Shown in pieces: positions 1 to 64,000 of a stretch of DNA of 64,000 nucleotides; within the stretch, counting starts at the first letter, position 1; each line of letters starts with the position of its first letter. Source of the stretch: Candidatus Poribacteria bacterium (GTDB taxonomy: Bacteria > Poribacteria > WGA-4E > WGA-3G); the NCBI GenBank assembly GCA_958295945.1, contig OY282386.1, positions 1,367,371 through 1,431,370 of the forward strand, written 5' to 3'. A program made the position numbers and the translations under genes. The notes beneath the pieces were generated by a model, which saw nothing but the letters and a program-made list of their open reading frames with translations, made no database searches and had not been told where the DNA came from.

Positions 1-498
1 AGTTCCGAATTCAGATGCTTTATGTTCTAACTTCAACTTTTCATACGGGAAAATCGGGTCAAGATTGCCAAAGGGAATTCGCGTCTTGACTAATTCGGGA
101 GGTGAACCATTGACTTTCTCAATCTGTAACAAAGCAAAATAGCGTTCAGTTTTGTTCTCCGATTTTTTGGGTGGACGAACTAACCCTTCTACGACATGAC
201 CCGTTTGCAATCCGAACAGCCGAATTTGTGAAGAAGAAACGTAAATATCTTCATCACTCTGTAAATAGTTTGAGCGCGGTGATCGAAGAAAACCGTAATT
301 CTGGTCACGGTCATCTAAGATTTGCAACACTCCCTTTCCATAAAGAGGTATATTCTGTGCTGTGACTTGCTCAATAATCCGATTGATGAGTTCATCCTTA
401 CGCAAAGAATTCGTATCATCAAGGCCGCAGGATTGCGCCATAGTCTTTAAGGTCGAAATCTCCATTTCTTGGAGCTTGCCTATTTCCAAGCTCTCCAT
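1..498 (-). CDS. rho: Transcription termination factor Rho, N-terminal part (runs off the window)
   Basis: Rho is the hexameric RNA-dependent ATPase that ends transcription. I translated the minus strand from the ATG at 496-498 to base 1, which gives 166 residues and stays open at the edge. Residues about 1-45 match the Rho N-terminal helical domain. Residues about 52-130 match the RNA-binding cold-shock-like domain, with the segments YGFLR, the SSSQIRLFGL region followed by GHVVEGLVRPP, and ERYFALLQIEKVNG. The ATPase domain lies outside the window. A GAGGA ribosome site lies at 511-515. The gene follows a possible 74-85-residue leader ORF by two bases and probably uses the consensus promoter at 927-955. 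The partial domain is clear, so the call is secure although the rest is unseen. Confidence 0.93.
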   Translation of the reverse strand, partial: MESLEIGKLQEMEISTLKTMAQSCGLDDTNSLRKDELINRIIEQVTAQNIPLYGKGVLQILDDRDQNYGFLRSPRSNYLQSDEDIYVSSSQIRLFGLQTGHVVEGLVRPPKKSENKTERYFALLQIEKVNGSPPELVKTRIPFGNLDPIFPYEKLKLEHKASEFGT

Positions 499-500
499 AG

Positions 501-758
501 TTACTTATACTCCTCGTGAATACCTGTTCCACTTAACAATTCAATATCCGTTGTTTGAACTATGTGGTAAATTGCTATGATGGTATCAGGTAAATACTTA
601 CATATTTGACAGTTCAGATGAAAGTTCTGTAAGACTGTCTTTATTTTCGTAATGATACTCCTAACAACGATGCAGGAGTGTAAATTAGATTGAATTGTTA
701 AGATAGTTTGAACCGTATTAGACATTTTTGGGATAATTTCATCGCGCCTGGAGGGCAA
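501..758 (-). CDS. Possible small leader ORF upstream of rho
   Basis: This is an open frame of 85 codons; an inner ATG would give 74 residues starting MSNTVQTIL. It ends two bases before the rho start codon, and its last codons contain the rho ribosome site, so translation of the two could be coupled. It holds two cysteines in a C-x2-C arrangement (NCQICKY) but no family I recognise. Escherichia coli rho is also preceded by a short leader ORF and autoregulated by Rho, so a leader role is possible by analogy. It could equally be non-coding leader. Confidence 0.3.
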   Translation of the reverse strand: MPSRRDEIIPKMSNTVQTILTIQSNLHSCIVVRSIITKIKTVLQNFHLNCQICKYLPDTIIAIYHIVQTTDIELLSGTGIHEEYK

Positions 759-1106
759 ACAAGTCTATGGAATCACAATTGAATCATTGCGGTGGGGACT
801 TGTCTGACAAAAACTTATTTGGGATTGATTCTTATGGGGTCCGTAATGAAAATTATGGAAGGAATTTGACATCCTTTTTGAGTTAGGACCGATTATTTGA
901 TCAGCCATTTGATCATATCAATTATTATTATACACAATTTACAATTAAATGTCAAGTGTTTTTTGAAAAAAGTTAAAAGTAGATAAATTATCGTTAATTA
1001 AACAGAGAATTCATATTGGATGATGAATGTAAATTTGAGTTTAATTTAGGATTGGTACAGAATTGAACCGCACCAATCCCTCATCTGCAAAGATTAAAAT
1101 GGAGGA
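759..1106. other. Intergenic region between rho leader and TPR gene
   Basis: It contains the minus-strand promoter at 927-955 and otherwise AT-rich sequence. I see no gene or clear terminator in it. Confidence 0.6.
927..955 (-). promoter_or_regulatory. Consensus sigma70-type promoter for the rho leader/rho transcript
   Basis: On the minus strand TTGACA (950-955) and TATAAT (927-932) are separated by exactly 17 bases. Transcription would start near 920, giving a leader of about 420 bases before rho. Confidence 0.75.
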
Positions 1107-3044
1107 CTACTCTGAACTACCCTTTAGGGGTTTTAGTCTTCGCATTATTTTAGCGTTGTATTTATCCTTTTCCAAATAGCCTTCCCATAGAGTTATTGCC
1201 TCGTCATTGTATCCTTTAGAAACATAGTAATCTCCAAGAGCAATGACTGGTATGTCTGATTGCGGGTCTTTCTCCATAGCTTCTTTGAATGCCTCTATGG
1301 CAACTTGCTCGTCACCTTTGATCAGTGCGATTTCACCCTTTGCATAAGTGAGTAGTGAATGATCTGGATATTCAGTGGTGAGTGTATCAATCAACTTTTG
1401 ACCATCTTCTTCTCTGCCTTGTTTGAAGACAGAGATTGCGGCAAGTATTGTGCCATATCCGTATTGGTGTGTAAGCAGCTTTTGCTCAGCAGCATTTTCT
1501 GATTTTTCCAGATGCCGTTTTGCAGTTCTGGCAGCTGCCTTATACTTTATATGTGCCTTACCGTATTCACCATATTTATAACATACGTCACCAAGTGTCT
1601 TCATAGTTACAAAAGAATCCTTCTTATTTTCAACGAGGTCTTGGAAAATAACTGCGGTTTTTCGGTCTTTCAATCGGAAATGAAGCACCTCAGCAAGGCT
1701 TTGCAGAGCATCAGTATCGTCAGGATTTTTTGCAACAGCGTGTTCGAATGCATCTCTTTCTTTTTCGTATTCACCCAGTTTTTCGTAAGTCTTGCCGATT
1801 AACCAGTATAATTCTGCATCTTTTGTACGATTTATACCGATGACAGAGTTAAATGTCTCTAAGGCTTTTTCGTATTCTTCGTTTGTATACTGATTCTGTC
1901 CGGTACTTATTATGGCATCAATGACTTTAGGGTTTCGACTTGCGGCTTTTTTCAGGACATTTGCAGCCCTTTGGTGCATGCCAATTTTGCGATAACAAAT
2001 AGAGAGGCGAATGTAATTGATCGGTTCAATTTTAACCTTATCAGCTTCGGCGCGTGCAAGCGCATCAAACAGCAAAGCCCCCGCCTTCTTATATTCTTCG
2101 TCTCCGTAAAAGAATCCTGCGATCATCAACTCAGCGTCATAGTAAGTACCTTGATCGTCTCCAGCTATTGCAGTTCCACCACCAAAACTTCTCATGACTT
2201 CCTCTGCAGTAATTCCAAATCCAGAATCCTCAATCTCCACATTGGATTGTACGGCACGGCTTTTTTCAGACCCTTGTGGACGGTCACGTTCCCGTCGATC
2301 TTCTTGCCTTTTCATTGCACGTCCAATTTGCGTGTCTTCAGGATTTTCTGGTTCAGGAATCGCAGCGTTGAGTTCATTCAGTTCCTCTTTTGCCTTTTCA
2401 ATCTGTGATTGTGCCGAATCGAGTTTTCCGTATTTTTTCACCATATATTGGTAAGTACGTTTTGCCTCTTCATCATCTTTAATGAGTGTGCGTTGAATTC
2501 TTGCTTTGTTTGCAAGAGCTACAGCTGCGCGTTCACTCTGCGGATTACGGTTAGCAAAGTTATCAAACACTTCCACAGCCTGTTCATATTTCTTGCCTTC
2601 TTCATAACTCTTTGCTAACATTAATTGTGCCCTATGGCTCAACTCAAGATGTGGGAAGTTGTTAATGATAGTATCAAATTGAGCTTCCGCAGACTCATAC
2701 TCTTGTTGATGTTGGTAATAATACATACCCAGATTGTAGTGTGCTTCGGCTGCTTCATCACTTTCAGGTGCTTCTGCGATTACAGATTCATAAACCTTAA
2801 TACCTTCTTCCGGGCGATTCATCCTTTCAATGTTAAGATCTCCAATTGCAATTTGTGCCTTTCGTGCTTCAACAGTGCCGGGTTGGTTATCAACTACACT
2901 TTGATATACATCTAATGCACCACGATAGTCTTTAGCTTCAACTAATTTATCTCCTGTGCTTAGGGCATTTGTAGATAGACAGCCAACTTGCGTCATAGAT
3001 AAAAGTATTAAAGCAGTAAGTAGACAGTAGTTGACATATTTCAT
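1107..3044 (-). CDS. TPR-repeat lipoprotein
   Basis: The 645-residue product begins with a basic N-terminus, a hydrophobic stretch and a lipobox-like TQVGC with Cys22, so it is probably an exported lipoprotein. The rest is tetratricopeptide-type helical repeats in two blocks, about residues 30-220 and 330-640. They are split by a charged, low-complexity linker rich in Arg, Glu and Asp (around 235-270). TPR proteins act as scaffolds for partner proteins; no partner can be named here. The N-terminal block resembles the outer-membrane assembly TPR lipoproteins in style, but the protein is much longer than BamD. An AAGGAG ribosome site precedes the ATG. It stands alone, with the inverted-repeat element at 3113-3453 just upstream. 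Confidence 0.8.
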   Translation of the reverse strand: MKYVNYCLLTALILLSMTQVGCLSTNALSTGDKLVEAKDYRGALDVYQSVVDNQPGTVEARKAQIAIGDLNIERMNRPEEGIKVYESVIAEAPESDEAAEAHYNLGMYYYQHQQEYESAEAQFDTIINNFPHLELSHRAQLMLAKSYEEGKKYEQAVEVFDNFANRNPQSERAAVALANKARIQRTLIKDDEEAKRTYQYMVKKYGKLDSAQSQIEKAKEELNELNAAIPEPENPEDTQIGRAMKRQEDRRERDRPQGSEKSRAVQSNVEIEDSGFGITAEEVMRSFGGGTAIAGDDQGTYYDAELMIAGFFYGDEEYKKAGALLFDALARAEADKVKIEPINYIRLSICYRKIGMHQRAANVLKKAASRNPKVIDAIISTGQNQYTNEEYEKALETFNSVIGINRTKDAELYWLIGKTYEKLGEYEKERDAFEHAVAKNPDDTDALQSLAEVLHFRLKDRKTAVIFQDLVENKKDSFVTMKTLGDVCYKYGEYGKAHIKYKAAARTAKRHLEKSENAAEQKLLTHQYGYGTILAAISVFKQGREEDGQKLIDTLTTEYPDHSLLTYAKGEIALIKGDEQVAIEAFKEAMEKDPQSDIPVIALGDYYVSKGYNDEAITLWEGYLEKDKYNAKIMRRLKPLKGSSE

Positions 3045-3112
3045 TGTTTTTCTCCTTACTATTTTGTATCATGCAAGCATTTATATTAACCTAAGTTGTT
3101 ACCTATTATTTG

Positions 3113-3453
3113 TAGGAGTGAATCAACGCCAAATACACGTTTGGTATTTGACGGGTTTCTAACCCCGATGGATAACGAAATCATAGAAAATAACGAATTC
3201 AGATGCCAATTATAGATAATCGGGTTAGAAACACCTCCTACAAGCCTTATGGCAACTCGGGTTATATTAGTAACTCTTTATTATATGTACGTTCTTAAAT
3301 TTAACGTGAGTTTGGTATAAGCAGTTTTGGTATTCGGTGTGGTTAGGCAACCGGACCATTAGCGTAAATTTAGAAATAAAAAGGGAATTCCATAATATCG
3401 GGGTTAGAAACCCAGCAAATACCAAACGTGTATTTGGCGTTGATTCACTCCTA
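3113..3453. mobile_element. 341-bp MITE-like element with 57-bp terminal inverted repeats
   Basis: Bases 3113-3169 and 3397-3453 are inverted copies with only two mismatches in 57. They start TAGGAGTGAATCAACGCC and end in the AACCCCGAT segment. The interior has no gene but contains the TTAACGTGAGTTTG motif at 3301-3314 that recurs elsewhere in the window. The element fills the gap between the TPR gene and the oxidoreductase. It could form a long cruciform or hairpin. Confidence 0.75.
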
Positions 3454-3489
3454 CAAGGACATATCCTTAAATTGACGCTTCTGCTGTGC

Positions 3490-4623
3490 TTAATACATCT
3501 GTTTTGATGCACATAAGTCAATTAGGTCTAATACTTCTTGTTGACTATAACCTTCTCTTTCAATTAGTTGTTCGCAATCCACACTGTTTTTTTCATCTGG
3601 ACCTTTTCCAGCTTCAAGGATTGAGTTTGTCAACCAACTTGTTCGTATTCCGTTGATTCCTGACGTATAGTTTGTATCATATTCACCCTTTACAAGTCCG
3701 ACAAGTTGATCAACCTTACTCTTAGGATATCCTTCGGGGCGCGGATATGAAAGGTCCTCTGTTTCTCCACCTTCTGGGGTAAAACGGATTCCGCTCTTGA
3801 TTTCTATAGTGCCTTGGTCACCTTCAAGAATGACCCATTCTTCAAAACCAACACGTGTGTTACCCATAATAGTGATTGTGCCTTCTGCCTCGTTGTCAAG
3901 TGTTACGTCTGAGTATGAATTTATCTCAACGAATTTCGGCACAAGATTACCTTCATCATCTTGAAATTTCATGTCAGTTGTGCCGTGAACTTTCGCCGGT
4001 AATCTATCCGTCATCCAAAGGAAAATATCTTGCAGATGACTTCCTGAGTCATTCGGTTGTCCACCGCCAGAGAAGCGAGGATCCCCACGCCATCCACCAG
4101 CACCCCATCGTTGTGCCATGTAGACTTCAAATTTCTGAAGTTCTCCTATACGTCCATCAGCAATTGCAAGTCTTCCCGTGATGTAGGTATTATCGTAATG
4201 CCGTTGATAGCCACCGACAAGGTGTAAGCCGCTCCCGATTGCGATTTTTGTTATTGCAATTGCATCTCCAACGATGTTTGCCATCGGTTTTTCAACGATG
4301 ACATGACAACCTGCACGGAGCGCGTATTTGACATGAATATCGTGCAAGGAATGTGGTGAGAAGACGCCGACAATATCCAAATCTTCATGGTTGAGCATCT
4401 CAACATATTCATGTTCACCGAGATACCGTTTTAAACTTTCTGGTTTGTAATCTTCAACCCGTTGCTGCAGGGCATTCTCTAATGCGTCTAAACTTCCTTC
4501 ATGAGCATCTGCAGCAGCGACGACTTGGCAATCGGGACGTGTTGCAAATCCCATAGTGTTTCCGCGTCCTGCACCACCAGGTCCGATTACGCCTACTCTC
4601 AAAATATCGTTCTTACTTGCCAT
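3490..4623 (-). CDS. Gfo/Idh/MocA-family NAD(P)-dependent oxidoreductase
   Basis: The product of 377 residues has an N-terminal Rossmann fold (VGVIGPGGAGRG) and the family's EKP motif (VIVEKPMAN), whose lysine is usually catalytic. It is followed by the mixed alpha/beta substrate domain with GGYQRHYDN. Such enzymes oxidise or reduce sugars, inositols and related polyols; the substrate cannot be read here. A longer frame opens at 4740, but the ATG at 4621-4623 has a GGAG ribosome site and places the Rossmann motif at the usual distance, so I chose it. The gene and its neighbour at 4788-5714 lie between inverted copies of a 23-bp motif (3301-3323 and 5823-5845). Confidence 0.85.
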   Translation of the reverse strand: MASKNDILRVGVIGPGGAGRGNTMGFATRPDCQVVAAADAHEGSLDALENALQQRVEDYKPESLKRYLGEHEYVEMLNHEDLDIVGVFSPHSLHDIHVKYALRAGCHVIVEKPMANIVGDAIAITKIAIGSGLHLVGGYQRHYDNTYITGRLAIADGRIGELQKFEVYMAQRWGAGGWRGDPRFSGGGQPNDSGSHLQDIFLWMTDRLPAKVHGTTDMKFQDDEGNLVPKFVEINSYSDVTLDNEAEGTITIMGNTRVGFEEWVILEGDQGTIEIKSGIRFTPEGGETEDLSYPRPEGYPKSKVDQLVGLVKGEYDTNYTSGINGIRTSWLTNSILEAGKGPDEKNSVDCEQLIEREGYSQQEVLDLIDLCASKQMY

Positions 4624-4787
4624 TCTATTTATATCTCCGAGGTATGTCAAATTATTTACAGTCGTTGGTTTAATTTGTGTACTCGTATACAGATAATGTA
4701 ACAGTTCAAATAGGTCGCTGTCTTTTCCACATTGATACACCTGTCAACCCGCTGGACCGCCATTAATTACAGGAAGTCTTGAATATG

Positions 4788-5714
4788 TTATTCTTCGAGC
4801 ATCAATTTGAAGGCATCAAAGTTTTGGACTTGTGGCGCAGCGAAAAGCAACTGTTCAAGTCGTTCTAAATCAGTAATCTGATGTAGTTTCGGTATTAGGT
4901 CATTGACTTCCTCTACTGTAAATCTGTTATTTAGGAATTTCAAGATGTTTCTAATGGTAGATTCTCTTGCTCCTTGTTCAAGACCTTGTTCTCTGCCTTG
5001 TTCAAGACCTTGTTCTCTGCCGAGTGCGACGAATTCGTCGCGTAGGAGTTGATAGTATTTTGATTCTCGCATACGTTCCTCCCGTATCATTCGTTTGAAT
5101 AGTAATGGATCATGGATAATGCCACCAAACAACGATAAAGCACAGAACAGGTCCCCTTGCGTCTGTTCATCATAAGGGGTGGCAGCAACTGCGCTGATAC
5201 ATTCTCTTACCCACTGCTCAATTGAAATTCCTATAGGACGTTTCATCAGTGGCGTAAAAGGTAACAACCCTGGTGCCTGCATCTCCAATATCGATTGTCC
5301 ATCAATGTCAATCAATCGTATTACCTTATAACGTAAAGCGTACTCATATCCATGTGAATTATAATGATAAGAACCCGTATCATTTCTACCAGCATTCGGA
5401 TGAAAATAGATGACGTTGGAATAAACAGGTATCTGATGTTCTTTGATAAGGTACCCGTGATATGCGGCGTTACGTGCCCACATCGGTGTAAATGTGCTAT
5501 CACGAAGTTGTAATTCAATATGTAAAATCGCTTCAACTTCGTTGATACGAATCCGTTTTGTACTATCGGTTAGTTGTTCTACAACCAAATGTTGTTCAGT
5601 GTCAATGTTCTCTATTACTTCAACGGCATAACTTGTGCCAATTACAAACTGTGAGATGTCAGTAGCAAAATCTGTTAATATTGATTTTGCCATATTGTCG
5701 TAGTCTTTTGCCAT
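4788..5714 (-). CDS. Rpn/PD-(D/E)XK nuclease-family transposase-like protein
   Basis: The 308-residue protein has the layout of the Rpn (recombination-promoting nuclease)/PDDEXK transposase-like family. It has an N-terminal region with EAILHIELQLR, which holds the E-x-Q/K-type core of the nuclease fold, a middle helical part, and a C-terminal stretch of GREQGLEQG repeats before a helical tail. These proteins are common in multicopy form in repeat-rich genomes and can act as DNA endonucleases. There is no partner transposase gene. The start could be either of two methionines 21 bases apart. Confidence 0.7.
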   Translation of the reverse strand: MAKDYDNMAKSILTDFATDISQFVIGTSYAVEVIENIDTEQHLVVEQLTDSTKRIRINEVEAILHIELQLRDSTFTPMWARNAAYHGYLIKEHQIPVYSNVIYFHPNAGRNDTGSYHYNSHGYEYALRYKVIRLIDIDGQSILEMQAPGLLPFTPLMKRPIGISIEQWVRECISAVAATPYDEQTQGDLFCALSLFGGIIHDPLLFKRMIREERMRESKYYQLLRDEFVALGREQGLEQGREQGLEQGARESTIRNILKFLNNRFTVEEVNDLIPKLHQITDLERLEQLLFAAPQVQNFDAFKLMLEE

Positions 5715-5822
5715 ATTGAAAATTATATATTATTGGGTTGGAAGATGTCAACGTTAAACCCTACGTGTGTTGGGTTATTTAGTTTTGAATATCCTCATCC
5801 TAAAAGTTTGCATTACAAGAAT

Positions 5823-5845
5823 TGCTTATACCAAACTCACGTTAA
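5823..5845 (-). repeat. Inverted copy of the 3301-3323 motif
   Basis: These 23 bases are the exact reverse complement of 3301-3323. The shared core TTAACGTGAGTTTG is also the terminal repeat of the element at 32886-33052. The two copies bracket about 2.5 kb holding the oxidoreductase and the Rpn-like gene. Confidence 0.7.
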
Positions 5846-5897
5846 CATAAGAAAATACATTATGAAATATTGTACAAACTATAGAGCCTTCTTATAC

Positions 5898-6638
5898 TTA
5901 TCCACCAAATACACGGAATAATTTCTTAATCGGATCGTAAAACTGATCGACAACGCGTTCTTTCAATGGTATAATTGCATTATCAGTGATCGTAATATGT
6001 TCAGGACAAACATTCGTACAGCACTTCGTAATGTTACAATACCCTATACCATCCAAATCTTTCAATTCTTCCAACCGATTCTCTGTATCAATCGGGTGCA
6101 TCTCTAATGAAGCTGCATAGACGAAAAATCTCGGTCCGATGAATTCGTCATGCAGATGGTGTTCACGCAGGACATGACAAACATCTTGGCAGAGAAAGCA
6201 TTCAATACACTTTCGGAATTCTTGGACATGATCAATATCCTCTTGTTCCATCCGCCATGTGCCATCCTCAGCATCAGGGGGACGCGGTGTAAACGGTTTC
6301 ATTTTCTCTTTAACTTTGAAGTTCCACGACACATCTGTAACAAGGTCTTTGATAAGTGGAAATGCACGCATGGGTTCAACGGTAACAGGTTGGTCAAGAG
6401 GTATATCGTTCAGGCGTGTCATACACATCAATTTCGGATTGCCGTTTACCTCAGCAGAACACGAACCGCATTTGCCCGCCTTGCAGTTCCATCTGACAGC
6501 CAGATCATTCGCTTGTTCGGCTTGTATGCGGTGGACAGCATCTAAAACCACCATTCCTTCAGAGACTTCGGTTTCGTAATCAACGAAATCTGCTTCGTTT
6601 GCATCTCCACGCCAGATTCTAAAAGTTGCTTTATCCAT
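5898..6638 (-). CDS. sdhB: Succinate dehydrogenase iron-sulfur subunit
   Basis: This subunit carries electrons from the flavoprotein to quinone in succinate dehydrogenase/fumarate reductase. Its 246 residues hold the plant-type [2Fe-2S] ligands (NCKAGKCGSC and the later MC). Two bacterial ferredoxin-like cysteine groups follow (CIECFLCQDVC and CNITKCCTNVCPEH), which supply the [4Fe-4S] and [3Fe-4S] centres. A GGAAGGAAAC ribosome site precedes the ATG. It is the last gene of the sdhCAB operon, 21 bases after sdhA. Confidence 0.95.
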   Translation of the reverse strand: MDKATFRIWRGDANEADFVDYETEVSEGMVVLDAVHRIQAEQANDLAVRWNCKAGKCGSCSAEVNGNPKLMCMTRLNDIPLDQPVTVEPMRAFPLIKDLVTDVSWNFKVKEKMKPFTPRPPDAEDGTWRMEQEDIDHVQEFRKCIECFLCQDVCHVLREHHLHDEFIGPRFFVYAASLEMHPIDTENRLEELKDLDGIGYCNITKCCTNVCPEHITITDNAIIPLKERVVDQFYDPIKKLFRVFGG

Positions 6639-6659
6639 TGTGTTTCCTTCCTGTCTCGC

Positions 6660-8477
6660 TTATCCCATTTCCTCTATTATCTGCTCATACTCTTCTGTTA
6701 ATTCGGGAACGGGTTCACGTCGAATTGCCATTGTATTATCTTCAGTTTTATGGACAATCGTGTTATACTTTCCTGCACCTTGCTCCTCTTTTTCTGGGAA
6801 ATCATCACGAGAATGTGCACCGATACTTGCCCTACGTTCAAGTGCTGCGAGTGCAATCGCCTCAGAAACCGTGATGAGACAATCAAGGTCAAGGGCAGTA
6901 TGCCACCCCGAGTTGTATTCGCGATTACCGATACTATGCACATTCTCTGCTTTTTCACGCAGTGTTTGCACCTCTTCCAATGCTTGTGTTAGACTTTCTT
7001 GGCTTCGGGCAATGCCTACTAATTCTTGCATCTTATCCTGAAGTTCCGATTGAATCTGATATGGGTTCTCACCACCCTCCGGGTTATCAAATGGTTTGAG
7101 AACATGTTGAGCGATTTCTTCAACTGAACTGTCCTCAAGCGGTACAGCTCCGTTTTCTTCTGCAAACTGCGCTGCATATTCACCCGCACGTTTGCCAAAG
7201 ACGAGAAGATCCGACAATGAATTACCACCGAGACGGTTGGCACCGTGTAGACCTGCTGCACATTCGCCTGCTGCGAACAGACCGGGAACACATGTCATCT
7301 GAGTATCAGCATCAACACGAATGCCACCCATAATATAGTGAGTCGTTGGTCCGACTTCCATCGGTTCTTCAGTGATGTCAATGTCGGCAAGTTCTTTGAA
7401 CTGATGATACATGCTTGGCAGTTTTCTGCGGATATGTTCTTGTGCGTTTGGTATTTTCTCCTTTATCCATGCGATGTCTAAGAATACGCCACCGTGCGGG
7501 CTACCTCTGCCTTCGTGGACTTCACGGACGATACAACGCGCTACATGGTCACGGGTCAACAGTTCAGGCGGTCTACGTGCCTCACGATCACCTTGTGTGT
7601 AAAGCCATCCTTCTTCAGTGCTATCTGCAGTTTGGTTCACATAGAGTTCTGGAATATCATCAAACATGAAACGGTTGCCTTCACTGTTCGTAAGGATTCC
7701 GCCTTCGCCTCTCACACCCTCAGTTACTAATATACCACGCACACTTGGAGGCCAGACCATACCTGTTGGGTGAAATTGGACAAATTCCATATCAATCAGT
7801 TCCGCACCAGCATGATATGCAAGCGAATGTCCATCACCTGTATATTCCCAACTATTGCTTGTGATTTTATATGCTTTTCCGACTCCACCAGTTGCCAATA
7901 CAATTGCTTTCGCAGAAAAGATTTTGAAACGCCCTTTCTCACGTTCATAACCGAAAGCACCTGAGACCCTATCACCCGTTTTGAGAAGTGTGGTGATGGT
8001 ATTCTCCATGTGGACTTCAATGCCTTGGTGAATACCGTGGTCTTGAAGGGCGCGTATCATTTCCAAACCTGTGCGGTCGCCAACGTGTGCAAGTCGAGGA
8101 TACTGATGACCTCCGAAGTTTCGTTGTAAGATACTTCCGTCCTGCGTGCGATCAAAGAGTGCACCCCATGCTTCAAGTTCACGGACTCGGTCAGGAGATT
8201 CCTTCGCGTGCAACTCTGCCATCCGAGCGTTAGAGAGATACTGTCCACCACGCATTGTGTCTGCAAAATGTGCTCGCCAACTGTCTCTTTCATCAACATT
8301 TGCTAAAGCAGCGGCAACACCACCTTCAGCCATCACAGTATGTGCTTTTCCAAGCAGTGATTTACAGACCAATCCAACCTTTAGGTCTCCTGTAGCTGCC
8401 TCGATAGCAGCACGTAATCCTGCTCCGCCAGCTCCAATTATTAACACGTCGTAATCAAAAGTTTCGTAAGATGCCAA
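6660..8477 (-). CDS. sdhA: Succinate dehydrogenase flavoprotein subunit
   Basis: This subunit oxidises succinate to fumarate with a covalently bound FAD. The 605 residues begin with the FAD-binding GAGGAGLRAA motif. KAHTVMAEGG holds His46 at the position that is flavinylated in the family, and the HPTG and GGI active-site segments follow. The start codon is TTG (8475-8477), which is unusual; it is supported by the upstream GAGAGGAAAT ribosome site and by the correct distance to the FAD motif. It lies between sdhC and sdhB in one operon. Confidence 0.95.
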   Translation of the reverse strand: MASYETFDYDVLIIGAGGAGLRAAIEAATGDLKVGLVCKSLLGKAHTVMAEGGVAAALANVDERDSWRAHFADTMRGGQYLSNARMAELHAKESPDRVRELEAWGALFDRTQDGSILQRNFGGHQYPRLAHVGDRTGLEMIRALQDHGIHQGIEVHMENTITTLLKTGDRVSGAFGYEREKGRFKIFSAKAIVLATGGVGKAYKITSNSWEYTGDGHSLAYHAGAELIDMEFVQFHPTGMVWPPSVRGILVTEGVRGEGGILTNSEGNRFMFDDIPELYVNQTADSTEEGWLYTQGDREARRPPELLTRDHVARCIVREVHEGRGSPHGGVFLDIAWIKEKIPNAQEHIRRKLPSMYHQFKELADIDITEEPMEVGPTTHYIMGGIRVDADTQMTCVPGLFAAGECAAGLHGANRLGGNSLSDLLVFGKRAGEYAAQFAEENGAVPLEDSSVEEIAQHVLKPFDNPEGGENPYQIQSELQDKMQELVGIARSQESLTQALEEVQTLREKAENVHSIGNREYNSGWHTALDLDCLITVSEAIALAALERRASIGAHSRDDFPEKEEQGAGKYNTIVHKTEDNTMAIRREPVPELTEEYEQIIEEMG

Positions 8478-8513
8478 CCTAAAATTTCCTCTCTATAGAC
8501 ATTGTTTAAAACG

Positions 8514-9317
8514 TTATCCAATCGTGAAAATTATAACATGAAAATCATAAACAGAAGCAATAAAAACATATAGGTCAGAAAAACCAACCCAACATAAACT
8601 CATCCATGCCCAGAGCATGTGTTTGCTGTTCAGACAACTGATACAGTTATACATATTTCTGCGAATTGGTGATTTAGATAGCAGATCAACAACCCCGCCA
8701 ACAAGATGCCGTAAAGAGTGACAACCGAGGGTATATCCACCTAAGAACACTACATTTCCCGCTAATATGATAGTTCCAATTCCAATACCAAATTTTTCTC
8801 CATCTTCAAACCAGAGTGCTTCCCATACATCGTAAGACAGGATGCCTAAAAATATGATTGCAATATACATAAAATATCTGTGAATGTTCTGTATTATCAA
8901 TGGAAATGAATGTTCCCCGCGATAACCTTTACGTGGTTCTGAAACTGAGCATGAAGGTGGATCTGCCCAAAATGCTTTGTAGTATGCACCACGATAATAG
9001 TAGCACGTAAAGCGGAATCCGAGTGGTGCCCACAAGATGAGAACGGCAGGTGTAATAAAAGCAGGCATCCATTCTGGCATCACACCAAACCAACTGTGTT
9101 CCAGACTATGCGTATCAGCACCAAAAAGCAGCGGTGAGTAGAAAGGGGATAAGTAAGGCTCGTGAAAGAAATGTTGCCCCCAAAAAACCCGAAATGTTGC
9201 ATAGACTATGAAGACCCCTAACCCGATAAATACTGCTAATGGTTGTACCCACCATGTATCTTTTCGTTGGGTTTGGAATGGCCGATTATCAATTAATGTT
9301 AACTCTGGGTGTGCCAT
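8514..9317 (-). CDS. sdhC: Succinate dehydrogenase membrane anchor (cytochrome b-type)
   Basis: The 267-residue protein has about five hydrophobic segments and conserved histidines (EHSWFG, NIHRYFMYIAI, LGCHSLRHL) that fit a haem b-binding quinone-site anchor. It resembles the single large anchor found in actinobacterial-type complexes rather than separate SdhC and SdhD. An AAAGGAAT ribosome site precedes the ATG. It is the first gene of the operon, so the order sdhC-sdhA-sdhB is complete with one anchor. Confidence 0.85.
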   Translation of the reverse strand: MAHPELTLIDNRPFQTQRKDTWWVQPLAVFIGLGVFIVYATFRVFWGQHFFHEPYLSPFYSPLLFGADTHSLEHSWFGVMPEWMPAFITPAVLILWAPLGFRFTCYYYRGAYYKAFWADPPSCSVSEPRKGYRGEHSFPLIIQNIHRYFMYIAIIFLGILSYDVWEALWFEDGEKFGIGIGTIILAGNVVFLGGYTLGCHSLRHLVGGVVDLLSKSPIRRNMYNCISCLNSKHMLWAWMSLCWVGFSDLYVFIASVYDFHVIIFTIG

Positions 9318-9376
9318 TTACAATAATTCCTTTATGTTGTATAGGATACAATAATTTAAGAATAAATGCAAGTTGT

Positions 9377-9820
9377 TTATTTAAGACGTATTGCTTCACG
9401 CACGAGAACGATGAGTTCATTTTGCTGAGACGTGCGTTGATGTGGAAAAGGGAAAGTTCCTTCAAGTGTTCCATTTTCCGATGTGGCAATACCTGTTGAA
9501 GAAGTTGCAGCGATGGAAACACCATCCGCAGTATTTATTACTGAAGCTGCAAATGTCCCTGTAGGAAGGTAATCTCCATTTGTGCTTTCCATATAGCGAA
9601 GGGCAGTCGGGTCAAAGACAATAAGCATATTATATCCTGCGATGTCTTTGCCATCTGTTATCTGTATGTTGAGTTGTATGTGTTCTCCGATTGCTGGAGA
9701 TGGAATTTGCTCAGGTGATACAGAGACAATCGCAGCACCATAACCCATCACTGTAAAACTCAGTCCTATAAGAACAACGAAACTGAGGAAAAGATGGTGT
9801 TTCATGAATAATTTCTTCAT
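9377..9820 (-). CDS. Exported cohesin-like domain protein, short
   Basis: The 147-residue product has a signal peptide (MKKLFMKHHLFLSFVVLIGL, then a small-residue cleavage region). A type I cohesin-like beta sandwich follows: VSVSPEQIPSPAIGEHIQLNI, a DIAGYNMLIVFDPTALRY strand pair, and SIAATSSTG. In cellulosome-like systems cohesins bind dockerins. The domain lacks the usual last strands: after GTLEGTFPF the tail looks unlike the family, so a frameshift or truncation near 9440 is likely. An AGGAGA ribosome site precedes the ATG. It lies directly upstream of sdhC on the same strand, 59 bases away. Confidence 0.6.
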   Translation of the reverse strand: MKKLFMKHHLFLSFVVLIGLSFTVMGYGAAIVSVSPEQIPSPAIGEHIQLNIQITDGKDIAGYNMLIVFDPTALRYMESTNGDYLPTGTFAASVINTADGVSIAATSSTGIATSENGTLEGTFPFPHQRTSQQNELIVLVREAIRLK

Positions 9821-9890
9821 GATTTCTCCTGAGTGTTTTATGTTGGTATTTCTTTTTACTTTAGGCAGATAGGAAAAGGCAGAGGAATCT

Positions 9891-10631
9891 CTACAACTTC
9901 AACGTATGTGTCAAAGGTTCCCAACCTAGTAACCGTTTTGCTTTTGAGAGATTGATTTCCTTCTGCTCATAGTCCCCTGCGATGAAGAAGGCATTGAAAC
10001 CTTCGTGTTCAACAGAGATTGCTGCAAGATAAGCACGCGCCAAGTCCTCCTCATCAGTCCACCAAATATGTACTGACGAGTCTTTTGGTTGTGCGCGCCG
10101 TTCTAACCACTGTTCACGTGTAGATGGACCGGTAATTCTTAAGGCAATGAGTGACATACCGTGTTCACGAGCAAAGTATTCACAAACCTGTTCACCAAAG
10201 TTTTTTGTCAAGCCGTAAACACCCGGATTATCTCTCGGAACAATATCTTCATAAGGATAATTATTTCGTGTGCGTTCATGCACGGTGAATGTGCTCGTGT
10301 AGACACCGTGCTTAATTCCTGCTTCTTTTGCAGCATGCAGAAGAATATGGAGTCCCTTTGCATTCACATCATAGTTTGCAACAATGTCTGGAAAATCAGC
10401 AACAGATGAACGGTCACTTGTAGGACGCAACATCACCATGTAGACGAACGTGTCCATCCCTTTCAACGCTTCTTGAACTATCTCCACATCCGTGACCGAT
10501 CCTTGGATATATTCAATAGATGCGTCTTTGGGAGGAGATGGATCAAGCACGCGGAAATTGTGTTGTTCCTTCATATAGGGTAGTGTCATGGTTCCGACAT
10601 GACCAGAACCACCTACAAGTAGCACGTTCAT
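9891..10631 (-). CDS. NAD-dependent epimerase/dehydratase (extended SDR)
   Basis: The 246-residue protein has the N-terminal nucleotide motif VLLVGGSGHVGT and a Y-x3-K catalytic pair (VYGLTKNFGEQ), both marks of extended short-chain dehydrogenases. These act on nucleotide sugars or related carbonyl compounds; the substrate is unknown. A GAGGAAAC ribosome site precedes the ATG. It is somewhat short for the family (usually about 300). Confidence 0.8.
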   Translation of the reverse strand: MNVLLVGGSGHVGTMTLPYMKEQHNFRVLDPSPPKDASIEYIQGSVTDVEIVQEALKGMDTFVYMVMLRPTSDRSSVADFPDIVANYDVNAKGLHILLHAAKEAGIKHGVYTSTFTVHERTRNNYPYEDIVPRDNPGVYGLTKNFGEQVCEYFAREHGMSLIALRITGPSTREQWLERRAQPKDSSVHIWWTDEEDLARAYLAAISVEHEGFNAFFIAGDYEQKEINLSKAKRLLGWEPLTHTLKL

Positions 10632-10751
10632 TATGTTTCCTCAAATTTTATTACAGCGTATCTCATAAGTATTGTAACTATATTCACCTAAGAAATTCAA
10701 CTTCATCGTAGTGTAGGGTCTCTGCTCCAGCATTATTTCTACTTGTTAGGC

Positions 10752-10891
10752 TAGTGGAGTGTCCACTCTTATTTTATAGGTAAATATCGCGATTCGGAGA
10801 TCGCTCCTACCGACTGACCACTCATTGTCCGAGGGAACTCCGATTCCCGATTTATTTTGCGATCCACAATTTTAGTGTGGACAGTCTACTA
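10752..10891. mobile_element. 140-bp MITE with the ends of the IS630-type element at 52052-53300
   Basis: The left end TAGTGGAGTGTCCAC and the right end (reverse complement TAGTAGACTGTCCACACT) match the two terminal inverted repeats of the IS at 52052-53300. The interior of about 80 bases has no coding potential. This is a non-autonomous derivative of that IS. Confidence 0.75.
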
Positions 10892-11422
10892 GGCATAGTC
10901 AACATCTGTTTGATAGTTATTGTTAAAAATGGAATCATTAGGTTCAAGATAATTATTCAAATAATTTGGAGTCTCTTATGCCATCAAAACATTATAGAGA
11001 TATCCTTGATTAGTGTCAACGAGATTATTTCATTTGAATTAGCAGGATTAATTGGTTTCAAGAGTTTTCCGCAATTGCGATTTACTGAAGGTTTATATTT
11101 TAGTGCAGTAGGTCCGGTTTCCTAATTACATCCTACAAGGAGAGTCTCTATGAAGACTTTTATTTCAAATCGGTGCGGTTAGGAAACAGAATGATAGACA
11201 TCAATTGATTGTAATCTTTGCTTGTCTGAACCAAGATTTGCAGGATTAGTAGATTTTCAAGATTGTGTGTCTGATGTTTCAAAATTCCTTTGATCAGTAT
11301 TAATAAATTAATCTTCATATCAATACCTTCGCCAATGATAGATATTAACTAATGCGTCAATAACACATTATGTAGCGCATTCTGCCAGATTGCGCATGCC
11401 TAATATTGATACCTTTGATTAT

Positions 11423-11541
11423 TATAGTCCAGTTTAGAATTAAGAAGACATTTCAATGCGCTTGCAAGTACCACAAGTCCCGTAGGGACGAGGTTTCCTC
11501 GTCCTCTGAGACGTGTCCTATTAATTGTCCATTCCACTATA
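11423..11541. mobile_element. 119-bp MITE, copy 1 (TATAGT ends)
   Basis: It begins TATAGTCCAGTTTAGAATTA and ends in ACTATA. A near-identical 119-bp copy lies at 16204-16322, differing at about five positions. The centre is a perfect hairpin (GGGACGAGG, 3-base loop, CCTCGTCC). The ends resemble those of the IS630 element at 20879-21785. Confidence 0.8.
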
Positions 11542-11814
11542 ATAATCCTTCAACAAAACCCTGAAGTTATTTTTATTCATGTAATACTACAAGATCACTC
11601 AACAATGGTAGATGAACAGGACATACTCATTCAACTAAAGCACTCAAAATTGGCGAAGGTATTGAATAATAACTTATCATTACTAAAACAGGCCTTCGTA
11701 GTCGCGCAAGTCATTACTATGAATATCCAAAAAAACTGAAAAAAGTTGTGAATCTAAACATGAAACCTTGTTCGTGATCCCTTCTGAATTCTTTCTTCTC
11801 CGACGGTGTAAAAG

Positions 11815-12819
11815 TTATTCATCCCACGGCAGCGGCACACCGAGGCGTTCACTTGCTGCAAGTGCTGACGACTGTTCCATTTCACCGTATCGTATTCCTT
11901 CACGGCGATGTATTTCTGTGCGTTCTTCTTCAATCGCCCCGGGAAGTAGTGCTTGATCAGTCCCCGGCATCGGTTCATAAGTTTCGCGTACATCATGCAC
12001 TAAACGATCAACTTCAGCATGAAACACGTCAGTTGACACAACGGATTCAATGTGTATGGCGAGCACCATGCCGCCATGCCTTGCACCGCTCCATTTTGCA
12101 GTGTCTTCCGATGGTACTTCAGTAAAACCTGTCAATGCTCCACCAAGTAGACATGCAACAGCAGTATACCCAATGCTCTTAAAGAATGCAGCTGGAATCA
12201 TTGAAAGCAGTTCATCAAATTCTGCACCGCGTTGATAGTCTGCCATAATACACGTTGCTGCATCTAACACCACGGGTGGCTCATCGCCAGAAGTTATGGC
12301 AAAACAGATAGGTGGGTTGCCGTAATAACCAAGTTGGGGTTTAGAATCACGACCACCTGCGTTCCCATGGTTCTGATACCCTTGCACAGAAAAACCGATG
12401 CAACCGGATTCATTACACAAGCGTGCATAATGTCCCGCTGAACCGTAATGACCGATATATCGGACGAGTCCCATACCGATGCCAACCTCTTTTGCTTTTG
12501 AGATTGCATGTTCAGTGGCACGGACCATAGGTAGATATCCGAGTGTGCCATTTCCATCAAGCACAACAGCAGTGGGGGTTTCACGGATAACACTTATATT
12601 AGGGTTAGGATTTAGACTGCCGTTTTCAAAACCGCCGCAGTACCCGCTTAAAGTCCGCGTCCCGTGGCTACGGACACCACGCAAATCCGAATTGACAAGC
12701 AAGCGGCTAATAAGTGCGGCATGTTCGTGTGTTATGCCTGCTTTCTCAAAACATGCAGTACTAAACTTAAGTAGTCGTTCTTCATCTACACGAATGAACT
12801 CCTCTGGTGGTCTATTCAT
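11815..12819 (-). CDS. Malate/L-lactate (Ldh-family) NAD(P)-dependent dehydrogenase
   Basis: The 334-residue protein matches the Ldh/malate-ureidoglycolate-sulfolactate dehydrogenase family, which is distinct from classical LDH. It has the N-terminal DLRGVRSHGT motif with the catalytic His region, VRYIGHYGSAGHYA in the middle, and a GGALTG stretch in the C-terminal half. Such enzymes oxidise 2-hydroxyacids with NAD(P). An AAAGGAGAG ribosome site precedes the ATG. It stands alone between two gene-poor stretches. Confidence 0.85.
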   Translation of the reverse strand: MNRPPEEFIRVDEERLLKFSTACFEKAGITHEHAALISRLLVNSDLRGVRSHGTRTLSGYCGGFENGSLNPNPNISVIRETPTAVVLDGNGTLGYLPMVRATEHAISKAKEVGIGMGLVRYIGHYGSAGHYARLCNESGCIGFSVQGYQNHGNAGGRDSKPQLGYYGNPPICFAITSGDEPPVVLDAATCIMADYQRGAEFDELLSMIPAAFFKSIGYTAVACLLGGALTGFTEVPSEDTAKWSGARHGGMVLAIHIESVVSTDVFHAEVDRLVHDVRETYEPMPGTDQALLPGAIEEERTEIHRREGIRYGEMEQSSALAASERLGVPLPWDE

Positions 12820-13068
12820 ACTCTCTCCTTTATTCTGATAATTTCATTGTCAAGATGTTCTTAATGTTTAACTAGATTTTCATCATGAAGTACCAACGAT
12901 TATTAGAACAGAAATTAGGAAACTGTTCGTCTCTTAGGTTCTATCGGAGACAAAGCTCCATTTCTAAACTCTGACTGCTAAGCGTCTCAATAACAACTTC
13001 GGTTCCATATATTTGGGAGTGAATCTTCTTCGTTTTTCAAACGGATTCTCCTTTTAATCCGATTATTA

Positions 13069-13180
13069 TACCATTTCTGATAGAAAACGCCGCATTTTTG
13101 TACCACAAACTGCCAGTTTGTGCAGTCCTTCAAGACATTCTTAACAAATGTTAATGGAATAAACATTTATAGAAATGGTA
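13069..13180. mobile_element. 112-bp MITE with TACCATTTCT ends
   Basis: It starts TACCATTTCTGATAG and ends ATAGAAATGGTA, an inverted repeat that matches the ends of the IS630-type element at 57415-58557 (TACCATTTCTAATTG). A single copy of the same end lies near 14789. It has no coding capacity. Confidence 0.6.
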
Positions 13181-13238
13181 TTATATCACAATCTTGGTTT
13201 AGACTGTGGTCAAATTTTCCGCATGCAGCGCATCATTT

Positions 13239-13340
13239 TATAGTGAATTATAAATATGAGTTGACACTTTCGTCCCATGGTAGGCGAGGTTTCCTAACCT
13301 CGCCGATGCTGAGTTTTCAAGTCCTTTCAAATCTACTATA
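13239..13340. mobile_element. MITE of the 103-bp family, diverged copy
   Basis: It has TATAGT and ACTATA ends and a central hairpin GCGAGGTTTCCTAACCTCGC, 102 bp long. It is a diverged relative of the copies at 13917, 33055 and 55358. Confidence 0.65.
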
Positions 13341-13489
13341 ATCCGCAAAAATCCGCGATCCAAACAAAATCCACATGCAAATCTATTATAAATCCATTGT
13401 CCTCAACCCAAAAAACCCTTTCACACCCTCCCCCACAACACGTTATAATAACCTAAGTTGAATTTGGTGGCGTGGTTTAAAACCACGAG

Positions 13490-13660
13490 TTAATCAACGC
13501 ATTGTCCCGCGAGGTCTCCGTGCCTCGCCTATTAATCAACACATTGTCCCGCGAGGTCTCCGTGCCTCGCCTATTAATCAACACATTGTCCCGCGAGGTC
13601 TCCGTGCCTCGCCTATTAATCAACACATTGTAGCGCGAGGTCTCCGTGCCTCGCCCAACG
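13490..13660. repeat. Tandem array of four 42-bp units
   Basis: The block CGCGAGGTCTCCGTGCCTCG begins at 13508, 13550, 13592 and 13634, an exact 42-bp period. Each unit contains a small hairpin (CGAGG/CCTCG) followed by a near-constant ATTAATCAACACATTGT linker. The fourth unit differs by TAG for TCC. The period is a multiple of three, so a minus-strand frame reads as 14-residue repeats, but no start or family supports coding. Confidence 0.85.
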
Positions 13661-13916
13661 AGACAAAAATATTGACCCCAATAAAACAACACACAATTAC
13701 ACAAAAAAAAACGCAAAACAACACACAAACCTTCATAAACCCAGACAGGCACAGACCGCACAGACAACACACAAAAAAGGGGCACTGTGTGAAAAACAAC
13801 ACAATACGGTGTGAAAATCAAGAAACACCCTCTTGTTGGAGTGGTTTAAAACCACGATTTTCAACAATGGTTGGAGCACTTTAAAACCGCGATTTTCAAC
13901 GATAGTTGGAGCACTG

Positions 13917-14019
13917 TATGGTAGAGCATAGAATTATATTTATACTTTCTATCAACGATAAGCGAGGTTTCCTAACCTCGCCTGATCAATGTGTCCAATT
14001 AATTCAATAATTTACCATA
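13917..14019. mobile_element. MITE of the 103-bp family, diverged copy
   Basis: It has TATGGT and ACCATA ends, exactly 103 bp, with the central GCGAGGTTTCCTAACCTCGC hairpin. Flanks of the hairpin differ from the identical pair at 33055 and 55358. Confidence 0.75.
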
Positions 14020-14049
14020 GGAATGGTATTAGTTTATCATGTTAACTGA

Positions 14050-14285
14050 AAGTTTAGGTTTTGAAGCATAATATTTCATCTTATCAGTATATACGCGTCA
14101 TTCCAGCAAATTTGAATACGGAGAATGCCATATATCGCATAGCAGCAATGACTTGTGGGATAGAACCACTTCGGACAGTTATGACTGCACATCAGACCGA
14201 CTTCCATAAGTACGAGGATTGATTTCAGAGGATGTCGTTTCCCTTTATTCTTGTGTGGATCTGAAAGTTTGGTATAAAAAACAGA
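14050..14285 (-). pseudogene. Internally deleted ISAs1-type transposase relic
   Basis: On the minus strand, codons for a start-proximal segment (LSDPHKNKGKRHPLKSIL) run within about 30 bases into a frame-shifted segment. That second segment matches the transposase C-terminus (IPQVIAAMRYMAF, then DKMKYYASK). The same segments stand far apart in the ISAs1 element at 59967-61281, so this is a deletion derivative of a related IS. Confidence 0.7.
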
Positions 14286-14322
14286 AAAATCATGAAAAAA
14301 CACAAGAAATGTAAAAATTAAC

Positions 14323-14352
14323 TTGACTTGTAAGGATTTCTTGTGTTATAAT
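14323..14352 (+). promoter_or_regulatory. Promoter-like sequence upstream of the methyltransferase locus
   Basis: TTGACT (14323-14328) and TATAAT (14347-14352) are 18 bases apart. It is the only good promoter before the methyltransferase, which would give a leader of about 750 bases. Confidence 0.5.
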
Positions 14353-15114
14353 TCATATTACATAAATTCAGTGTGTTAGACAAAGAAATATGAAAACAGA
14401 ATACCGTATACAATGGACCATGATAATCCTACAAACAATCTTTTCATTACGAATACCATTTCGGCATAAGAACACTCTACAGACAATTACTTTTAAAGTG
14501 AATATCTTTCGCACATCCACCATGCATATTTTTATTCAGCCGTTTTTAACATTAGAAACATTCTATTCAGCATTCGTAAAATGCTTGTCAATTAAAATTC
14601 ATACTCAATCGATCCACACAACAAAACCGAATATGCGAAGTGTACAAATTAAAAAATTTTCATTTTTTTATAAATCCCTTACAAACCCTTGTATAGACTG
14701 CTATTACAGCAATTATAAAAAATGTACAGGTGTACGAAATACTGTCCAATTTCTGTACAGTTTTGATAAGGAATAATTCTATCAAATAATACCATTTCTG
14801 ATAGATAATATTCCATTAAGGAATAAACCGTGAGTAGTCACGCAATTCAATGTGCCTCTTACATTTATCAGACAAAGATGCCCAATAACTTGTGCCCCTA
14901 CGAACGTTTTCTTTTAACAATGGAGTTTTTGTATCTGAATAGACTTACGTCCATAACTTTAATCACCTATAGTAAATTGTACTTGAATTTTCTCATGGAT
15001 AAGTGTATATTTATCTAAAATATGTCGTTAAACCAATTAAGTTTACAACGTAAATATGACAAATTCAACCAACTAACCATTAATATACAGATCTTCTTAT
15101 ACAACTATAAAATC
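14353..15114 (+). other. Long AT-rich leader or decayed region before the methyltransferase
   Basis: Two open frames (14390-14776, 128 codons; 14830-15018, 62 codons) lie here in the sense direction. Their products are rich in Thr, Ser, Phe and Ile, lack family features, and have no ribosome sites, so I do not call them genes. A TGTACA palindromic pair lies near 14724-14762. Confidence 0.4.
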
Positions 15115-16122
15115 ATGAATTTAGACAAAAAACGTGCAAATGGCCGTTACTATACATGTGGGAACCCTTTTTTGTTAGAAGCTTTTAACAAATGGGCAAT
15201 TGTTTCAAATTTAGAACAACAGGTCATATTAGAACCCTTCGCAGGTGCTAAGAATATTCCGCAACTAATAAAATCTACACATTTGAAGTGTCAAAACTGG
15301 GAATATTTTGACATTGAACCGGGAGCAGAAGGTATAGTACGGCGTGATACACTTGCCGACTTTCCCGAAGGATTCAATGTTTGTATTACTAATCCGCCAT
15401 GGCTTGCTCGTAATTCCGCAACACGTCGTGGTTTACCATTTCCAGAAGAGACCAATCACGACGATCTATACAAATATGCACTTGAGAAATGCCTAACACA
15501 CTGTCCATGGGTTGCAGCGATTATACCTGAAGCATTCATTCGAAGTGGTTTGTTCTTAAAACGTCTGCGCGATTTTGTTTCTTTAGTTCCACAAAGACAA
15601 CATAAGACAATGCCAGAAAAAAATAAGAAAGAAACATCAAGTATGTTTGAAGACACAGAACATCCTGTAGGGCTTGCTTTGTTTGCACCTGATATTACAT
15701 CGGATGTTAGGGTGTGGCGTAATAATGAATTGTTAGGAACACTTAGCGAGTTAAGACAACACTTGCCTATACCATCTAGCAACCGTAGCATTGTGTTTAA
15801 TGATCCGAAAGGGAATTTAGGTCTATATGCAATTGATAATACTGTTTCTGCATCCATTCGCTTTTGTCCACCATCAGAATTAGGTGAATATAAAGTCCGT
15901 TATCAAGGTCGGTCAATAACCAAAATCGGTGTACCCTGGAATGTAGATATAGACCATTTGAATACACGTTTAGCAATATTACGTGAAAAAACACATGATG
16001 CTTTCTTGACTGCATTTAAAGGATTAAGACGCGATGGATGCTATCGACGACGGTTGGATTGGGCATTAGCAAGATCAATTATTGATGTAGAGAATTTACA
16101 ACTCAAAATTGGACTGGATTAG
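15115..16122 (+). CDS. Type II-like DNA adenine-N6 methyltransferase
   Basis: The 335-residue enzyme has an S-adenosylmethionine-binding motif (VILEPFAGAKN), an acidic second strand (YFDIEPG) and the catalytic NPPW tetrad (CITNPPWLARNSATRRG). This order, motif I then IV, is that of N6-adenine methyltransferases of the gamma type. The longer frame from 15022 adds 31 residues unlike the family, so I start at the ATG at 15115. It would protect DNA against a partner restriction enzyme. The next frame starts four bases after its stop but is broken by a MITE, so the partner is probably dead and this gene is now a solitary methyltransferase. Confidence 0.8.
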   Translation: MNLDKKRANGRYYTCGNPFLLEAFNKWAIVSNLEQQVILEPFAGAKNIPQLIKSTHLKCQNWEYFDIEPGAEGIVRRDTLADFPEGFNVCITNPPWLARNSATRRGLPFPEETNHDDLYKYALEKCLTHCPWVAAIIPEAFIRSGLFLKRLRDFVSLVPQRQHKTMPEKNKKETSSMFEDTEHPVGLALFAPDITSDVRVWRNNELLGTLSELRQHLPIPSSNRSIVFNDPKGNLGLYAIDNTVSASIRFCPPSELGEYKVRYQGRSITKIGVPWNVDIDHLNTRLAILREKTHDAFLTAFKGLRRDGCYRRRLDWALARSIIDVENLQLKIGLD

Positions 16123-16125
16123 AAA

Positions 16126-16486
16126 ATGGAAATACAACCACAGATTATGACAAAGTCTAAATGGATTTATGGAGGAGACATGGATCTGAAGTTATTGATC
16201 TATTATAGTCCAGTTTAGAATTAAGAAGACATTTCAATGCACTTGCAAGTACCACAAGTCCCGTAGGGGCGAGGTCTCCTCGCCCTCTGAGACGTGTCCT
16301 ATTAATTGTCCATTCTACTATAAAAAAATTGCATTTTTTGCGATCTGTGACGGACCTTACTACGACAAATCAACTTTGTCTATGTTGCGTGAATTTGAAC
16401 AAAAAGAACCACCCTTTAGTTTTGCATGTCCTATAGGAGAAGTGCCAGAAAATGTTGAAAAACTGCAATTGCATTATAGTAAGTGA
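16126..16486 (+). pseudogene. Remnant of a gene downstream of the methyltransferase, interrupted by a MITE
   Basis: An ATG four bases after the methyltransferase stop opens a frame (MEIQPQIMTKSKWIYGGDMD) that reaches the MITE at 16204 after 26 codons. Beyond the MITE, codons from about 16325 to the TGA at 16484-16486 read as a plausible protein C-terminus (KIAFFAICDGPYYDKSTL onward). The tight spacing suggests a restriction endonuclease partner, but the pieces total only about 80 residues and I cannot assign a family. After conceptual excision of the MITE the halves are in different frames, so internal loss or an indel in the A-run has also occurred. Confidence 0.55.
16204..16322. mobile_element. 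119-bp MITE, copy 2 (TATAGT ends)
   Basis: It is the same element as 11423-11541 with about five substitutions. Two of them are paired: the stem GGGACGAGG/CCTCGTCC of copy 1 is GGGGCGAGG/CCTCGCCC here, a compensatory change. It splits the frame that follows the methyltransferase. Confidence 0.85.
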
Positions 16487-16683
16487 TAAGACTCTTCCTT
16501 GAGGTTTCTGCTACTAATCAACCATTAAATCTCTACCTAAGACAAAACTGTATATCCAAACACATTCACATACACTTTTTTGAATGAAGAATCGTAGACT
16601 GGGTATGAAAAACCTACTATTCTTCCTACCAGACCTTATAAATTAACTCCCTTTAAAAAGCTAATACAAAAGGAAACAAACAA

Positions 16684-17676
16684 ATGAAAGTCTTAGTTAT
16701 CGGAGGAACAGGAAACATCAGTCGTGGAATCGTCGCTGCACTACTTCACCGAAACCACGAAGTCGTCCTATTCAACCGTGGACAACATGCCGACCCACCA
16801 CCGCCTGATATCCGAGTGATAAAGGGAGATCGGCAACATCGCGACGATTTTGAAGCAAAAGTCAGTGCGGAAAACTGGGATGCTGTCATTGACATGATCA
16901 GTTTCAACGCAGAAGACGCAGCTTCTGCCATCCGAGCATGTCAAGGACGAATCGGACATTTCGTCCAATGTTCCACCGTAATGACTTACGGGCCCGAATT
17001 CAGCGGAATAAATCTGCCTGAAACTGCACCACTACAAGGCACATCAGGATATGGCCTCAACAAAGTCGCTGCAGATAACCTATTGCTTGAAGCACATGCA
17101 AACGATGGATTTCCTGTAACTATATTCAAACCATCTTATACACACGGACCTGGTATGAACTTACATCGTCAAGTCGGAGGTGATGGAAGTTGGATTGATC
17201 GGTTGCGAAAGGGAAAACCCATCCTCTCCGCAGGGGATGGATTGAACTATTTCCAATTCCTTGCATCACGGGACGCAGGGGATGCATTCGCTGAAATACT
17301 TGGTAAATCTGAATGTTTTGGAGAGATATACAATCTTGTTCATCCACAAGCACGCACATGGGATGAGTGGCATCGTGCTGCAGCCGCTGCACTCGGTGTT
17401 GACATTGAAATCGTGCATGTATCTCAGGAAACATTAATCGCTATGACACCAGAGAGATTCAGTGGATTACGAGGTAACTTTGGACATACACAGATCTTTA
17501 GCCATCAAAAACTCGCACAAGCATTACCCAACTTCAGTCCACAAATATCCGTAACAGAGAGTGTGGCAGAAAATATCGCTTGGATGGATAAACACAATCT
17601 AATACCAAATAGTGATGCGAATGACTTAGAAGATCGCATTATTGAGACAATCCGCAACCTACCACGGATCAGTTAA
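16684..17676 (+). CDS. NAD-dependent epimerase/reductase (atypical/extended SDR)
   Basis: The 330-residue protein starts with the nucleotide-binding VLVIGGTGNISRG motif and has the Y-x3-K pair (GYGLNKVAAD). It resembles NAD-dependent epimerase/dehydratase or isoflavone-reductase-like SDRs. The substrate is unknown. AAAGGAAAC precedes the ATG. It is the first gene of a tight trio with the phytanoyl-CoA dioxygenase (18 bases on) and an acyl-CoA ligase. Confidence 0.82.
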   Translation: MKVLVIGGTGNISRGIVAALLHRNHEVVLFNRGQHADPPPPDIRVIKGDRQHRDDFEAKVSAENWDAVIDMISFNAEDAASAIRACQGRIGHFVQCSTVMTYGPEFSGINLPETAPLQGTSGYGLNKVAADNLLLEAHANDGFPVTIFKPSYTHGPGMNLHRQVGGDGSWIDRLRKGKPILSAGDGLNYFQFLASRDAGDAFAEILGKSECFGEIYNLVHPQARTWDEWHRAAAAALGVDIEIVHVSQETLIAMTPERFSGLRGNFGHTQIFSHQKLAQALPNFSPQISVTESVAENIAWMDKHNLIPNSDANDLEDRIIETIRNLPRIS

Positions 17677-17694
17677 TACGGAGGTGAAAAGACA

Positions 17695-18504
17695 ATGCAA
17701 ATCAAATCAGCATTAAACTCAGAAAAACTTGACCTTGCTGAACATGATCTACGAGAGATTGGGTTCCATATCATAGAAAATGTGATTTCCCCAGAAGAAG
17801 CAGACGAAGCACGCGAAGCAATCTGGAAAATGGTTGATGATGATATGGCTAACGGTTATGACCACAGTTATGGCAACGGAAAGATACGACGCGTCTGGGC
17901 AATTGTGGGAAAATCACCTATCTTCAGAAAACTCATTCAACACCCAACTGTAGTAGCAGTGTGGAAACGTATGCTTGGTGAGGATATGATCGCATCCACG
18001 TTCACGGCAAATATTGTTGGACCTGACGCGCCTGCTGGTGGGTGGCATATTGACTACCCGTATTGGGCAATGCAATCACCGTTTCCTTCAGGTTCACTTA
18101 CTGGACAAACGGTTTGGATGTTAGACGAATTTACTGCAGACAACGGACCAACTGCATGTATCGCTGAATCACACAAAACACTCCGAAGACCAGAATTAGG
18201 GGAAGCAGAAGGACAAGAAATGAGTGTTGCAATCGCACCGAAGGGTTCAATCCTATTCACAAACGGGGCAATTTGGCATCAATGCCTGCCAAATACTACA
18301 GACACACCGCGTGTCGGATTACTCGGCATGTATAACCGATCTGTCATCTATCCGCAAGAGGATATGCCACGCCAGATAGCAGATGAGGTCTTAGCAAACG
18401 AAAGTGATACATTAAAGCAACTATTAGGAAGAAACATCCCCTTTCGTCATCCTGACGAAGGACAGAATTGGTATCGCACAGAATCAGGTTTCCGACAAGC
18501 ATAA
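17695..18504 (+). CDS. Phytanoyl-CoA dioxygenase (PhyH) family protein
   Basis: The 269-residue protein matches Fe(II)/2-oxoglutarate-dependent PhyH-type hydroxylases. It has the metal-binding H-x-D in GGWHIDYPYW, the distal His in GAIWHQC, and the 2-oxoglutarate-binding Arg in TPRVGLLGMYNRS. The family hydroxylates acyl-CoAs and many small molecules, and is strongly expanded in poribacterial genomes. A perfect GGAGGTGA ribosome site precedes the ATG. It shares an operon with the upstream SDR and probably with the acyl-CoA ligase. Confidence 0.88.
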   Translation: MQIKSALNSEKLDLAEHDLREIGFHIIENVISPEEADEAREAIWKMVDDDMANGYDHSYGNGKIRRVWAIVGKSPIFRKLIQHPTVVAVWKRMLGEDMIASTFTANIVGPDAPAGGWHIDYPYWAMQSPFPSGSLTGQTVWMLDEFTADNGPTACIAESHKTLRRPELGEAEGQEMSVAIAPKGSILFTNGAIWHQCLPNTTDTPRVGLLGMYNRSVIYPQEDMPRQIADEVLANESDTLKQLLGRNIPFRHPDEGQNWYRTESGFRQA

Positions 18505-18585
18505 TAGCAACATCTACAAGATGCTCAACTTGACTCGCATCAAAATGGCATGAAAAACTTTCTCAAAACAGAAGGGAAGACAAAT

Positions 18586-20361
18586 ATGACTCTGATATCT
18601 ATGTTTGAACAATCAGTTGAACAACACGGGAACAAACCCGCATTAGCACACAAACCCAAAGGTGGAACCTATCAAGATATATCCTACACCCAATTCGGGG
18701 AATCGGTTGACACATTCAGTAAAGGATTAGCTATATTAGGGGTGCAAAAAGGTGATAGAGTTGCCATTTTATCAGAAAACCGACCGGAATGGGCAATATC
18801 AGATTTCGGTATTCTCAAAGTTGGGGCAATAAATGTTCCGATGTTTTCAACGTTAACAGCAGCACAAGTAGGTTATATCCTCAATGATTCAGAATCTAAA
18901 ATTATCTGTGTCTCTACAGAGAAGCAATTGGAGAAAGTCGCCACTATCCATGAAGAGGTGCCTTCACTGGAACAGATAATCATTTATGATCAACTTGAAG
19001 GTGAAGCTCCAGAGGGTGTCTACGAATTTGCTGACGTGTGTAGTCAAGGAATGGAGACAGATGTAACATTAGATGATGTAACTGAGGAAAATGAAATCGC
19101 AACAATAATTTATACATCTGGTACGACCGGTAATCCGAAAGGTGTAATGCTCACACACGCCAATTTCCTTTCAAACTATACTGCCGCGAAATCTCTGGTG
19201 GATGTCAGTGACACTGATGTCTTATTGTCTTTCCTTCCTTTATCCCACGTCTTTGAAAGACTTGGAGGACACTATGTCCCGATTTTTTCTGGTGCGAAAA
19301 TCGCCTACGCTGAAAGCACATTCACTGTCGCACAGAATATGCAGGAGGTCTCACCAACAGTAATGCTCAGTGTCCCACGCCTCTATGAAACCATGCACGA
19401 CAGGGTTTTACGGGCAGTTGAGGCAGGATCATCCTTGAAACAAAAGATTTTCCACTGGGGTGTTTCAGTCGGTTCAAAGGTAAGTTCTGAAATTCAACAA
19501 GGCAATAAACCTTCAGCGATATTAAATTTCAAGCAAAGCATCGCAGATAAACTTGTTTTCGCAAAACTAAAGACAGCAACTGGCGGACAACTACGATTTT
19601 TCATTTCTGGTGGAGCAGCGTTACCACAGTCAATTGCCGAGTTTTTCCATGCCGCAGGAATATTAATTTTAGAAGGCTATGGTTTGACAGAGACCTCACC
19701 TGTTATCAGTTTGAACTATCCAGAAAAATGGAAATTTGGTACTGTCGGTGCACCCGTTCCAGGTATTGAAATTCAAATCGCAGAAGATGGAGAAATATTA
19801 ACCCGTGGCCCGCATGTCATGAAAGGGTATTTCAACAACGAAACCGCTACAGCAGAAGTAATCGATGCGGATGGATGGTTTCACACAGGAGACATCGGCA
19901 TCATCGATGAAGATGGATTCATCAAAATCACAGATCGTAAAAAGAACATCATCGTACTATCAAACGGAAAAAATGTAGCACCGCAACCGATTGAAAGCCA
20001 GTTGGTCCAAAGTCCATATATTGATCAGATTATGTTGGTTGGAAATGAACGCAAAAATATTGCCGCGCTGATAGTACCGAATTTTGACGCACTAAAATCT
20101 TGGGCATCGGAAAACGATGTTGATAACTCTGATATGCCTGAACTATTGAAAACACGAGACGTACAGCAACTCATTCAGAAAGAAATTCGTGACCGTTTGA
20201 CAGATTTTGCTGACTTTGAGCAAGTGAGACGGTTCGCACTGCTTGAAAAGGAGTTCTCTCAGGAAGAAGATGAAATGACCCCAACATTAAAGTTGAAACG
20301 GAACGTAATCAAAGAAAAGTATGGAAATGTTATTGAGGGAATGTACCCAGATGAATCTTAA
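18586..20361 (+). CDS. Long-chain acyl-CoA synthetase (AMP-forming)
   Basis: The 591-residue enzyme activates fatty acids to acyl-CoA through an acyl-adenylate. It has the AMP-binding signature (IIYTSGTTGNPKGVML), the YGLTETSP motif, the GWFHTGDIG hinge region and the DRKKNIIVLSNGKNVAP motif. The ATG at 18586 has an AAGGGAAG site upstream; the ATG at 18550 adds 12 residues without one. It follows the PhyH gene by 81 bases on the same strand, so activated acyl chains could be the dioxygenase substrate; that link is inference. Confidence 0.9.
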   Translation: MTLISMFEQSVEQHGNKPALAHKPKGGTYQDISYTQFGESVDTFSKGLAILGVQKGDRVAILSENRPEWAISDFGILKVGAINVPMFSTLTAAQVGYILNDSESKIICVSTEKQLEKVATIHEEVPSLEQIIIYDQLEGEAPEGVYEFADVCSQGMETDVTLDDVTEENEIATIIYTSGTTGNPKGVMLTHANFLSNYTAAKSLVDVSDTDVLLSFLPLSHVFERLGGHYVPIFSGAKIAYAESTFTVAQNMQEVSPTVMLSVPRLYETMHDRVLRAVEAGSSLKQKIFHWGVSVGSKVSSEIQQGNKPSAILNFKQSIADKLVFAKLKTATGGQLRFFISGGAALPQSIAEFFHAAGILILEGYGLTETSPVISLNYPEKWKFGTVGAPVPGIEIQIAEDGEILTRGPHVMKGYFNNETATAEVIDADGWFHTGDIGIIDEDGFIKITDRKKNIIVLSNGKNVAPQPIESQLVQSPYIDQIMLVGNERKNIAALIVPNFDALKSWASENDVDNSDMPELLKTRDVQQLIQKEIRDRLTDFADFEQVRRFALLEKEFSQEEDEMTPTLKLKRNVIKEKYGNVIEGMYPDES

Positions 20362-20469
20362 TCGTCCATCATAAATTATTCAGAATTGGTATAACAACAA
20401 GTAAAAAAGCGGACAACGAACCGAAGTCCATCATCTGCCCGGAAATAGGTTAGTTAGAATAACCATGAG

Positions 20470-20880
20470 TTAATTCTGTGATTTCAATTCACTCCACATT
20501 ATTCGGAGTTTATTTTTAGCAGAAATCAAACCTTTCAACTTAGTTGTTATAAGCGTTGAACGTTCACCTGCGAAGGATACATCCTCAATTTGGTAATAGT
20601 AGACAACACCTGATTTCGCTGAAACATCTACCCATTTGTAGATACTACGCTCCGCTGATGTTCCTTTACCTTGGATCAGTTTCTCATTCACTTGTTTGAA
20701 TTCACCATTTCGGCTATGACTACGGAGGATATTAAATCCTGCGTTATCAAGTTCGGATTCTGTTGTCCAACGTATGACAACTCTACCATCTTCCAGTGAT
20801 GGACGGAAAAAGGACAAGGATACAGGTAATGGTGTACCTGTTGTATGTAGTGGCGTACTAATATCGGTTTTTTCACCATA
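20470..20880 (-). pseudogene. C-terminal fragment of a large exported-type protein, cut by an IS
   Basis: An uninterrupted minus-strand frame enters from the IS630 boundary at 20880 and ends at 20470. It reads as a fibronectin-like beta-sandwich tail: LSFFRPSLEDGRVVIRW, then TESELDNAGFNILR, VYYYQIEDVS, and ending ELKSQN. The frame has no start of its own, and sequence beyond the IS shows no matching N-terminal half, so the gene is truncated. Tails of this type end many surface proteins in poribacterial genomes. Confidence 0.7.
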
Positions 20881-21785
20881 TAGTAGATTTTAGAATTACT
20901 TGAACATATCTATAATTTCGGTAAGTTCTTTCTCTGAGTTATATTTTCTGAGCCGCTTTATATTAGCGAAGTCGTGTTCAATCGGATTATCCTCTGGGGA
21001 ATAAGGTAGTAAAAACAAAAGTTTGGCTCCCGTTGCTTCTATGAGGTGTTGTGTTCGTTCTTTTTTATGAAAGCGCGCATTATCCATTATCACAAGATGT
21101 TCCGGTCTAAGATGCGGACAGAGTTCTTGTTCAAGCCAAGTGTTGAAGCGTTCCGCATCGCAGCTACCCTCAAATAAGGAGTGTGCCATAAACATGCCAT
21201 CTATATTGGCAGCTATTAGGCTCGTTGTGCTGTGTTTTTGACCAGATACTAAACCATGGACAAGTTCACCTCTTGGCGCATAAGCATAAGGTCTAAACGC
21301 TTCGGCTGAAAAACCACATTCATCCACATAAACGGGTGATTTTCCGTTCTGTTTTTCAGTTTCAAGTTGTTTTTGATAAGTTTCGCGTTTTTGGGGACAT
21401 CGTTGTCTATAACCGAGTGTCTTTTTTTCGCGTCCAACCCAGTTTTTGCAATCTATACCAAATACAGAATGGAGACACGTTAAAGTGAGATGCCCGTTCG
21501 TTGAGGGTCTGGTCTGGAAAATCACTCACATGTTTTCGCAGGGCATCAACATCAAGCGTTCGTGGTCCACGAGGACCCGGTTTTTCATAACTGAAAGGGT
21601 CTGAGGCATCAAGCCATTCATAAATGATAGTGCGTGAAACGGAAAAACGCCTGGCGGCTTCGGTTGGACTACCGCCCGCCTCAACAAAATCTAAAACGCG
21701 TTTACGTAAGTCTATTGAATATCTCATAATATGGACATTATATCAAAATGAAAAAGCTGTCAACTTATTTCTATAATTTACTATA
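20879..21785 (-). mobile_element. IS630-family element with two-frame transposase
   Basis: The 907-bp element has TATAGT...ACTATA ends in imperfect inverted repeat (TATAGTAGATTTTAG and TATAGTAAATTATAG) at a TA target. Two overlapping minus-strand frames encode the transposase: 21407-21727 (helix-turn-helix part, RKRVLDFVEAGGSPTEAARRF) and 20896-21525 (catalytic part). The DDE residues lie in YVDECGF, IMDNARFH and EDNPIEHDF. The frames meet at an A-rich run (REKKT/TRKKD codons), which suggests -1 frameshifting to make the fusion. The catalytic part has no internal stop, so it may be active. It interrupts the gene fragment at 20470-20880. Confidence 0.9.
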
Positions 21786-21990
21786 AATCACTATCTGTGA
21801 TTTTTCGTTTATTTATTTGATCTTATTTTCTAAAATACTGGATATGTTAAATTTCATTTATTCCATTCTTATGTCTTTTATTGCGTAGTAACTCAACAAA
21901 AGGAATAAGAATGGACAAACAAGACACAGTGTAACTGCAAAACCTAAAACAAAGAGAATCGAAATATAAAGTCCCGGTTTTACAAAGTGC

Positions 21991-22023
21991 AAAAAAACGC
22001 GCGTGGTTTTTACCACGCGCGTT
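21991..22023 (-). terminator. Intrinsic terminator (minus strand)
   Basis: A perfect 12-bp stem (AACGCGCGTGGT / ACCACGCGCGTT) with a 4-base loop is followed on the minus strand by seven U. It is the first strong terminator downstream of rpoC, about 740 bases after its stop. Confidence 0.75.
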
Positions 22024-22042
22024 ATCTATAGTATATTTTCTG

Positions 22043-22236
22043 ACATGCTCCCCATGCTAAAGCATAGGGGTTCTTTCGTTCTTACATTAGGCGATATGCC
22101 TAAATGACGCTTCCTGCTTCCGTCTCTCGTGCCTCTGAATGAGGTCTTATTTGGACTCCACAGGCGTGACTTTCGGTGTGCCCCACCGTAGTTAGTAGCA
22201 TTGGAGATAGGCCCCAACACAGGTAAGTGTTGGGGT
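22043..22236 (-). mobile_element. Miniature IS200/IS605-type element with TnpB C-terminal remnant
   Basis: Two end hairpins frame this segment: CCCCAACAC/GTGTTGGGG at 22212-22235 (5' end on the minus strand) and CCCCATGC/GCATAGGGG at 22050-22070 (3' end). Between them the minus strand encodes, in frame with a stop at 22100-22102, a typical TnpB C-terminus: TVGHTESHACGVQIRPHSEA, then a short tail to VI. The rest of tnpB and any tnpA are gone. In full elements the guide RNA (reRNA/omega RNA) comes from the 3' end of tnpB plus the right-end hairpin, which is the part kept here. Confidence 0.65.
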
Positions 22237-22328
22237 GAAAAACCTATCCTAAAGTGCTGAATATATTATACCATGTTTATTGAACAAAGTCAAGTGTTTT
22301 CTTGACATAACAAAGGCGGTGTGGACAT

Positions 22329-22349
22329 CCCCGAGCTAAAGCAACGGGG
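22329..22349. repeat. IS605-like end hairpin
   Basis: CCCCGAGCTAAAGCAACGGGG forms a hairpin with CCCCG/CGGGG, inside a wider GGTGT/ACACC pair. Hairpins with a CTAAAG loop are typical of IS200/IS605 ends; no gene is attached. Confidence 0.5.
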
Positions 22350-22764
22350 TTTTGACACCGAAGGAATTGATAAAAAAATACAGACTCTGCAGAAGTGAGA
22401 TTAATACCTCACCAGCCGTGGGAAGAAAGCGATTAGTTTTTAAAATCCACCGTTACTAAACTGTAAAGATTCTTGTTTAACCTAATATGATATCTACTAA
22501 ATATCATAATACCAAACCAACTAACTCATGAATCCCTATACATGGAATTCGGTCCAATGACATACGTCCCTCTCCGCATAATTTCCCGATTATTCATTAA
22601 TTATACTGCAAAAGTAGAGAAATTGCAAAAGAAATTTATAAACAGCAGAGAACTTTAGTTTTCAATCTTTTGCAAGTCCTATCCAGGATGTACATTATAA
22701 TCTGACGGGGCCAAGCTAGAAATGAGACACCCATGAGCCTGTGACAATACAGCAAAGCTATCAA

Positions 22765-25700
22765 TTAATCCTCAACGACTTCAGCTTCCAGTTCCGGCAG
22801 TTCCTCTGGTAGTATTTCTGGTTCAGGTTCGTCATCAATAGCATCATAAGACACATTAAGTTCCTGCCATTCAGAGAATCCAGTTCCAGCAGGGATAAGT
22901 CGACCGAGGATTACGTTCTCCTTCAGACCTGTGAGCATATCAGTTTGTCCTTCAACAGCGGCATCGGTTAGAACTTTAGGTGTCTGTTGGAAACTCGCTG
23001 CGGAGATAAAACTATCCGTACTGAGCGATGCTTTACTGATACTCTGTAAGACAGGTTCTCCTGTAGCTGGAGTGCCATTTTCTTCTTCAACGCGTTTGTT
23101 TTCAGCGTGGAACTTGTGTCTAGTAACTTCATCGTTCGCATAGAACGTTGTGTCGCCCACAGTAAGTATCCGGATCTTCTGGAGCATTTGTCGCACAATA
23201 ACTTCAACGTGTTTATCGTTGATAGTGTTTGGTCCATACACAGTCTGTACCTCATCAACAAGATATGTCCAAAGTGCTTCTTCACCTTCCAGTGAATGTC
23301 CATTAAGAGTAGTCCTACCGATCTTAAGTATATCGTGTGGATTGAGATATCCATCTGTCAACGGTTGACCCGCTTCAACCTGGTCCCCATCATCAACCCG
23401 TCTTTTCTCGTCTGGTATTGAATATAGACGGCTTTTCGTTGCCTCATCTACAATTCGGTATTGAGGTACACCAGCCTTCTGTCCAGTAAGTTGTAGTTGT
23501 CCATCAATCTCAGCAATTTCGGCAGCGTCTTCACGTTTCGGACGACGTGCTTCAAAGAGTTCAGTCACACGAGGAATACCAACAACGATGTCAAGGTTAG
23601 TGGATTTTTCGTGCAATTCTGCCAACGGACTCTGTACGTTAACACTATCACCATCTTTCACAGAAACGGAGTAGCCTGCTGGAATAAGGTGAGATTTATG
23701 TCCACCATCTTTCATCAGTATTTCAATCCGAAATGTTTCGATTAGACCATCAACCACAACACCGGGATATTGTTCAAGGGCAGTGTTATATTCCCAATCT
23801 TTCAACTCTTGACCAATATCAAGCGTACAGTTGGGATGTAGAACTTTAGTAACTCGGTAAATATTCCGTGAAGTAGTTGATAATGCTTTCTTGTAGTCAG
23901 CATCACTGAGGATTTGATCTACTTTGACATCGGTCTCTGGTTCATTGATTTTGATAACCTTATATACTCGTTCCGTATCAAATCCTTTATATAAGCGTTG
24001 ACCGCGTTTGTATTCAGTTTCTTCAATCTGTTGTCCAGCGGAAAATGGACATTCCTCATGGTGTACAGCAAGAATATGATATACCAGCTTGAATTCAGGT
24101 GGTGGTGTATCCGTTTCTCTATGCTGTTTCACGAGTGCTTTGTATTCAGTATCAGTTAGGACCTCTTCAGTATCTTCGCCATCTTGGACACGTATATGAA
24201 GTTTCTCAAAGTCAAAACCTTTGAAGTTACGGCGATAGCGATTGGACTCAGATTGTGTGATGATTTCATCTTCAGGAACCGGAAAGTCTGGGTGATGTGA
24301 TGCAACGACACGATAGAGGCGTTCAACTTCAAATGCCCCTTCATTTTTCTCCACATCCACTTCAAAACCGGGGTACTCTTTCAGTACTGCTTTTTTCTCA
24401 GTTTCAGTAAGCAGTTCTTCTGTGTCCAACGGACATTCGGGATGATGTACAGCTGTAATTCTATATCTGAGTCGTTCTGCTGCAAAACCACTGAACTTAT
24501 CCTGTAGAGTCTCTAAGTTTTCGTGATCGATCAATTCAGCAAGCTTAAGCGGACATTCCGGATGGTTTACTTGTGTTACACGCAACAATTTCGCTGAGGG
24601 ACGTTGGACTTCAAAAGTTTTATTTTCTTCCTGCACCTTCTGTAAGTCAGTGACACTATACTCTTGACCTTCAGATAGATCTATACCTGGACTGACATCT
24701 CTCACAGTATAGACAGGATCATCAAAATCAATATGATGTTGACTTTCTTGTTCAACTGTAAGTAAATCCCCTTCCTTATACGTACAACTCTTGTCCGTAA
24801 TAGACTGAATTTGGTACTTCATGGCTGCTGTAACATCTTTCTGTTGTTGCAGATATTCACTTTCGGTGAGGAGGTCCCCTTTGTTAGTTTGATAAACCCA
24901 TTCACCCGTGAAAGGTCTGATTTTAACTTTCCATGCTTCCATTTCTGTTTCTGTCAACAAAACTCCTGTTTCCAGTGAAATTTCAGGATGTTTCACACTT
25001 TGAACACGGTACAGCGGTTCAGAAATTCGGAATAATGAATACTTATGTAGACACATGTTGTATTCTTTTTCAGTGAGGTACTGTCCCTCTTGCAATGAAA
25101 ATTCATTGTCAGAATTTTCCTCAACAATTTCCGTTTTGTTTACTTTGATTACCTGAAAGACAATAGGTTCTACTTCAAACCCAGGGAAACGTTCAATGTT
25201 TTCCTGATATTGTCTTTCTGTGAGCAGTTCATCGGGTTGCAGCTGACAATCAGGATGTTGTACAGTCTTGACCTTATATTTCGCTTGGTCAAGGTGTTCT
25301 GCGACCTTATCCACTATCCAAAGTCCATCTTTTTCATGGACAGTGCGTCCAGGAATAAAATCTCTAAACCGCACAGTTCCTGAAGATTTTGCAAGAATCT
25401 TACGGGCAAGACCTTCACTAACATCTTCAACCACGCCCCCCGTATGGAACGTACGCATTGTCAACTGTGTACCGGGTTCACCAATAGATTGAGCAGCGAT
25501 GATACCGATTGCTTCCCCTACGTTGACCCGTTGCCCCGAAGTTAAATCAGCACCGTAGCATTTTGCACAAACACCTTTTTCTGTTTCACATGTCAATATA
25601 GACCGGACACGAACACTTGGAACTTCAGCGTCTTCAATCCTCTGTGCTATCTGTGGACTAATGAAAGTATCACTTTCGACCAATATTTCCTCTGTAGTCG

Positions 25701-28371
25701 GATGTACTATAGGTTCAACCGTAACGCGTCCACTAATTTTAAAACTGATGGATCCAGCATCTGTAGTAAATTTGAGGATACCGTTCATAGTGCCGCAGTC
25801 ATCTTCGGTAATCATAACATCTTGTGCGACATCAACAAGTTTCCGTGTAAGGTATCCGGAAGCGGCAGTTTTCATAGCCGTATCCACCAATCCTTTTCGT
25901 GACCCGTAGGTTGATGTGAAGTAATCAAGTACATCTAAACCTTCGCGATATGAGGATTGTATCGGTGTGGATAAGATCTCACCGTCTTGTCTTGACTTCA
26001 ATCCAACAATTGCACTGATCTGTGAGAACGGGTTTTTTCGTGCGCGTGCACCGCTGTCTGCCATCAGATGAACGGGACTAAATCCTTCTACCTCTTTCCC
26101 TTGTTCAACCAGATATGCTTTCGTTTCTGGCAGTACCGTGAATAACGACTCCCCAACTTCATTCACTGCGACAGACCATATTCGAATCTTTTCATTTTCA
26201 AATTCTTCCGCCTCAAGGTTGTCTTGCTCTTTGAGAAGATCAATCTGTTTTTGAGCATCCCTGAGAATCTTTTTCTTCGCTTCAGGTATCAAATAGTCTC
26301 TAATACCCGGAGAAATCCCACTCCGTGTAGCATATTCAAAACTAAGTTTCTGCAATCGATCTAATAGAGAAACAGTTTCAGCAGTACCAAGTTCATTGAA
26401 ACACTGTTTGACAAGTTCTGACAGTCGTCTGCCACGTGCTTCCTCATTGAAAAATGGTAATTCAAGCTCTGATACTTCATCCTCCCATGAGAGTGAGACG
26501 GTTCCGTTTGTGTGAGGCAGGACTTCATTGAATATTACGCGTCCCACAGTAGTGAGAATCGGTTCACGATGTTCTTTGAAAAACAGCACAACAGAATCAT
26601 GGAGTTTGATCGTGCCGCACCCGTGTGCGTGTGTAACCTGATCAAGTGTTGTAAAACGTCTTCTTGCCCAAGTTTCGCTTTCTAATGATGCGAATACATT
26701 GTCTTTATCGGAGTCTTCAACATAAGCGGCGTGTAGTTTTTCTGCTCGTTCTCTGTGCTCGGGAAGTTCTTTTGTAAGAAAACTTGCGCCTAAAATCATG
26801 TCAAGTTCGGGAACTGCAATAGGTTCGCCATGGGAAGGTTTTAGGATATTCCCACTACTGAGCAGCAGCATCTTCGCCTCAGTGCGTGCCTCAATAGACA
26901 GCGGTACATGAACAGCCATCTGGTCGCCATCAAAATCGGCATTAAACGCCTTACACACAAGTGGAGGAATTCGTATGGATTTTCCCTCAACCAGCACCGG
27001 CATAAATGCCTGAATTCCAAGGCGATGAAGTGTTGGTGGACGATTTAAGAGTACTGGATGGTCAGCGATGACTTCCTCCAACGCTTCCCATACAGGTGAA
27101 TCAGGTGTAACGTGGTCAGTCAAGTTCTTACCACGTTTTATCGTCTGGGCATCCCCCGCTGCCATCAGTTTCTCAATAATGAATGGTTTGAATAATTCCA
27201 CAGCCATTAATTTGGGTATACCACACTGATGCAGTTCTAATTCAGGACCGACGACAATCACACTTCTGCCAGAATAGTCCACCCGTTTTCCGAGTAAGTT
27301 TTGACGGAAACGTCCGACTTTACCTTTAAGAATGTCAGATAAAGATTTTAGAGCGCGTTTACCCGGCCCGGTAACTTTGCGTCCATGTCTTCCGTTGTCC
27401 AAAAACGCATCAACAGATTCTTGAAGCATACGTTTTTCATTACGGAGGATGACTTCTGGGGAACGGAGATCAATTAGTTTCTGTAGACGATTGTTCCTAT
27501 TTATAACGCGGCGATATAAATCGTTCAGGTCACTTGTTGCGAATCTTCCACCCTCTAATGATACTAATGGACGTAGATCGGGACTAATCACTGGAAGCAC
27601 TTCAAGAATCATCCAATCGGGTTGCATGCTTGCTTTTTCAAAACCAGCAACCATCTTGAGTTGTTTTGAGAGTTTAACTTTTTTCTGATGACTTGAAGTC
27701 TGCTCAAGTTCCTCTCTAAATTTATCGACATCTTCAGGTAGATCAATATTTCGCAGGAGTTCCTGAATTGCTTCAGCACCTGTTCCAGCTTTAAAGGTAT
27801 CTGGGAATTCGCGTTGCTTTGCTATTACATCCGCTTCTGTGAGAATATCTTTCTCAACTAAACCACAACTTTCATCAGTTACCTCTGTGACAATAAAGGC
27901 TTCGAAATAGAGCACTCTCTCTACTTGGCGTGATGCGAGTTCCAAAAATGTTCCGAGTCGGGATGGTATCCCTTTGAAAAACCATATATGAGAAACAGGT
28001 GTCGCAAGTTTTATGTAACCGAGTCGTTCTCTTCTGACCTGAGATTTTGTGACTTCAACACCACACTGATCACAAATTAGTCCTTTATGCTTAATCCGTT
28101 TGTACTTGCCGCAACTGCACTCAAAATCTTTCTGTGGACCAAATGTAGCTTCACAGAATAGACCTTGCTGCTCTGGACGAAAACTGCGATAATTAATCGT
28201 TTCAGCTTTTTTGATTTCGCCGCAATCACAAGTACCTTTTTCTACACACGTCCAAACATCGTTTGCCGGATTCCGTCGCTTACAAGATGTGCGCTTTGCC
28301 CAATCTTTTATCTGATCAGGGGAGGCGATACTAATAGATATACGATTAAATCGATTTTCTTTGTCTGCCAT
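22765..28371 (-). CDS. rpoC: RNA polymerase beta' subunit with giant repeat-bearing SI3-type insertion
   Basis: This is the catalytic beta' subunit, 1868 residues against about 1400 in E. coli. It has the clamp zinc site (C85, C87, C100, C103), the active-site NADFDGDQM loop, and the trigger-loop helix (GTQLTMRTFHTGG near residue 1000). The C-terminal part starts GIPRVTELFEARRPK and ends with KINDKH-like and VRQMLQKIRI segments. Between trigger-loop halves lies an SI3-like sandwich-barrel domain. Residues 1032-1542 interrupt it with about 13 degenerate repeats of 26-50 residues, built around Y-x-V-x2-V-x-H-P-[DE]-C and LLTE-x-E-Y. A second, 25-residue Cys-rich insertion lies at residues 26-50. 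AAGGAG precedes the ATG. It follows rpoB by 123 bases that contain a long hairpin. Confidence 0.97.
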   Translation of the reverse strand: MADKENRFNRISISIASPDQIKDWAKRTSCKRRNPANDVWTCVEKGTCDCGEIKKAETINYRSFRPEQQGLFCEATFGPQKDFECSCGKYKRIKHKGLICDQCGVEVTKSQVRRERLGYIKLATPVSHIWFFKGIPSRLGTFLELASRQVERVLYFEAFIVTEVTDESCGLVEKDILTEADVIAKQREFPDTFKAGTGAEAIQELLRNIDLPEDVDKFREELEQTSSHQKKVKLSKQLKMVAGFEKASMQPDWMILEVLPVISPDLRPLVSLEGGRFATSDLNDLYRRVINRNNRLQKLIDLRSPEVILRNEKRMLQESVDAFLDNGRHGRKVTGPGKRALKSLSDILKGKVGRFRQNLLGKRVDYSGRSVIVVGPELELHQCGIPKLMAVELFKPFIIEKLMAAGDAQTIKRGKNLTDHVTPDSPVWEALEEVIADHPVLLNRPPTLHRLGIQAFMPVLVEGKSIRIPPLVCKAFNADFDGDQMAVHVPLSIEARTEAKMLLLSSGNILKPSHGEPIAVPELDMILGASFLTKELPEHRERAEKLHAAYVEDSDKDNVFASLESETWARRRFTTLDQVTHAHGCGTIKLHDSVVLFFKEHREPILTTVGRVIFNEVLPHTNGTVSLSWEDEVSELELPFFNEEARGRRLSELVKQCFNELGTAETVSLLDRLQKLSFEYATRSGISPGIRDYLIPEAKKKILRDAQKQIDLLKEQDNLEAEEFENEKIRIWSVAVNEVGESLFTVLPETKAYLVEQGKEVEGFSPVHLMADSGARARKNPFSQISAIVGLKSRQDGEILSTPIQSSYREGLDVLDYFTSTYGSRKGLVDTAMKTAASGYLTRKLVDVAQDVMITEDDCGTMNGILKFTTDAGSISFKISGRVTVEPIVHPTTEEILVESDTFISPQIAQRIEDAEVPSVRVRSILTCETEKGVCAKCYGADLTSGQRVNVGEAIGIIAAQSIGEPGTQLTMRTFHTGGVVEDVSEGLARKILAKSSGTVRFRDFIPGRTVHEKDGLWIVDKVAEHLDQAKYKVKTVQHPDCQLQPDELLTERQYQENIERFPGFEVEPIVFQVIKVNKTEIVEENSDNEFSLQEGQYLTEKEYNMCLHKYSLFRISEPLYRVQSVKHPEISLETGVLLTETEMEAWKVKIRPFTGEWVYQTNKGDLLTESEYLQQQKDVTAAMKYQIQSITDKSCTYKEGDLLTVEQESQHHIDFDDPVYTVRDVSPGIDLSEGQEYSVTDLQKVQEENKTFEVQRPSAKLLRVTQVNHPECPLKLAELIDHENLETLQDKFSGFAAERLRYRITAVHHPECPLDTEELLTETEKKAVLKEYPGFEVDVEKNEGAFEVERLYRVVASHHPDFPVPEDEIITQSESNRYRRNFKGFDFEKLHIRVQDGEDTEEVLTDTEYKALVKQHRETDTPPPEFKLVYHILAVHHEECPFSAGQQIEETEYKRGQRLYKGFDTERVYKVIKINEPETDVKVDQILSDADYKKALSTTSRNIYRVTKVLHPNCTLDIGQELKDWEYNTALEQYPGVVVDGLIETFRIEILMKDGGHKSHLIPAGYSVSVKDGDSVNVQSPLAELHEKSTNLDIVVGIPRVTELFEARRPKREDAAEIAEIDGQLQLTGQKAGVPQYRIVDEATKSRLYSIPDEKRRVDDGDQVEAGQPLTDGYLNPHDILKIGRTTLNGHSLEGEEALWTYLVDEVQTVYGPNTINDKHVEVIVRQMLQKIRILTVGDTTFYANDEVTRHKFHAENKRVEEENGTPATGEPVLQSISKASLSTDSFISAASFQQTPKVLTDAAVEGQTDMLTGLKENVILGRLIPAGTGFSEWQELNVSYDAIDDEPEPEILPEELPELEAEVVED
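23746..25278 (-). repeat. Coding tandem repeats within rpoC (about 13 units)
   Basis: These 511 codons (residues 1032-1542) hold degenerate units. Starts of the clearest are YKVKTVQHPDC, LYRVQSVKHPE, LLRVTQVNHPEC, LRYRITAVHHPEC, LYRVVASHHPDF, YHILAVHHEEC and IYRVTKVLHPNC. Most carry a following LLTE/ILSD-type segment and a Y-x-G-F end. Several units have lost parts (for example the one starting WVYQTNKGDLLTESEY). No stop or frameshift interrupts them. Confidence 0.85.
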
Positions 28372-28418
28372 TCTTTCTTCTCCTTCATTATGATTGTGGA
28401 AATGGTTCTCGGCAGTAA

Positions 28419-28479
28419 ACTATCAGTTTTCATAAAAGAGATGTGATTTTGAACAATTCTCTTTACGAAAACCGATAGT
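28419..28479 (-). promoter_or_regulatory. Hairpin in the rpoB-rpoC intercistronic region
   Basis: On the minus-strand transcript ACTATCGGTTTTC pairs with GAAAACTGATAGT over 13 positions (one G-U), and an inner pair (AAAGAG with CTCTTT) extends it. No U-run follows, so it is unlikely to be a terminator. It could be an RNase III site or stability element. Confidence 0.55.
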
Positions 28480-28494
28480 CACTTTAGTCTCAAA

Positions 28495-31400
28495 CTATTC
28501 GGAATCGTCCATATCCCAGGTGAGTTTTAGGGGTGGTTCATCCTCTATGGGTTCCATTGTATCCAATGTATGTAAAAGTGGAAAGTCTGTATCACCGAGT
28601 CGGCTTTGATCTGAGTCTACATCAGCAGGATCGCCTTCGGTCAACTCTACATTTAAGCCTAAACTTTGCAGTTCTCGGACCAACACATTGAATGATTCAG
28701 GTGTGCCGGGTTTCATTGGGCTCTGTCCTTTTACTATTGACTCATAGATTTTTGTTCTGCCTTTAACATCATCGGATTTGATAGTCAACATCTCTTGTAA
28801 TGTATGTGCGGCACCGTAAGCTTCCAATGCCCATACCTCCATTTCACCGAGACGTTGCCCCCCATGTTGTGCTTTTCCACCGAGGGGTTGCTGTGTTACC
28901 AATGAATAAGGACCGGTTGATCGCGCATGCATCTTATCCGCTACAAGGTGGTTTAACTTTAGGAAATATACATAACCGACTGTGACTTCCTGTCCAAATG
29001 AATCACCAGTTCGACCATCATATAAAACACTTTTTCCAGTCTTTCTGACGTTTTCAGGTAAGTCTGTTTTCGCTAACATGTCAAATACCTCAGTCTCTGT
29101 AGCACCATCAAACACGGGTGATGCAATATGCATATTGAGTTCCTTACAGGCTAAACCTAAATGAATCTCAAGGATTTGCCCAACATTCATCCGAGAAGGC
29201 ACGCCGAGAGGATTTAACACTATATCAACAGGAGTTCCATCTGGTAGGTATGGCATATCTTCTTCAGGTAGAATCTGTGCGACGACACCTTTGTTTCCAT
29301 AACGTCCAGCCATTTTATCACCGATGGAAATAGGTCGACGGCTTGCCACATAAACTTTTACAAGTTTCAGGACGCCAGGTTTCAATTCTTCACCCGCTTC
29401 AAGTTTTTCTAATGCGGCATCTTTTTCCTGTGTATATACGTCAATTCTCCCTTTAGCGATATCTTGTAGACTTTGGATATATGCAGTGGCATCCGCATCA
29501 GTGACTTGCAGCCCTTCAAGTTCACTTTGCGAAAGTCCAGTTAAATATTCACGATTCAATGCATTACCAGCTTCCAACTGCTGGGGAGTATCTGCGTTTT
29601 CCGTATCTTCGCTGTTATTATCAATCCCAATTGTTGTTGGATAAGCAAGTTCTTTGTTGACTAAAGTCTCTCGCATCTCTTCTGTTAGACGTTCAGCAAT
29701 CTGTTGACACTGTTCCTGCCATGTCTGCTGAATTTGTTTCCTAAGATTATCTTGATGCAAAGCAGTTCGCTCACTGTTCGGAGTGGCTTGTCGAGAAAAC
29801 ACCTTTACATCTATGACAACACCTTCAACGCCAGGGCGGGTATAGGCGGATGCATCTTTGACCTCTTTAACTTTTTCACCGAAAATTGCTCGTAGGAGTT
29901 TCTCTTCAGGACCGTATTCTGCTTCACCTTTCGGGGAGATTTTGCCGACAAGAATACTACCTGTTCCGACGACACTCCCTATACGAATGACACCTTCTTC
30001 ATCAAGTTGTGCGAGACTACGAGTGGACATGTTTGGAATATCGCGTGTAATCTCCTCGTCCCCCATTTTCGTTTGTCGAGCAGCAACTTCAAATTCTTCA
30101 ATATGGATAGAGGTAAAAGTATCGTTCTTAATGAGCGATTCACTAATGAGAATAGAGTCTTCAAAGTTATGTCCGCCCCACGGCATATACGCACAAAGGA
30201 TATTTCTTCCGAGTGCAAGTTCACCACCCTCAGTAGAAGTGCCATCGGCAATCACATCACCTTTTTCTATAACATCACCGATTTCTACACGTGGACGTTG
30301 GTGGATACATGTGCCGCTGTTACTGCGTTTAAAGTTTTTCAGTTTATAAACATCATACCCCATTTCACTGAATGTGTGCTCACCTTCTTCAAGATGAAGT
30401 GCTTGCCCTGTGCGGATCAAGATTTCTTCAGCATCAACACTTGTGACAACACCACCACTGTGTGCGACTACCATAGCATTTGCATCCCGTGCTGCCCGAT
30501 GTTCCATGCCTGTGCCAACCCAAGGTGCTTCTGGTGAGATTAATGGGACGGCTTGGCGTTGGTGGTTTGCCCCCATTAGTGCGCGGTTCGCATCTTCATG
30601 TTCTAAGAAGGGAACGAGTGCGGCAGAAACCCCGACAATCTGTTGTGGGGCAATCCCGATATAGTCAATATCTGAAATTTCGCGTTCAATCACTTCTTCA
30701 CCTTTGCGGCTCCGTAGAATTTTTGCTCTGCTGCCTTTTGTAATGGCATCTGCGGGGGCAATATTATATTTGTCCTCCGCATCAGCGGTTAAATATTCTA
30801 CATCTTTCGTAACTTTTCCGTTACGTATAGCACGATATGGTGTTTCTAAGAATCCATACGGATTGACCCGCGCAAATGTGGCTAACGACACGATGAGTCC
30901 AATAGAAGGACCTTCAGGAGTCTCTAATGGACAGACGCGTCCATAGTGAGTCCGATGGACATCTCGCACGGCTGCGGTTGCCCGGTCACGGTGCAGTCCA
31001 CCAGGACCAATCGCGGAAATACGACGTTTATGCGTGAGTTCATCCAACGGATTGATCTGTTGCATGAATTGCGATAGTTGGTTAGAACCGAAAAACTCCC
31101 GGAGTGACATAATGAGTGGTTTAGGATTGACTAAGTTCTTAGGATTCTTTAGCTGCGCATCGGTCGTTGTGCTAAGTTTTTCACGTGCTGCACGACGCAT
31201 CTGCAACAACGCAATTCGAAACTGATTTTCAAGCAGCTCACCTATGACACGCACCCGTCTGTTACCCAGATGATCCAAGTCATCTACAGGCCGGAGTCCG
31301 TTGCGTATGTCCATCAGATATTTCAGTGTGGAAGCAATATCTTCTCTTCGTAGCACCCGCATATCTTCAGATGGCATCTCATCAGATTCATCCTGATAAA

Positions 31401-32520
31401 CTGGTAGGTCTCCGAGTTTTGTATTAATCTTGTATCTACCGACAGTACCTAAATCGTAACGTGCGCCATCAAAAAATAGACGTTCCAAACATGTTGATGC
31501 TGCTTCGCGGGTTGGCGAATCCCCCGGTCTCAATGTGCGAAAAATCTCAACAAGTGCTTTTTCTTGTAGCGTGTCACCTGCACTTGTCTTTACCGTATCG
31601 CGTGAGAGCGTATTTCGCAAAAAGCGTAACTCTTGCTCATCCGATTCCACTAATACTTCAACTTCTGATACTTGAGCTTCCACCAGTCTGTCAAATTCTA
31701 TTTCAGATAATTTCGTATTAGCTTCAAGTAGAATTTCACCTATATTAGTATCAACAGCATTTTCAGCGATAACACGTCCAATGACATCCTGCGTTAATTT
31801 GACATTTTCTGTGTTACCAAAAAGTTTTAGGATTTCTGCATCTGTTTGCCATCCGAGTGCACGTAATAACACAGTAACCAATAGTTTTTTCTTTCGGTCA
31901 AGTCTGACATGAATGCAATCCTTTGAATCGAATTCAAACTCTATCCATGCCCCGCGGTATGGAATAATCTGGCCTGTGGGGAGTTTCTGCACGCTTGATG
32001 CATGCGATTTATCAAGAAAAATTACACCAGGCGAACGTTGTAATTGATTGACAATCACACGCTCGGAACCATTGACAATAAATGTTCCATTTTCAGTCAT
32101 TAACGGGATATCGCCAAGATAGACCTCCGATTCGGTAATGTCTAATACCCGGGTCTGTCCTGTGTCTTCATCCTTTTCCCGTTCAACACACATCAGTCGT
32201 GCTTGTAATCGCCCCTGATAGTTTAGACCCCGTGCTTGGCAATCCATAAGATCATGTGTCGGTGGACTGAGTGTGTAACTAACAAATTCAAGGCTTGTGG
32301 TTTCTTTAAAGTCATAAATCGGAAAAACTTCTTTGAACAATGCCTGTAGACCTTTTGTTTCGCGTTCATCTTCTGGCACATCACGCTGCATAAATGAAGC
32401 ATAGGAACGCTTTTGTGTCTCAATTAAGTCAGGCAGTTCAAGGACCGTGGGGGTTTTAGCAAAGGAGACGCGCTGTCGTAACGAAGCAGGACTTCCATTA
32501 GATTTAATTTTTTTGGGCAT
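28495..32520 (-). CDS. rpoB: RNA polymerase beta subunit
   Basis: The 1341-residue beta subunit contains all major landmarks. These are the rifampicin-pocket segment (QLSQFMQQINPLDELTHKRR), GRVCPLETPEGPSIGLI, the KMAGRYGNKG active-site lysine region, and the C-terminal MEVWALEAYGAA. An acidic insertion (about residues 985-1040) interrupts the region before GVLKLVKVYVASRRP. The pocket differs from E. coli at positions equivalent to 516 (D to Q), 518 (N to I) and 522 (S to D). An AAGGTGA ribosome site precedes the ATG. rpoC follows on the same strand. No ribosomal protein genes lie upstream; the flank is repeats and an IS. Confidence 0.98.
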   Translation of the reverse strand: MPKKIKSNGSPASLRQRVSFAKTPTVLELPDLIETQKRSYASFMQRDVPEDERETKGLQALFKEVFPIYDFKETTSLEFVSYTLSPPTHDLMDCQARGLNYQGRLQARLMCVEREKDEDTGQTRVLDITESEVYLGDIPLMTENGTFIVNGSERVIVNQLQRSPGVIFLDKSHASSVQKLPTGQIIPYRGAWIEFEFDSKDCIHVRLDRKKKLLVTVLLRALGWQTDAEILKLFGNTENVKLTQDVIGRVIAENAVDTNIGEILLEANTKLSEIEFDRLVEAQVSEVEVLVESDEQELRFLRNTLSRDTVKTSAGDTLQEKALVEIFRTLRPGDSPTREAASTCLERLFFDGARYDLGTVGRYKINTKLGDLPVYQDESDEMPSEDMRVLRREDIASTLKYLMDIRNGLRPVDDLDHLGNRRVRVIGELLENQFRIALLQMRRAAREKLSTTTDAQLKNPKNLVNPKPLIMSLREFFGSNQLSQFMQQINPLDELTHKRRISAIGPGGLHRDRATAAVRDVHRTHYGRVCPLETPEGPSIGLIVSLATFARVNPYGFLETPYRAIRNGKVTKDVEYLTADAEDKYNIAPADAITKGSRAKILRSRKGEEVIEREISDIDYIGIAPQQIVGVSAALVPFLEHEDANRALMGANHQRQAVPLISPEAPWVGTGMEHRAARDANAMVVAHSGGVVTSVDAEEILIRTGQALHLEEGEHTFSEMGYDVYKLKNFKRSNSGTCIHQRPRVEIGDVIEKGDVIADGTSTEGGELALGRNILCAYMPWGGHNFEDSILISESLIKNDTFTSIHIEEFEVAARQTKMGDEEITRDIPNMSTRSLAQLDEEGVIRIGSVVGTGSILVGKISPKGEAEYGPEEKLLRAIFGEKVKEVKDASAYTRPGVEGVVIDVKVFSRQATPNSERTALHQDNLRKQIQQTWQEQCQQIAERLTEEMRETLVNKELAYPTTIGIDNNSEDTENADTPQQLEAGNALNREYLTGLSQSELEGLQVTDADATAYIQSLQDIAKGRIDVYTQEKDAALEKLEAGEELKPGVLKLVKVYVASRRPISIGDKMAGRYGNKGVVAQILPEEDMPYLPDGTPVDIVLNPLGVPSRMNVGQILEIHLGLACKELNMHIASPVFDGATETEVFDMLAKTDLPENVRKTGKSVLYDGRTGDSFGQEVTVGYVYFLKLNHLVADKMHARSTGPYSLVTQQPLGGKAQHGGQRLGEMEVWALEAYGAAHTLQEMLTIKSDDVKGRTKIYESIVKGQSPMKPGTPESFNVLVRELQSLGLNVELTEGDPADVDSDQSRLGDTDFPLLHTLDTMEPIEDEPPLKLTWDMDDSE

Positions 32521-32885
32521 ATATATTCACCTTGCAAGGTAGCGGATGGATTGAAGGTTTTAACGACTGGACTTCAGTTTCAAACGAGTTGACAGAGAAT
32601 TCTACTGCAATTAACAGAAAAGAGGGTGATTCCTACACAATTGAAACTCAGTGTTTCTTGACAGATGTTCTTCACATATTAAAGCATGCTATGATGATAT
32701 ACAAATAGGATTGACACAACTTTCACGATTTGTTCAATAATTTTGACTATAACGGTGTAATTATCAGCAGCATTCTGAGTTTGCCAGCGCGTTTACAAAG
32801 CACCCTACCGTTTTGTCCGTAAGTCCTGATACTGTATTGCGAATGGCGTCCTCAATGGAGTAGTATGTGAATTGAATAACCTAAT

Positions 32886-33052
32886 TTAACGTGAGTTTGA
32901 TAAATAGTTATGACTTCCACATTGCCTCTTAAAGTCCCACTGATAAGGGGGATTTAGGGGGTTAAATCACTGAAATAGCGACTTTTTAACCCCCTAACCC
33001 CCTTATCAAGGGGGAATGCGTCTGTCCTGTATAATTATCAAACTCACGTTAA
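32886..33052. mobile_element. 167-bp MITE with TTAACGTGAGTTTG ends
   Basis: TTAACGTGAGTTTG at 32886-32899 is exactly inverted at 33039-33052. The interior is a large hairpin of TGATAAGGGGGATTTAGGG type, mirrored by CCCTAACCCCCTTATCA. The end motif also occurs at 3301 and 5845. Confidence 0.8.
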
Positions 33053-33054
33053 TT

Positions 33055-33157
33055 TATGGTAAATTATTGAAGTAATTCTACACATTCCTTAGGCGAGGTT
33101 AGGAAACCTCGCCTACCGTAGATAGAAAGTGTAGATATATTTTTATACTTCACCATA
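33055..33157 (-). mobile_element. 103-bp MITE, identical to 55358-55460 in reverse
   Basis: TATGGT and ACCATA ends enclose a hairpin GCGAGGTTAGGAAACCTCGC. The reverse complement is identical, base for base as I read it, to 55358-55460. Its ends match the neighbouring IS630 element (TATGGT...ACCATA). Confidence 0.88.
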
Positions 33158-33278
33158 GTTAACAATAAAAAGTAGTAGGCGCGAAATACCACTTGACTTC
33201 ACATACCTAACAGAAAATGCGGATGAAGTATTTGACGACCAACGGTAAACACCAAATAATTATGACTATTTTCCATTT

Positions 33279-34187
33279 ATGGTGGATTATTGAATTAATT
33301 GGACATATTTATGATCTCTTCAAGTGTTTTATCTTTGTTATATTCTCGTAATCGTTTTATGTTTGCAAAGTCGTGTTCAATGGGGTTATAGTCTGGTGAA
33401 TATGGTGGCAAGGACAATAAGGATGCTCCTGTTGCTTCTATGAGTTCTCGTGTGCGTTGTGTTCTATGTATACGAGCATTATCCAATATGACGAGATGGT
33501 TTTCTCCTATTTGCGGACATAACTGATATTCAAGCCGCGTATTGAAACGCTCCGCAGGACAACTCCCATCAAGTAGAGTAGGTATTGTCCACGCCTACTC
33601 TATACGGGCTGCTAATAAAGTTGTTGTGCGGGTTCTTTGCCTTGATATGAGGTCAAAAACCGGTTCGCCTTTTGGTGTATAACCGAAACGCCTAAAACTT
33701 TCTGAACGAAACCCGCTTTCATCAATAAAAACTAATGATTTTCCGCTTTGTTCTTCAGCTGCGAGTTGTTCACGATAGGTTTTTCGCTTTTGATCACATC
33801 GTTCCTTATAGCCGAGTGTCTTTTTTTTCGCGAGATACCAAGTTTTCGCAGTCCATACCAAATACAATGGTATGAGACACCAAAATGATTAGCACGTTCA
33901 GTAATAGTCTGATCGGGAAAATCTTGGACCTGTTGTTTGAGTACGTTATAGTCAATACACCTGGATCCCCGAGGTCCAGGCTTTTGGGGGGTAAGTGTAT
34001 CTGGTGCTTTTAGCCATATATAGATAGTATTACGCGAGATATTATACCGCTTTACAGCTTCTACTTTGCTACCGCCACCTTTTACAAAATCAAGGACACG
34101 TTTACGTAAATCTTTTGAATATGCCATAATACCAGATATTATATCACAAATATAAAATGTATAATTTATAATATATTCTTTACCATA
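33279..34187 (-). mobile_element. IS630-family element, decayed transposase
   Basis: The 909-bp element has TATGGT...ACCATA ends and the same layout as the IS at 20879-21785. The N-terminal frame starts at 34127 (MAYSKDLRKRVLDFVKGG) and runs to 33732. The catalytic frame covers 33867-33595 (FIDESGF) and, after an in-frame TAG near 33592-33594, 33486-33295 (DNARIH, DYNPIEHDF). The stop lies where the other copy reads through, so this transposase is probably inactive. The element sits upstream of the DUF4416 gene. Confidence 0.85.
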
Positions 34188-34332
34188 ACTATAAAATAGT
34201 TGCCTATTTTTTGAAGAAGTTATATACTTCACTACAAAGAAACATGTAAAATACGTTTACTTTAGAAACTTCTTTAAGGCGTAACGTAATATTATACCTT
34301 TCAAATTATAAATTGTCAAGAAAAATGTTGGA

Positions 34333-34362
34333 TATTTTACATATTGGCGTACAATTTGCTAT
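34333..34362 (+). promoter_or_regulatory. Promoter-like sequence for the DUF4416-peptidase pair
   Basis: TTTACA and TATACT are separated by 18 bases just upstream. A start near 34370 would leave almost no leader before the ATG at 34375, so that mRNA would be leaderless or use the ATG at 34414. Confidence 0.45.
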
Positions 34363-34374
34363 ACTTATGTAACA

Positions 34375-34944
34375 ATGTCAAACTGCTTTATCAATTGTCT
34401 ACCAGAACATACAATGGGAACAATTATTGAACAACCTCCAGTGAAAGCAATCGTCGGTGTCCTGACTGCTGCACCTGAAATCTTGCCAACTGTCTATCAT
34501 CAACTTACATATCAATTTGGAGATATTGACTATACAAGCGAACTATTGCCCTTCACAAGTACAAATTACTATGAAAGCGAAATGGGAAAAGATATTCATA
34601 GGCAATTTATCAGTTTTGAAAATCTGATTGATCCTGGCACACTTGCAGGCAAAAAACTATATACTAATCAGGTAGAACAAACATACTTCACAGAAGGCAC
34701 GACACAGCGACGTGTCAATTTAGATGTCGGATATATTTGTTTGGCAAAGTTAGTCCTTGCATCAACAAAAGATCATGCTCACCGTATCTATCTCAGCGAT
34801 GGCATCTATGCGGAAATCACCCTTCGTTATTATCAAAAAACGTTCCAACCGTGGGAATGGACCTATCCGGACTATCGTTTGCCTACATACATCAATATAT
34901 TCAATCATATTCGTACTATCTATAGGGAGCAACTTAATATATGA
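34375..34944 (+). CDS. DUF4416 family protein
   Basis: The 189-residue product matches DUF4416. It begins with PPVKAIVGVLTA, then YYESEMG, FENLIDPG, VNLDVGYICLAKLVLASTKD, HRIYL(S/G)DGIYAE and WTYPDYR. The function of this family is unknown. Neither the ATG at 34375 nor that at 34414 has a clear ribosome site. Its last bases overlap the next gene by ATGA, so the two are probably translated together. Confidence 0.8.
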   Translation: MSNCFINCLPEHTMGTIIEQPPVKAIVGVLTAAPEILPTVYHQLTYQFGDIDYTSELLPFTSTNYYESEMGKDIHRQFISFENLIDPGTLAGKKLYTNQVEQTYFTEGTTQRRVNLDVGYICLAKLVLASTKDHAHRIYLSDGIYAEITLRYYQKTFQPWEWTYPDYRLPTYINIFNHIRTIYREQLNI

Positions 34945-36122
34945 CCACATTTCTTACTATTGTCAAACTGTCTAAACTAAGAGGAACTGTCTGTTCAAAA
35001 TTACTTGCATTCTTGTCTCTCTATGGATTATTAATACTATTGACATATCCATTAAGTGCACAAGAGGCAGAGACACAGCGGGTAAGAGCAAGAGAACTTG
35101 GCATAAAAATCGGTATATATCCATCTGGGAAACATAATGCAATTACTGATGTTCCTGGTGTCAAGGTCGGTCATATTACACTGATTGAAGGTGATTCGGT
35201 TCGTACAGGTGTTACGGCAATTCTCCCGCACGATGATATTTGGAAATCACGTCTGTTTGGTGCCGCACATACAATCCACGGCAATGGTGAATCTACTGGT
35301 ATTGCTCGAATCAACCAAGCTGGATGGATTGAGTCCCCAATTTTACTAACAAATACGCTCAGTGTTGGTGCAGTCCACGACGGTGTCGTCCGATACATCA
35401 TCAAACGATATCCTGATGATAACATTGTGCTTCCAATAGTCGCAGAATGCTATGATGGCGGTTTAAATGACATCAGTGGATTACATGTGAAACCAGAACA
35501 CGCCATTGAAGCAATTGAGAAAGCTTCATCTGCTCCTGTAGCAGAAGGGTGTGTTGGTGGTGGAACAGGGATGCGTTCCTATGGGTTCAAAGCTGGAATA
35601 GGTTCCGCATCACGAGTGCTACCGCAGAACAAAGGCGGATGGAAAGTCGGTGTTTTGGTAAACGCTAATGGTGGGAGACGACATCAATTGCGCATTGATG
35701 GTGTGCCTGTTGGTAGAGTCTTGGAAGTGGATCACTCTAAACCCGGTAGGGATGGTTCGTTTATTATTGTTTTAGCAACTGATGCACCATTGACGCACCG
35801 TCAGTTGAAACAACTGGCAATCCGTGCAACCCACGGTCTTGCGCGGACTGGAACACCAAGCACTGATAGCAGTGGTGAGTTCGTCATAGCGTTTTCAACT
35901 GCAAATGTTTTTCCACGTAATACAGAAAGCGGAACATTCCAGATCAATATGGTTGTCAACAGTCGTTTGAGTGCTATTTTTGAGGCTGCTATTGAGGCAA
36001 CTGAGGAGGCGGTTGTCAATTCAATGACAATGGCAACAACAATGACGGGACGTAATGGTCGGACGATGCATGCTATCCCTCTGGATCAGTTGAAAAAAGT
36101 AATGGCACAATATAGTCGTTAA
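34941..36122 (+). CDS. S58 (DmpA-type) aminopeptidase, exported
   Basis: The 393-residue protein has a signal sequence of about 40 residues with a hydrophobic core and a cleavage-like PLSAQ. The catalytic body matches the P1/DmpA family of L-aminopeptidase/D-esterases: ITDVPGVKVGH, AVHDGVV, VAECYDGGLND, and CVGGGTGMRSYGFKAGIGSASR. In DmpA-like enzymes the chain self-cleaves before a Ser nucleophile, and the Ser in GIGSASR is the candidate here. The family releases N-terminal residues including D-amino acids. The start overlaps the DUF4416 stop (ATGA). Confidence 0.85.
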   Translation: MTTFLTIVKLSKLRGTVCSKLLAFLSLYGLLILLTYPLSAQEAETQRVRARELGIKIGIYPSGKHNAITDVPGVKVGHITLIEGDSVRTGVTAILPHDDIWKSRLFGAAHTIHGNGESTGIARINQAGWIESPILLTNTLSVGAVHDGVVRYIIKRYPDDNIVLPIVAECYDGGLNDISGLHVKPEHAIEAIEKASSAPVAEGCVGGGTGMRSYGFKAGIGSASRVLPQNKGGWKVGVLVNANGGRRHQLRIDGVPVGRVLEVDHSKPGRDGSFIIVLATDAPLTHRQLKQLAIRATHGLARTGTPSTDSSGEFVIAFSTANVFPRNTESGTFQINMVVNSRLSAIFEAAIEATEEAVVNSMTMATTMTGRNGRTMHAIPLDQLKKVMAQYSR

Positions 36123-36369
36123 ATATCATGCGAACATTTTGTGTAATCCGTAATTCTGATAACGAAAATCAGTTTTAGCATACATTCTAAGTTTTTGTTA
36201 GATTTTTTTGAAAAATGTGATAAAAAAGTTTGCATTCAACCAAATTTTGTGTTAAACTATTATTCACGATTTTAATGTATAACTAACTTTGTTGAAATGT
36301 TAATTGATTTTTGTTTTCAAGTTTTCTAATATATGCTATATTAATTTCTATAATGAAAGGAATAAAACA
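36123..36369. other. Intergenic region before the XRE gene
   Basis: It is AT-rich with no gene. TTGATT and TAATAT 17 bases apart, about 36304-36335, are a possible promoter for the XRE gene. Confidence 0.4.
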
Positions 36370-36732
36370 ATGAGTGATGAAGTTATTTCACGAATAAAGG
36401 AACGTCGGCGTGAACTAAAAATGACACAAACGGAATTGGCAAAAGCAGCGAATTTAACACCTGCTGCGATCTCCCAATTTGAATCAGGAACCCGGAAACC
36501 TTCTTTTAATACACTCTCCAGTTTGTCTGATGCATTGAAGGTAACAACAGATTACCTGCTTGGCAAAAAAGAGCGCGGTTATGAAGACCTTATGGCTGAT
36601 CCGAGACTCAATGTAATGTTTAGAGGGATGATGGATTTCACAGAAAAAGATAAAGAAATACTCTATGAACATTATAAATTCCTCAAACATCAAGCGGAAA
36701 AAACAGATAAAGGTTCCGCGGATGCTGAGTAG
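36370..36732 (+). CDS. XRE-family transcriptional regulator
   Basis: The 120-residue protein starts with a helix-turn-helix of the Cro/C1 type. Its residues about 7-62 include ELKMTQTELAKAANLTPAA, ISQFESGTRKPSF and a DYLLGKK end. A short acidic-basic C-terminal tail follows. A GAAAGGA ribosome site lies before the ATG at 36370. The gene overlaps the ImmA/IrrE-like protease gene by 11 bases. In integrative elements and phages such pairs form a repressor plus an anti-repressor protease. Confidence 0.88.
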   Translation: MSDEVISRIKERRRELKMTQTELAKAANLTPAAISQFESGTRKPSFNTLSSLSDALKVTTDYLLGKKERGYEDLMADPRLNVMFRGMMDFTEKDKEILYEHYKFLKHQAEKTDKGSADAE

Positions 36733-37576
36733 TCGTATACGACATGCGAAGGGAAGCCCCGCGGCAAAGGCGTGGGGCATCCTTCGCGATCTTCGTATAC
36801 AAGATTTTCCGATAAACCCGAGGCAAATCGCAGCAGAACTTGGGATTGTAGTCTGGGAACGAGAACTCCCAGAGACTTGTGACGGATGGCTGATGCAGGT
36901 TGGAAGTGCATACGGCATTCTCATCAATGCGCGTATCCGATCCGAAGCGCGACGGAATTTTACGATTGCACATGAAATCGGACATTATCTGTTAGAACGT
37001 GATACCGTTCGTTCCTGTTCATTGGATGAACGGTTAAACGTCCTGGTTGCGGCACAAGAATGTGATACGGAAGAAGGACGGTTACAAAAGCAGGCTTATC
37101 TCTTGAGTGAGCAACGCGCAAACCGATTCGCTGTTGAATTGTTGATGCCGAGTCCCATCTTTTTAGCAGACTTATGCTCGCTTCAACAATTTGGGTTACC
37201 AGCAATTACCAAACTCGCTTCTCAGTACGGCACGTCTTTGACAAGCACTGCAATTCATTATACAAGATTATCCGACCTTATTTGTGCAATTGTGTTTTCT
37301 GAGGCAGGTGTTATTCGATACTTCGCGTATTCAAATGGTTTTCGTAAAAACGAGAACTGCTACCTCGTTAGTGGACAACGGCTTCATCCAGAGGCGTTAG
37401 CATCCCAATTCTCTCATGGATCACGTGTTAGCGACATAATGGATGATGTTCCATTAAATTACTGGTGCCAACCGAAAAATCTCCGATTAAATGAAGCGAC
37501 AGACTATAGTATTATTGAACATTCTCGCCGAATTCCGCGCACAAATCAGGTGATAACCTTCCTCCACCTTCCCTAA
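36722..37576 (+). CDS. ImmA/IrrE-family zinc metallopeptidase
   Basis: The 284-residue protein carries the HExxH zinc motif (FTIAHEIGHYLLE) and the later glutamate (NRFAVELLMPS), as in ImmA and IrrE. These proteases cleave XRE-type repressors in response to DNA damage or cell signals. The start at 36722 overlaps the XRE gene, which supports co-translation. The C-terminal half after residue 190 is of unknown function. It converges with the DNA methyltransferase gene with only 10 bases between. Confidence 0.85.
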   Translation: MLSSRIRHAKGSPAAKAWGILRDLRIQDFPINPRQIAAELGIVVWERELPETCDGWLMQVGSAYGILINARIRSEARRNFTIAHEIGHYLLERDTVRSCSLDERLNVLVAAQECDTEEGRLQKQAYLLSEQRANRFAVELLMPSPIFLADLCSLQQFGLPAITKLASQYGTSLTSTAIHYTRLSDLICAIVFSEAGVIRYFAYSNGFRKNENCYLVSGQRLHPEALASQFSHGSRVSDIMDDVPLNYWCQPKNLRLNEATDYSIIEHSRRIPRTNQVITFLHLP

Positions 37577-37586
37577 TATACAGTCC

Positions 37587-38525
37587 CTATCGTTCAAGCA
37601 AAGAGGGTTGTATAATATTTGTTTCGTCATCTGTGTTACGATATTTACCCACATGTTTACCTTTCGTTTTACGATCCTTAAACGTCCCTTGCACATGATG
37701 CAATCCTTGTTCCTCTCGTATTTTAGACATTTCCCCTTGAGCATTATTCAACCTATCGATCACCATTTCTAAATATGCATCACTTCTGTCAATCCCAATA
37801 TATTTATGTCCTAAAAGTTTAGCCGCAACAGCAGTAGTACCACTACCGATGTAAGGATCTAACACAACACCAGGTGTCCCTGTTTCCAAGATTGATATTA
37901 TTATTCGGGCAGGCAACCAGAGCGGAAATGGAGCTGGATGTGGATTTTTTCTGCCATCTTCAGGCACGCCGCGCCATATAGATGTCAATTTCGCATCACA
38001 AGACCTCAATTCTTTGCCAATTAATTTATCGCCAATAGGTTTATATAACCAATAAATCCGTTCCTCAACTTGCCAAAAACGCCATCCTCTTATATTTCCT
38101 GCTATCATTCTGTCCCAAATGATTTCTTGCTTTACTGTCCACTTCGTTTTGCGTAACCAGTCCATAGGATGATACATGTTACCTCTATCCCATCGGACTT
38201 TGTGATTGTAGAAAAACGAACCGCCAGGGGAGGTTATACGGTATATCTCATCCAAGACATTTACTTGATTCTGTTGATACTCAGGTTCAGGTAAAGCATC
38301 TTTATATACATCATACACGACATTTTTAACAAGCCAACCTTTATGTTTTTCTTGTTTGTTATATGGTGGCGAGGTAACGCCAACATTTATGACATCATCA
38401 TCTATCTTAGTCAAAATGTCAAGGGTGTTGCCTTCAATGAGTTTGCCTTCGCCGACCATATCCGTAGTAATTTGTTTATGATCCAGTGAATCGTCTTTAA
38501 GATGAAGTTGATCGGTAATGTTCAT
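37587..38525 (-). CDS. Type II DNA methyltransferase (beta class, TSPPY)
   Basis: The 312-residue enzyme has the catalytic motif VTSPPYN first and the S-adenosylmethionine motif VVLDPYIGSGTTA second, the order of the beta class. TSPPY favours N4-cytosine methylation but N6-adenine cannot be excluded. Its start overlaps the stop of the upstream gene in a TAATG junction, so the two are translationally coupled and form a restriction-modification pair. Confidence 0.88.
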   Translation of the reverse strand: MNITDQLHLKDDSLDHKQITTDMVGEGKLIEGNTLDILTKIDDDVINVGVTSPPYNKQEKHKGWLVKNVVYDVYKDALPEPEYQQNQVNVLDEIYRITSPGGSFFYNHKVRWDRGNMYHPMDWLRKTKWTVKQEIIWDRMIAGNIRGWRFWQVEERIYWLYKPIGDKLIGKELRSCDAKLTSIWRGVPEDGRKNPHPAPFPLWLPARIIISILETGTPGVVLDPYIGSGTTAVAAKLLGHKYIGIDRSDAYLEMVIDRLNNAQGEMSKIREEQGLHHVQGTFKDRKTKGKHVGKYRNTDDETNIIQPSLLER

Positions 38526-39190
38526 TATGTTGTCTGCTCCAAATATTGGAATACATTTTTTGTAATGTGCGGCTTTGCGTCGAAAAGTCTCTGTCTAAAC
38601 GTGGTATAAACTGTTTTAAAACTATTTGTGCCCTTGTAATGCTTAAATGAAAAATCTGCACTTCGCAGATATTGACTTGTTCTATCTCCGTCGGGAAATC
38701 TACGTTCAAGTTGTGCCTGCAAGCGAGATGTGAAACTTTGTTCGTTAAAGTCGAACTCGAATATGTAAATGAGACATCCGTCAACAAAACCGGCAACCAA
38801 CATGTTTGGATTTTCTTCTTTATGTCTTTCAAACTTCTGCCAACTGTAATCGGTGAAATTTCCACCACCATTTAGTTTTGTGGGATTTTTAGCAGTGGAA
38901 TCAGTGCGAAAATTCCGGGGTTTGATTTCACAGTATTCTATTGGTCCAGTAGGCGTATTCTGTCGAAAACCATTATAACCTAATTTCTTAGTACTCGGTT
39001 CATATCCTGCGACTACAGCAACAACTAACTCACGCATCGTAGAAGAATTCAAATCGTTGAAATAGATCGTAAGGAGGTCTAAGAGTATAGAAATCAAATT
39101 GTCTTTAGATTTTCCGAGTAGGTTGGCATTGATACCAGTGTGTTCTTTTGTAGCATAATCTTTAATAAGTTGAAGAAGGTCTCTGTTCAT
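38525..39190 (-). CDS. Probable type II restriction endonuclease
   Basis: The 221-residue protein has no family I can name with confidence. It holds a candidate PD-(D/E)XK core (acidic residues in the N-terminal helices, then IEYCEIKPRN with E-x-K). It lies directly before a methyltransferase with a one-base TAATG overlap. That arrangement is typical of restriction enzymes. AAGGAT precedes the ATG. The recognition site is unknown; MjaI-like enzymes were considered but could not be confirmed. Confidence 0.65.
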   Translation of the reverse strand: MNRDLLQLIKDYATKEHTGINANLLGKSKDNLISILLDLLTIYFNDLNSSTMRELVVAVVAGYEPSTKKLGYNGFRQNTPTGPIEYCEIKPRNFRTDSTAKNPTKLNGGGNFTDYSWQKFERHKEENPNMLVAGFVDGCLIYIFEFDFNEQSFTSRLQAQLERRFPDGDRTSQYLRSADFSFKHYKGTNSFKTVYTTFRQRLFDAKPHITKNVFQYLEQTT

Positions 39191-39285
39191 GTTGTGTAAA
39201 TCCTTTTTCTTGATAGTTATATAGGCACTATATTGAGAAAATGGTTAATACAAGATAGCAGAGCAATAATAGTTTGTCAATGCCA

Positions 39286-41313
<2,028 letters not shown>

Positions 41314-41367
41314 TTAATTTGGAATATTTATGTCTTATAAAACGTGTCATCTTACATAAGATTACAT

Positions 41368-41391
41368 AAAAAAGGCGGAGTAGACTCCGCC
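41368..41391 (-). terminator. Intrinsic terminator after the aldehyde dehydrogenase gene
   Basis: GGCGGAGT, a two-base loop and ACTCCGCC form an 8-bp stem followed on the minus strand by six U (41373-41368). Confidence 0.85.
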
Positions 41392-41442
41392 GCAGATATT
41401 TCACTAAGATATTTGGAACGATACGAACCGATCGTTATGAAG

Positions 41443-42876
41443 TTATTTTTTGCACAAGGTGTGAGCAGATAGGTCGTTTGCCAAAGTTAAGCGTCTTTGA
41501 CGAGTAAATGTTCGGGGACGTGTATATCCTTCACCCGTTGGTCCGGCGATTGTCATTGCTAAAAAGCCTTCACCCTCCAAACCACAACACGCATAAGATG
41601 GAGCATTGACAACGACTACGGAGCAATTCATTGCCTTGTTGAATTGTGTAATGCGTTTTGTGTTGTTCGTATGGAGCATGGCGGTGTGTCCTCTGCCACC
41701 ATCTGCTGCGAGTGCCCCTTTTAATGCCTCGTCAAAATCACGCACTCGAACCACAGGCAATATAGGCATAAGGTATTCGTTGATAACAAAATTGTGGTCT
41801 GCTGGAACTTCTACTACGATAGCGACCGTTTGTGCAGGTGCTGTGATACCTGCTGCTTCAAGGATGGTTTTCGCATCTTTACCGATATATTCTTTATTAG
41901 ATTCGCCATTCTCTGTGACAACTGCTTCAAGTGCTTCGCGTTGACTTGCATTAAGCAGATGTCCACCATTCTGTGTGAGTTGTTGTATCGTATCATTTGC
42001 AACAGTTTCAACGACAAAGAGTGCTTTTTCACCGATACAGAGTAGGTTATTGTCAAAACTTGTCCCTGCGATTACGTGTCTGGCAGCATTTGGAATATCA
42101 GCGGTTTCGTCAATAATAGCGGGTGGATTGCCGGGACCAGCGGCGATTGCTTTCTTACCACTTGTCAACGCTGCTTTGACAACACTTGCACCACCAGTGG
42201 CTACGACCATCGCTATATCGGGGTGATCCATAATTTGTTTGGCTGTCCGTAGTGTAGCATTCGCAACAGAAGTTAGTAGGTTCGCAGGTCCTCCTGACTT
42301 CACTATCGCATCATTAATCACATGCATCGTCTCTTCAGTGCAATCGCTCGCGTTGGGATGCGGACTAAATAGGACTGCGTTCCCCGCAGAAATCATGATA
42401 ATTGCATGGTTGATTACTGTGGATGTGGGATTTGTGGTGGGAGTAATCGAATTGATAACACCGAACGGAACATATTCTATCAATAACGTGCCATCATCTC
42501 CAGACATAGACTCCGATATTAAGTCTTCCATACCCGGTGACAGGTTGACAGCACCTTCATTTTTCATTATTTTATGTTCTGGGTTACCCATTTTTGTCTC
42601 TTGAACTGCCAGTTCTGCGAGTCGTTTTGCATTTTCAAGAGAGACTTGTTTGATTGCTTCTATAATCTCACGTCTTTTGGCAAACCCAAGTTTGATGAGT
42701 GCTGCTTGTGCTGTTTTGGCTGCGCTGATTGCCTCCTCCACAGATGCGAAAACACCTGACCGAGAAGAACTTGTCCCAGACGTTATGGGAGGTACAGTAA
42801 CCTTTCCATCTTGCTGTAGTGTGGTTAGGACTTGTGAAACAATCTGTTCAATCTGTTTCTCATCAATTTGTGCCAT
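41443..42876 (-). CDS. Microcompartment-type CoA-acylating aldehyde dehydrogenase (EutE/PduP-like)
   Basis: The 477-residue enzyme converts aldehydes to acyl-CoA with NAD. It matches EutE/PduP, with the nicotinamide-loop region AGPGNPPAIID and the catalytic cysteine in SFDNNLLCIGEK. Its first 20 residues (AQIDEKQIEQIVSQVL) are an amphipathic helix, the form of the encapsulation peptides that target enzymes to microcompartments, and a low-complexity linker follows. GGAGG precedes the ATG. A BMC shell gene lies 247 bases upstream on the same strand, and an intrinsic terminator follows. Confidence 0.9.
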   Translation of the reverse strand: MAQIDEKQIEQIVSQVLTTLQQDGKVTVPPITSGTSSSRSGVFASVEEAISAAKTAQAALIKLGFAKRREIIEAIKQVSLENAKRLAELAVQETKMGNPEHKIMKNEGAVNLSPGMEDLISESMSGDDGTLLIEYVPFGVINSITPTTNPTSTVINHAIIMISAGNAVLFSPHPNASDCTEETMHVINDAIVKSGGPANLLTSVANATLRTAKQIMDHPDIAMVVATGGASVVKAALTSGKKAIAAGPGNPPAIIDETADIPNAARHVIAGTSFDNNLLCIGEKALFVVETVANDTIQQLTQNGGHLLNASQREALEAVVTENGESNKEYIGKDAKTILEAAGITAPAQTVAIVVEVPADHNFVINEYLMPILPVVRVRDFDEALKGALAADGGRGHTAMLHTNNTKRITQFNKAMNCSVVVVNAPSYACCGLEGEGFLAMTIAGPTGEGYTRPRTFTRQRRLTLANDLSAHTLCKK

Positions 42877-43123
42877 TCATGCCTCCAATATCTCAAGTAT
42901 GGACATAACCGATGTAAATCAAAGATAACACGGTTGCGTGTTTAGAAATCCAAGCATCGCTGAGGTTTCTATATTGATGTGACGATTTCTATGTATTGGT
43001 GGGGATAAGTTGATGTAATATCAGAAAAATCAGACGTGTCTGTTTTCCTTGAATTAGATTAATTTCACATTCCCAACGGACGCGATGTCTAATATTGCGC
43101 CATGTCCAATACAAACAATGGAT

Positions 43124-43423
43124 TTACGCATCCGAATCGGCATCGGCAGCTTTACCAGCGAGAATAGTTTCAACATCCGAATGTGGACGAGGAATGACGT
43201 GTACGGATACGAGTTCACCGACTGCTTTTGCAGCTTCCGCACCAGCATCTGTAGCAGCTTGCACTGCACCCACATCGCCACGTACCATGACGGTTACAAA
43301 ACCACCGCCTACCTGTTCTTTCCCAATCAATTTGACGTTAGCGGCTTTGACCATCGTGTCGGCAGCTTCAACTGCACCGACCAACCCACGAGTTTCAACC
43401 ATTCCTAATGCTTCATTGCTCAT
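43124..43423 (-). CDS. Bacterial microcompartment shell protein (BMC-H, EutM/PduA type)
   Basis: The 99-residue protein is a single BMC domain: [21 protein letters not shown], then the pore-facing [18 protein letters not shown] and the closing [16 protein letters not shown]. Such proteins form hexamers that tile the shell of metabolic organelles. AAGGAG precedes the ATG. A weak promoter lies at 43530-43558. No other shell or vertex gene is in the window. Confidence 0.95.
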
Positions 43424-43529
43424 ATTTTTTGCTCCTTATCTGTCTCAAAAGTAGAATACAAGGGACTGCTGATGATTTACCTTAATGGTGGAAGCAGTTC
43501 CTCATAATATATAAAATGTGCATAATAAT

Positions 43530-43558
43530 ATGATACTATAAATGCGTATTTTCTGCAA
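43530..43558 (-). promoter_or_regulatory. Candidate promoter of the shell protein gene
   Basis: TTGCAG (43553-43558) and TATCAT (43530-43535) on the minus strand are 17 bases apart. Confidence 0.4.
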
Positions 43559-43583
43559 ATGAAATTTTCATTATAATAATTGT

Positions 43584-46160
43584 TTATGTTGTATCTGCTA
43601 ATGTGTCACTCAATGCATCCCAGAAAGGATTCTCATCGTTTTCATTGTAAAATGGTAAACCAATCAAACGGAATTTTTTGCTATCAACTGTTAGAAGTTT
43701 GTTTTTAAATTCACCAGTTATCTCTTTCATGAATCTTTCTTTCCATTGGTCAGTGGGTTGTAAATATTTTCCTTTGGGTTCTACGAAAAATTGATAACAA
43801 ACGAAATTCCCTTTTTTTTCTTGTAGGAATAGTGCAAAATCTGGATAGAATGCTTGTCCATCAGAGAAGTTATAGATTGCAAAATGCATTTCGTTACGTA
43901 GTAGGTAGATTTCATTATAATGTGCTGCTAATGTCTTTACCTTCCTGATGAGCAAATCTACGAATGCTTTTTCTTCACTCGTGCCGTAGAGAGAGTTGAA
44001 TGGAAACCAATCTTTGTCCTCAAACTGCCGATCAATAGTTGCACGCGGGTTTCGCGCATCAAATTTCAAGAGTTTATCTTTGAATACATCATGCACCTGT
44101 TTTGGTCCAAAGTGTTTTGTTCCTTGGTATTCAGTAACTTGTTCTCGGACTTCAGTTTCAATTTGACTTAACAACCCTTGGCATGCGGAGAGTTTTGCAG
44201 AACGATTCTCATCTAAATTCAATAGGTTTCCCTTGAATGTGATAGCCAATCCACCTAAATAGTTCCCTGAAGTCATAAATTCACTTATAGATGTTAAGTG
44301 TGGACAATACTTCTTAATCGATGCAAAGGTGAAAAACGGATTACAAGCAATAGCGGTTCTAAGGATATTCTGTTCAATTTCATTAACAGGAATATCCCAC
44401 CCATCATCGTTTTGCAGCATCGGTGTTGTTCCTTCCTCCATTGCAGTAGTTTCTCCCGCAGAACCTGTAGGAATAACGTGCTCATAGTTCTTCTGATTCA
44501 CACTGAGATTGGCAAGGTCAGCGAAAGATTGGACATGTTGGTAATCCTTCGGGACCTGTTCATTAAGCCAGATAACCCCATATTTGTAAAATTTAGTTTT
44601 CTTGAATTTGTCCTTTAATTTCAACTCACGGGTAACGCCTCGTTCATCCATCATACCTTGGTCAATGAGTGCAGTTCTAATTTCCGATATGTAACGTGAA
44701 TCGTGGATGCTATGGTAATGAAGTTCTTCTAACACGCGCAATTCATGGTTTAGCTCCTCATCAAATTTTCGACGGAATCTATCTGGATAGTCTGGTAAGA
44801 CAAATGGAAAATAGCGTGCACCGCGTCCGATAAGTTGTGCTTCGGATGTAGTCGTTGATCCGATTTTTCCCTTCCCTGAGTCGCGGGTTTCATAACAACG
44901 GACAATATCAAACAGGTTTAGCACGTCCCATCCTTCGTTGAGTTTTTGCACGGCAAAGATAGCACGTATCGGATTATCTTTGTCTTCAAGTGTGTTTACT
45001 TGCATCTGATAGTTTTTCTTTGCGTCTTCGTCGTTTACCGAGAGACAATATGCTTCCTGAAATTCGGATTTCAGACGTTGGACAAGTTGTTCGGGACCGA
45101 TGCCGTTTTCATCAAAGAAACGGAATGCCTGTTGAACAATCTCAAGTGGAGATTTCTGAATACCTTGAATTTGGTCATGGGTTAGTCCATCAATCAATTT
45201 GTGGAAGTTCTCCTTGTTTTCTTCCGATTGCGCGATTGTCTTCTGTGCTTTAAACAGTATGACAGGCTTTAGGTTAATTCCGTTTTTCCCCGCCACCTCC
45301 CGCTTGTATTGGTTGAGAATGAGTGCCTGCAAGATACGTGAGTCCTGATCTAAATCGGAATGTACAAGCACAACCTCTTTTGAATACTTATCGTTACGAT
45401 AATCCACAAGGTCGTAGCGATTGATAATTTTATTCCGATACTTTTCTACCATTGCAGGTGTCGCATAGTCATGCGTTGCTGTAAATTCCAACAGTAGATT
45501 AGCGTCATTAGACTTAAAGATATGTTCTACTGTGTTTTCCCAACTTTCAAATAACGTTATTCCTGTCTGTGTCTTTGTGCTAACATTCATGTGATGCGCT
45601 TCATCAGCTAACAACACGATTTGCTGCTCAGCGAAATTCTCATAAGTTAAGGCGTTCTCCTTTTCTGAATTCATATCAGTATGAAGTTGCTGGATTGTCG
45701 TGAAGCAAATATTGATGTCGTTTTCGTTGACTCCATCAAAATTGTCCACCTTCGTTACGGTGACAGGTTTACCTTCAAAACGGATGTCTTGACTGAAAAG
45801 GTATTTTGTTGCACGTGGGTCGAGAAAGTTATTCTTTGTCTTTTCAATGATATTAGTGGAGTTGACAAAAAAGAGGAAATTTCGGTATCCTTGTTCGTAA
45901 AGATAGAGAATCAGCCCCGCCATGATAAGCGTCTTACCACTGCCAGTTGCCATGTTGAATAACAAGTGTAGCGGTTTTTCCTTCTCTTCAAAATCATTTT
46001 CAAAACAGAGGAGAAACCGTACGAACGCTTCTTCTTGATACTCTCGGAGTTCAAACGTGGGGTTAAGGTTGTCTGTGATATATGCGGGAACTTCGGTTTC
46101 TCGGAGGGTTTTCCGTCCGAATTCCTCTAATACTGTTTCGTGTAAAAATTTTTCGGGCAT
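43584..46160 (-). CDS. res: Type III restriction enzyme, Res subunit
   Basis: The 858-residue protein is a superfamily 2 helicase-translocase with Walker A NMATGSGKT (70-77) and the DEAH-like LLADEAHHMN. It also has later helicase motifs (FAVQKLNEGWDV and IGRGARYFPF), and a C-terminal PD-(D/E)XK nuclease (FYPDFALFLQ and VEPKGKYL). It cuts unmodified DNA together with Mod. It overlaps the upstream 984-residue gene by a TAATG junction, so it is translated as part of one operon. Confidence 0.93.
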   Translation of the reverse strand: MPEKFLHETVLEEFGRKTLRETEVPAYITDNLNPTFELREYQEEAFVRFLLCFENDFEEKEKPLHLLFNMATGSGKTLIMAGLILYLYEQGYRNFLFFVNSTNIIEKTKNNFLDPRATKYLFSQDIRFEGKPVTVTKVDNFDGVNENDINICFTTIQQLHTDMNSEKENALTYENFAEQQIVLLADEAHHMNVSTKTQTGITLFESWENTVEHIFKSNDANLLLEFTATHDYATPAMVEKYRNKIINRYDLVDYRNDKYSKEVVLVHSDLDQDSRILQALILNQYKREVAGKNGINLKPVILFKAQKTIAQSEENKENFHKLIDGLTHDQIQGIQKSPLEIVQQAFRFFDENGIGPEQLVQRLKSEFQEAYCLSVNDEDAKKNYQMQVNTLEDKDNPIRAIFAVQKLNEGWDVLNLFDIVRCYETRDSGKGKIGSTTTSEAQLIGRGARYFPFVLPDYPDRFRRKFDEELNHELRVLEELHYHSIHDSRYISEIRTALIDQGMMDERGVTRELKLKDKFKKTKFYKYGVIWLNEQVPKDYQHVQSFADLANLSVNQKNYEHVIPTGSAGETTAMEEGTTPMLQNDDGWDIPVNEIEQNILRTAIACNPFFTFASIKKYCPHLTSISEFMTSGNYLGGLAITFKGNLLNLDENRSAKLSACQGLLSQIETEVREQVTEYQGTKHFGPKQVHDVFKDKLLKFDARNPRATIDRQFEDKDWFPFNSLYGTSEEKAFVDLLIRKVKTLAAHYNEIYLLRNEMHFAIYNFSDGQAFYPDFALFLQEKKGNFVCYQFFVEPKGKYLQPTDQWKERFMKEITGEFKNKLLTVDSKKFRLIGLPFYNENDENPFWDALSDTLADTT

Positions 46161-49114
46161 TACTTTTCCAAAATTTGTTTGTCTTTTTCAAACATAAGGT
46201 CCATATATTCCATTTTATCAGCTCGGAGTAGGTTGTTAAGGGCGTGCTTAGCATTCTCATATACAATCATGTCTGTGCTGTTAAGACCTGTTTTTAGGAT
46301 AGTTTTTGCTTCCTCTGTCTGAATGTAGAGGTTTTTATTACGAATATCATTGGTTAGCTTAAAGAAGCACTCAACTACCTCAGCGGTATGTTTTGGAAGC
46401 ATTTGACATAACTCCTTTAGATAAATTTCCCAATCTTCTACTTCGCAATCTTTTGCTTTGCATACATCTATGACTTTAGAATATGATTTCAATCGCCATT
46501 TAGTTTCCATACACTCGGCTTGTAACCAATAGGTAAAATATCGGAGTTCTGTCGGCTCTTCCTGTTTAATGCGCCATTTAAAGAATTTCTTTACTCTTTC
46601 TTTCATATTTGGGTCTAAGTGTTTTTCGGTGTTTCGTAAGCGGTGGCCGATATCCTTGAACAAGTTTGACCAATGTTCTCGTTTTTTATCAGTTTGCTGG
46701 TAAAATTGTTCAAGTAGACTTTCTTGACCTTTAAGTGGGAACATTTCCCACAGATAAAAGTAAAAAAGGCGTTCGCCGAAGACATCAATGGGTTGTCGTG
46801 TGATGAGATCATGCTTTTTGAAATCGGATAAATGTTGTAAGGCAAAATTGAAATCGTCTTTAAGAATTTCAAAGATTTGCTTAACTGCCCCGTTACAAAG
46901 TATAAAGCTGCTAAATGCCGCGTACCATTCTTTCCGTTTACTTTGTGTCTGTGGGAAGAAATCTGATTTATGTGCAATTGTCCACTTCTCATTCAGCCTG
47001 TAAATCGACAGATAATTCTTACCCAAAATGGCATACTCCGGTGGTGTCATAGGGTAATCAGTTTTGGAGCAGAAACGTTTTTCAAGGAGTGTTGTTAATT
47101 CGGGAACTTCACATTGAGGTTCATGTCTGCGCAACCAGAAACCGAATTTGACAAGGTCTTCTAATGCTCGACTTCGCGTATTATTGATACCTTCGGTGAG
47201 TGGGTCATTTTGATATAATCTGTTTGGATTGCTTTTATCCAGGTTCCAATCGGACTGTGTGCAAAGTTTTCTCAGAATCTTTGCGAGTTTTTCTCGGACA
47301 GTAATCGGAACCTCTACATCCTTTTCTAAACATTCGCCGATAAAGTCACCGACAGCTCTACGTGAATTGGTCCAGCTCTTATTCTCGCGGGATTCATCAC
47401 CTTGTCTATAGTCTCTATCGTGTTCTTGGTCTGGATGTGAAAGGACCCATTCACAGAATGTTAACCATTCATTGAGTTGATTGAAGTCCTTATCTTTAAT
47501 CAGTGCTTGCATTGCATAAATCATTACACGGACGTAAATAGGTCTCTCAATTCGTTCACGATTTTCCATCCAGAATTTCAATCTGTTAGCATCAGGTATA
47601 ATTGACTCTCTGAAAACGGTCTGAAATGCATTTGCAAGTATTTCTATGTTAATTTCTACATGATCTTCATTTTCGTAGAATTTATCTTCATCATTCCAAG
47701 CATTTATGAGGTTGAGAAGATTATCATCTGTTAACTTTGCAAGGTCTTTGTGTGAGTAGGGACTGCGTTTAGATACAGATACTCTTTTAACATTTGGTTT
47801 AGATGGGGTATAATCGTCATCAAAGGTTCGAGAATAGTCTTTAGTTTCTAATTCTTGGAGGTAAATTTCATATTTACCAAATAGCACAGGAGCAAAAGGT
47901 GCAAGCTGAATTTGATGGCGATGACGTTGATACTGCAGAAAATCCTCTTCATCAAACTCAATACCTAAAAACTCCATTATCCCCTTTTGGTAATTTGTCT
48001 TTGATGGTCCTGCAAGAATAGCATCAAAGATTTGTGGGAGTTCTTCCTCCGTGAGTAACTTCTCTCCAAAATGCTCACAAGCACGGCGTATCATCAGTTG
48101 GAATTCGTAGGAATGATTCCAGCGATTGTAATATTCAGGTGTTAGAATCAATTCCAGGATCCACGTTTTGGTCTGTTCACTTGGGTATTTAGCATAAAGA
48201 TGGTGGCGTAGGCGTTTGAAAATATTCCAATGTTGATTTCGTAAAGTTTTGTCTAATTCTACTATTGCATTGGATGATTTTTCAAACACCTTTTCGCACG
48301 CAAAGGTCAGTGTATGAACAAGTGTTTCCTCAGAACTCCCACCGTCTTTACCTGGTTTGTAGATGCAAGGACACCATGACCAGGAATTATCTTTCTGATT
48401 ATTAAAATCTTGCTTATGTTTTCGTAAATAGATCATATTTGCTGTAGCATCAATCAAGATACAGGCAACTTTGTAAGGATCGCTTTCTGTGATAGGCCGG
48501 ATACCTTTTAACATTATATCACGGTATTCCCCAGGTAACATGCGGGGTGCAGGTTCAAGCAAAGTATTACTGTCCATAGGATTTTCTATACGGCGTTTCT
48601 GTTTACTCTCTGACTGCGGGTCGGATGCAAACTTAACCAGTATTTTTGCGAGTTCCAATGCTGCCGATGTCTGATTTTCCTTTGTCCAACGCTCCAATAG
48701 ATTTGCATATCTATACGTCCGGAATTGGTGCTCCATACCAGCATAATCAAGTATTTTGTTTTTTAGTTTTACAGAGTATTCTACGGGAAGTTGCAATACA
48801 ATATCTAAAATACCGTCGTAGACGACAGGGTTATCGGTTTCAGGAAGATCTATCAACAACCTGACTACTTCATCGGGTATCTCACTACACACGTTTTTGA
48901 GGTATCGAATCTCTGGCCAGTAAGGGAATTGAATCGTGCCATCATCAAATCGCAGACTTTTCGGAGGATATTTATAACAGCCACGTTCAACAAGCGGTTT
49001 AAACCACAATGGATTTTCTAAACGGGAGAAAAAATACTTACGAGCGGTTACCTTTCTAAGTGAACCAAGAGCCTTATCTATAAGTTCATTGGTTGGTTTC
49101 TTCCAAGATTTCAT
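46160..49114 (-). CDS. Large helical protein inside the type III R-M operon
   Basis: The 984-residue product has no domain I can name. It is rich in Leu, Glu, Lys, Trp and Tyr, and its predicted layout is repeated helix pairs, as in HEAT- or TPR-like scaffolds. I find no Walker motif, HExxH, or nuclease signature. A ribosome site AAGGAG lies five bases before the ATG. It overlaps the 212-residue gene by 29 bases and res by one (TAATG), so expression is coupled to both. The position between mod and res suggests a sensor or scaffold role for the system; this is inference. Confidence 0.75.
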   Translation of the reverse strand: MKSWKKPTNELIDKALGSLRKVTARKYFFSRLENPLWFKPLVERGCYKYPPKSLRFDDGTIQFPYWPEIRYLKNVCSEIPDEVVRLLIDLPETDNPVVYDGILDIVLQLPVEYSVKLKNKILDYAGMEHQFRTYRYANLLERWTKENQTSAALELAKILVKFASDPQSESKQKRRIENPMDSNTLLEPAPRMLPGEYRDIMLKGIRPITESDPYKVACILIDATANMIYLRKHKQDFNNQKDNSWSWCPCIYKPGKDGGSSEETLVHTLTFACEKVFEKSSNAIVELDKTLRNQHWNIFKRLRHHLYAKYPSEQTKTWILELILTPEYYNRWNHSYEFQLMIRRACEHFGEKLLTEEELPQIFDAILAGPSKTNYQKGIMEFLGIEFDEEDFLQYQRHRHQIQLAPFAPVLFGKYEIYLQELETKDYSRTFDDDYTPSKPNVKRVSVSKRSPYSHKDLAKLTDDNLLNLINAWNDEDKFYENEDHVEINIEILANAFQTVFRESIIPDANRLKFWMENRERIERPIYVRVMIYAMQALIKDKDFNQLNEWLTFCEWVLSHPDQEHDRDYRQGDESRENKSWTNSRRAVGDFIGECLEKDVEVPITVREKLAKILRKLCTQSDWNLDKSNPNRLYQNDPLTEGINNTRSRALEDLVKFGFWLRRHEPQCEVPELTTLLEKRFCSKTDYPMTPPEYAILGKNYLSIYRLNEKWTIAHKSDFFPQTQSKRKEWYAAFSSFILCNGAVKQIFEILKDDFNFALQHLSDFKKHDLITRQPIDVFGERLFYFYLWEMFPLKGQESLLEQFYQQTDKKREHWSNLFKDIGHRLRNTEKHLDPNMKERVKKFFKWRIKQEEPTELRYFTYWLQAECMETKWRLKSYSKVIDVCKAKDCEVEDWEIYLKELCQMLPKHTAEVVECFFKLTNDIRNKNLYIQTEEAKTILKTGLNSTDMIVYENAKHALNNLLRADKMEYMDLMFEKDKQILEK

Positions 49115-49724
49115 GAATACTCCTTAGCTGCTCAAGTTCGCTTGCTGCAGCAGCGTATAAAAAACTATCAAGGTTTTGAAAATGCATTTCCACTTCATCA
49201 TAAGTCTCTATAGAAAACTCATCCTCACGTAAGTGAGCATGACCAATAAACCACCTTCTAGCGCATCGCCATTCCTGAGATAAGTTCTCCGGAATACTTT
49301 CTTTATTAGGATAATCCAGAAAAGTGGTAAAAAAAGAACTATCTATCTCTTCAGATCTGAGACGGCCTTCTTTGTGGTCATCAACTAATTTTTTGATCTT
49401 CTTACAGATTTCATTAGGGATCAGATGTCCGTTTTTATCGTTAGTTTCTGTGATATTGTTCCATTCTCCTCCCCATTCATCTTTCCAATCGTCTTGGAAA
49501 TCATTTACAAGATGGACATATTGAACATATCCACTCGTGATCCTGTTTACCGCAGCAGCACACCCGTTCATCAAATCCCTGCTCGCATGGGATACGAAGG
49601 TGATGTAGCCAGCTGATTTCTTGTTTAATAACTCCAATGCCCCTTTGTATACTTCGGCATAAACCGGTAATTCAAGATCGTTGTTTATCCAATTATAGAC
49701 GGTTTGTTGATTTTGTGTGAGCAT
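49086..49724 (-). CDS. 212-residue protein of the type III R-M operon, tentative HEPN-like
   Basis: I do not recognise a family with certainty. The sequence is helical, with FVSHASRDLMNG near residues 43-54 and RCARRWFIGHAHLRE near 153-167. The latter contains R157-x4-H162, the spacing of HEPN ribonuclease active sites, though the residue after Arg is not the usual polar one. HEPN proteins often act as RNases in abortive defence. No clear ribosome site precedes the ATG. It follows mod by 118 bases and overlaps the next gene. Confidence 0.65.
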   Translation of the reverse strand: MLTQNQQTVYNWINNDLELPVYAEVYKGALELLNKKSAGYITFVSHASRDLMNGCAAAVNRITSGYVQYVHLVNDFQDDWKDEWGGEWNNITETNDKNGHLIPNEICKKIKKLVDDHKEGRLRSEEIDSSFFTTFLDYPNKESIPENLSQEWRCARRWFIGHAHLREDEFSIETYDEVEMHFQNLDSFLYAAAASELEQLRSIHEILEETNQ

Positions 49725-49758
49725 TATTTGTTTTCTGGGTATAATTTATTTTTTATAG

Positions 49759-49844
49759 TATAATACAATTGTCAGGGACGAATGGCTCCATGCCACGTGA
49801 TTGCAGGACCGCGGTTCGCGCAATCCTATATCCCTGGCTTTTTT
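49759..49844 (+). ncRNA. Candidate small structured RNA antisense to the mod-212-aa junction
   Basis: On the plus strand a TATAAT at 49759-49764 is followed seven bases later by a structured segment 49771-49838. GUCAGGGA pairs with UCCCUGGC over eight positions. Inside are two hairpins (AUGG/CCAU and GAUUGC/GCAAUC with GGAC/GUUC above it), and UUUUUU follows. The -35 region is poor, so transcription is not certain. It could instead be a mobile hairpin. Confidence 0.4.
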
Positions 49845-51768
49845 ATTCTCCATAAAACGCCTTATTCAGCACCTTATCCTCCGAACTCACCCCAAAATCC
49901 GCATCCTCGATTTCCGAAAGGTTGACATAAAGTTGATTTTTATCCAGCAATTCTACCAATAGGTGTCTCTGTGCTTCAAGGTCGTCAATATCTTTGAAAT
50001 CTTGGACTGCATCTTCAGGCGTTTCTGCGTTGACATACCAGTTCAGGAAAGAGTTTTCGGCGATCTCTTTCCAGAGTACGACAAGCTCATCGGTGGATTG
50101 TGCGGCTTGGATTTTGTCCATATAGGCTTGGTTGTATTGCATGAGTTCACAATAGATGAAATCGCCGACATCTTGCTTTTCTATAACTTTTTCCACTCGC
50201 TGCACGGTAACATTTTCAACATAGTCCATCTGTTCTAACAAAATAAATTTCCGATTTCCATTATCTTGCTTGTTTAATTCTAAAACAGCATGTGCAGTAG
50301 TTCCACTTCCTGTAAAAAAATCCAATATTATGTCGTCTTTACCAGTCATGATTTTCAAGGTATCTATCACAGCATACAGCGACTTGGGATAACTGAACAA
50401 ATTTTTACCCAATAAATTTTTTAGCAGATTAGTGCCTTGGAATTCAGGGAAATACTTTTTATCCATCCACAAATTTTTAATCACTTGTTGCTCACGATAT
50501 TTGTGCAAGATTATTATCTGCCCGTTTTGTTCAACCGCGACAAAATATTCACCGACATTTCGTTTTTCAAATGTCTCTGGCTTGGTTTTCCATGTGAATT
50601 CACGACCATTATCAACTGGGAAAACTTCATGATAGTCATTCTTTTTAGTAAGAGTAATGTCTTTCAAATCATTACTGACGTAAATAGGGTACCAAAATTT
50701 AGGTTTATTGGTTCGTGAAGTATTTGATCTTACCCTGATAAATTTTTCTAAACGATAATTTCCTTCTTCGTCGCGTTTATCAAAGCTTTTGATCTTATCT
50801 TTGTCTAAGGCAACCTTGTTAAACTCAGCTTTAGATATATCCTTTGCATATACCAACATGTGTTCAGTCGCAGCAGAAAAAAATCTCTCGTGTTGCCTAC
50901 CTTTCGGGTTGATGTAGATCGTCACTATCCCTATACGGTTTTCCCGCCCAAATATCTCATCAAGCAATACTCCAAGATAAAATAGTTCTACATGATCAAT
51001 CGTGACCGCCATAAAGCCATCATTCTTCAATAATTCTTTTGCGATTTCTATTCTATTCCTGATAAAAGTTAGCCAGGTGGAGTGTTTAAAATCATTGTTA
51101 TAGGAAAAAGAATCTGTGCTTCCTCCCGTATTATAAGGCGGATCAATATAAATCAGTTTGACCTGTCCGCGGAACTGCTGTTTGAGGGTGTGGAGTGCAA
51201 TGAGGTTATTGCCTTTGATGATAAGGTTTTCGCGGATCGTGCCATTGTCGTCGCGTTTGATCTCGGTAACATCTTGTTCACCTGCAGCGGTGTAGCGTTT
51301 CCAGTTGCTCAGCACCTTCGGATCAAACATCTGGTTGATTTCGTTTTGAGCAAGGATTTCGTTGAAGAATATTTCTTTGCGCTTTTCCTCTTCTTTTGTC
51401 TGCCCGCCTTCAAGCACACAATCTTTGTAGGGCCACACAAGCGAGACTTCCCCGCGTTCACGTAGAAACTTACCATCAATATTCAATCCAATTTTGTTGC
51501 GGAATTGGGTATAGGAATTGGCGAGGAAGTTCTTGGCGGTGATGTAGTCAATGAAGGTGTTGTGGTTGAAAACCCAATGTTCGTCAATTTCATCAAAGAA
51601 GATTGATTTTATCTCTGGTTCGGAAAGGAGTAACCTGATGAGATTCGGGTCAAGTTTCCATGCGTGGTCTTTGACTGCAGCAGGGAGAAGTTCGCCTGAG
51701 TCGTCAACAAATTCGGGCTTCTTTTTAAGGAGTGCGATGAGTTTTTCGTTGAAGTTTTCTTTTGGCAT
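49843..51768 (-). CDS. mod: Type III restriction-modification methyltransferase, Mod subunit
   Basis: The 641-residue beta-class adenine methyltransferase has the catalytic DPPYNTGG (with LIYID before it) and the cofactor motif ILDFFTGSGTTAHAVLELN. The target-recognition region lies between them, about residues 290-450. Mod defines the recognition site of type III systems and modifies one strand. It is the first gene of the operon, with a promoter at 51804-51832. Confidence 0.93.
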   Translation of the reverse strand: MPKENFNEKLIALLKKKPEFVDDSGELLPAAVKDHAWKLDPNLIRLLLSEPEIKSIFFDEIDEHWVFNHNTFIDYITAKNFLANSYTQFRNKIGLNIDGKFLRERGEVSLVWPYKDCVLEGGQTKEEEKRKEIFFNEILAQNEINQMFDPKVLSNWKRYTAAGEQDVTEIKRDDNGTIRENLIIKGNNLIALHTLKQQFRGQVKLIYIDPPYNTGGSTDSFSYNNDFKHSTWLTFIRNRIEIAKELLKNDGFMAVTIDHVELFYLGVLLDEIFGRENRIGIVTIYINPKGRQHERFFSAATEHMLVYAKDISKAEFNKVALDKDKIKSFDKRDEEGNYRLEKFIRVRSNTSRTNKPKFWYPIYVSNDLKDITLTKKNDYHEVFPVDNGREFTWKTKPETFEKRNVGEYFVAVEQNGQIIILHKYREQQVIKNLWMDKKYFPEFQGTNLLKNLLGKNLFSYPKSLYAVIDTLKIMTGKDDIILDFFTGSGTTAHAVLELNKQDNGNRKFILLEQMDYVENVTVQRVEKVIEKQDVGDFIYCELMQYNQAYMDKIQAAQSTDELVVLWKEIAENSFLNWYVNAETPEDAVQDFKDIDDLEAQRHLLVELLDKNQLYVNLSEIEDADFGVSSEDKVLNKAFYGE

Positions 51769-52051
51769 AGATTTAAGTCTTCAAGGTGATTTAATGTATT
51801 CATAGTTTATCATACCATCAGAAAAAGGTCAATAATGTAGGTATCATCAAGTGTGTCCAGTTTTGGCACTAACTTTTCACCAACCCTTGTCCGGGGAAAT
51901 CAACGGGACCAATGTGCTTATGACATTCCCCGGGTCTCTGTGTCCCGCCATGTCTGAGAATTGGAGGTAACATGCGGGCACAGAGACCCGCCCGGACAAT
52001 GTGTAGAAAGAGGTGTTACCTGATATGAAAAGTTTGGATTGGTACAAAAAC
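51769..52051. other. Intergenic region with operon promoter and hairpin repeat
   Basis: It contains the promoter at 51804-51832. A hairpin repeat at about 51890-52005 pairs CCCCGGGTCTCTGTGTCCCGCC with a GCGGGCACAGAGACCCGCC-type arm. A relative of that hairpin lies at about 55855-55926. Confidence 0.6.
51804..51832 (-). promoter_or_regulatory. Promoter of the type III R-M operon
   Basis: TTGACC (51827-51832) and TAAACT (51804-51809) on the minus strand are separated by 17 bases. Transcription would start near 51797, about 29 bases before mod. Confidence 0.6.
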
Positions 52052-53300
52052 TAGTAGACTGTCCACACTAAAATTGTGGGTATAAGCGTTTCAATCGGAT
52101 GCGAGCATCATCCGTTGTCCATTGCCAGTCTACTTGCTTCGCTTCACCATTTCGTCTTTTTCCCAAGCTTGTGTCTCTCGTCGTAGTGTTTCTATATCAG
52201 GGATGCGACGACCTAAACATTGTCGTGTTAGCACGCTAAGTTCTATCTCAGCAATATTCAACCAACTTCCATGTTTGGGCGTATACACGATTTCTAAACG
52301 AGCACATAAACGGCGTGCTTCCGCTGCTGGAAACGCTTTATACAAGGATGAAACTTTATGTGTATTCAGATTATCACAAACTAAAATCACTCGTTTTGCT
52401 TTCGGATACACCTCGTCTAATAGCACCTTTACCTCTTGTGCCCAATCCACCGCAGTCCGACGCTCACGCACAGACACGCCTCTCCACCCCGTTAGTGCTT
52501 CTGTGAATATGAAAAGTTGTGCTGTGCCATTGCGTCTATATTCATTATCTACACGCTTGATTTGACCCGGTTTGAGGGGGCACGGCTCGCGAATATCATC
52601 CCTCAACGTTACAGGTTGTTCATCCATATTCACAACCGGCACATCTGTGTCTAAAGGTTTCTGATAGAGATCAAGCACTTCTTCCATTGCTGCGACAAAC
52701 TCAGCATTTTCGGTGGGTGGGATTACCCATTGTTCCACCAGGTGTGGCTTTAGTTCGTTTTTTTTAGCGTCTGGCGCACTGTTTCAGAACAAATACTCTC
52801 AACGATTTCAAGCTTCACGAATTCCGAAGCAAGAAGACGAAGGGACCACCTGCTATAGCCTTCAGGCGGTTCGCTACAACTCAACGCAATCAGACGCGCT
52901 TCTGCTTCACCATCCAACTTTCGAGGACACGGAGGTGTTTTGCGGTGCACTCGATCCAACGCTCCCGATAAACCCTTTTCTACAAAACGATGCCGCACAT
53001 TGTAAACCGTCTGCTCATGACACGAGTAAGCTTCAGCTATCTGCTTATCAGTCCAGCGAGGACCATTTACATCGGATTTCAATAAGATGTGTGCATGCCT
53101 GATCTTATACGCTTTATTTTCTCCTTTACTTATATACTTGTTTAGTTCTTCACGCTCAATATCAGTTAATTCAACTATATATTTCTTTTTCAAGAGACTA
53201 TTCCTTAAAGAAGTATTTAGGGACATTCTAAAAGAAATACGTCTGTTTGGCAAGTTTTATTGAAGAATATACCTATAATTTTAGTGTAGACACTCCACTA
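52052..53300 (-). mobile_element. IS630-family element with split transposase
   Basis: The 1249-bp element has imperfect 30-bp ends (TAGTAGACTGTCCACACT and TAGTGGAGTGTCTACACT). The 5' frame 52750-53253 encodes the helix-turn-helix half. The 3' frame 52130-52738 encodes the DDE half (VVNMDEQPVTL, LVCDNLNTHK, WLNIAEIEL). A run of eight T on the plus strand (52758-52766 region) lies at the junction, a likely -1 frameshift site. Near its end the DDE frame runs out at MVKRSK, while the usual QVDWQWTTDDAR tail continues in another frame, so this copy is probably damaged. Confidence 0.85.
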
Positions 53301-53389
53301 GACACCCGGTATCATCAATAACCAATTTTACTTGATATTTCCCCAAAATATGCTACCATAACAAGAAACCAAGAAAGAACAGGAACGAT

Positions 53390-53800
53390 ATGATACAACA
53401 ATTTGAAATAACTTTACCAGCATACCCGCGCGGTTTCCATCTCATCACAGATGAGATCGTAAATTCGCTTGAGGAACTACCAGAAACAGGTATTCTGCAT
53501 CTATTTATCAAGCACACCTCAGCAGGTTTAACTATCAATGAAAATGATGATCCGACGGTGCGAGAAGACTTTGCGAATAGTTTTGACCGTCTCGTAAAGG
53601 AACGTGAACCTTTCTATAAGCACACGATAGAAGGGGATGACGATATGCCTGCACATATCAAAGCGTCGCTTGTCGGTTTTGCTGTGTCCATCCCGATTAA
53701 GAACCATAACCTAAATTTAGGGATATGGCAAGGAATCTATCTGTGCGAATTTCGTAATCAGGGTGGCAAACGAAATCTAACAGCGACGCTTTATTTTTAG
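53390..53800 (+). CDS. YjbQ/UPF0047 family protein
   Basis: The 136-residue protein matches YjbQ, a small beta-rich enzyme family linked to secondary thiamine phosphate synthesis. Features are ILHLFIKHTSAGLTINENDD, EGDDDMPAHIKASL and IWQGIYLCEFR. GGAACG precedes the ATG weakly. It converges with the GH32 gene across a small hairpin. Confidence 0.9.
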   Translation: MIQQFEITLPAYPRGFHLITDEIVNSLEELPETGILHLFIKHTSAGLTINENDDPTVREDFANSFDRLVKEREPFYKHTIEGDDDMPAHIKASLVGFAVSIPIKNHNLNLGIWQGIYLCEFRNQGGKRNLTATLYF

Positions 53801-53826
53801 GAGATGTGCGAACTTAAAATGAGTAG

Positions 53827-53848
53827 TGCGGTTAGGAAACCGCACCTA
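53827..53848. repeat. Small hairpin between convergent genes
   Basis: GTGCGGTT-AGGA-AACCGCAC is a perfect 8-bp stem of the same TTTCCTAA-loop family as the 103-bp MITEs. It lacks a clear T-run, so its use as a terminator is uncertain. Confidence 0.5.
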
Positions 53849-53877
53849 CCGTATGATGATTGTTGAATTAATTGTTG

Positions 53878-55224
53878 TTATACCCACGACGATTTGAGTT
53901 CATGCACCTTCAATGATGTAAGTGTAGCAGCACCACCCTCAGCGTAAATCCCGATGTCTGCGTTGTCCAAGTCTGGTAGGAAGTAGGATGTCATTGAGAG
54001 TGTCCCGGCATTACCGAATGCCTCAATAGAGATGCGATCCACTAAAATCTGCAGTTGAATTTTACCATCTTGTGGGGCAAGTGGTCCGCTCCTTTCAAGG
54101 AATGTCAACTGATTCTCAGCGACATTATATCGGACATCTTGACCGCGAATATTGAATCCTACTGCAGTCGCATCATTCAGTCCAATCTCTGCTCGGATGT
54201 CAAAGAGTTCACCTGTTAATCCATCAAGTAAGTTCTCATCAGGATTAATCGTCACATTGCTCCATGCGTGTGAATAGTCATGGATATTTTCTATTTCTGC
54301 GACCGGTTCACGATAGAGACGAATGCCATCTGCCGTAGTCCGAAGTGTTAGCACACAAGGGAAACTCATCTGTTGATTGAAAGGCATTTCTGGTGGATTG
54401 CTACCGTTCATCCATGCAATTTGAATGCGGCGACCGTCAGAGTCAGGAATGTCGCTCCACGTCTGTGCGGCATAGAAGTTTGCTCCGTAGTCTGCGCGTT
54501 GCGATTCACCATCTTGGATGAAGTTGGTCCCATCAAAATCACCAACATAGTATTTGCCACCAGCACCCCAAAACACCCATTTGGTATTGTCAGGATCACC
54601 ATCCACAGGAAGTTCAAAGAGATCTGGACATTCCCCATCTGGAATCTTGATGTCAGAGAGACGTTCCCATTCCTTTAGGTTTGTAGAACTGAAAAAGGTA
54701 AAGTCATTTCCATCAAGGAAAAGTGTCATCACCCATTTTTGCGTGGGTTCATGCCAAATTACCTTAGGGTCCCGGTTGCTCCCAACGATATGTTCAATGA
54801 TAGGGTTCCCTTCATATTTCGTCCAACTCCGTCCACGGTCATTACTATAAGCAATGCTCTGTGTGAACGGCACTTTTTCAGGTGCGTGGCTGCCAGCAGA
54901 AGTATAAAATACCACAAGTACTGCCTCGTCACCTGTCTGGAAGTCTGCGGTATTGTTATAATCCACAACCCCGGAACCCGAAAAAATCGTGCCGAGTTCA
55001 TCAGGATGGATAGCGTGTGGCAGTTGTTTCCAGTGCACCAAGTCGGGACTAACGGCATGTCCCCATGTCATGTTACCCCAGTTGATGCCAGTGGGATTGT
55101 GTTGAAAGAAGAGATGATACTCACCTTTGTAATAGATCAATCCGTTGGGATCGTTAGTCCAGTTCGTTTTTGGAGTGAAGTGAAATTGTGGACGATATGT
55201 TTCCTTGTAAGCAGTTTGAATCAT
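53878..55224 (-). CDS. Glycoside hydrolase family 32 (levanase/invertase-type)
   Basis: The 448-residue enzyme hydrolyses beta-fructosides. The five-blade catalytic domain has the nucleophile motif NWTNDPNGL (Asp25), the transition-state RDPKV and the acid/base glutamate in GECPDLFELP. The C-terminal beta-sandwich module runs from about residue 320. There is no signal peptide, so it is probably cytoplasmic. It is slightly short for the family. It is a single gene without linked transporter. Confidence 0.92.
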   Translation of the reverse strand: MIQTAYKETYRPQFHFTPKTNWTNDPNGLIYYKGEYHLFFQHNPTGINWGNMTWGHAVSPDLVHWKQLPHAIHPDELGTIFSGSGVVDYNNTADFQTGDEAVLVVFYTSAGSHAPEKVPFTQSIAYSNDRGRSWTKYEGNPIIEHIVGSNRDPKVIWHEPTQKWVMTLFLDGNDFTFFSSTNLKEWERLSDIKIPDGECPDLFELPVDGDPDNTKWVFWGAGGKYYVGDFDGTNFIQDGESQRADYGANFYAAQTWSDIPDSDGRRIQIAWMNGSNPPEMPFNQQMSFPCVLTLRTTADGIRLYREPVAEIENIHDYSHAWSNVTINPDENLLDGLTGELFDIRAEIGLNDATAVGFNIRGQDVRYNVAENQLTFLERSGPLAPQDGKIQLQILVDRISIEAFGNAGTLSMTSYFLPDLDNADIGIYAEGGAATLTSLKVHELKSSWV

Positions 55225-55357
55225 AGTCTGTTCCTCCCGTTTTAAAGATTATAGTGATAAAGGGCAGTTACCGAAATTTCTGTTCTTAGAGTATACTATT
55301 AAGAATCTTCTATTTTGTCAAGTATAACCTCATAACCTTCAGGACTATTTAGTTTTA

Positions 55358-55460
55358 TATGGTGAAGTATAAAAATATATCTACACTTTCTATCTACGGT
55401 AGGCGAGGTTTCCTAACCTCGCCTAAGGAATGTGTAGAATTACTTCAATAATTTACCATA
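55358..55460 (+). mobile_element. 103-bp MITE, identical to 33055-33157 in reverse
   Basis: TATGGT and ACCATA ends, central GCGAGGTTTCCTAACCTCGC hairpin. As read, all 103 bases equal the reverse complement of 33055-33157, which implies recent movement or conversion. Confidence 0.88.
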
Positions 55461-55665
55461 AATTGCCAGTTGATGAGTTTTACTAAGAGTTAGGTTTGAA
55501 TTGTAACGATGCATAGTAGTAGGCACACGCCGTGTGCCGAAATTCCTCTCATGTGGACGGCACGCGGAGCGTGCCTACTACCATGTTGTTCACAAGCTAA
55601 ATCGTATCTCAAAACTATTAACGTTTGTAATGAAATAGAGCAGAAAAGCATAAAAATAACCCCGG

Positions 55666-55967
55666 GGTGTGTAAAGATTTTGTCACCGTAGACATCAATA
55701 CCAGTGAAAAACCTGTAATCTATTGTAGGACCAAATCAAGTAATCAACGCCAAATGCGCCAAATCAACGGTATGAATGCCATTAAGGCATTCCCCGTGTG
55801 GCATTTGTCGGGTATGAATGCGCTTAGACGAATAAGCGTTTGGTATTCGGCATGATTCCCCGGGTCTCTGTGCCCCGCCATTCCTTGTCCTGTAAGGCAA
55901 CGGGAGGGCACAGAGCCCCGCCCCTACAATTCATGGTAAGAAGTTAGTGACAAAATCTTTACACACC
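55666..55967. mobile_element. Element with exact 21-bp inverted ends
   Basis: The 21 bases at 55666-55686 (GGTGTGTAAAGATTTTGTC...) are exactly inverted at 55947-55967. Inside is a hairpin repeat around 55855-55926 related to the one at 51890-52005. The element ends 18 bases before the murJ -35 box. Confidence 0.6.
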
Positions 55968-55985
55968 CATAACCCCGCCATAACC

Positions 55986-56014
55986 TTGACATCATGAAAA
56001 GAGGATTGTATAAT
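55986..56014 (+). promoter_or_regulatory. Consensus promoter of murJ
   Basis: TTGACA (55986-55991) and TATAAT (56009-56014) are 17 bases apart. It overlaps the upstream ATG at 55994, which therefore cannot be the start; the ATG at 56054 lies about 33 bases after the expected start of transcription. Confidence 0.8.
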
Positions 56015-56053
56015 AGGTCTATACATAAGAACAATCACCCTCTCAAACATTTC

Positions 56054-57430
56054 ATGTCAAACAGTGATACCCAACCCCAAGCTTCCTTACTCAAAAATCT
56101 ACTGCTAATCACTCCACTAAGTCTTATAGCACGCGTTGGTACACTACTAATCTATATTGTACTTGCAAAGTGGTTTGGTGACACTGCAGAGATGGATTTC
56201 ATCTACTATTACTGGGGCATCGCAGCGTTTCTGATTGAGTTACTGAGTGCTGCTTCTGCATATTCTGTGCTTGTGCCGTTGTTAGCAGATGCGAGAGCAC
56301 AAGGTGAAACAGAAGCACAACATTGTGTTCAATCCATATTGACTTGGTATATTTTGACGATGCCTTTAGTGTGTTGTGCGTTGGGTGGTATTGCATGGGG
56401 TATTTCGCAGATCTTTTTTCCAAACGTTGGACTTCCTCCCACTATCGCAGTTGGTATCATCATTGGATTCCTGTTGCTAACAATGATTTCATCTGTACGT
56501 TGGATGCTCAAGGCCATATTAGACACTTACCAAGTATTTCACATTCCAGTCATTTTACAAGGAGTCCGTGCTATTTTGGTCATTGCTGCCATCTATATAT
56601 GTAAACCTTATATCAGTTGGTTAAGCATTCCGTTAGCACTCATCATCGGTGAATTTTTTCAGGCGATCGTTTTACTTCAAAGATGCTGTAATGTCCTTAA
56701 ATTACCTTTGAAAAGACTATTTAGTCTAAAGCAAATCCGTTCAGATACAGAAGGAATTTCATATCCGAAACAATTTCTCAAACAATGCCTTCTGATGATG
56801 GGAGCTGCTATCTCAGATGGAATGAACCCTGTCGTTGACAGAGGTATGGCAAGTTCACTTGGTCCGAGTTCGGTCTCAAAGCTGGATTATTCACTCCGAT
56901 TGTGTGCAATTCCTGAAGCATTGACAGGTGTTACAATGCCTGTTTTGCTATCACATTGGGCAAAGATATCTTCATCAAAGAATACGAAGCAGTTACAGCA
57001 GAGCGTATGGAGAGGTGTTGTCGTTGTAATCGTCTTGATGGTGCCGTTTCTTCTCTGTTTTTATCTGTTTCGTTCAACTATCGTGACGATATTGTTTGGA
57101 CAGGGGGAATTGTCTTTGGAGGGACAACAACATATTGCTTCACTACTGGGTATTTATCTAATAGGGATGCTGCCAAGACTAATTAGTAGATTGCTGATTC
57201 GCGCGCATCTTGCGAGTCAAAACCACTTGACAGTTCTGCCTGCAACGCTTATCAGACTCATATTGAATCCGGTATTGAATTGGATATTCATGTTGTATTG
57301 GGGATTAGAAGGAATTGCATGGTCAACAGCCTTGCTCTCTTATCCAATCTGTGCATTCATAGCGATTGAATTCTGGAGAAAGGCTAAACTCTCTGAAAAT
57401 GCTCAGGATGGTAATACCATTTCTAATTGA
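56054..57430 (+). CDS. MurJ/MVF-family lipid II flippase-like membrane protein, C-terminus replaced by IS sequence
   Basis: The 458-residue protein has about 12-14 hydrophobic segments in the MATE/MurJ pattern (LLLITPLSLIARVGTLLIY, LPRLISRLLIRAHLASQ). MurJ flips lipid-linked peptidoglycan precursors. The start at 56054 is set by the promoter. The reading frame runs into the IS at 57415, and its last five codons belong to the IS end, so the native C-terminus has been lost. The loss may be small because the last membrane segment (GLEGIAWSTALLSYPICAFIAI) remains. A flippase of another MVF subgroup is possible. Confidence 0.75.
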   Translation: MSNSDTQPQASLLKNLLLITPLSLIARVGTLLIYIVLAKWFGDTAEMDFIYYYWGIAAFLIELLSAASAYSVLVPLLADARAQGETEAQHCVQSILTWYILTMPLVCCALGGIAWGISQIFFPNVGLPPTIAVGIIIGFLLLTMISSVRWMLKAILDTYQVFHIPVILQGVRAILVIAAIYICKPYISWLSIPLALIIGEFFQAIVLLQRCCNVLKLPLKRLFSLKQIRSDTEGISYPKQFLKQCLLMMGAAISDGMNPVVDRGMASSLGPSSVSKLDYSLRLCAIPEALTGVTMPVLLSHWAKISSSKNTKQLQQSVWRGVVVVIVLMVPFLLCFYLFRSTIVTILFGQGELSLEGQQHIASLLGIYLIGMLPRLISRLLIRAHLASQNHLTVLPATLIRLILNPVLNWIFMLYWGLEGIAWSTALLSYPICAFIAIEFWRKAKLSENAQDGNTISN

Positions 57431-58557
57431 TTATATGACATTATCGGTTTTTACAAAAAATGAAAATCCTGTTATTTTTGCTATCGTTGTTGTGGAATAA
57501 GCGTGAATTATCTCCGTAATCTTTTTCTGCATCGCTTCAATGGTATCGTATGCTTGACAAAACAACTTTGCCTTAAGATCTTGCCATAGCCTTTCAATCG
57601 GGTTCAACTCCGGACTATAGGGTGGTAGAAATAACAAGATGACATTGTCAGGTATCTCTATTTTCTTTGCCTGATGAAAACGACCATTATCAAGCACCAT
57701 GACATTTAGGCTTTCTGAAAACTGTGTTGAAAACTGATTTATGAAGATTTGAAAACAATCGGCGTTCAGATGCGGGAACTCAAGAAAAAAATGATCGCCA
57801 TTTTGAGGGGCTACCGCACCATAAAGGGACATTGAGGTAAAACTATATTCTATTTCCGCAACAGGTTTGATGCCTGATAAGGTAATACGCCTATTAGCAA
57901 CAGGCAAAAGACCATACCTCGTCTCATCTTGACTGAAAAGACGGATGTTTGAATAGTCAGATTGTTTCTCATCAATGGCATCAGCAACTTCTTGTTGGAA
58001 GTTTTCTCTAAACGCTTCACTCTCTTCAGCGTTTTTTTTTATGACTTTTGCGTGGAACTTTGAGTTTCGCTTTCCATTTACCATGAACAAGCGCGTAAAC
58101 AGCACTATATTTCATGTTGACACCAAAGGTATCGGCAATATATTGCTGGATTTCTTTGTAGCTTCTGAAGCCTTCAGGTTTCTGCAACTCAGTGCGAAGA
58201 CTTGTTTGTTGTTCTTCAGTGAGAGCTGGCACACACCCCGGAGGATACCGACGCTCTAAGAGTTTCTCAAGACCACCTGCTTCGTAACACGACAACCAGT
58301 TTCCTATAGTCGTGCGATGCAAACCTAACAACTCGGCTACTTGTTTTCGGTTTTTGGCTTGTCCGCTTTGTCCAAGATATAGCATGGAAAGTCTTTGCTT
58401 TTCATGCGCCTCTGTAACTTTTCGCAGCAGCAATTTGAGTTCTTCAACACTCTCATGAATCTTGGGTACTGTTCTATTCATTATGTCCTTCCTGACTGAT
58501 AAAAGTTTCACAATAGAGTCTAAATTATTTATGACGTATTGTCAATTAAAAATGATA
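57415..58557 (-). mobile_element. IS630-family element with frameshifted transposase
   Basis: The 1143-bp element has matching ends (TACCATTTCTAATTGA and TATCATTTTTAATTGA). Frames 58026-58511 (helix-turn-helix: KQVAELLGLHRTTIGNW) and 57431-58105 (DDE: LFSQDETRYG, VLDNGRFH, PELNPIERLW) overlap at a run of nine A on the coding strand (58031-58039). That run is a classical -1 slippage site in IS630. Both frames look intact, so it may be active. It cuts off the end of murJ. Confidence 0.9.
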
Positions 58558-58595
58558 TAAAAAGAAAAGGAGCACAAGTGATCCAAATGTCTTAC

Positions 58596-59730
58596 TAGTG
58601 GATAGTCCATACTAATTGTTCGGGTATAGATGTTTTAATCGCACGCGCGCATCGTCCGTTGTCCATTGCCAGTCTACCTGCTTTTGCTCTGCATTTCGCC
58701 GTTTTTGCCAGGCTTGTGTCTCTCTACGGAGTGTCTCTCTATCTGGGATACGCCGACACAAACATTGACGCGTAAGGACACTCAGTTCTATTTCCGCTAT
58801 ATTCAACCAACTTCCATGTACTGGTGTCCGCACGATTTCTAAACGCTTACGCAACCTATTTGCTTCCTCATTTCCAAACACTTTATTGAGCGATGAAAGT
58901 TTGTGTCCATTCAGGTTGTCACAAACTAAAATCACACTTTCTGCTAATGGGTAGTCCTGATCCAATAGTCCTTGGACTTCTTCTGCCCAATCCTCTGTCT
59001 TTCTGTGCGTCCGAACAGACACACGCCTCCATCCCGATAATGCTTCTGTGAATAGGAAGATATTTGCCGTACCTTTGCGTTTATACTCATTATCTACACG
59101 CTTGACTTGCCCCGGTTTCACAGGATGCGGATCCCGAACATCATCCCTAAGCGTGACAGATTGTTCGTCCATGTTCACAATAGGTATTTCTGTATCCAAA
59201 GATTTCTGGTAAAGATCAAGCACTTCTTCCATTGACTTTACAAACTCAGCATCTTTTTCAGGGGGGATCACCCATTGTTGCTGAAGGTGTGGCTTCAAAG
59301 CGTTTTTTTAGTGTCTGTCTTACCGTTTCTGGAGAAATGTTTTCCACGATTTCAAGTCTTACCAATTCTGACGCAAGTAGGCGTCCAGTCCATTTAGCAG
59401 CACCTTCGGGAGGTTCGCTACAACTCAGTGCTATCAAGTGGGCTTCAGCTTCACCATCAAGTTTACGAGGTGTGGGAGGATGCTCTCGCTTAGCACGAAA
59501 TAAGACACGAGAAAAACCACCTTCAGCAAAACGCTTACGCACTTTCGCTACTGTCCTATCAGTGCACTCGGACGCTTCAGCTATTTTCCCATCAGTCCAA
59601 CCGGGGCCATTGACATCTGATTTCAGCAGAATATGAGCATTCCTTATCCTATACGCCTCTTTTTTACCTGTGTTTATACAATCTAACAACTCCTGCCGCT
59701 CCGAATCAGTGAGTTGGACAACATATTTCT
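58596..59730 (-). mobile_element. IS630-family element, 5'-truncated by ISAs1
   Basis: The left end TAGTGGATAGTCC and two frames (58612-59298, DDE part; 59258-59755, helix-turn-helix part) relate it to the IS at 52052-53300. The DDE frame keeps the QVDWQWTTDDAR tail that the other copy has lost. A run of seven T on the plus strand at the frame junction suggests frameshifting. At 59731 the sequence switches to an ISAs1 end, so the first codons and the other terminal repeat are missing; the frame now starts inside the ISAs1 end (MFLKLNNPE). Confidence 0.8.
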
Positions 59731-59966
59731 CAGGGTTATTTAGTTTTAAAAACACTCAGTTATTAAGTTAACTGCGAGTAAATGTTTTGAAGCATAATAT
59801 CTTATTTTATCCGCTATACTTGTTTTATCCGCTATACTTGTAACTCCAGCAAATATCAGGACTGCTAATGCGGCATTTCGCAAAGCAGCCATTACTTGTA
59901 GAATAGCACCAGTTCGGACAGACGATGCGTCTTCTCCAAGTTGCGTCCCGCGCATCCAATGCGATT
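59731..59966 (-). repeat. Extra copy of the ISAs1 terminal segment
   Basis: This 236-bp segment repeats the last about 219 bp of the ISAs1 element directly next to it, starting CAGGGTTATTTAG. An 18-bp internal tandem duplication (TTTTATCCGCTATACTTG) adds the extra length. It encodes an isolated transposase C-terminus (about 80 codons). Confidence 0.85.
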
Positions 59967-61281
59967 CAGGGTTATTTAGTTTTAAAAACACTCAGTTATT
60001 AAGTTAACTGCGAGTAAATGTTTTGAAGCATAATATCTTATTTTATCCGCTATACTTGTAACTCCAGCAAATATCAGGACTACTAATGCGGCATTTCGCA
60101 AAGCAGCCATTACTTGTGGAATAGCACCAGTTCGGACAGACGATGCGTCTTCTCCAAGTTGCGTCCCGCGCATCCAATGCGATTTGTTCTCTATTGACCA
60201 ATGCCCACGGCGTAGTTCAAGTAAGTGTTCGGCAGAGGCTTCTTCGGGTGTCAGACTTGTCCTACCATAGTTGACTTTGGTTGTTTCTTCTCTTGTATTT
60301 GGGTTTTTGCGAATATAACGATATTGAATTACCTGTTCTATACCTGGCCAGTCCAGATATGCGTTGAGACTTGTGCTTGCTTTCAAACACCTTGTCTCAA
60401 CTCTCCCATGTGATTTTTCATGCGTCTCGTGAGTGTCCATAGGGTCGTCCAATAGAGGATGTGTAGCGTCCTCAGAAAGTGTATCAGGAACGTCTTGAAA
60501 GAGTTTTTGGATATCATCGTAAAGGTCCGGGTGGTTGTTTTTGACAGGGAGCACATAGTCTCCATTCCCCGCTATGATGGCGTGGCAGAAAGTTTTCTGC
60601 GTCAAAAGTGCGTCTGTTGTGATGACTGGACCACTCACATCAAAGTTTTCAAGGATCTCTGTTGAGATCGGTATTTCGTTGGTTTTGTCCCTGACACCTT
60701 GTTGTGTCAGTGTAACCCCTAACTCAGGAGAAACAACCGAAAGCAAATGGCTTATGGCTGCACCAGATTTTTTACTGGCACGCATCGTTGGACCGTCTAT
60801 AGCCACTGTGTCAAGACACCCTGCTAAATCAGATCGACTTGGACAAAGGTCTTCTACCCAGTTTGTCCAAGTCTTTTCAACAGCATCAGCATCTATTTTT
60901 TTTAGAACATTATGTCCCGTTGCGGAACAAGGTGATGTCTTGTGTGTCCAACCGAGTGCTCGGACGAGTTCTGGTTGAGATCGTGTCCACTTTGCGATGG
61001 AAGTCCATCCTTTATGTCCAGTCATAAACCAATAATGACAAGCCCGAGGATTGAGTTCAACGGGTGTCGTTTTCCTTTATCGTTGCGCGGGTCATGGATT
61101 TCTGCTAATCTATCTAACAAGTGTCGAGAGTTTTTCTCTGACATTTTTCACCTCAAAGGTCCAGTTTTTTAAGGTGAAGTCCAGCAGATATAGCGTGAAA
61201 AATCACGCTATATCTGCGTTACCAAGAATATTAACGTTTGTGATAAAAAACAACTAAAATACCTAAAACTAAATAACCCTG
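59967..61281 (-). mobile_element. ISAs1-family element
   Basis: The 1315-bp element has exact CAGGGTTATTTAGTTTTA inverted ends. The transposase is in two frames: 61022-61144 (40 codons, ending DPRNDKGKRHPLNSILGL...) and 59982-61025 (347 codons, AIDGPTMRASKK, VITTDALLTQ, HWSIENKSHWMRG). They overlap by ATGA, so either a -1 shift joins them or the gene is disabled. It lies inside the remains of the IS at 58596 without visible target duplication. Confidence 0.85.
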
Positions 61282-61292
61282 ATAAAACACTC

Positions 61293-61322
61293 TTGACATT
61301 ACAACTCTTAGTAAAGTATAAT
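61293..61322 (+). promoter_or_regulatory. Consensus promoter of trpA
   Basis: TTGACA (61293-61298) and TATAAT (61317-61322) are 18 bases apart. It begins 12 bases outside the ISAs1 end. An upstream start at 61293 would lie in the -35 box, so translation must begin at 61365. Confidence 0.75.
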
Positions 61323-61364
61323 TTAGAATACCAATATAAGAAACGAAAAGACACTATAATATTG

Positions 61365-62165
61365 ATGAACCGAATTGATAAAAAATTTCAAGACCTGCGC
61401 CAACAACGTTCACGTGCATTTATGCCCTACCTGTGTGCAGGTGACCCTACCCCACAATTAACCACTGAACTCCTTCTTACACTTGAGGCTGCAGGTGCTG
61501 ATCTGATTGAACTCGGTGTGCCTTTCTCAGATCCAATCGCTGATGGACCTACCATTCAACGCGCCAGTGAACGAGCACTAAAACACCGTATCTCACTACA
61601 ACAGATACTTGAAATGGTTAGCGAACTTCGTTTCAAGACAGAAATCCCTATTGCTCTGATGAGTTATTATAACCCTATCTTTCGGATGGGTGAGGAGCAA
61701 TTTTGCAAAGCTGCGCAAGAAGCAGGGATTGACGGCGTTATTGTGCCAGACTTGCCGGTAGAGGAGGCACAATCATTGTTGGATGTTGCGCCACAATATA
61801 GTCTCTCAACTATATTCCTTGCCGCACCGACAAGTCCACCTGATCGTATGAAAAGCATTGCAGACGCAAGTACCGGTTTCATATACTGTGTATCCTTGAC
61901 AGGCGTGACTGGAGCCAGAACAACTTTGTCCGATGAAGTTGCACCGATGATAACAGAACTTCGTAAGCATACAGAAAAACCGATAAGTGTCGGTTTTGGT
62001 GTGTCAACACCTGAGCATGCGGGTCAGGTGGCAGAAGTTGCTGATGGTGTTATTGTCGGAAGTGCAATTGTCAACGTGATTGAAGCGCATAAGGATGACG
62101 AGACAAAAATGCTTGCTGCTGTGAAGCAATTTGCATCTGATCTTGCAGCTGGCGTGAAAGCATAG
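61365..62165 (+). CDS. trpA: Tryptophan synthase alpha subunit
   Basis: TrpA cleaves indole-3-glycerol phosphate to indole. The 266-residue TIM barrel has the catalytic Glu and Asp in ADLIELGVPFSDPIADGPTIQ-type sequence (split here as ELGVPFSDP and IADGPT), plus VIVPDLPVEEA, FIYCVSLTGVTGA and VGFGVSTPEHA. No trpB or other trp gene is adjacent: it is isolated between an IS nest and a convergent aldo/keto reductase gene. The start has no strong ribosome site. Confidence 0.95.
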   Translation: MNRIDKKFQDLRQQRSRAFMPYLCAGDPTPQLTTELLLTLEAAGADLIELGVPFSDPIADGPTIQRASERALKHRISLQQILEMVSELRFKTEIPIALMSYYNPIFRMGEEQFCKAAQEAGIDGVIVPDLPVEEAQSLLDVAPQYSLSTIFLAAPTSPPDRMKSIADASTGFIYCVSLTGVTGARTTLSDEVAPMITELRKHTEKPISVGFGVSTPEHAGQVAEVADGVIVGSAIVNVIEAHKDDETKMLAAVKQFASDLAAGVKA

Positions 62166-62173
62166 GGTGTGTC

Positions 62174-63070
62174 TTACATACCACGTTTGATACCAAATTC
62201 TGTCTCAAATTCTTGCCATATTTCTTCTGGTATGTCTGCAGTTGCTGCTGCAAATCCATCTTCTACCTGCTCTTTATCTGCGGGACCGAACATCACGACA
62301 CCATTGATCGGTGCAGCGAGACAGAACTGCAATGCTAAGTGACGGATATTGACGTTGCGTTCTTGACACCACTTCCACATTGCGTGAGCCTTAGGTTCAT
62401 CATCAGGATTTCGTCTACGTTCCTCATCAACGTTTGGTTCTTTGCCTGTGAGACTTCCCATTCCAAGTGGACTTGCAAGGATTATACCGACATCATGTTT
62501 TCGCGCTAAAGGTAAGGTTGTCTTTGCCACAGATTGAGAAATCAATGTATAATCCAGAAAGGTGAGAATTAGATCAATATGTCCTGTTTCAATCATTTGC
62601 TTATGAAAGTCGTGTGAACGCACGCCTGCACCAATATTCTTGATTAGACCTTCATCTTTCATCTCCAGAAGTGTATCCAACGCACATCCTTTTCCTAACA
62701 CACTTTCCATATCCAATGGGTCATGTATCAACAATGCATCAAGATAGTCAGTTCGCATGTCTTTTAGACTATTCATCACACTCCACCTTGTTCCATCTGC
62801 GGAGAAGTCTTTTCTACGTTCTGGATGTGTGCCAACTTTTGCCTGCAGATACACTTTTTCTCTCAAACCGTCAGATAGTGCTTCTCCCCAAAGATGTTCT
62901 CTATGTCCAGGATAGGTGTCAATATAGTTGATGCCAAGTTCAATTGCTCTTCTGATTGCACCAATTACCTCTTCATCAGGTTTTGAGTTCAACCATGCTG
63001 CACCAAGTGCTAAAGCATTTGGTCGCATTTCTGTACGTCCCATTCTGCGAGTTTCTAATTTTTGTGTCAT
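62174..63070 (-). CDS. Aldo/keto reductase family protein with altered catalytic tyrosine position
   Basis: The 298-residue TIM-barrel protein has the AKR landmarks INYIDTYPG (catalytic Asp), VYLQAKVG (Lys) and ALLIHDP (His). The position of the catalytic Tyr in the usual DTA-x2-YG-x-SE is His in DTYPGHREHLWG. It resembles galactose-dehydrogenase-like AKRs. The change may alter or remove activity. TAGGAT precedes the ATG. It lies 24 bases after the TPP gene and converges with trpA. Confidence 0.8.
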   Translation of the reverse strand: MTQKLETRRMGRTEMRPNALALGAAWLNSKPDEEVIGAIRRAIELGINYIDTYPGHREHLWGEALSDGLREKVYLQAKVGTHPERRKDFSADGTRWSVMNSLKDMRTDYLDALLIHDPLDMESVLGKGCALDTLLEMKDEGLIKNIGAGVRSHDFHKQMIETGHIDLILTFLDYTLISQSVAKTTLPLARKHDVGIILASPLGMGSLTGKEPNVDEERRRNPDDEPKAHAMWKWCQERNVNIRHLALQFCLAAPINGVVMFGPADKEQVEDGFAAATADIPEEIWQEFETEFGIKRGM

Positions 63071-63094
63071 AATTGTATCCTAATAATTGTTATG

Positions 63095-63694
63095 CTAATT
63101 ACCTTCAAGTGTCTTTCTCAACTTATGTGTTGATGTAGCAAGCGACTCTTGTAAATATGGATATTGAAAGTTACCCCATCTATCTGGTGGTGGCTCATTT
63201 GCCTCTGCGATTTTAAGATTTACAAAAGTTGGTCCATCTTGATTCCAGATTCTTGGTAGGTCTGTATTAAGTGTATTCAGATCATCATATTCATATACTT
63301 TCTGAAATCCTGTTCCCTCTGCTATTGTCGTCCAACTAAAGTTAGTATTATAGGGAACAGGTTGATTACCCGTAACTTCGTAAGTTCCGTTATCGGATAC
63401 AAAAAGGAGCAAGTTTGTAGGAGGAGACCTTAGCGCAGTAATCGTTGCGAGTGTTCCTAAGCACATCAACATGCTGCCGTCACCATTCAACACAACAACC
63501 TTTTTATTGGGTTTGGCAAGTGCAATTCCGAGTGCCAAATCCGCGGCATGCCCCATAGCACTTCCAACCGATGCATAGTCAAAGGGATGTGTTGAGATTT
63601 TTGCCCACGGAACAGCCATACCCATCGTGGTTACGACGATTTCGTCTGTACGTTGTGATGCGATCAGTTTAAGACATTCTTCTTTGTTTAGCAT
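63095..63694 (-). CDS. TPP-dependent enzyme C-terminal (beta) subunit
   Basis: The 199-residue protein has the thiamine pyrophosphate motif GDGSMLMCLG with the downstream N (LLLFVSDNGTYEVTG). It matches the C-terminal domain of sulfopyruvate/phosphonopyruvate decarboxylase-type enzymes, which often work with a separate N-terminal subunit. No such subunit is visible; it may lie beyond the window. No strong ribosome site precedes the ATG. It is followed by the aldo/keto reductase gene at 24 bases. Confidence 0.82.
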   Translation of the reverse strand: MLNKEECLKLIASQRTDEIVVTTMGMAVPWAKISTHPFDYASVGSAMGHAADLALGIALAKPNKKVVVLNGDGSMLMCLGTLATITALRSPPTNLLLFVSDNGTYEVTGNQPVPYNTNFSWTTIAEGTGFQKVYEYDDLNTLNTDLPRIWNQDGPTFVNLKIAEANEPPPDRWGNFQYPYLQESLATSTHKLRKTLEGN

Positions 63695-63718
63695 AATTTA
63701 GAATCTTTAGTATAAAAA

Positions 63719-64000
63719 CTACTGCTCCTCTGAACGAATGAATTTCATTGTAGGAGGATTTAACACATTTGTTGTCATTAGTTGGAGTTCTTGCATAAAT
63801 TCTGTTTCAGATTGGACCCCGTTTATTCCACCATCCCAAATTGCTATTGATCTATAGTTGATTTTTCCATCAGAATCTGGATTTAGGATCATTGTTATCA
63901 ATGATGGATCAGTTTCAATTACACCACCATCCTGTGTTTTTTTATAGATAAGTGAAAATCCGAGTGAATATGTACCTTTTGGGTCTGTTCCCCAACTCCA
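63719..64000 (-). CDS. Unknown protein, C-terminal part (runs off the window)
   Basis: A minus-strand frame open to the window edge gives at least 93 residues (WSWGTDPKGTYSLGFSLIYK at the start, KFIRSEEQ at the end). It has alternating beta-like character with no family I can name. It lies 24 bases before the TPP gene, so the three genes probably form one operon. Confidence 0.6.
   Translation of the reverse strand, partial: WSWGTDPKGTYSLGFSLIYKKTQDGGVIETDPSLITMILNPDSDGKINYRSIAIWDGGINGVQSETEFMQELQLMTTNVLNPPTMKFIRSEEQ

Follow-up and report, generated by a model that had tools for sequence, protein, structure and literature searches.

A long array of units resembling the small left claw in the trigger-loop insertion of a Poribacteria RNA polymerase

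The β′ subunit (RpoC) encoded in a 64,000-nucleotide stretch of a Candidatus Poribacteria genome (the window) carries, within the trigger-loop insertion SI3, an array of about 13 short units that resemble, and likely derive from, the protein's own small-left-claw (sLC) element β′-bD2. In cellular RNA polymerases the trigger loop acts as the catalytic switch; the known large insertions in it consist of sandwich-barrel (SBHM) domains. Here, within the trigger loop, one family of one phylum has multiplied what appears to be part of its own polymerase. This provides a natural test of how much insertion the enzyme tolerates, of what a long arm does to catalysis and of whether polymerase insertions can start out as selfish elements. 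Large polymerase insertions are held to have tapered off after early bacterial evolution (PMC11515920, in excerpt). We consider it probable that the array is a lineage-specific arm, formed by multiplying β′-bD2 about 13-fold inside the one sandwich-barrel remaining in SI3, and that it works in the manner of cyanobacterial Si3. The parts of this explanation that the results support are what the units are and where they likely came from, their location in an SBHM that they split, the near-fixation of the array in the family, purifying selection on it, and related units at further sites of RpoB and RpoC in relatives.

The array was placed in the trigger loop, between the residues TMRTFH, which are intact in the window RpoC, and the segment G-[IL]-P-R-V (Table 1). 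An earlier note on this DNA had named four flanking motifs, which fall at RpoC residues 967, 1005, 1563 and 1598, and had described a 511-residue insertion in a protein of 1868 residues; its protein and DNA borders agree exactly with each other and with the array as listed here. Neither Pfam nor NCBIfam names the insertion in the window RpoC. With a profile of the units, 13 were identified in the window; 11 of these have E<1e-3 and the other two are marginal. The count is in line with the roughly 13 repeats of the earlier note, but it is partly circular, since arrays served to train the profile. Tandem Repeats Finder detected no DNA-level array in 23.7-25.3 kb, and therefore the repeats are visible in the protein only and the copies are far diverged. 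Elsewhere in the window, a 42-bp DNA tandem repeat is present in 4 copies with 97% matches (13490-13655).

Table 1. Features of the rpoC region, listed in the direction of transcription; positions are those of the window.
Feature	RpoC residues	Window position	Strand	Basis or remark
rpoB		28495..32520	-	1341 aa, window genome; frame and Pfam; no unit match
rpoC, array host		22765..28371	-	single open frame, 1868 aa
Native small-left-claw element β′-bD2	161-190	27802..27891	-	array profile E 7.7e-4; likely unit source
Trigger loop, N-side motif GTQLTMRTFHTGG	967-979	25435..25473	-	motif position
Split SBHM, N-terminal half	about 986-1028	25288..25416	-	model and structure match; borders approximate
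Array	1032-1542	23746..25278	-	motifs and unit profile
Unit 1	1032-1068	25168..25278	-	profile E 4.7e-16
Unit 2	1087-1112	25036..25113	-	profile E 8.5e-6; loop of the matching unit is the nuclease site in relatives G033 and L099
Unit 3	1121-1157	24901..25011	-	profile E 3.9e-11
Unit 4, marginal	1164-1178	24838..24882	-	profile E 1.7
Unit 5	1186-1213	24733..24816	-	profile E 7.5e-5
Unit 6	1221-1256	24604..24711	-	profile E 1e-6
Unit 7	1264-1299	24475..24582	-	profile E 3.4e-11
Unit 8	1303-1339	24355..24465	-	profile E 4.1e-17
Unit 9	1353-1389	24205..24315	-	profile E 4.1e-14
Unit 10, marginal	1403-1418	24118..24165	-	profile E 4.5
Unit 11	1431-1467	23971..24081	-	profile E 8.3e-15
Unit 12	1470-1497	23881..23964	-	profile E 1.6e-7
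Unit 13	1505-1540	23752..23859	-	profile E 2e-15
Split SBHM, C-terminal half	about 1546-1589	23605..23736	-	model and structure match; borders approximate
Conserved segment past SI3, GIPRVTELFEARRPK	1598-1612	23536..23580	-	motif position

An AlphaFold2 model of the SI3 region (650 residues, 26 family sequences, mean pLDDT 81.3, pTM 0.44) contains repeated strand-helix units flanked by two groups of strands. The two ends of the model jointly matched E. coli SI3 (4iqz_D, Z 12.2, rmsd 2.1, 80 residues), and the same ends fell on β′ about 1021-1126 in many further structure entries. Therefore, one SBHM is present and is interrupted by the array, as had been proposed when the insertion was placed inside an SI3-type sandwich-barrel. 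Of the ~600 residues of SI3, 511 are made up of sLC-like units, so that the insertion is not SBHM throughout. A Foldseek search with the whole 650-residue model returned no match at E<=0.001. A separate model of units 7-9 reached pLDDT 83.2 (five models, 67 to 83) and pTM 0.47; with pTM at 0.44-0.47, the relative placement of the units is not fixed by either model.

The identity of the units was examined with profiles in both directions. A profile built from arrays only matched the native bD2 region at E<1 in all 32 RpoC of the family and in all 12 from other families. Its best native matches, at 3.4e-11, were to RpoC of the same order that lack an array, compared with E 19 for the best shuffled or reversed decoy. 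Run against the whole genome of the window at E<=1, the array profile returned only 11 array units and the native element, the latter as the weakest match (E 0.03). For the reverse and non-circular test, a profile was made from the native element of eight RpoC without an array, from the same order and other families (a ninth, from G036, was dropped, its motif being missing). Eight stretches of the window array scored higher than any of 200 shuffles; in five relatives the number of such stretches was 4 to 7. The array profile gave no match to E. coli bD2 at E<1; in RpoC that carry no insertion in bD5 (BEAN), the array-only profile did not match that region.

Comparisons with known structures pointed in the same direction, with weak single scores. 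When the array profile was run against all PDB sequences, the best 4 of 11 matches lay within β′ residues 141-175 (E 0.024-0.13). Foldseek with the three-unit model listed 50 of 89 matches, 49 of them RNA polymerase, with a best E of 0.89. In most rows, VIA placed one unit on β′ about 1254-1305 (E. coli numbering; bD7 by position); one row had it on B. subtilis β′ residues 131-171 (bD2) instead. The rmsd was 1.2-2.2 in all but one row, and Z was at most 5.3, a value that by the tool's own note may mean little alone. β′ has two sLC domains, bD2 and bD7, which are homologous to each other (PMC11515920, in excerpt). Each unit would be expected to fold as a small beta-beta-alpha-beta claw. The results support the earlier note's statement that the units differ from SBHM folds; that note was right about their position in SI3 as well, and missed both their likeness to the sLC and the presence of units elsewhere in RpoB and RpoC.

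A scan of 84,980 species genomes, limited by its search pattern, yielded 45 confirmed loci, every one of them titled Poribacteria. By the per-genome table of unit matches, in which RpoB units are included, the count is six or more in 55 of 58 genomes of the window's family; among 26 Poribacteria outside it, 10 have exactly one unit match and 16 have none; in this phylum count G004, G008 and G068 had no unit match, the first two also having no RpoC match. A tblastn search (E<=0.01) of phage and plasmid records found nothing like the window array, and as far as the pattern-limited scan and these records reach, the array appears to be absent outside Poribacteria.

The distance from the GTQLT motif to the GIPRV motif was used as a measure of SI3 length (G030 was left out of the spacing measurements, and L078, L084 and L108 out of the SI3 spacing). 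In the window's genus, it is 631 aa in 12 RpoC and 633 aa in three (15 RpoC, 18 genomes). It is 647-852 aa in 14 of 15 RpoC of genus g2, 859-862 aa in two RpoC of genus g3, and 940 aa in G062, where SI3 has further units. In other families it is 197-254 aa in 11 of 12 RpoC and 405 aa in one, and in E. coli it is 210 aa. The comparison of relatives' RpoC that the earlier note had called for thus finds the insertion across the family. For 12 of the 13 window units, the best match in G012, a genome of the same genus, lies at the equivalent position of the array; across genera, the units correspond only in part. In nine species pairs, dN/dS was 0.10-0.24 for the array and 0.04-0.10 for the rest of RpoC (dS is saturated in some). 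The array is therefore under purifying selection, looser than that on the RpoC core, and this constraint suggests that it has some use.

Units related to those of the array were found at other sites of the polymerase. RpoB has unit matches in 27 of 42 frames (named contigs and the window), near positions 289, 980 and 995 in E. coli numbering and singly at 418, 593 and 599; both g3 genomes have them near 289, and the window RpoB showed no match to the unit profile. Additional sites in RpoC lie near 161 (L094), 857 (L067) and 1295 (L097). For genome-wide unit matches, the length of the frame decided between RpoB and RpoC; in the seven genomes checked, RpoB matches were confined to one frame per genome. 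The only non-polymerase protein seen with units is one of 851 residues (L111, 5565-8117, minus strand, genome G082), which combines sLC units with HSDR_N-like domains, TPR repeats and a probable membrane helix. By eye, several host sites (RpoC bD2, bD5 and bD7; RpoB near 599) resemble one half of a unit, which would fit insertion by recombination between unit-like stretches.

Six relatives were found to have nuclease domains of three kinds (MTES_1575, HNH and HSDR_N-like) embedded in insertions of RpoB or RpoC. MTES_1575 exceeds the Pfam cut-off and lies in frame in the RpoC of G033 (L113, inside SI3), L067/G009 and L097/G063. HNH-type domains lie in frame within unit arrays in the RpoC SI3 of L099, a locus from a single-chromosome assembly, and in the RpoB of L066/G014 near E. 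coli 599. Among plasmid records, the L099 segment had 18 matches (35-45% identity), of which 11 carry the annotation HNH endonuclease and four ZorE; among PDB sequences it matched no nuclease. With the Pfam HNH model, L099 scored E 0.14, below the cut-off, and L066 gave no match; the latter is called HNH because it is similar to L099. An intact-looking HSDR_N-like domain is present in the RpoB of L083 near E. coli 418, with a weak HSDR_N_2 match; at E 0.0074 and 0.00056, the matches to HSDR_N_2 do not reach the Pfam cut-off. L099 and G033 hold two different nucleases in about one loop of unit 2. A profile of the HSDR_N-like domain identified a relative near 980 in 35 of 66 RpoB frames (E 2.6e-14 to 1.7e-6; best decoy 35). 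By eye, the E-x-K of the intact copies was not seen in these 35, which are apparently decayed. Several genomes are represented twice among the nuclease-bearing loci and the 66 RpoB frames. Pfam and the survey of unit loci found no nuclease domain in the window array.

According to the preferred reading, that of a lineage-specific arm, the units would line up as an elongated structure rooted on the trigger loop. By analogy with cyanobacterial SI3, the arm would exit at the side of the secondary channel and extend along the enzyme, would contact the beta lobe, sigma or other surfaces and so stabilise complexes, and would move, or be held, with folding of the trigger loop. The surface that it would cover may be free, because the Gre N-terminal domain (GreA_GreB_N) was found in none of 84 Poribacteria genomes (controls, 9 of 14). 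Loss of Gre as the cause of the array was considered and rejected, since Poribacteria families with an ordinary SI3 are also without Gre; the absence of Gre is at most a permissive condition. The arm is possibly descended from nuclease-bearing insertions. The sporadic nucleases suggest a selfish history, and a present use of the array and such a history may both be true.

A more far-reaching proposal, which we put forward tentatively and with some doubt, is that rpoB and rpoC of this family host in-frame, unspliced mobile cassettes. These would consist of arrays copied from the sLC with interchangeable nucleases, PD-(D/E)XK or HNH, and would spread between sites; the window array would be a descendant without a nuclease that has been domesticated and that the enzyme can no longer do without. 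Homing endonuclease genes offer a parallel, being nuclease reading frames embedded in an essential host gene. Nuclease frames likewise sit in the essential rpoB or rpoC of six relatives; the differences are that three nuclease kinds are involved, that the host is a cellular multisubunit polymerase and that the arrays are made of host-like units.

A related alternative gives the array a selfish origin and no task. The units would be the body of in-frame, unspliced, nuclease-bearing cassettes that enter tolerant loops of rpoB and rpoC, and the SI3 array would be an old cassette that lost its nuclease and was kept as a surface arm, either harmless or ratcheted in. In its favour, nuclease domains of three kinds lie in or beside unit arrays of six relatives, spread over two subunits and at least five sites; two kinds occupy about one loop of unit 2, and apparently decayed relatives of one kind occur in more than half of the RpoB frames surveyed. 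However, mobility is conjectural, the window array and most arrays of the family are free of nucleases, units were seen in just one protein outside the polymerase, and both purifying selection and the constant length within the genus suggest use. We regard an array without a task as unlikely.

It is more improbable still that the arrays are scaffolds that tether nucleases to the polymerase, in the service of defence or repair coupled to transcription, with the window array now docking free proteins. The resemblance of the HNH domain in the L099 SI3 to plasmid HNH proteins and to ZorE of the Zorya defence system would fit such tethering, as would the co-occurrence of units and HSDR_N-like domains in the 851-residue protein, but the nucleases are sporadic, none is present in the window, and one kind looks decayed. 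Removal of the segment from the mRNA or the protein is very hard to credit: nothing positive speaks for it, Pfam at E<=0.001 found five polymerase domains and no intein-type (Hint splicing) family in the window RpoC, Rfam had no match anywhere in the window, hence no intron, and the segment sits in a split SBHM under purifying selection. An assembly artefact or chimera has next to no probability, even with relatives that are mostly metagenome-assembled: the near-constant spacing throughout the genus (equal in 12 of 15 RpoC, the others within 2 aa) speaks against collapse or chimera, the 45 contigs come from many projects and include some single-contig genomes, and at the DNA level no repeat exists that could collapse.

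SI3 insertions as such, and sLC domains, have been described before; four known systems (cited from excerpts of the papers) bear on the array. E. coli SI3/βʹi6 consists of two SBHM domains in 188 residues (PMC2939025). It shares the trigger-loop location with the Poribacteria array, whose flanks form an SBHM; in Poribacteria, however, there is one SBHM, split by ~13 units of another fold. Cyanobacterial Si3, with 645 residues of SBHM repeats, has been called the largest known; it spans the enzyme, makes contact with the rim helices, the lobe and sigma, and has been proposed to keep Gre factors out (PMC10802570, PMC10120043). As a very long trigger-loop insertion in a Gre-less lineage, it is likely an analogue in mode of action, but it is built of SBHM repeats, whereas the Poribacteria units are sLC-like and, in the window's genus, span a motif spacing of 631-633 aa. 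The small left claw β′-bD2/bD7 itself is similar to the array units in sequence and may share their fold. Insertions of sLC within bD2, bD4, bD5 or bD7 occur in rare variants (PMC11515920); an sLC insertion in SI3, or an array as long as this one, is not named in the excerpts of that paper. Tandem small modules within a polymerase subunit are also known from beta i4, with one to six predicted copies of BBM2 (PMC2939025), and from BEAN domains (PMC11515920), where the subunit is another one and the module appears to differ from the Poribacteria units. Open-licence literature, which lacks most subscription papers, contained no sLC array this long in SI3 and no nucleases within such arrays, and the main text of a study of Poribacteria genomes (PMC3909097) does not mention RNA polymerase, rpoB or rpoC. 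The combination of a long sLC array in SI3 with embedded nucleases was thus not found described.

Two further RpoC-like proteins of relatives were noted. The sole RpoC frame found in genome G002 (L070) has, after about E. coli position 647, a helical-looking, leucine-rich insertion of ~430 residues without units, for which no Pfam match above the cut-off was obtained over the 147 residues searched. Genome G081 (L112, 1814-5041, minus strand) encodes a second, shortened RpoC-like protein that lacks SI3 and keeps the native element, and in which the NADFDGD motif is altered to GSDCDNN; genomes of the same order have similar frames of 1040-1104 aa that match RpoC only partly.

Follow-up and report, generated by a model that had tools for sequence, protein, structure and literature searches.

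A Type III restriction-modification (RM) operon in the window (the whole 64,000-nt stretch of Candidatus Poribacteria DNA analysed here) carries two additional genes between mod and res. They encode a HEPN-like protein of 212 residues (P212) and an alpha-solenoid of 984 residues (P984) that profile comparison relates to the anti-phage protein DSR1. We consider it reasonably probable (about 0.6) that P212 and P984 together form a self-contained DSR1-type phage sensor in which a HEPN-like RNase replaces the SIR2 NADase, carried in the RM operon as a second line of defence. Type III RM systems, DSR1 solenoids, HEPN domains and the linkage of HEPN domains to RM genes are each already known. In the searchable literature, outside which most subscription journals lie, we came across no account of a HEPN-like effector paired with a DSR1-type solenoid, or of that pair inside RM operons. 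An earlier reading from the sequence only had proposed an undescribed multi-gene defence system here; that description fits the combination, the parts being of known kinds.

The order mod, P212, P984 and res, the shared minus strand and the coordinates that had been proposed for the four genes were all borne out by the open reading frames of the window (Table 1). The assignment of mod and res to Type III RM also stands. Both genes have strong Pfam and PADLOC matches, and by their intact catalytic motifs they are a Type III RM pair: Mod has DPPY at residue 209 and FTGSGTT at residue 485, and Res has the helicase motifs ATGSGKT and DEAHH together with the PD-ExK nuclease pair YPDFALFL/EPKGK. When the Mod protein of the window is compared with those of two other loci (L030, 345-2012; L121, 6160-7845), both ends align well and the middle (approximately residues 286-474) does not, as expected if the target-recognition part had been swapped.

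Table 1. Features of the mod-P212-P984-res locus (positions in the window)
Feature	Position	Strand	Basis
mod, Type III DNA methyltransferase, 641 aa	49843..51768	-	Pfam N6_N4_Mtase 4.5e-31, TypeIII_RM_meth 2e-19; PADLOC MTase_III 4e-146
mod-P212 spacer, strong hairpin (z -3.0)	49725..49842	-	folding; genome copy count = 1
P212, HEPN-like domain, predicted effector, 212 aa	49086..49724	-	AlphaFold helical bundle, nearest solved folds mainly HEPN; iterated HMM
H46-x2-R49 of P212, predicted active-site residues	49578..49589	-	conservation
H164 of P212, conserved	49233..49235	-	conservation
AAGGAG ribosome site of P984, within the end of P212	49120..49125	-	AAGGAG or near variant at the same place in most relatives
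P212/P984 overlap, 29 bases	49086..49114	-	conserved in split relatives
P984, DSR1-type alpha-solenoid, predicted sensor, 984 aa	46160..49114	-	AlphaFold pLDDT 84; hhalign against SIR2-linked Dsr1 solenoids
TAATG stop/start, P984-res junction	46158..46162	-	
res, Type III restriction subunit, 858 aa	43584..46160	-	Pfam ResIII 2.3e-31; PADLOC REase_III 5.4e-138

Both junctions said to tie P212, P984 and res together, the 29-base overlap and the TAATG, are real in the sequence. Relatives in Poribacteria and in the phylum that includes Nitrospira retain the overlap along with the AAGGAG-type ribosome site. The spacer between mod and P212 is much shorter in two Poribacterial loci of the same gene order (L027 and L029) than in the window. 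We found no support for the suggestion that the mod promoter is the only one: a consensus scan returned 21 sigma-70-like sites against 24.0 in shuffled sequence, with weak sites directly ahead of P212 and within it. Directly upstream of mod (52130-53253, minus strand) lies a transposase split across two open reading frames (DDE_3, HTH_32), apparently a broken insertion sequence.

P984 had been described as a helical protein, and AlphaFold predicts an all-helical solenoid resembling those of importin, CAND1 and PP2A-A. Single-sequence scans of Pfam, NCBIfam and PADLOC returned nothing useful for P984, and the window protein by itself is too divergent to come within reach of the PADLOC Dsr1 model. 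At the level of the family, an hhalign comparison with SIR2-linked Dsr1 solenoids gave a probability of 99.3% (E 4.4e-20, 725 columns), and by this profile match P984 is homologous to the C-terminal solenoid, the sensor half, of DSR1. Its relatives match the Dsr1 profile directly. The strongest match (1.3e-255, over the whole solenoid) is a Poribacterial protein in which a HEPN-like N-domain is fused to the solenoid (L044), and others are a fused protein located between mod and res in another Poribacterium (L036, 1e-17) and the relatives in L167 (7.7e-22) and L075 (1.3e-16). A sequence profile search of the PDB with the P984 family found nothing significant, DSR2 included, and the DSR2 chain is absent among the structure matches listed for P984. 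P984 had no relative among the viral contigs and phage records scanned with it.

In the phylum to which Nitrospira belongs, SIR2 domains accompany the same type of solenoid, in split form in L174 and L178 and in fused form in L175, and PADLOC calls the SIR2-bearing relatives in L175 and L174 Dsr1 (7e-249 and 1e-166). SIR2 and HEPN-like domains hold the same position, directly before the same solenoid, and one type of effector has taken the place of the other. In the solenoid tree, the change between split and fused form has happened repeatedly, and the SIR2 forms adjoin the HEPN-like clade of the L044 type. In Haloferax (L043) and Halapricum (L041) the same solenoid stands behind STAND-like or AAA NTPases. 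The Haloferax mediterranei protein, on plasmid pHME132 (L043, 5653-10104), combines apparent N-terminal membrane helices, a STAND-like NTPase and the DSR1-type solenoid in one polypeptide.

Assignment of P212 draws on structure prediction and iterated profile searches. The AlphaFold model is a helical bundle (pLDDT 73), and the solved folds nearest to it are mainly HEPN, namely HepT, Csm6, YutE, AF_0298 and TT1696, with AbiV lower; the VIA-align Z scores against HEPN folds are 7-8, a range within noise for helical bundles. Foldseek alone gave no significant match to the model, and a PDB sequence profile search with the P212 family found nothing significant. Scans of Pfam, NCBIfam and PADLOC with the single sequence gave weak matches only (DUF7257, E 0.15; Cas13a in PADLOC, E 0.003), and neither Pfam nor PADLOC returned a SIR2 match to P212. 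In these three databases no NTPase domain was matched in P212 or P984. Iterated HMM searches unite P212, the N-domains of the fused proteins and a set of divergent N-domains in one family. The link between P212-type and divergent N-domains runs through intermediates, since the direct hhalign comparison is weak (probability 8%). The predicted pPIWI-associating nuclease family PF18165 matches a conserved helix of the fused N-domains weakly, below the cut-off (E ~1e-4).

The R157-x4-H162 motif pointed out by the sequence-only reading is present in the letters but unconserved, with R at position 157 in only 4 of 14 P212-type proteins and H at position 162 in 12. The residues invariant in all 14 are H46, R49, D50, W152, H164 and R166, and conservation across the wider P212/N-domain family extends to Y26, H46, R49, D/E50, W152 and H164. 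The last of these histidines is found in 25 of 25 rows of alignment A4 and in 42 of 42 lettered rows of a wider set. The alignment thus retains H164 and lacks the conserved Rx4-6H of HEPN, R157 not being kept; a 2013 survey of HEPN domains described some families that retain the histidine without the arginine (PMC3710099). We use the term HEPN-like, and no stronger one, because the canonical arginine is missing from the family, and the fold match at noise-level Z likewise counts against a fuller claim. By analogy, P212 is probably an RNase effector. Within Poribacteria, two HEPN-like subfamilies that are only ~15% identical are carried on solenoids that are ~61% identical (window versus L028), so the effector has been exchanged.

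The pair recurs in the phylum. P984 matches, some of them weak, were found in 37 of 85 genomes of Poribacteria, and a Type III res gene lies within 5 kb of 14 of the 23 near-full-length Poribacterial loci, compared with 0.05 expected by chance. The complete mod-P212-P984-res order, whose recurrence had been put forward as a check, is seen in several other Poribacterial genomes (L027, L029 and L032), and in L023 with extra genes between mod and P212. A fused protein stands between mod and res in L028, L030 and L036. Four Poribacterial loci carry the P212/P984 pair with neither mod nor res nearby (L022, L024, L033 and L035), and in another (L031) the module is near a DUF1156/HmaB methylase.

The premise that mod and res are normally adjacent fails in Poribacteria, where, of the 36 loci that have mod upstream of res, only 7 keep the two less than 400 bp apart. 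P212/P984 or the fused form fills the gap in 10 of the 36, in some cases degraded; other contents are an XRE-ImmA/IrrE plus DUF4411 pair, DUF3800, YhgA-like Transposase_31, Uma2 and unknown proteins. With so few adjacent pairs and such varied gap genes, insertion between mod and res is not in itself special in this phylum. The res genes of the window and L030, and of L027 and L028, are 90-93% identical while the cassettes differ, which points to cassette exchange. A distance-correlation test gave an indecisive r 0.45 (P 0.06) for res against P984, and r 0.49 for res against mod.

Two other occupants of the gap were noted in passing. A protein starting MTEERKxELRQLL, usually of 460-525 aa, recurs in nine Poribacterial Type III loci (L113, 4974-6431; L119, 11097-12536; L120, 8654-10192; L134, 8712-10103; L143, 7590-9167; and four more), with no Pfam match for the L113 and L120 proteins and no PADLOC match for that of L113. 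In L114, L120, L121 and L123 the space between mod and res holds a toxin-antitoxin-like arrangement in which a DUF4411 protein comes after an XRE-HTH/ImmA-IrrE protein, and the DUF4411 partner alone was seen at a contig edge in L139.

Outside Poribacteria the module adjoins genes for a PLD-helicase and an Eco57I methylase in L072, L176 and L170, as does the SIR2 version in L175; it lies beside Type I hsdR-M-S genes in L075 and beside a distinct Type III mod-res pair in L167, and no RM genes were present in the stretch read around L168, L169, L171 and L172. These counts of RM linkage are small numbers without a matched control.

We propose that the P984 solenoid would hold P212 inactive until a phage component, perhaps a structural protein as in the case of DSR2 and the tail tube, binds and changes the P212-P984 complex. 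Released P212 would then cut RNA and stop the infection. Carriage between mod and res would allow both layers to be expressed and inherited together, and the module would act as a second line against phages whose DNA evades cleavage. The earlier proposal of a sensor scaffold plus an RNase is thus upheld as far as homology goes, P984 being a solenoid of the DSR1 type and P212 occupying the SIR2 position as a HEPN-like domain, and the RNase activity is predicted. Copies without RM genes argue that the module works alone, and together with the variety of RM partners and the turnover of cassettes they lead us to favour an autonomous second line. Three points make an autonomous trigger no less likely than the restriction-failure trigger first suggested: there are copies without RM genes, unrelated genes fill the same gap, and DSR1 has been described as a system of one gene. 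Nor should abortive suicide be assumed, as DSR1 is reported in one review to stop phage without cell death (PMC10952713).

The same linkage to RM genes can be read as coupling of the kind known from PrrC, a HEPN-type nuclease whose gene lies in the EcoprrI Type Ic RM operon (PMC3710099). Contact with Mod/Res through P984 would silence P212, a phage anti-restriction protein would free it, and the four genes would be one two-stage system. The tight operon with its overlaps, the strong linkage to several RM types and the precedent of PrrC and of the 16 or more HEPN clades with RM linkage (PMC3710099) speak for such coupling. However, many copies have no RM genes nearby, the RM partners are of several unrelated types, unrelated genes occupy the same slot, and the cassette differs beside res genes that are 90-93% identical (window/L030, L027/L028); we regard this coupling as possible but rather unlikely. 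Also rather unlikely is a broader proposal, in which DSR1 solenoids would serve generally as sensing platforms for exchangeable effectors (SIR2, two HEPN-like types and STAND/AAA NTPases), and the RM-linked branch would monitor RM itself, so that RNA would be cut once Type I, Type III or Eco57I restriction enzymes are lost or inhibited.

It is improbable that P212/P984 is a toxin-antitoxin-like stability or anti-plasmid element hitch-hiking in RM operons, with P984 as inhibitor and not phage sensor. A two-gene layout with the effector first and its partner overlapping would fit such an element, as would the XRE-ImmA/IrrE plus DUF4411 pair in the same slot of relatives, but the homology of P984 is to the sensing part of a protein published as anti-phage, and in many copies a single polypeptide contains both effector and solenoid, which is unusual for such pairs. 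Least probable in our view is that the two proteins are accessory Type III subunits, scaffolding Mod/Res or binding DNA, with no RNase activity. They do share an operon with mod and res, the canonical HEPN arginine is missing, and scaffold roles are common among solenoids; against this, H46, R49, D/E50 and H164 are strictly conserved, the module is also found without RM genes and beside unrelated RM types, and seven related mod-res pairs have no insert.

These results link an uncharacterised pair embedded in RM operons to an anti-phage sensor already known, which is reused here with another kind of effector domain, and whatever activates the HEPN-like version would offer a second route to the DSR1 trigger. 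The pair also gives defence-gene finders a family that they now miss, because the window P984 falls below the Dsr1 model, and in Type III systems of Poribacteria the gap between mod and res is a passenger-gene slot worth mining.

Among known systems, the RM-linked HEPN families of the 2013 survey share linkage to RM operons with P212, and some keep the histidine without the arginine as it does, but none of those tabulated is described with a DSR1-type solenoid (PMC3710099). PrrC/EcoprrI is likewise a nuclease-type gene embedded in an RM operon, comparable to P212 as a predicted second line of defence; it differs in having an ABC ATPase regulatory domain and Type I partners, whereas P212/P984 has a DSR1-type solenoid and no NTPase. 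The absence of an NTPase domain also separates P212/P984 from STAND NTPase/Avs systems, to which the Haloferax protein L043 offers a likeness, as it carries the same solenoid attached to a STAND-like NTPase (Dsr1 profile 2.1e-33, Avs4 8.2e-6). In DSR2, binding of the phage tail tube protein by the C-terminal solenoid turns on the N-terminal effector (PMC11087589, PMC10973363), and by analogy P984 may sense a phage protein and switch on its attached effector, although the effector of DSR2 is SIR2; the C-terminal regions of DSR1 and DSR2 themselves have limited sequence similarity (PMC10973363). The closest system is DSR1 (defense-associated sirtuin 1; PADLOC Dsr1, PDLC04166). The window module differs from it in being two genes inside a Type III RM operon, with a P984 too divergent for the Dsr1 model and a HEPN-like P212 where DSR1 has a SIR2 NADase; it shares with DSR1 the homologous C-terminal solenoid, the effector domain directly before it and the occurrence of both split and fused forms.
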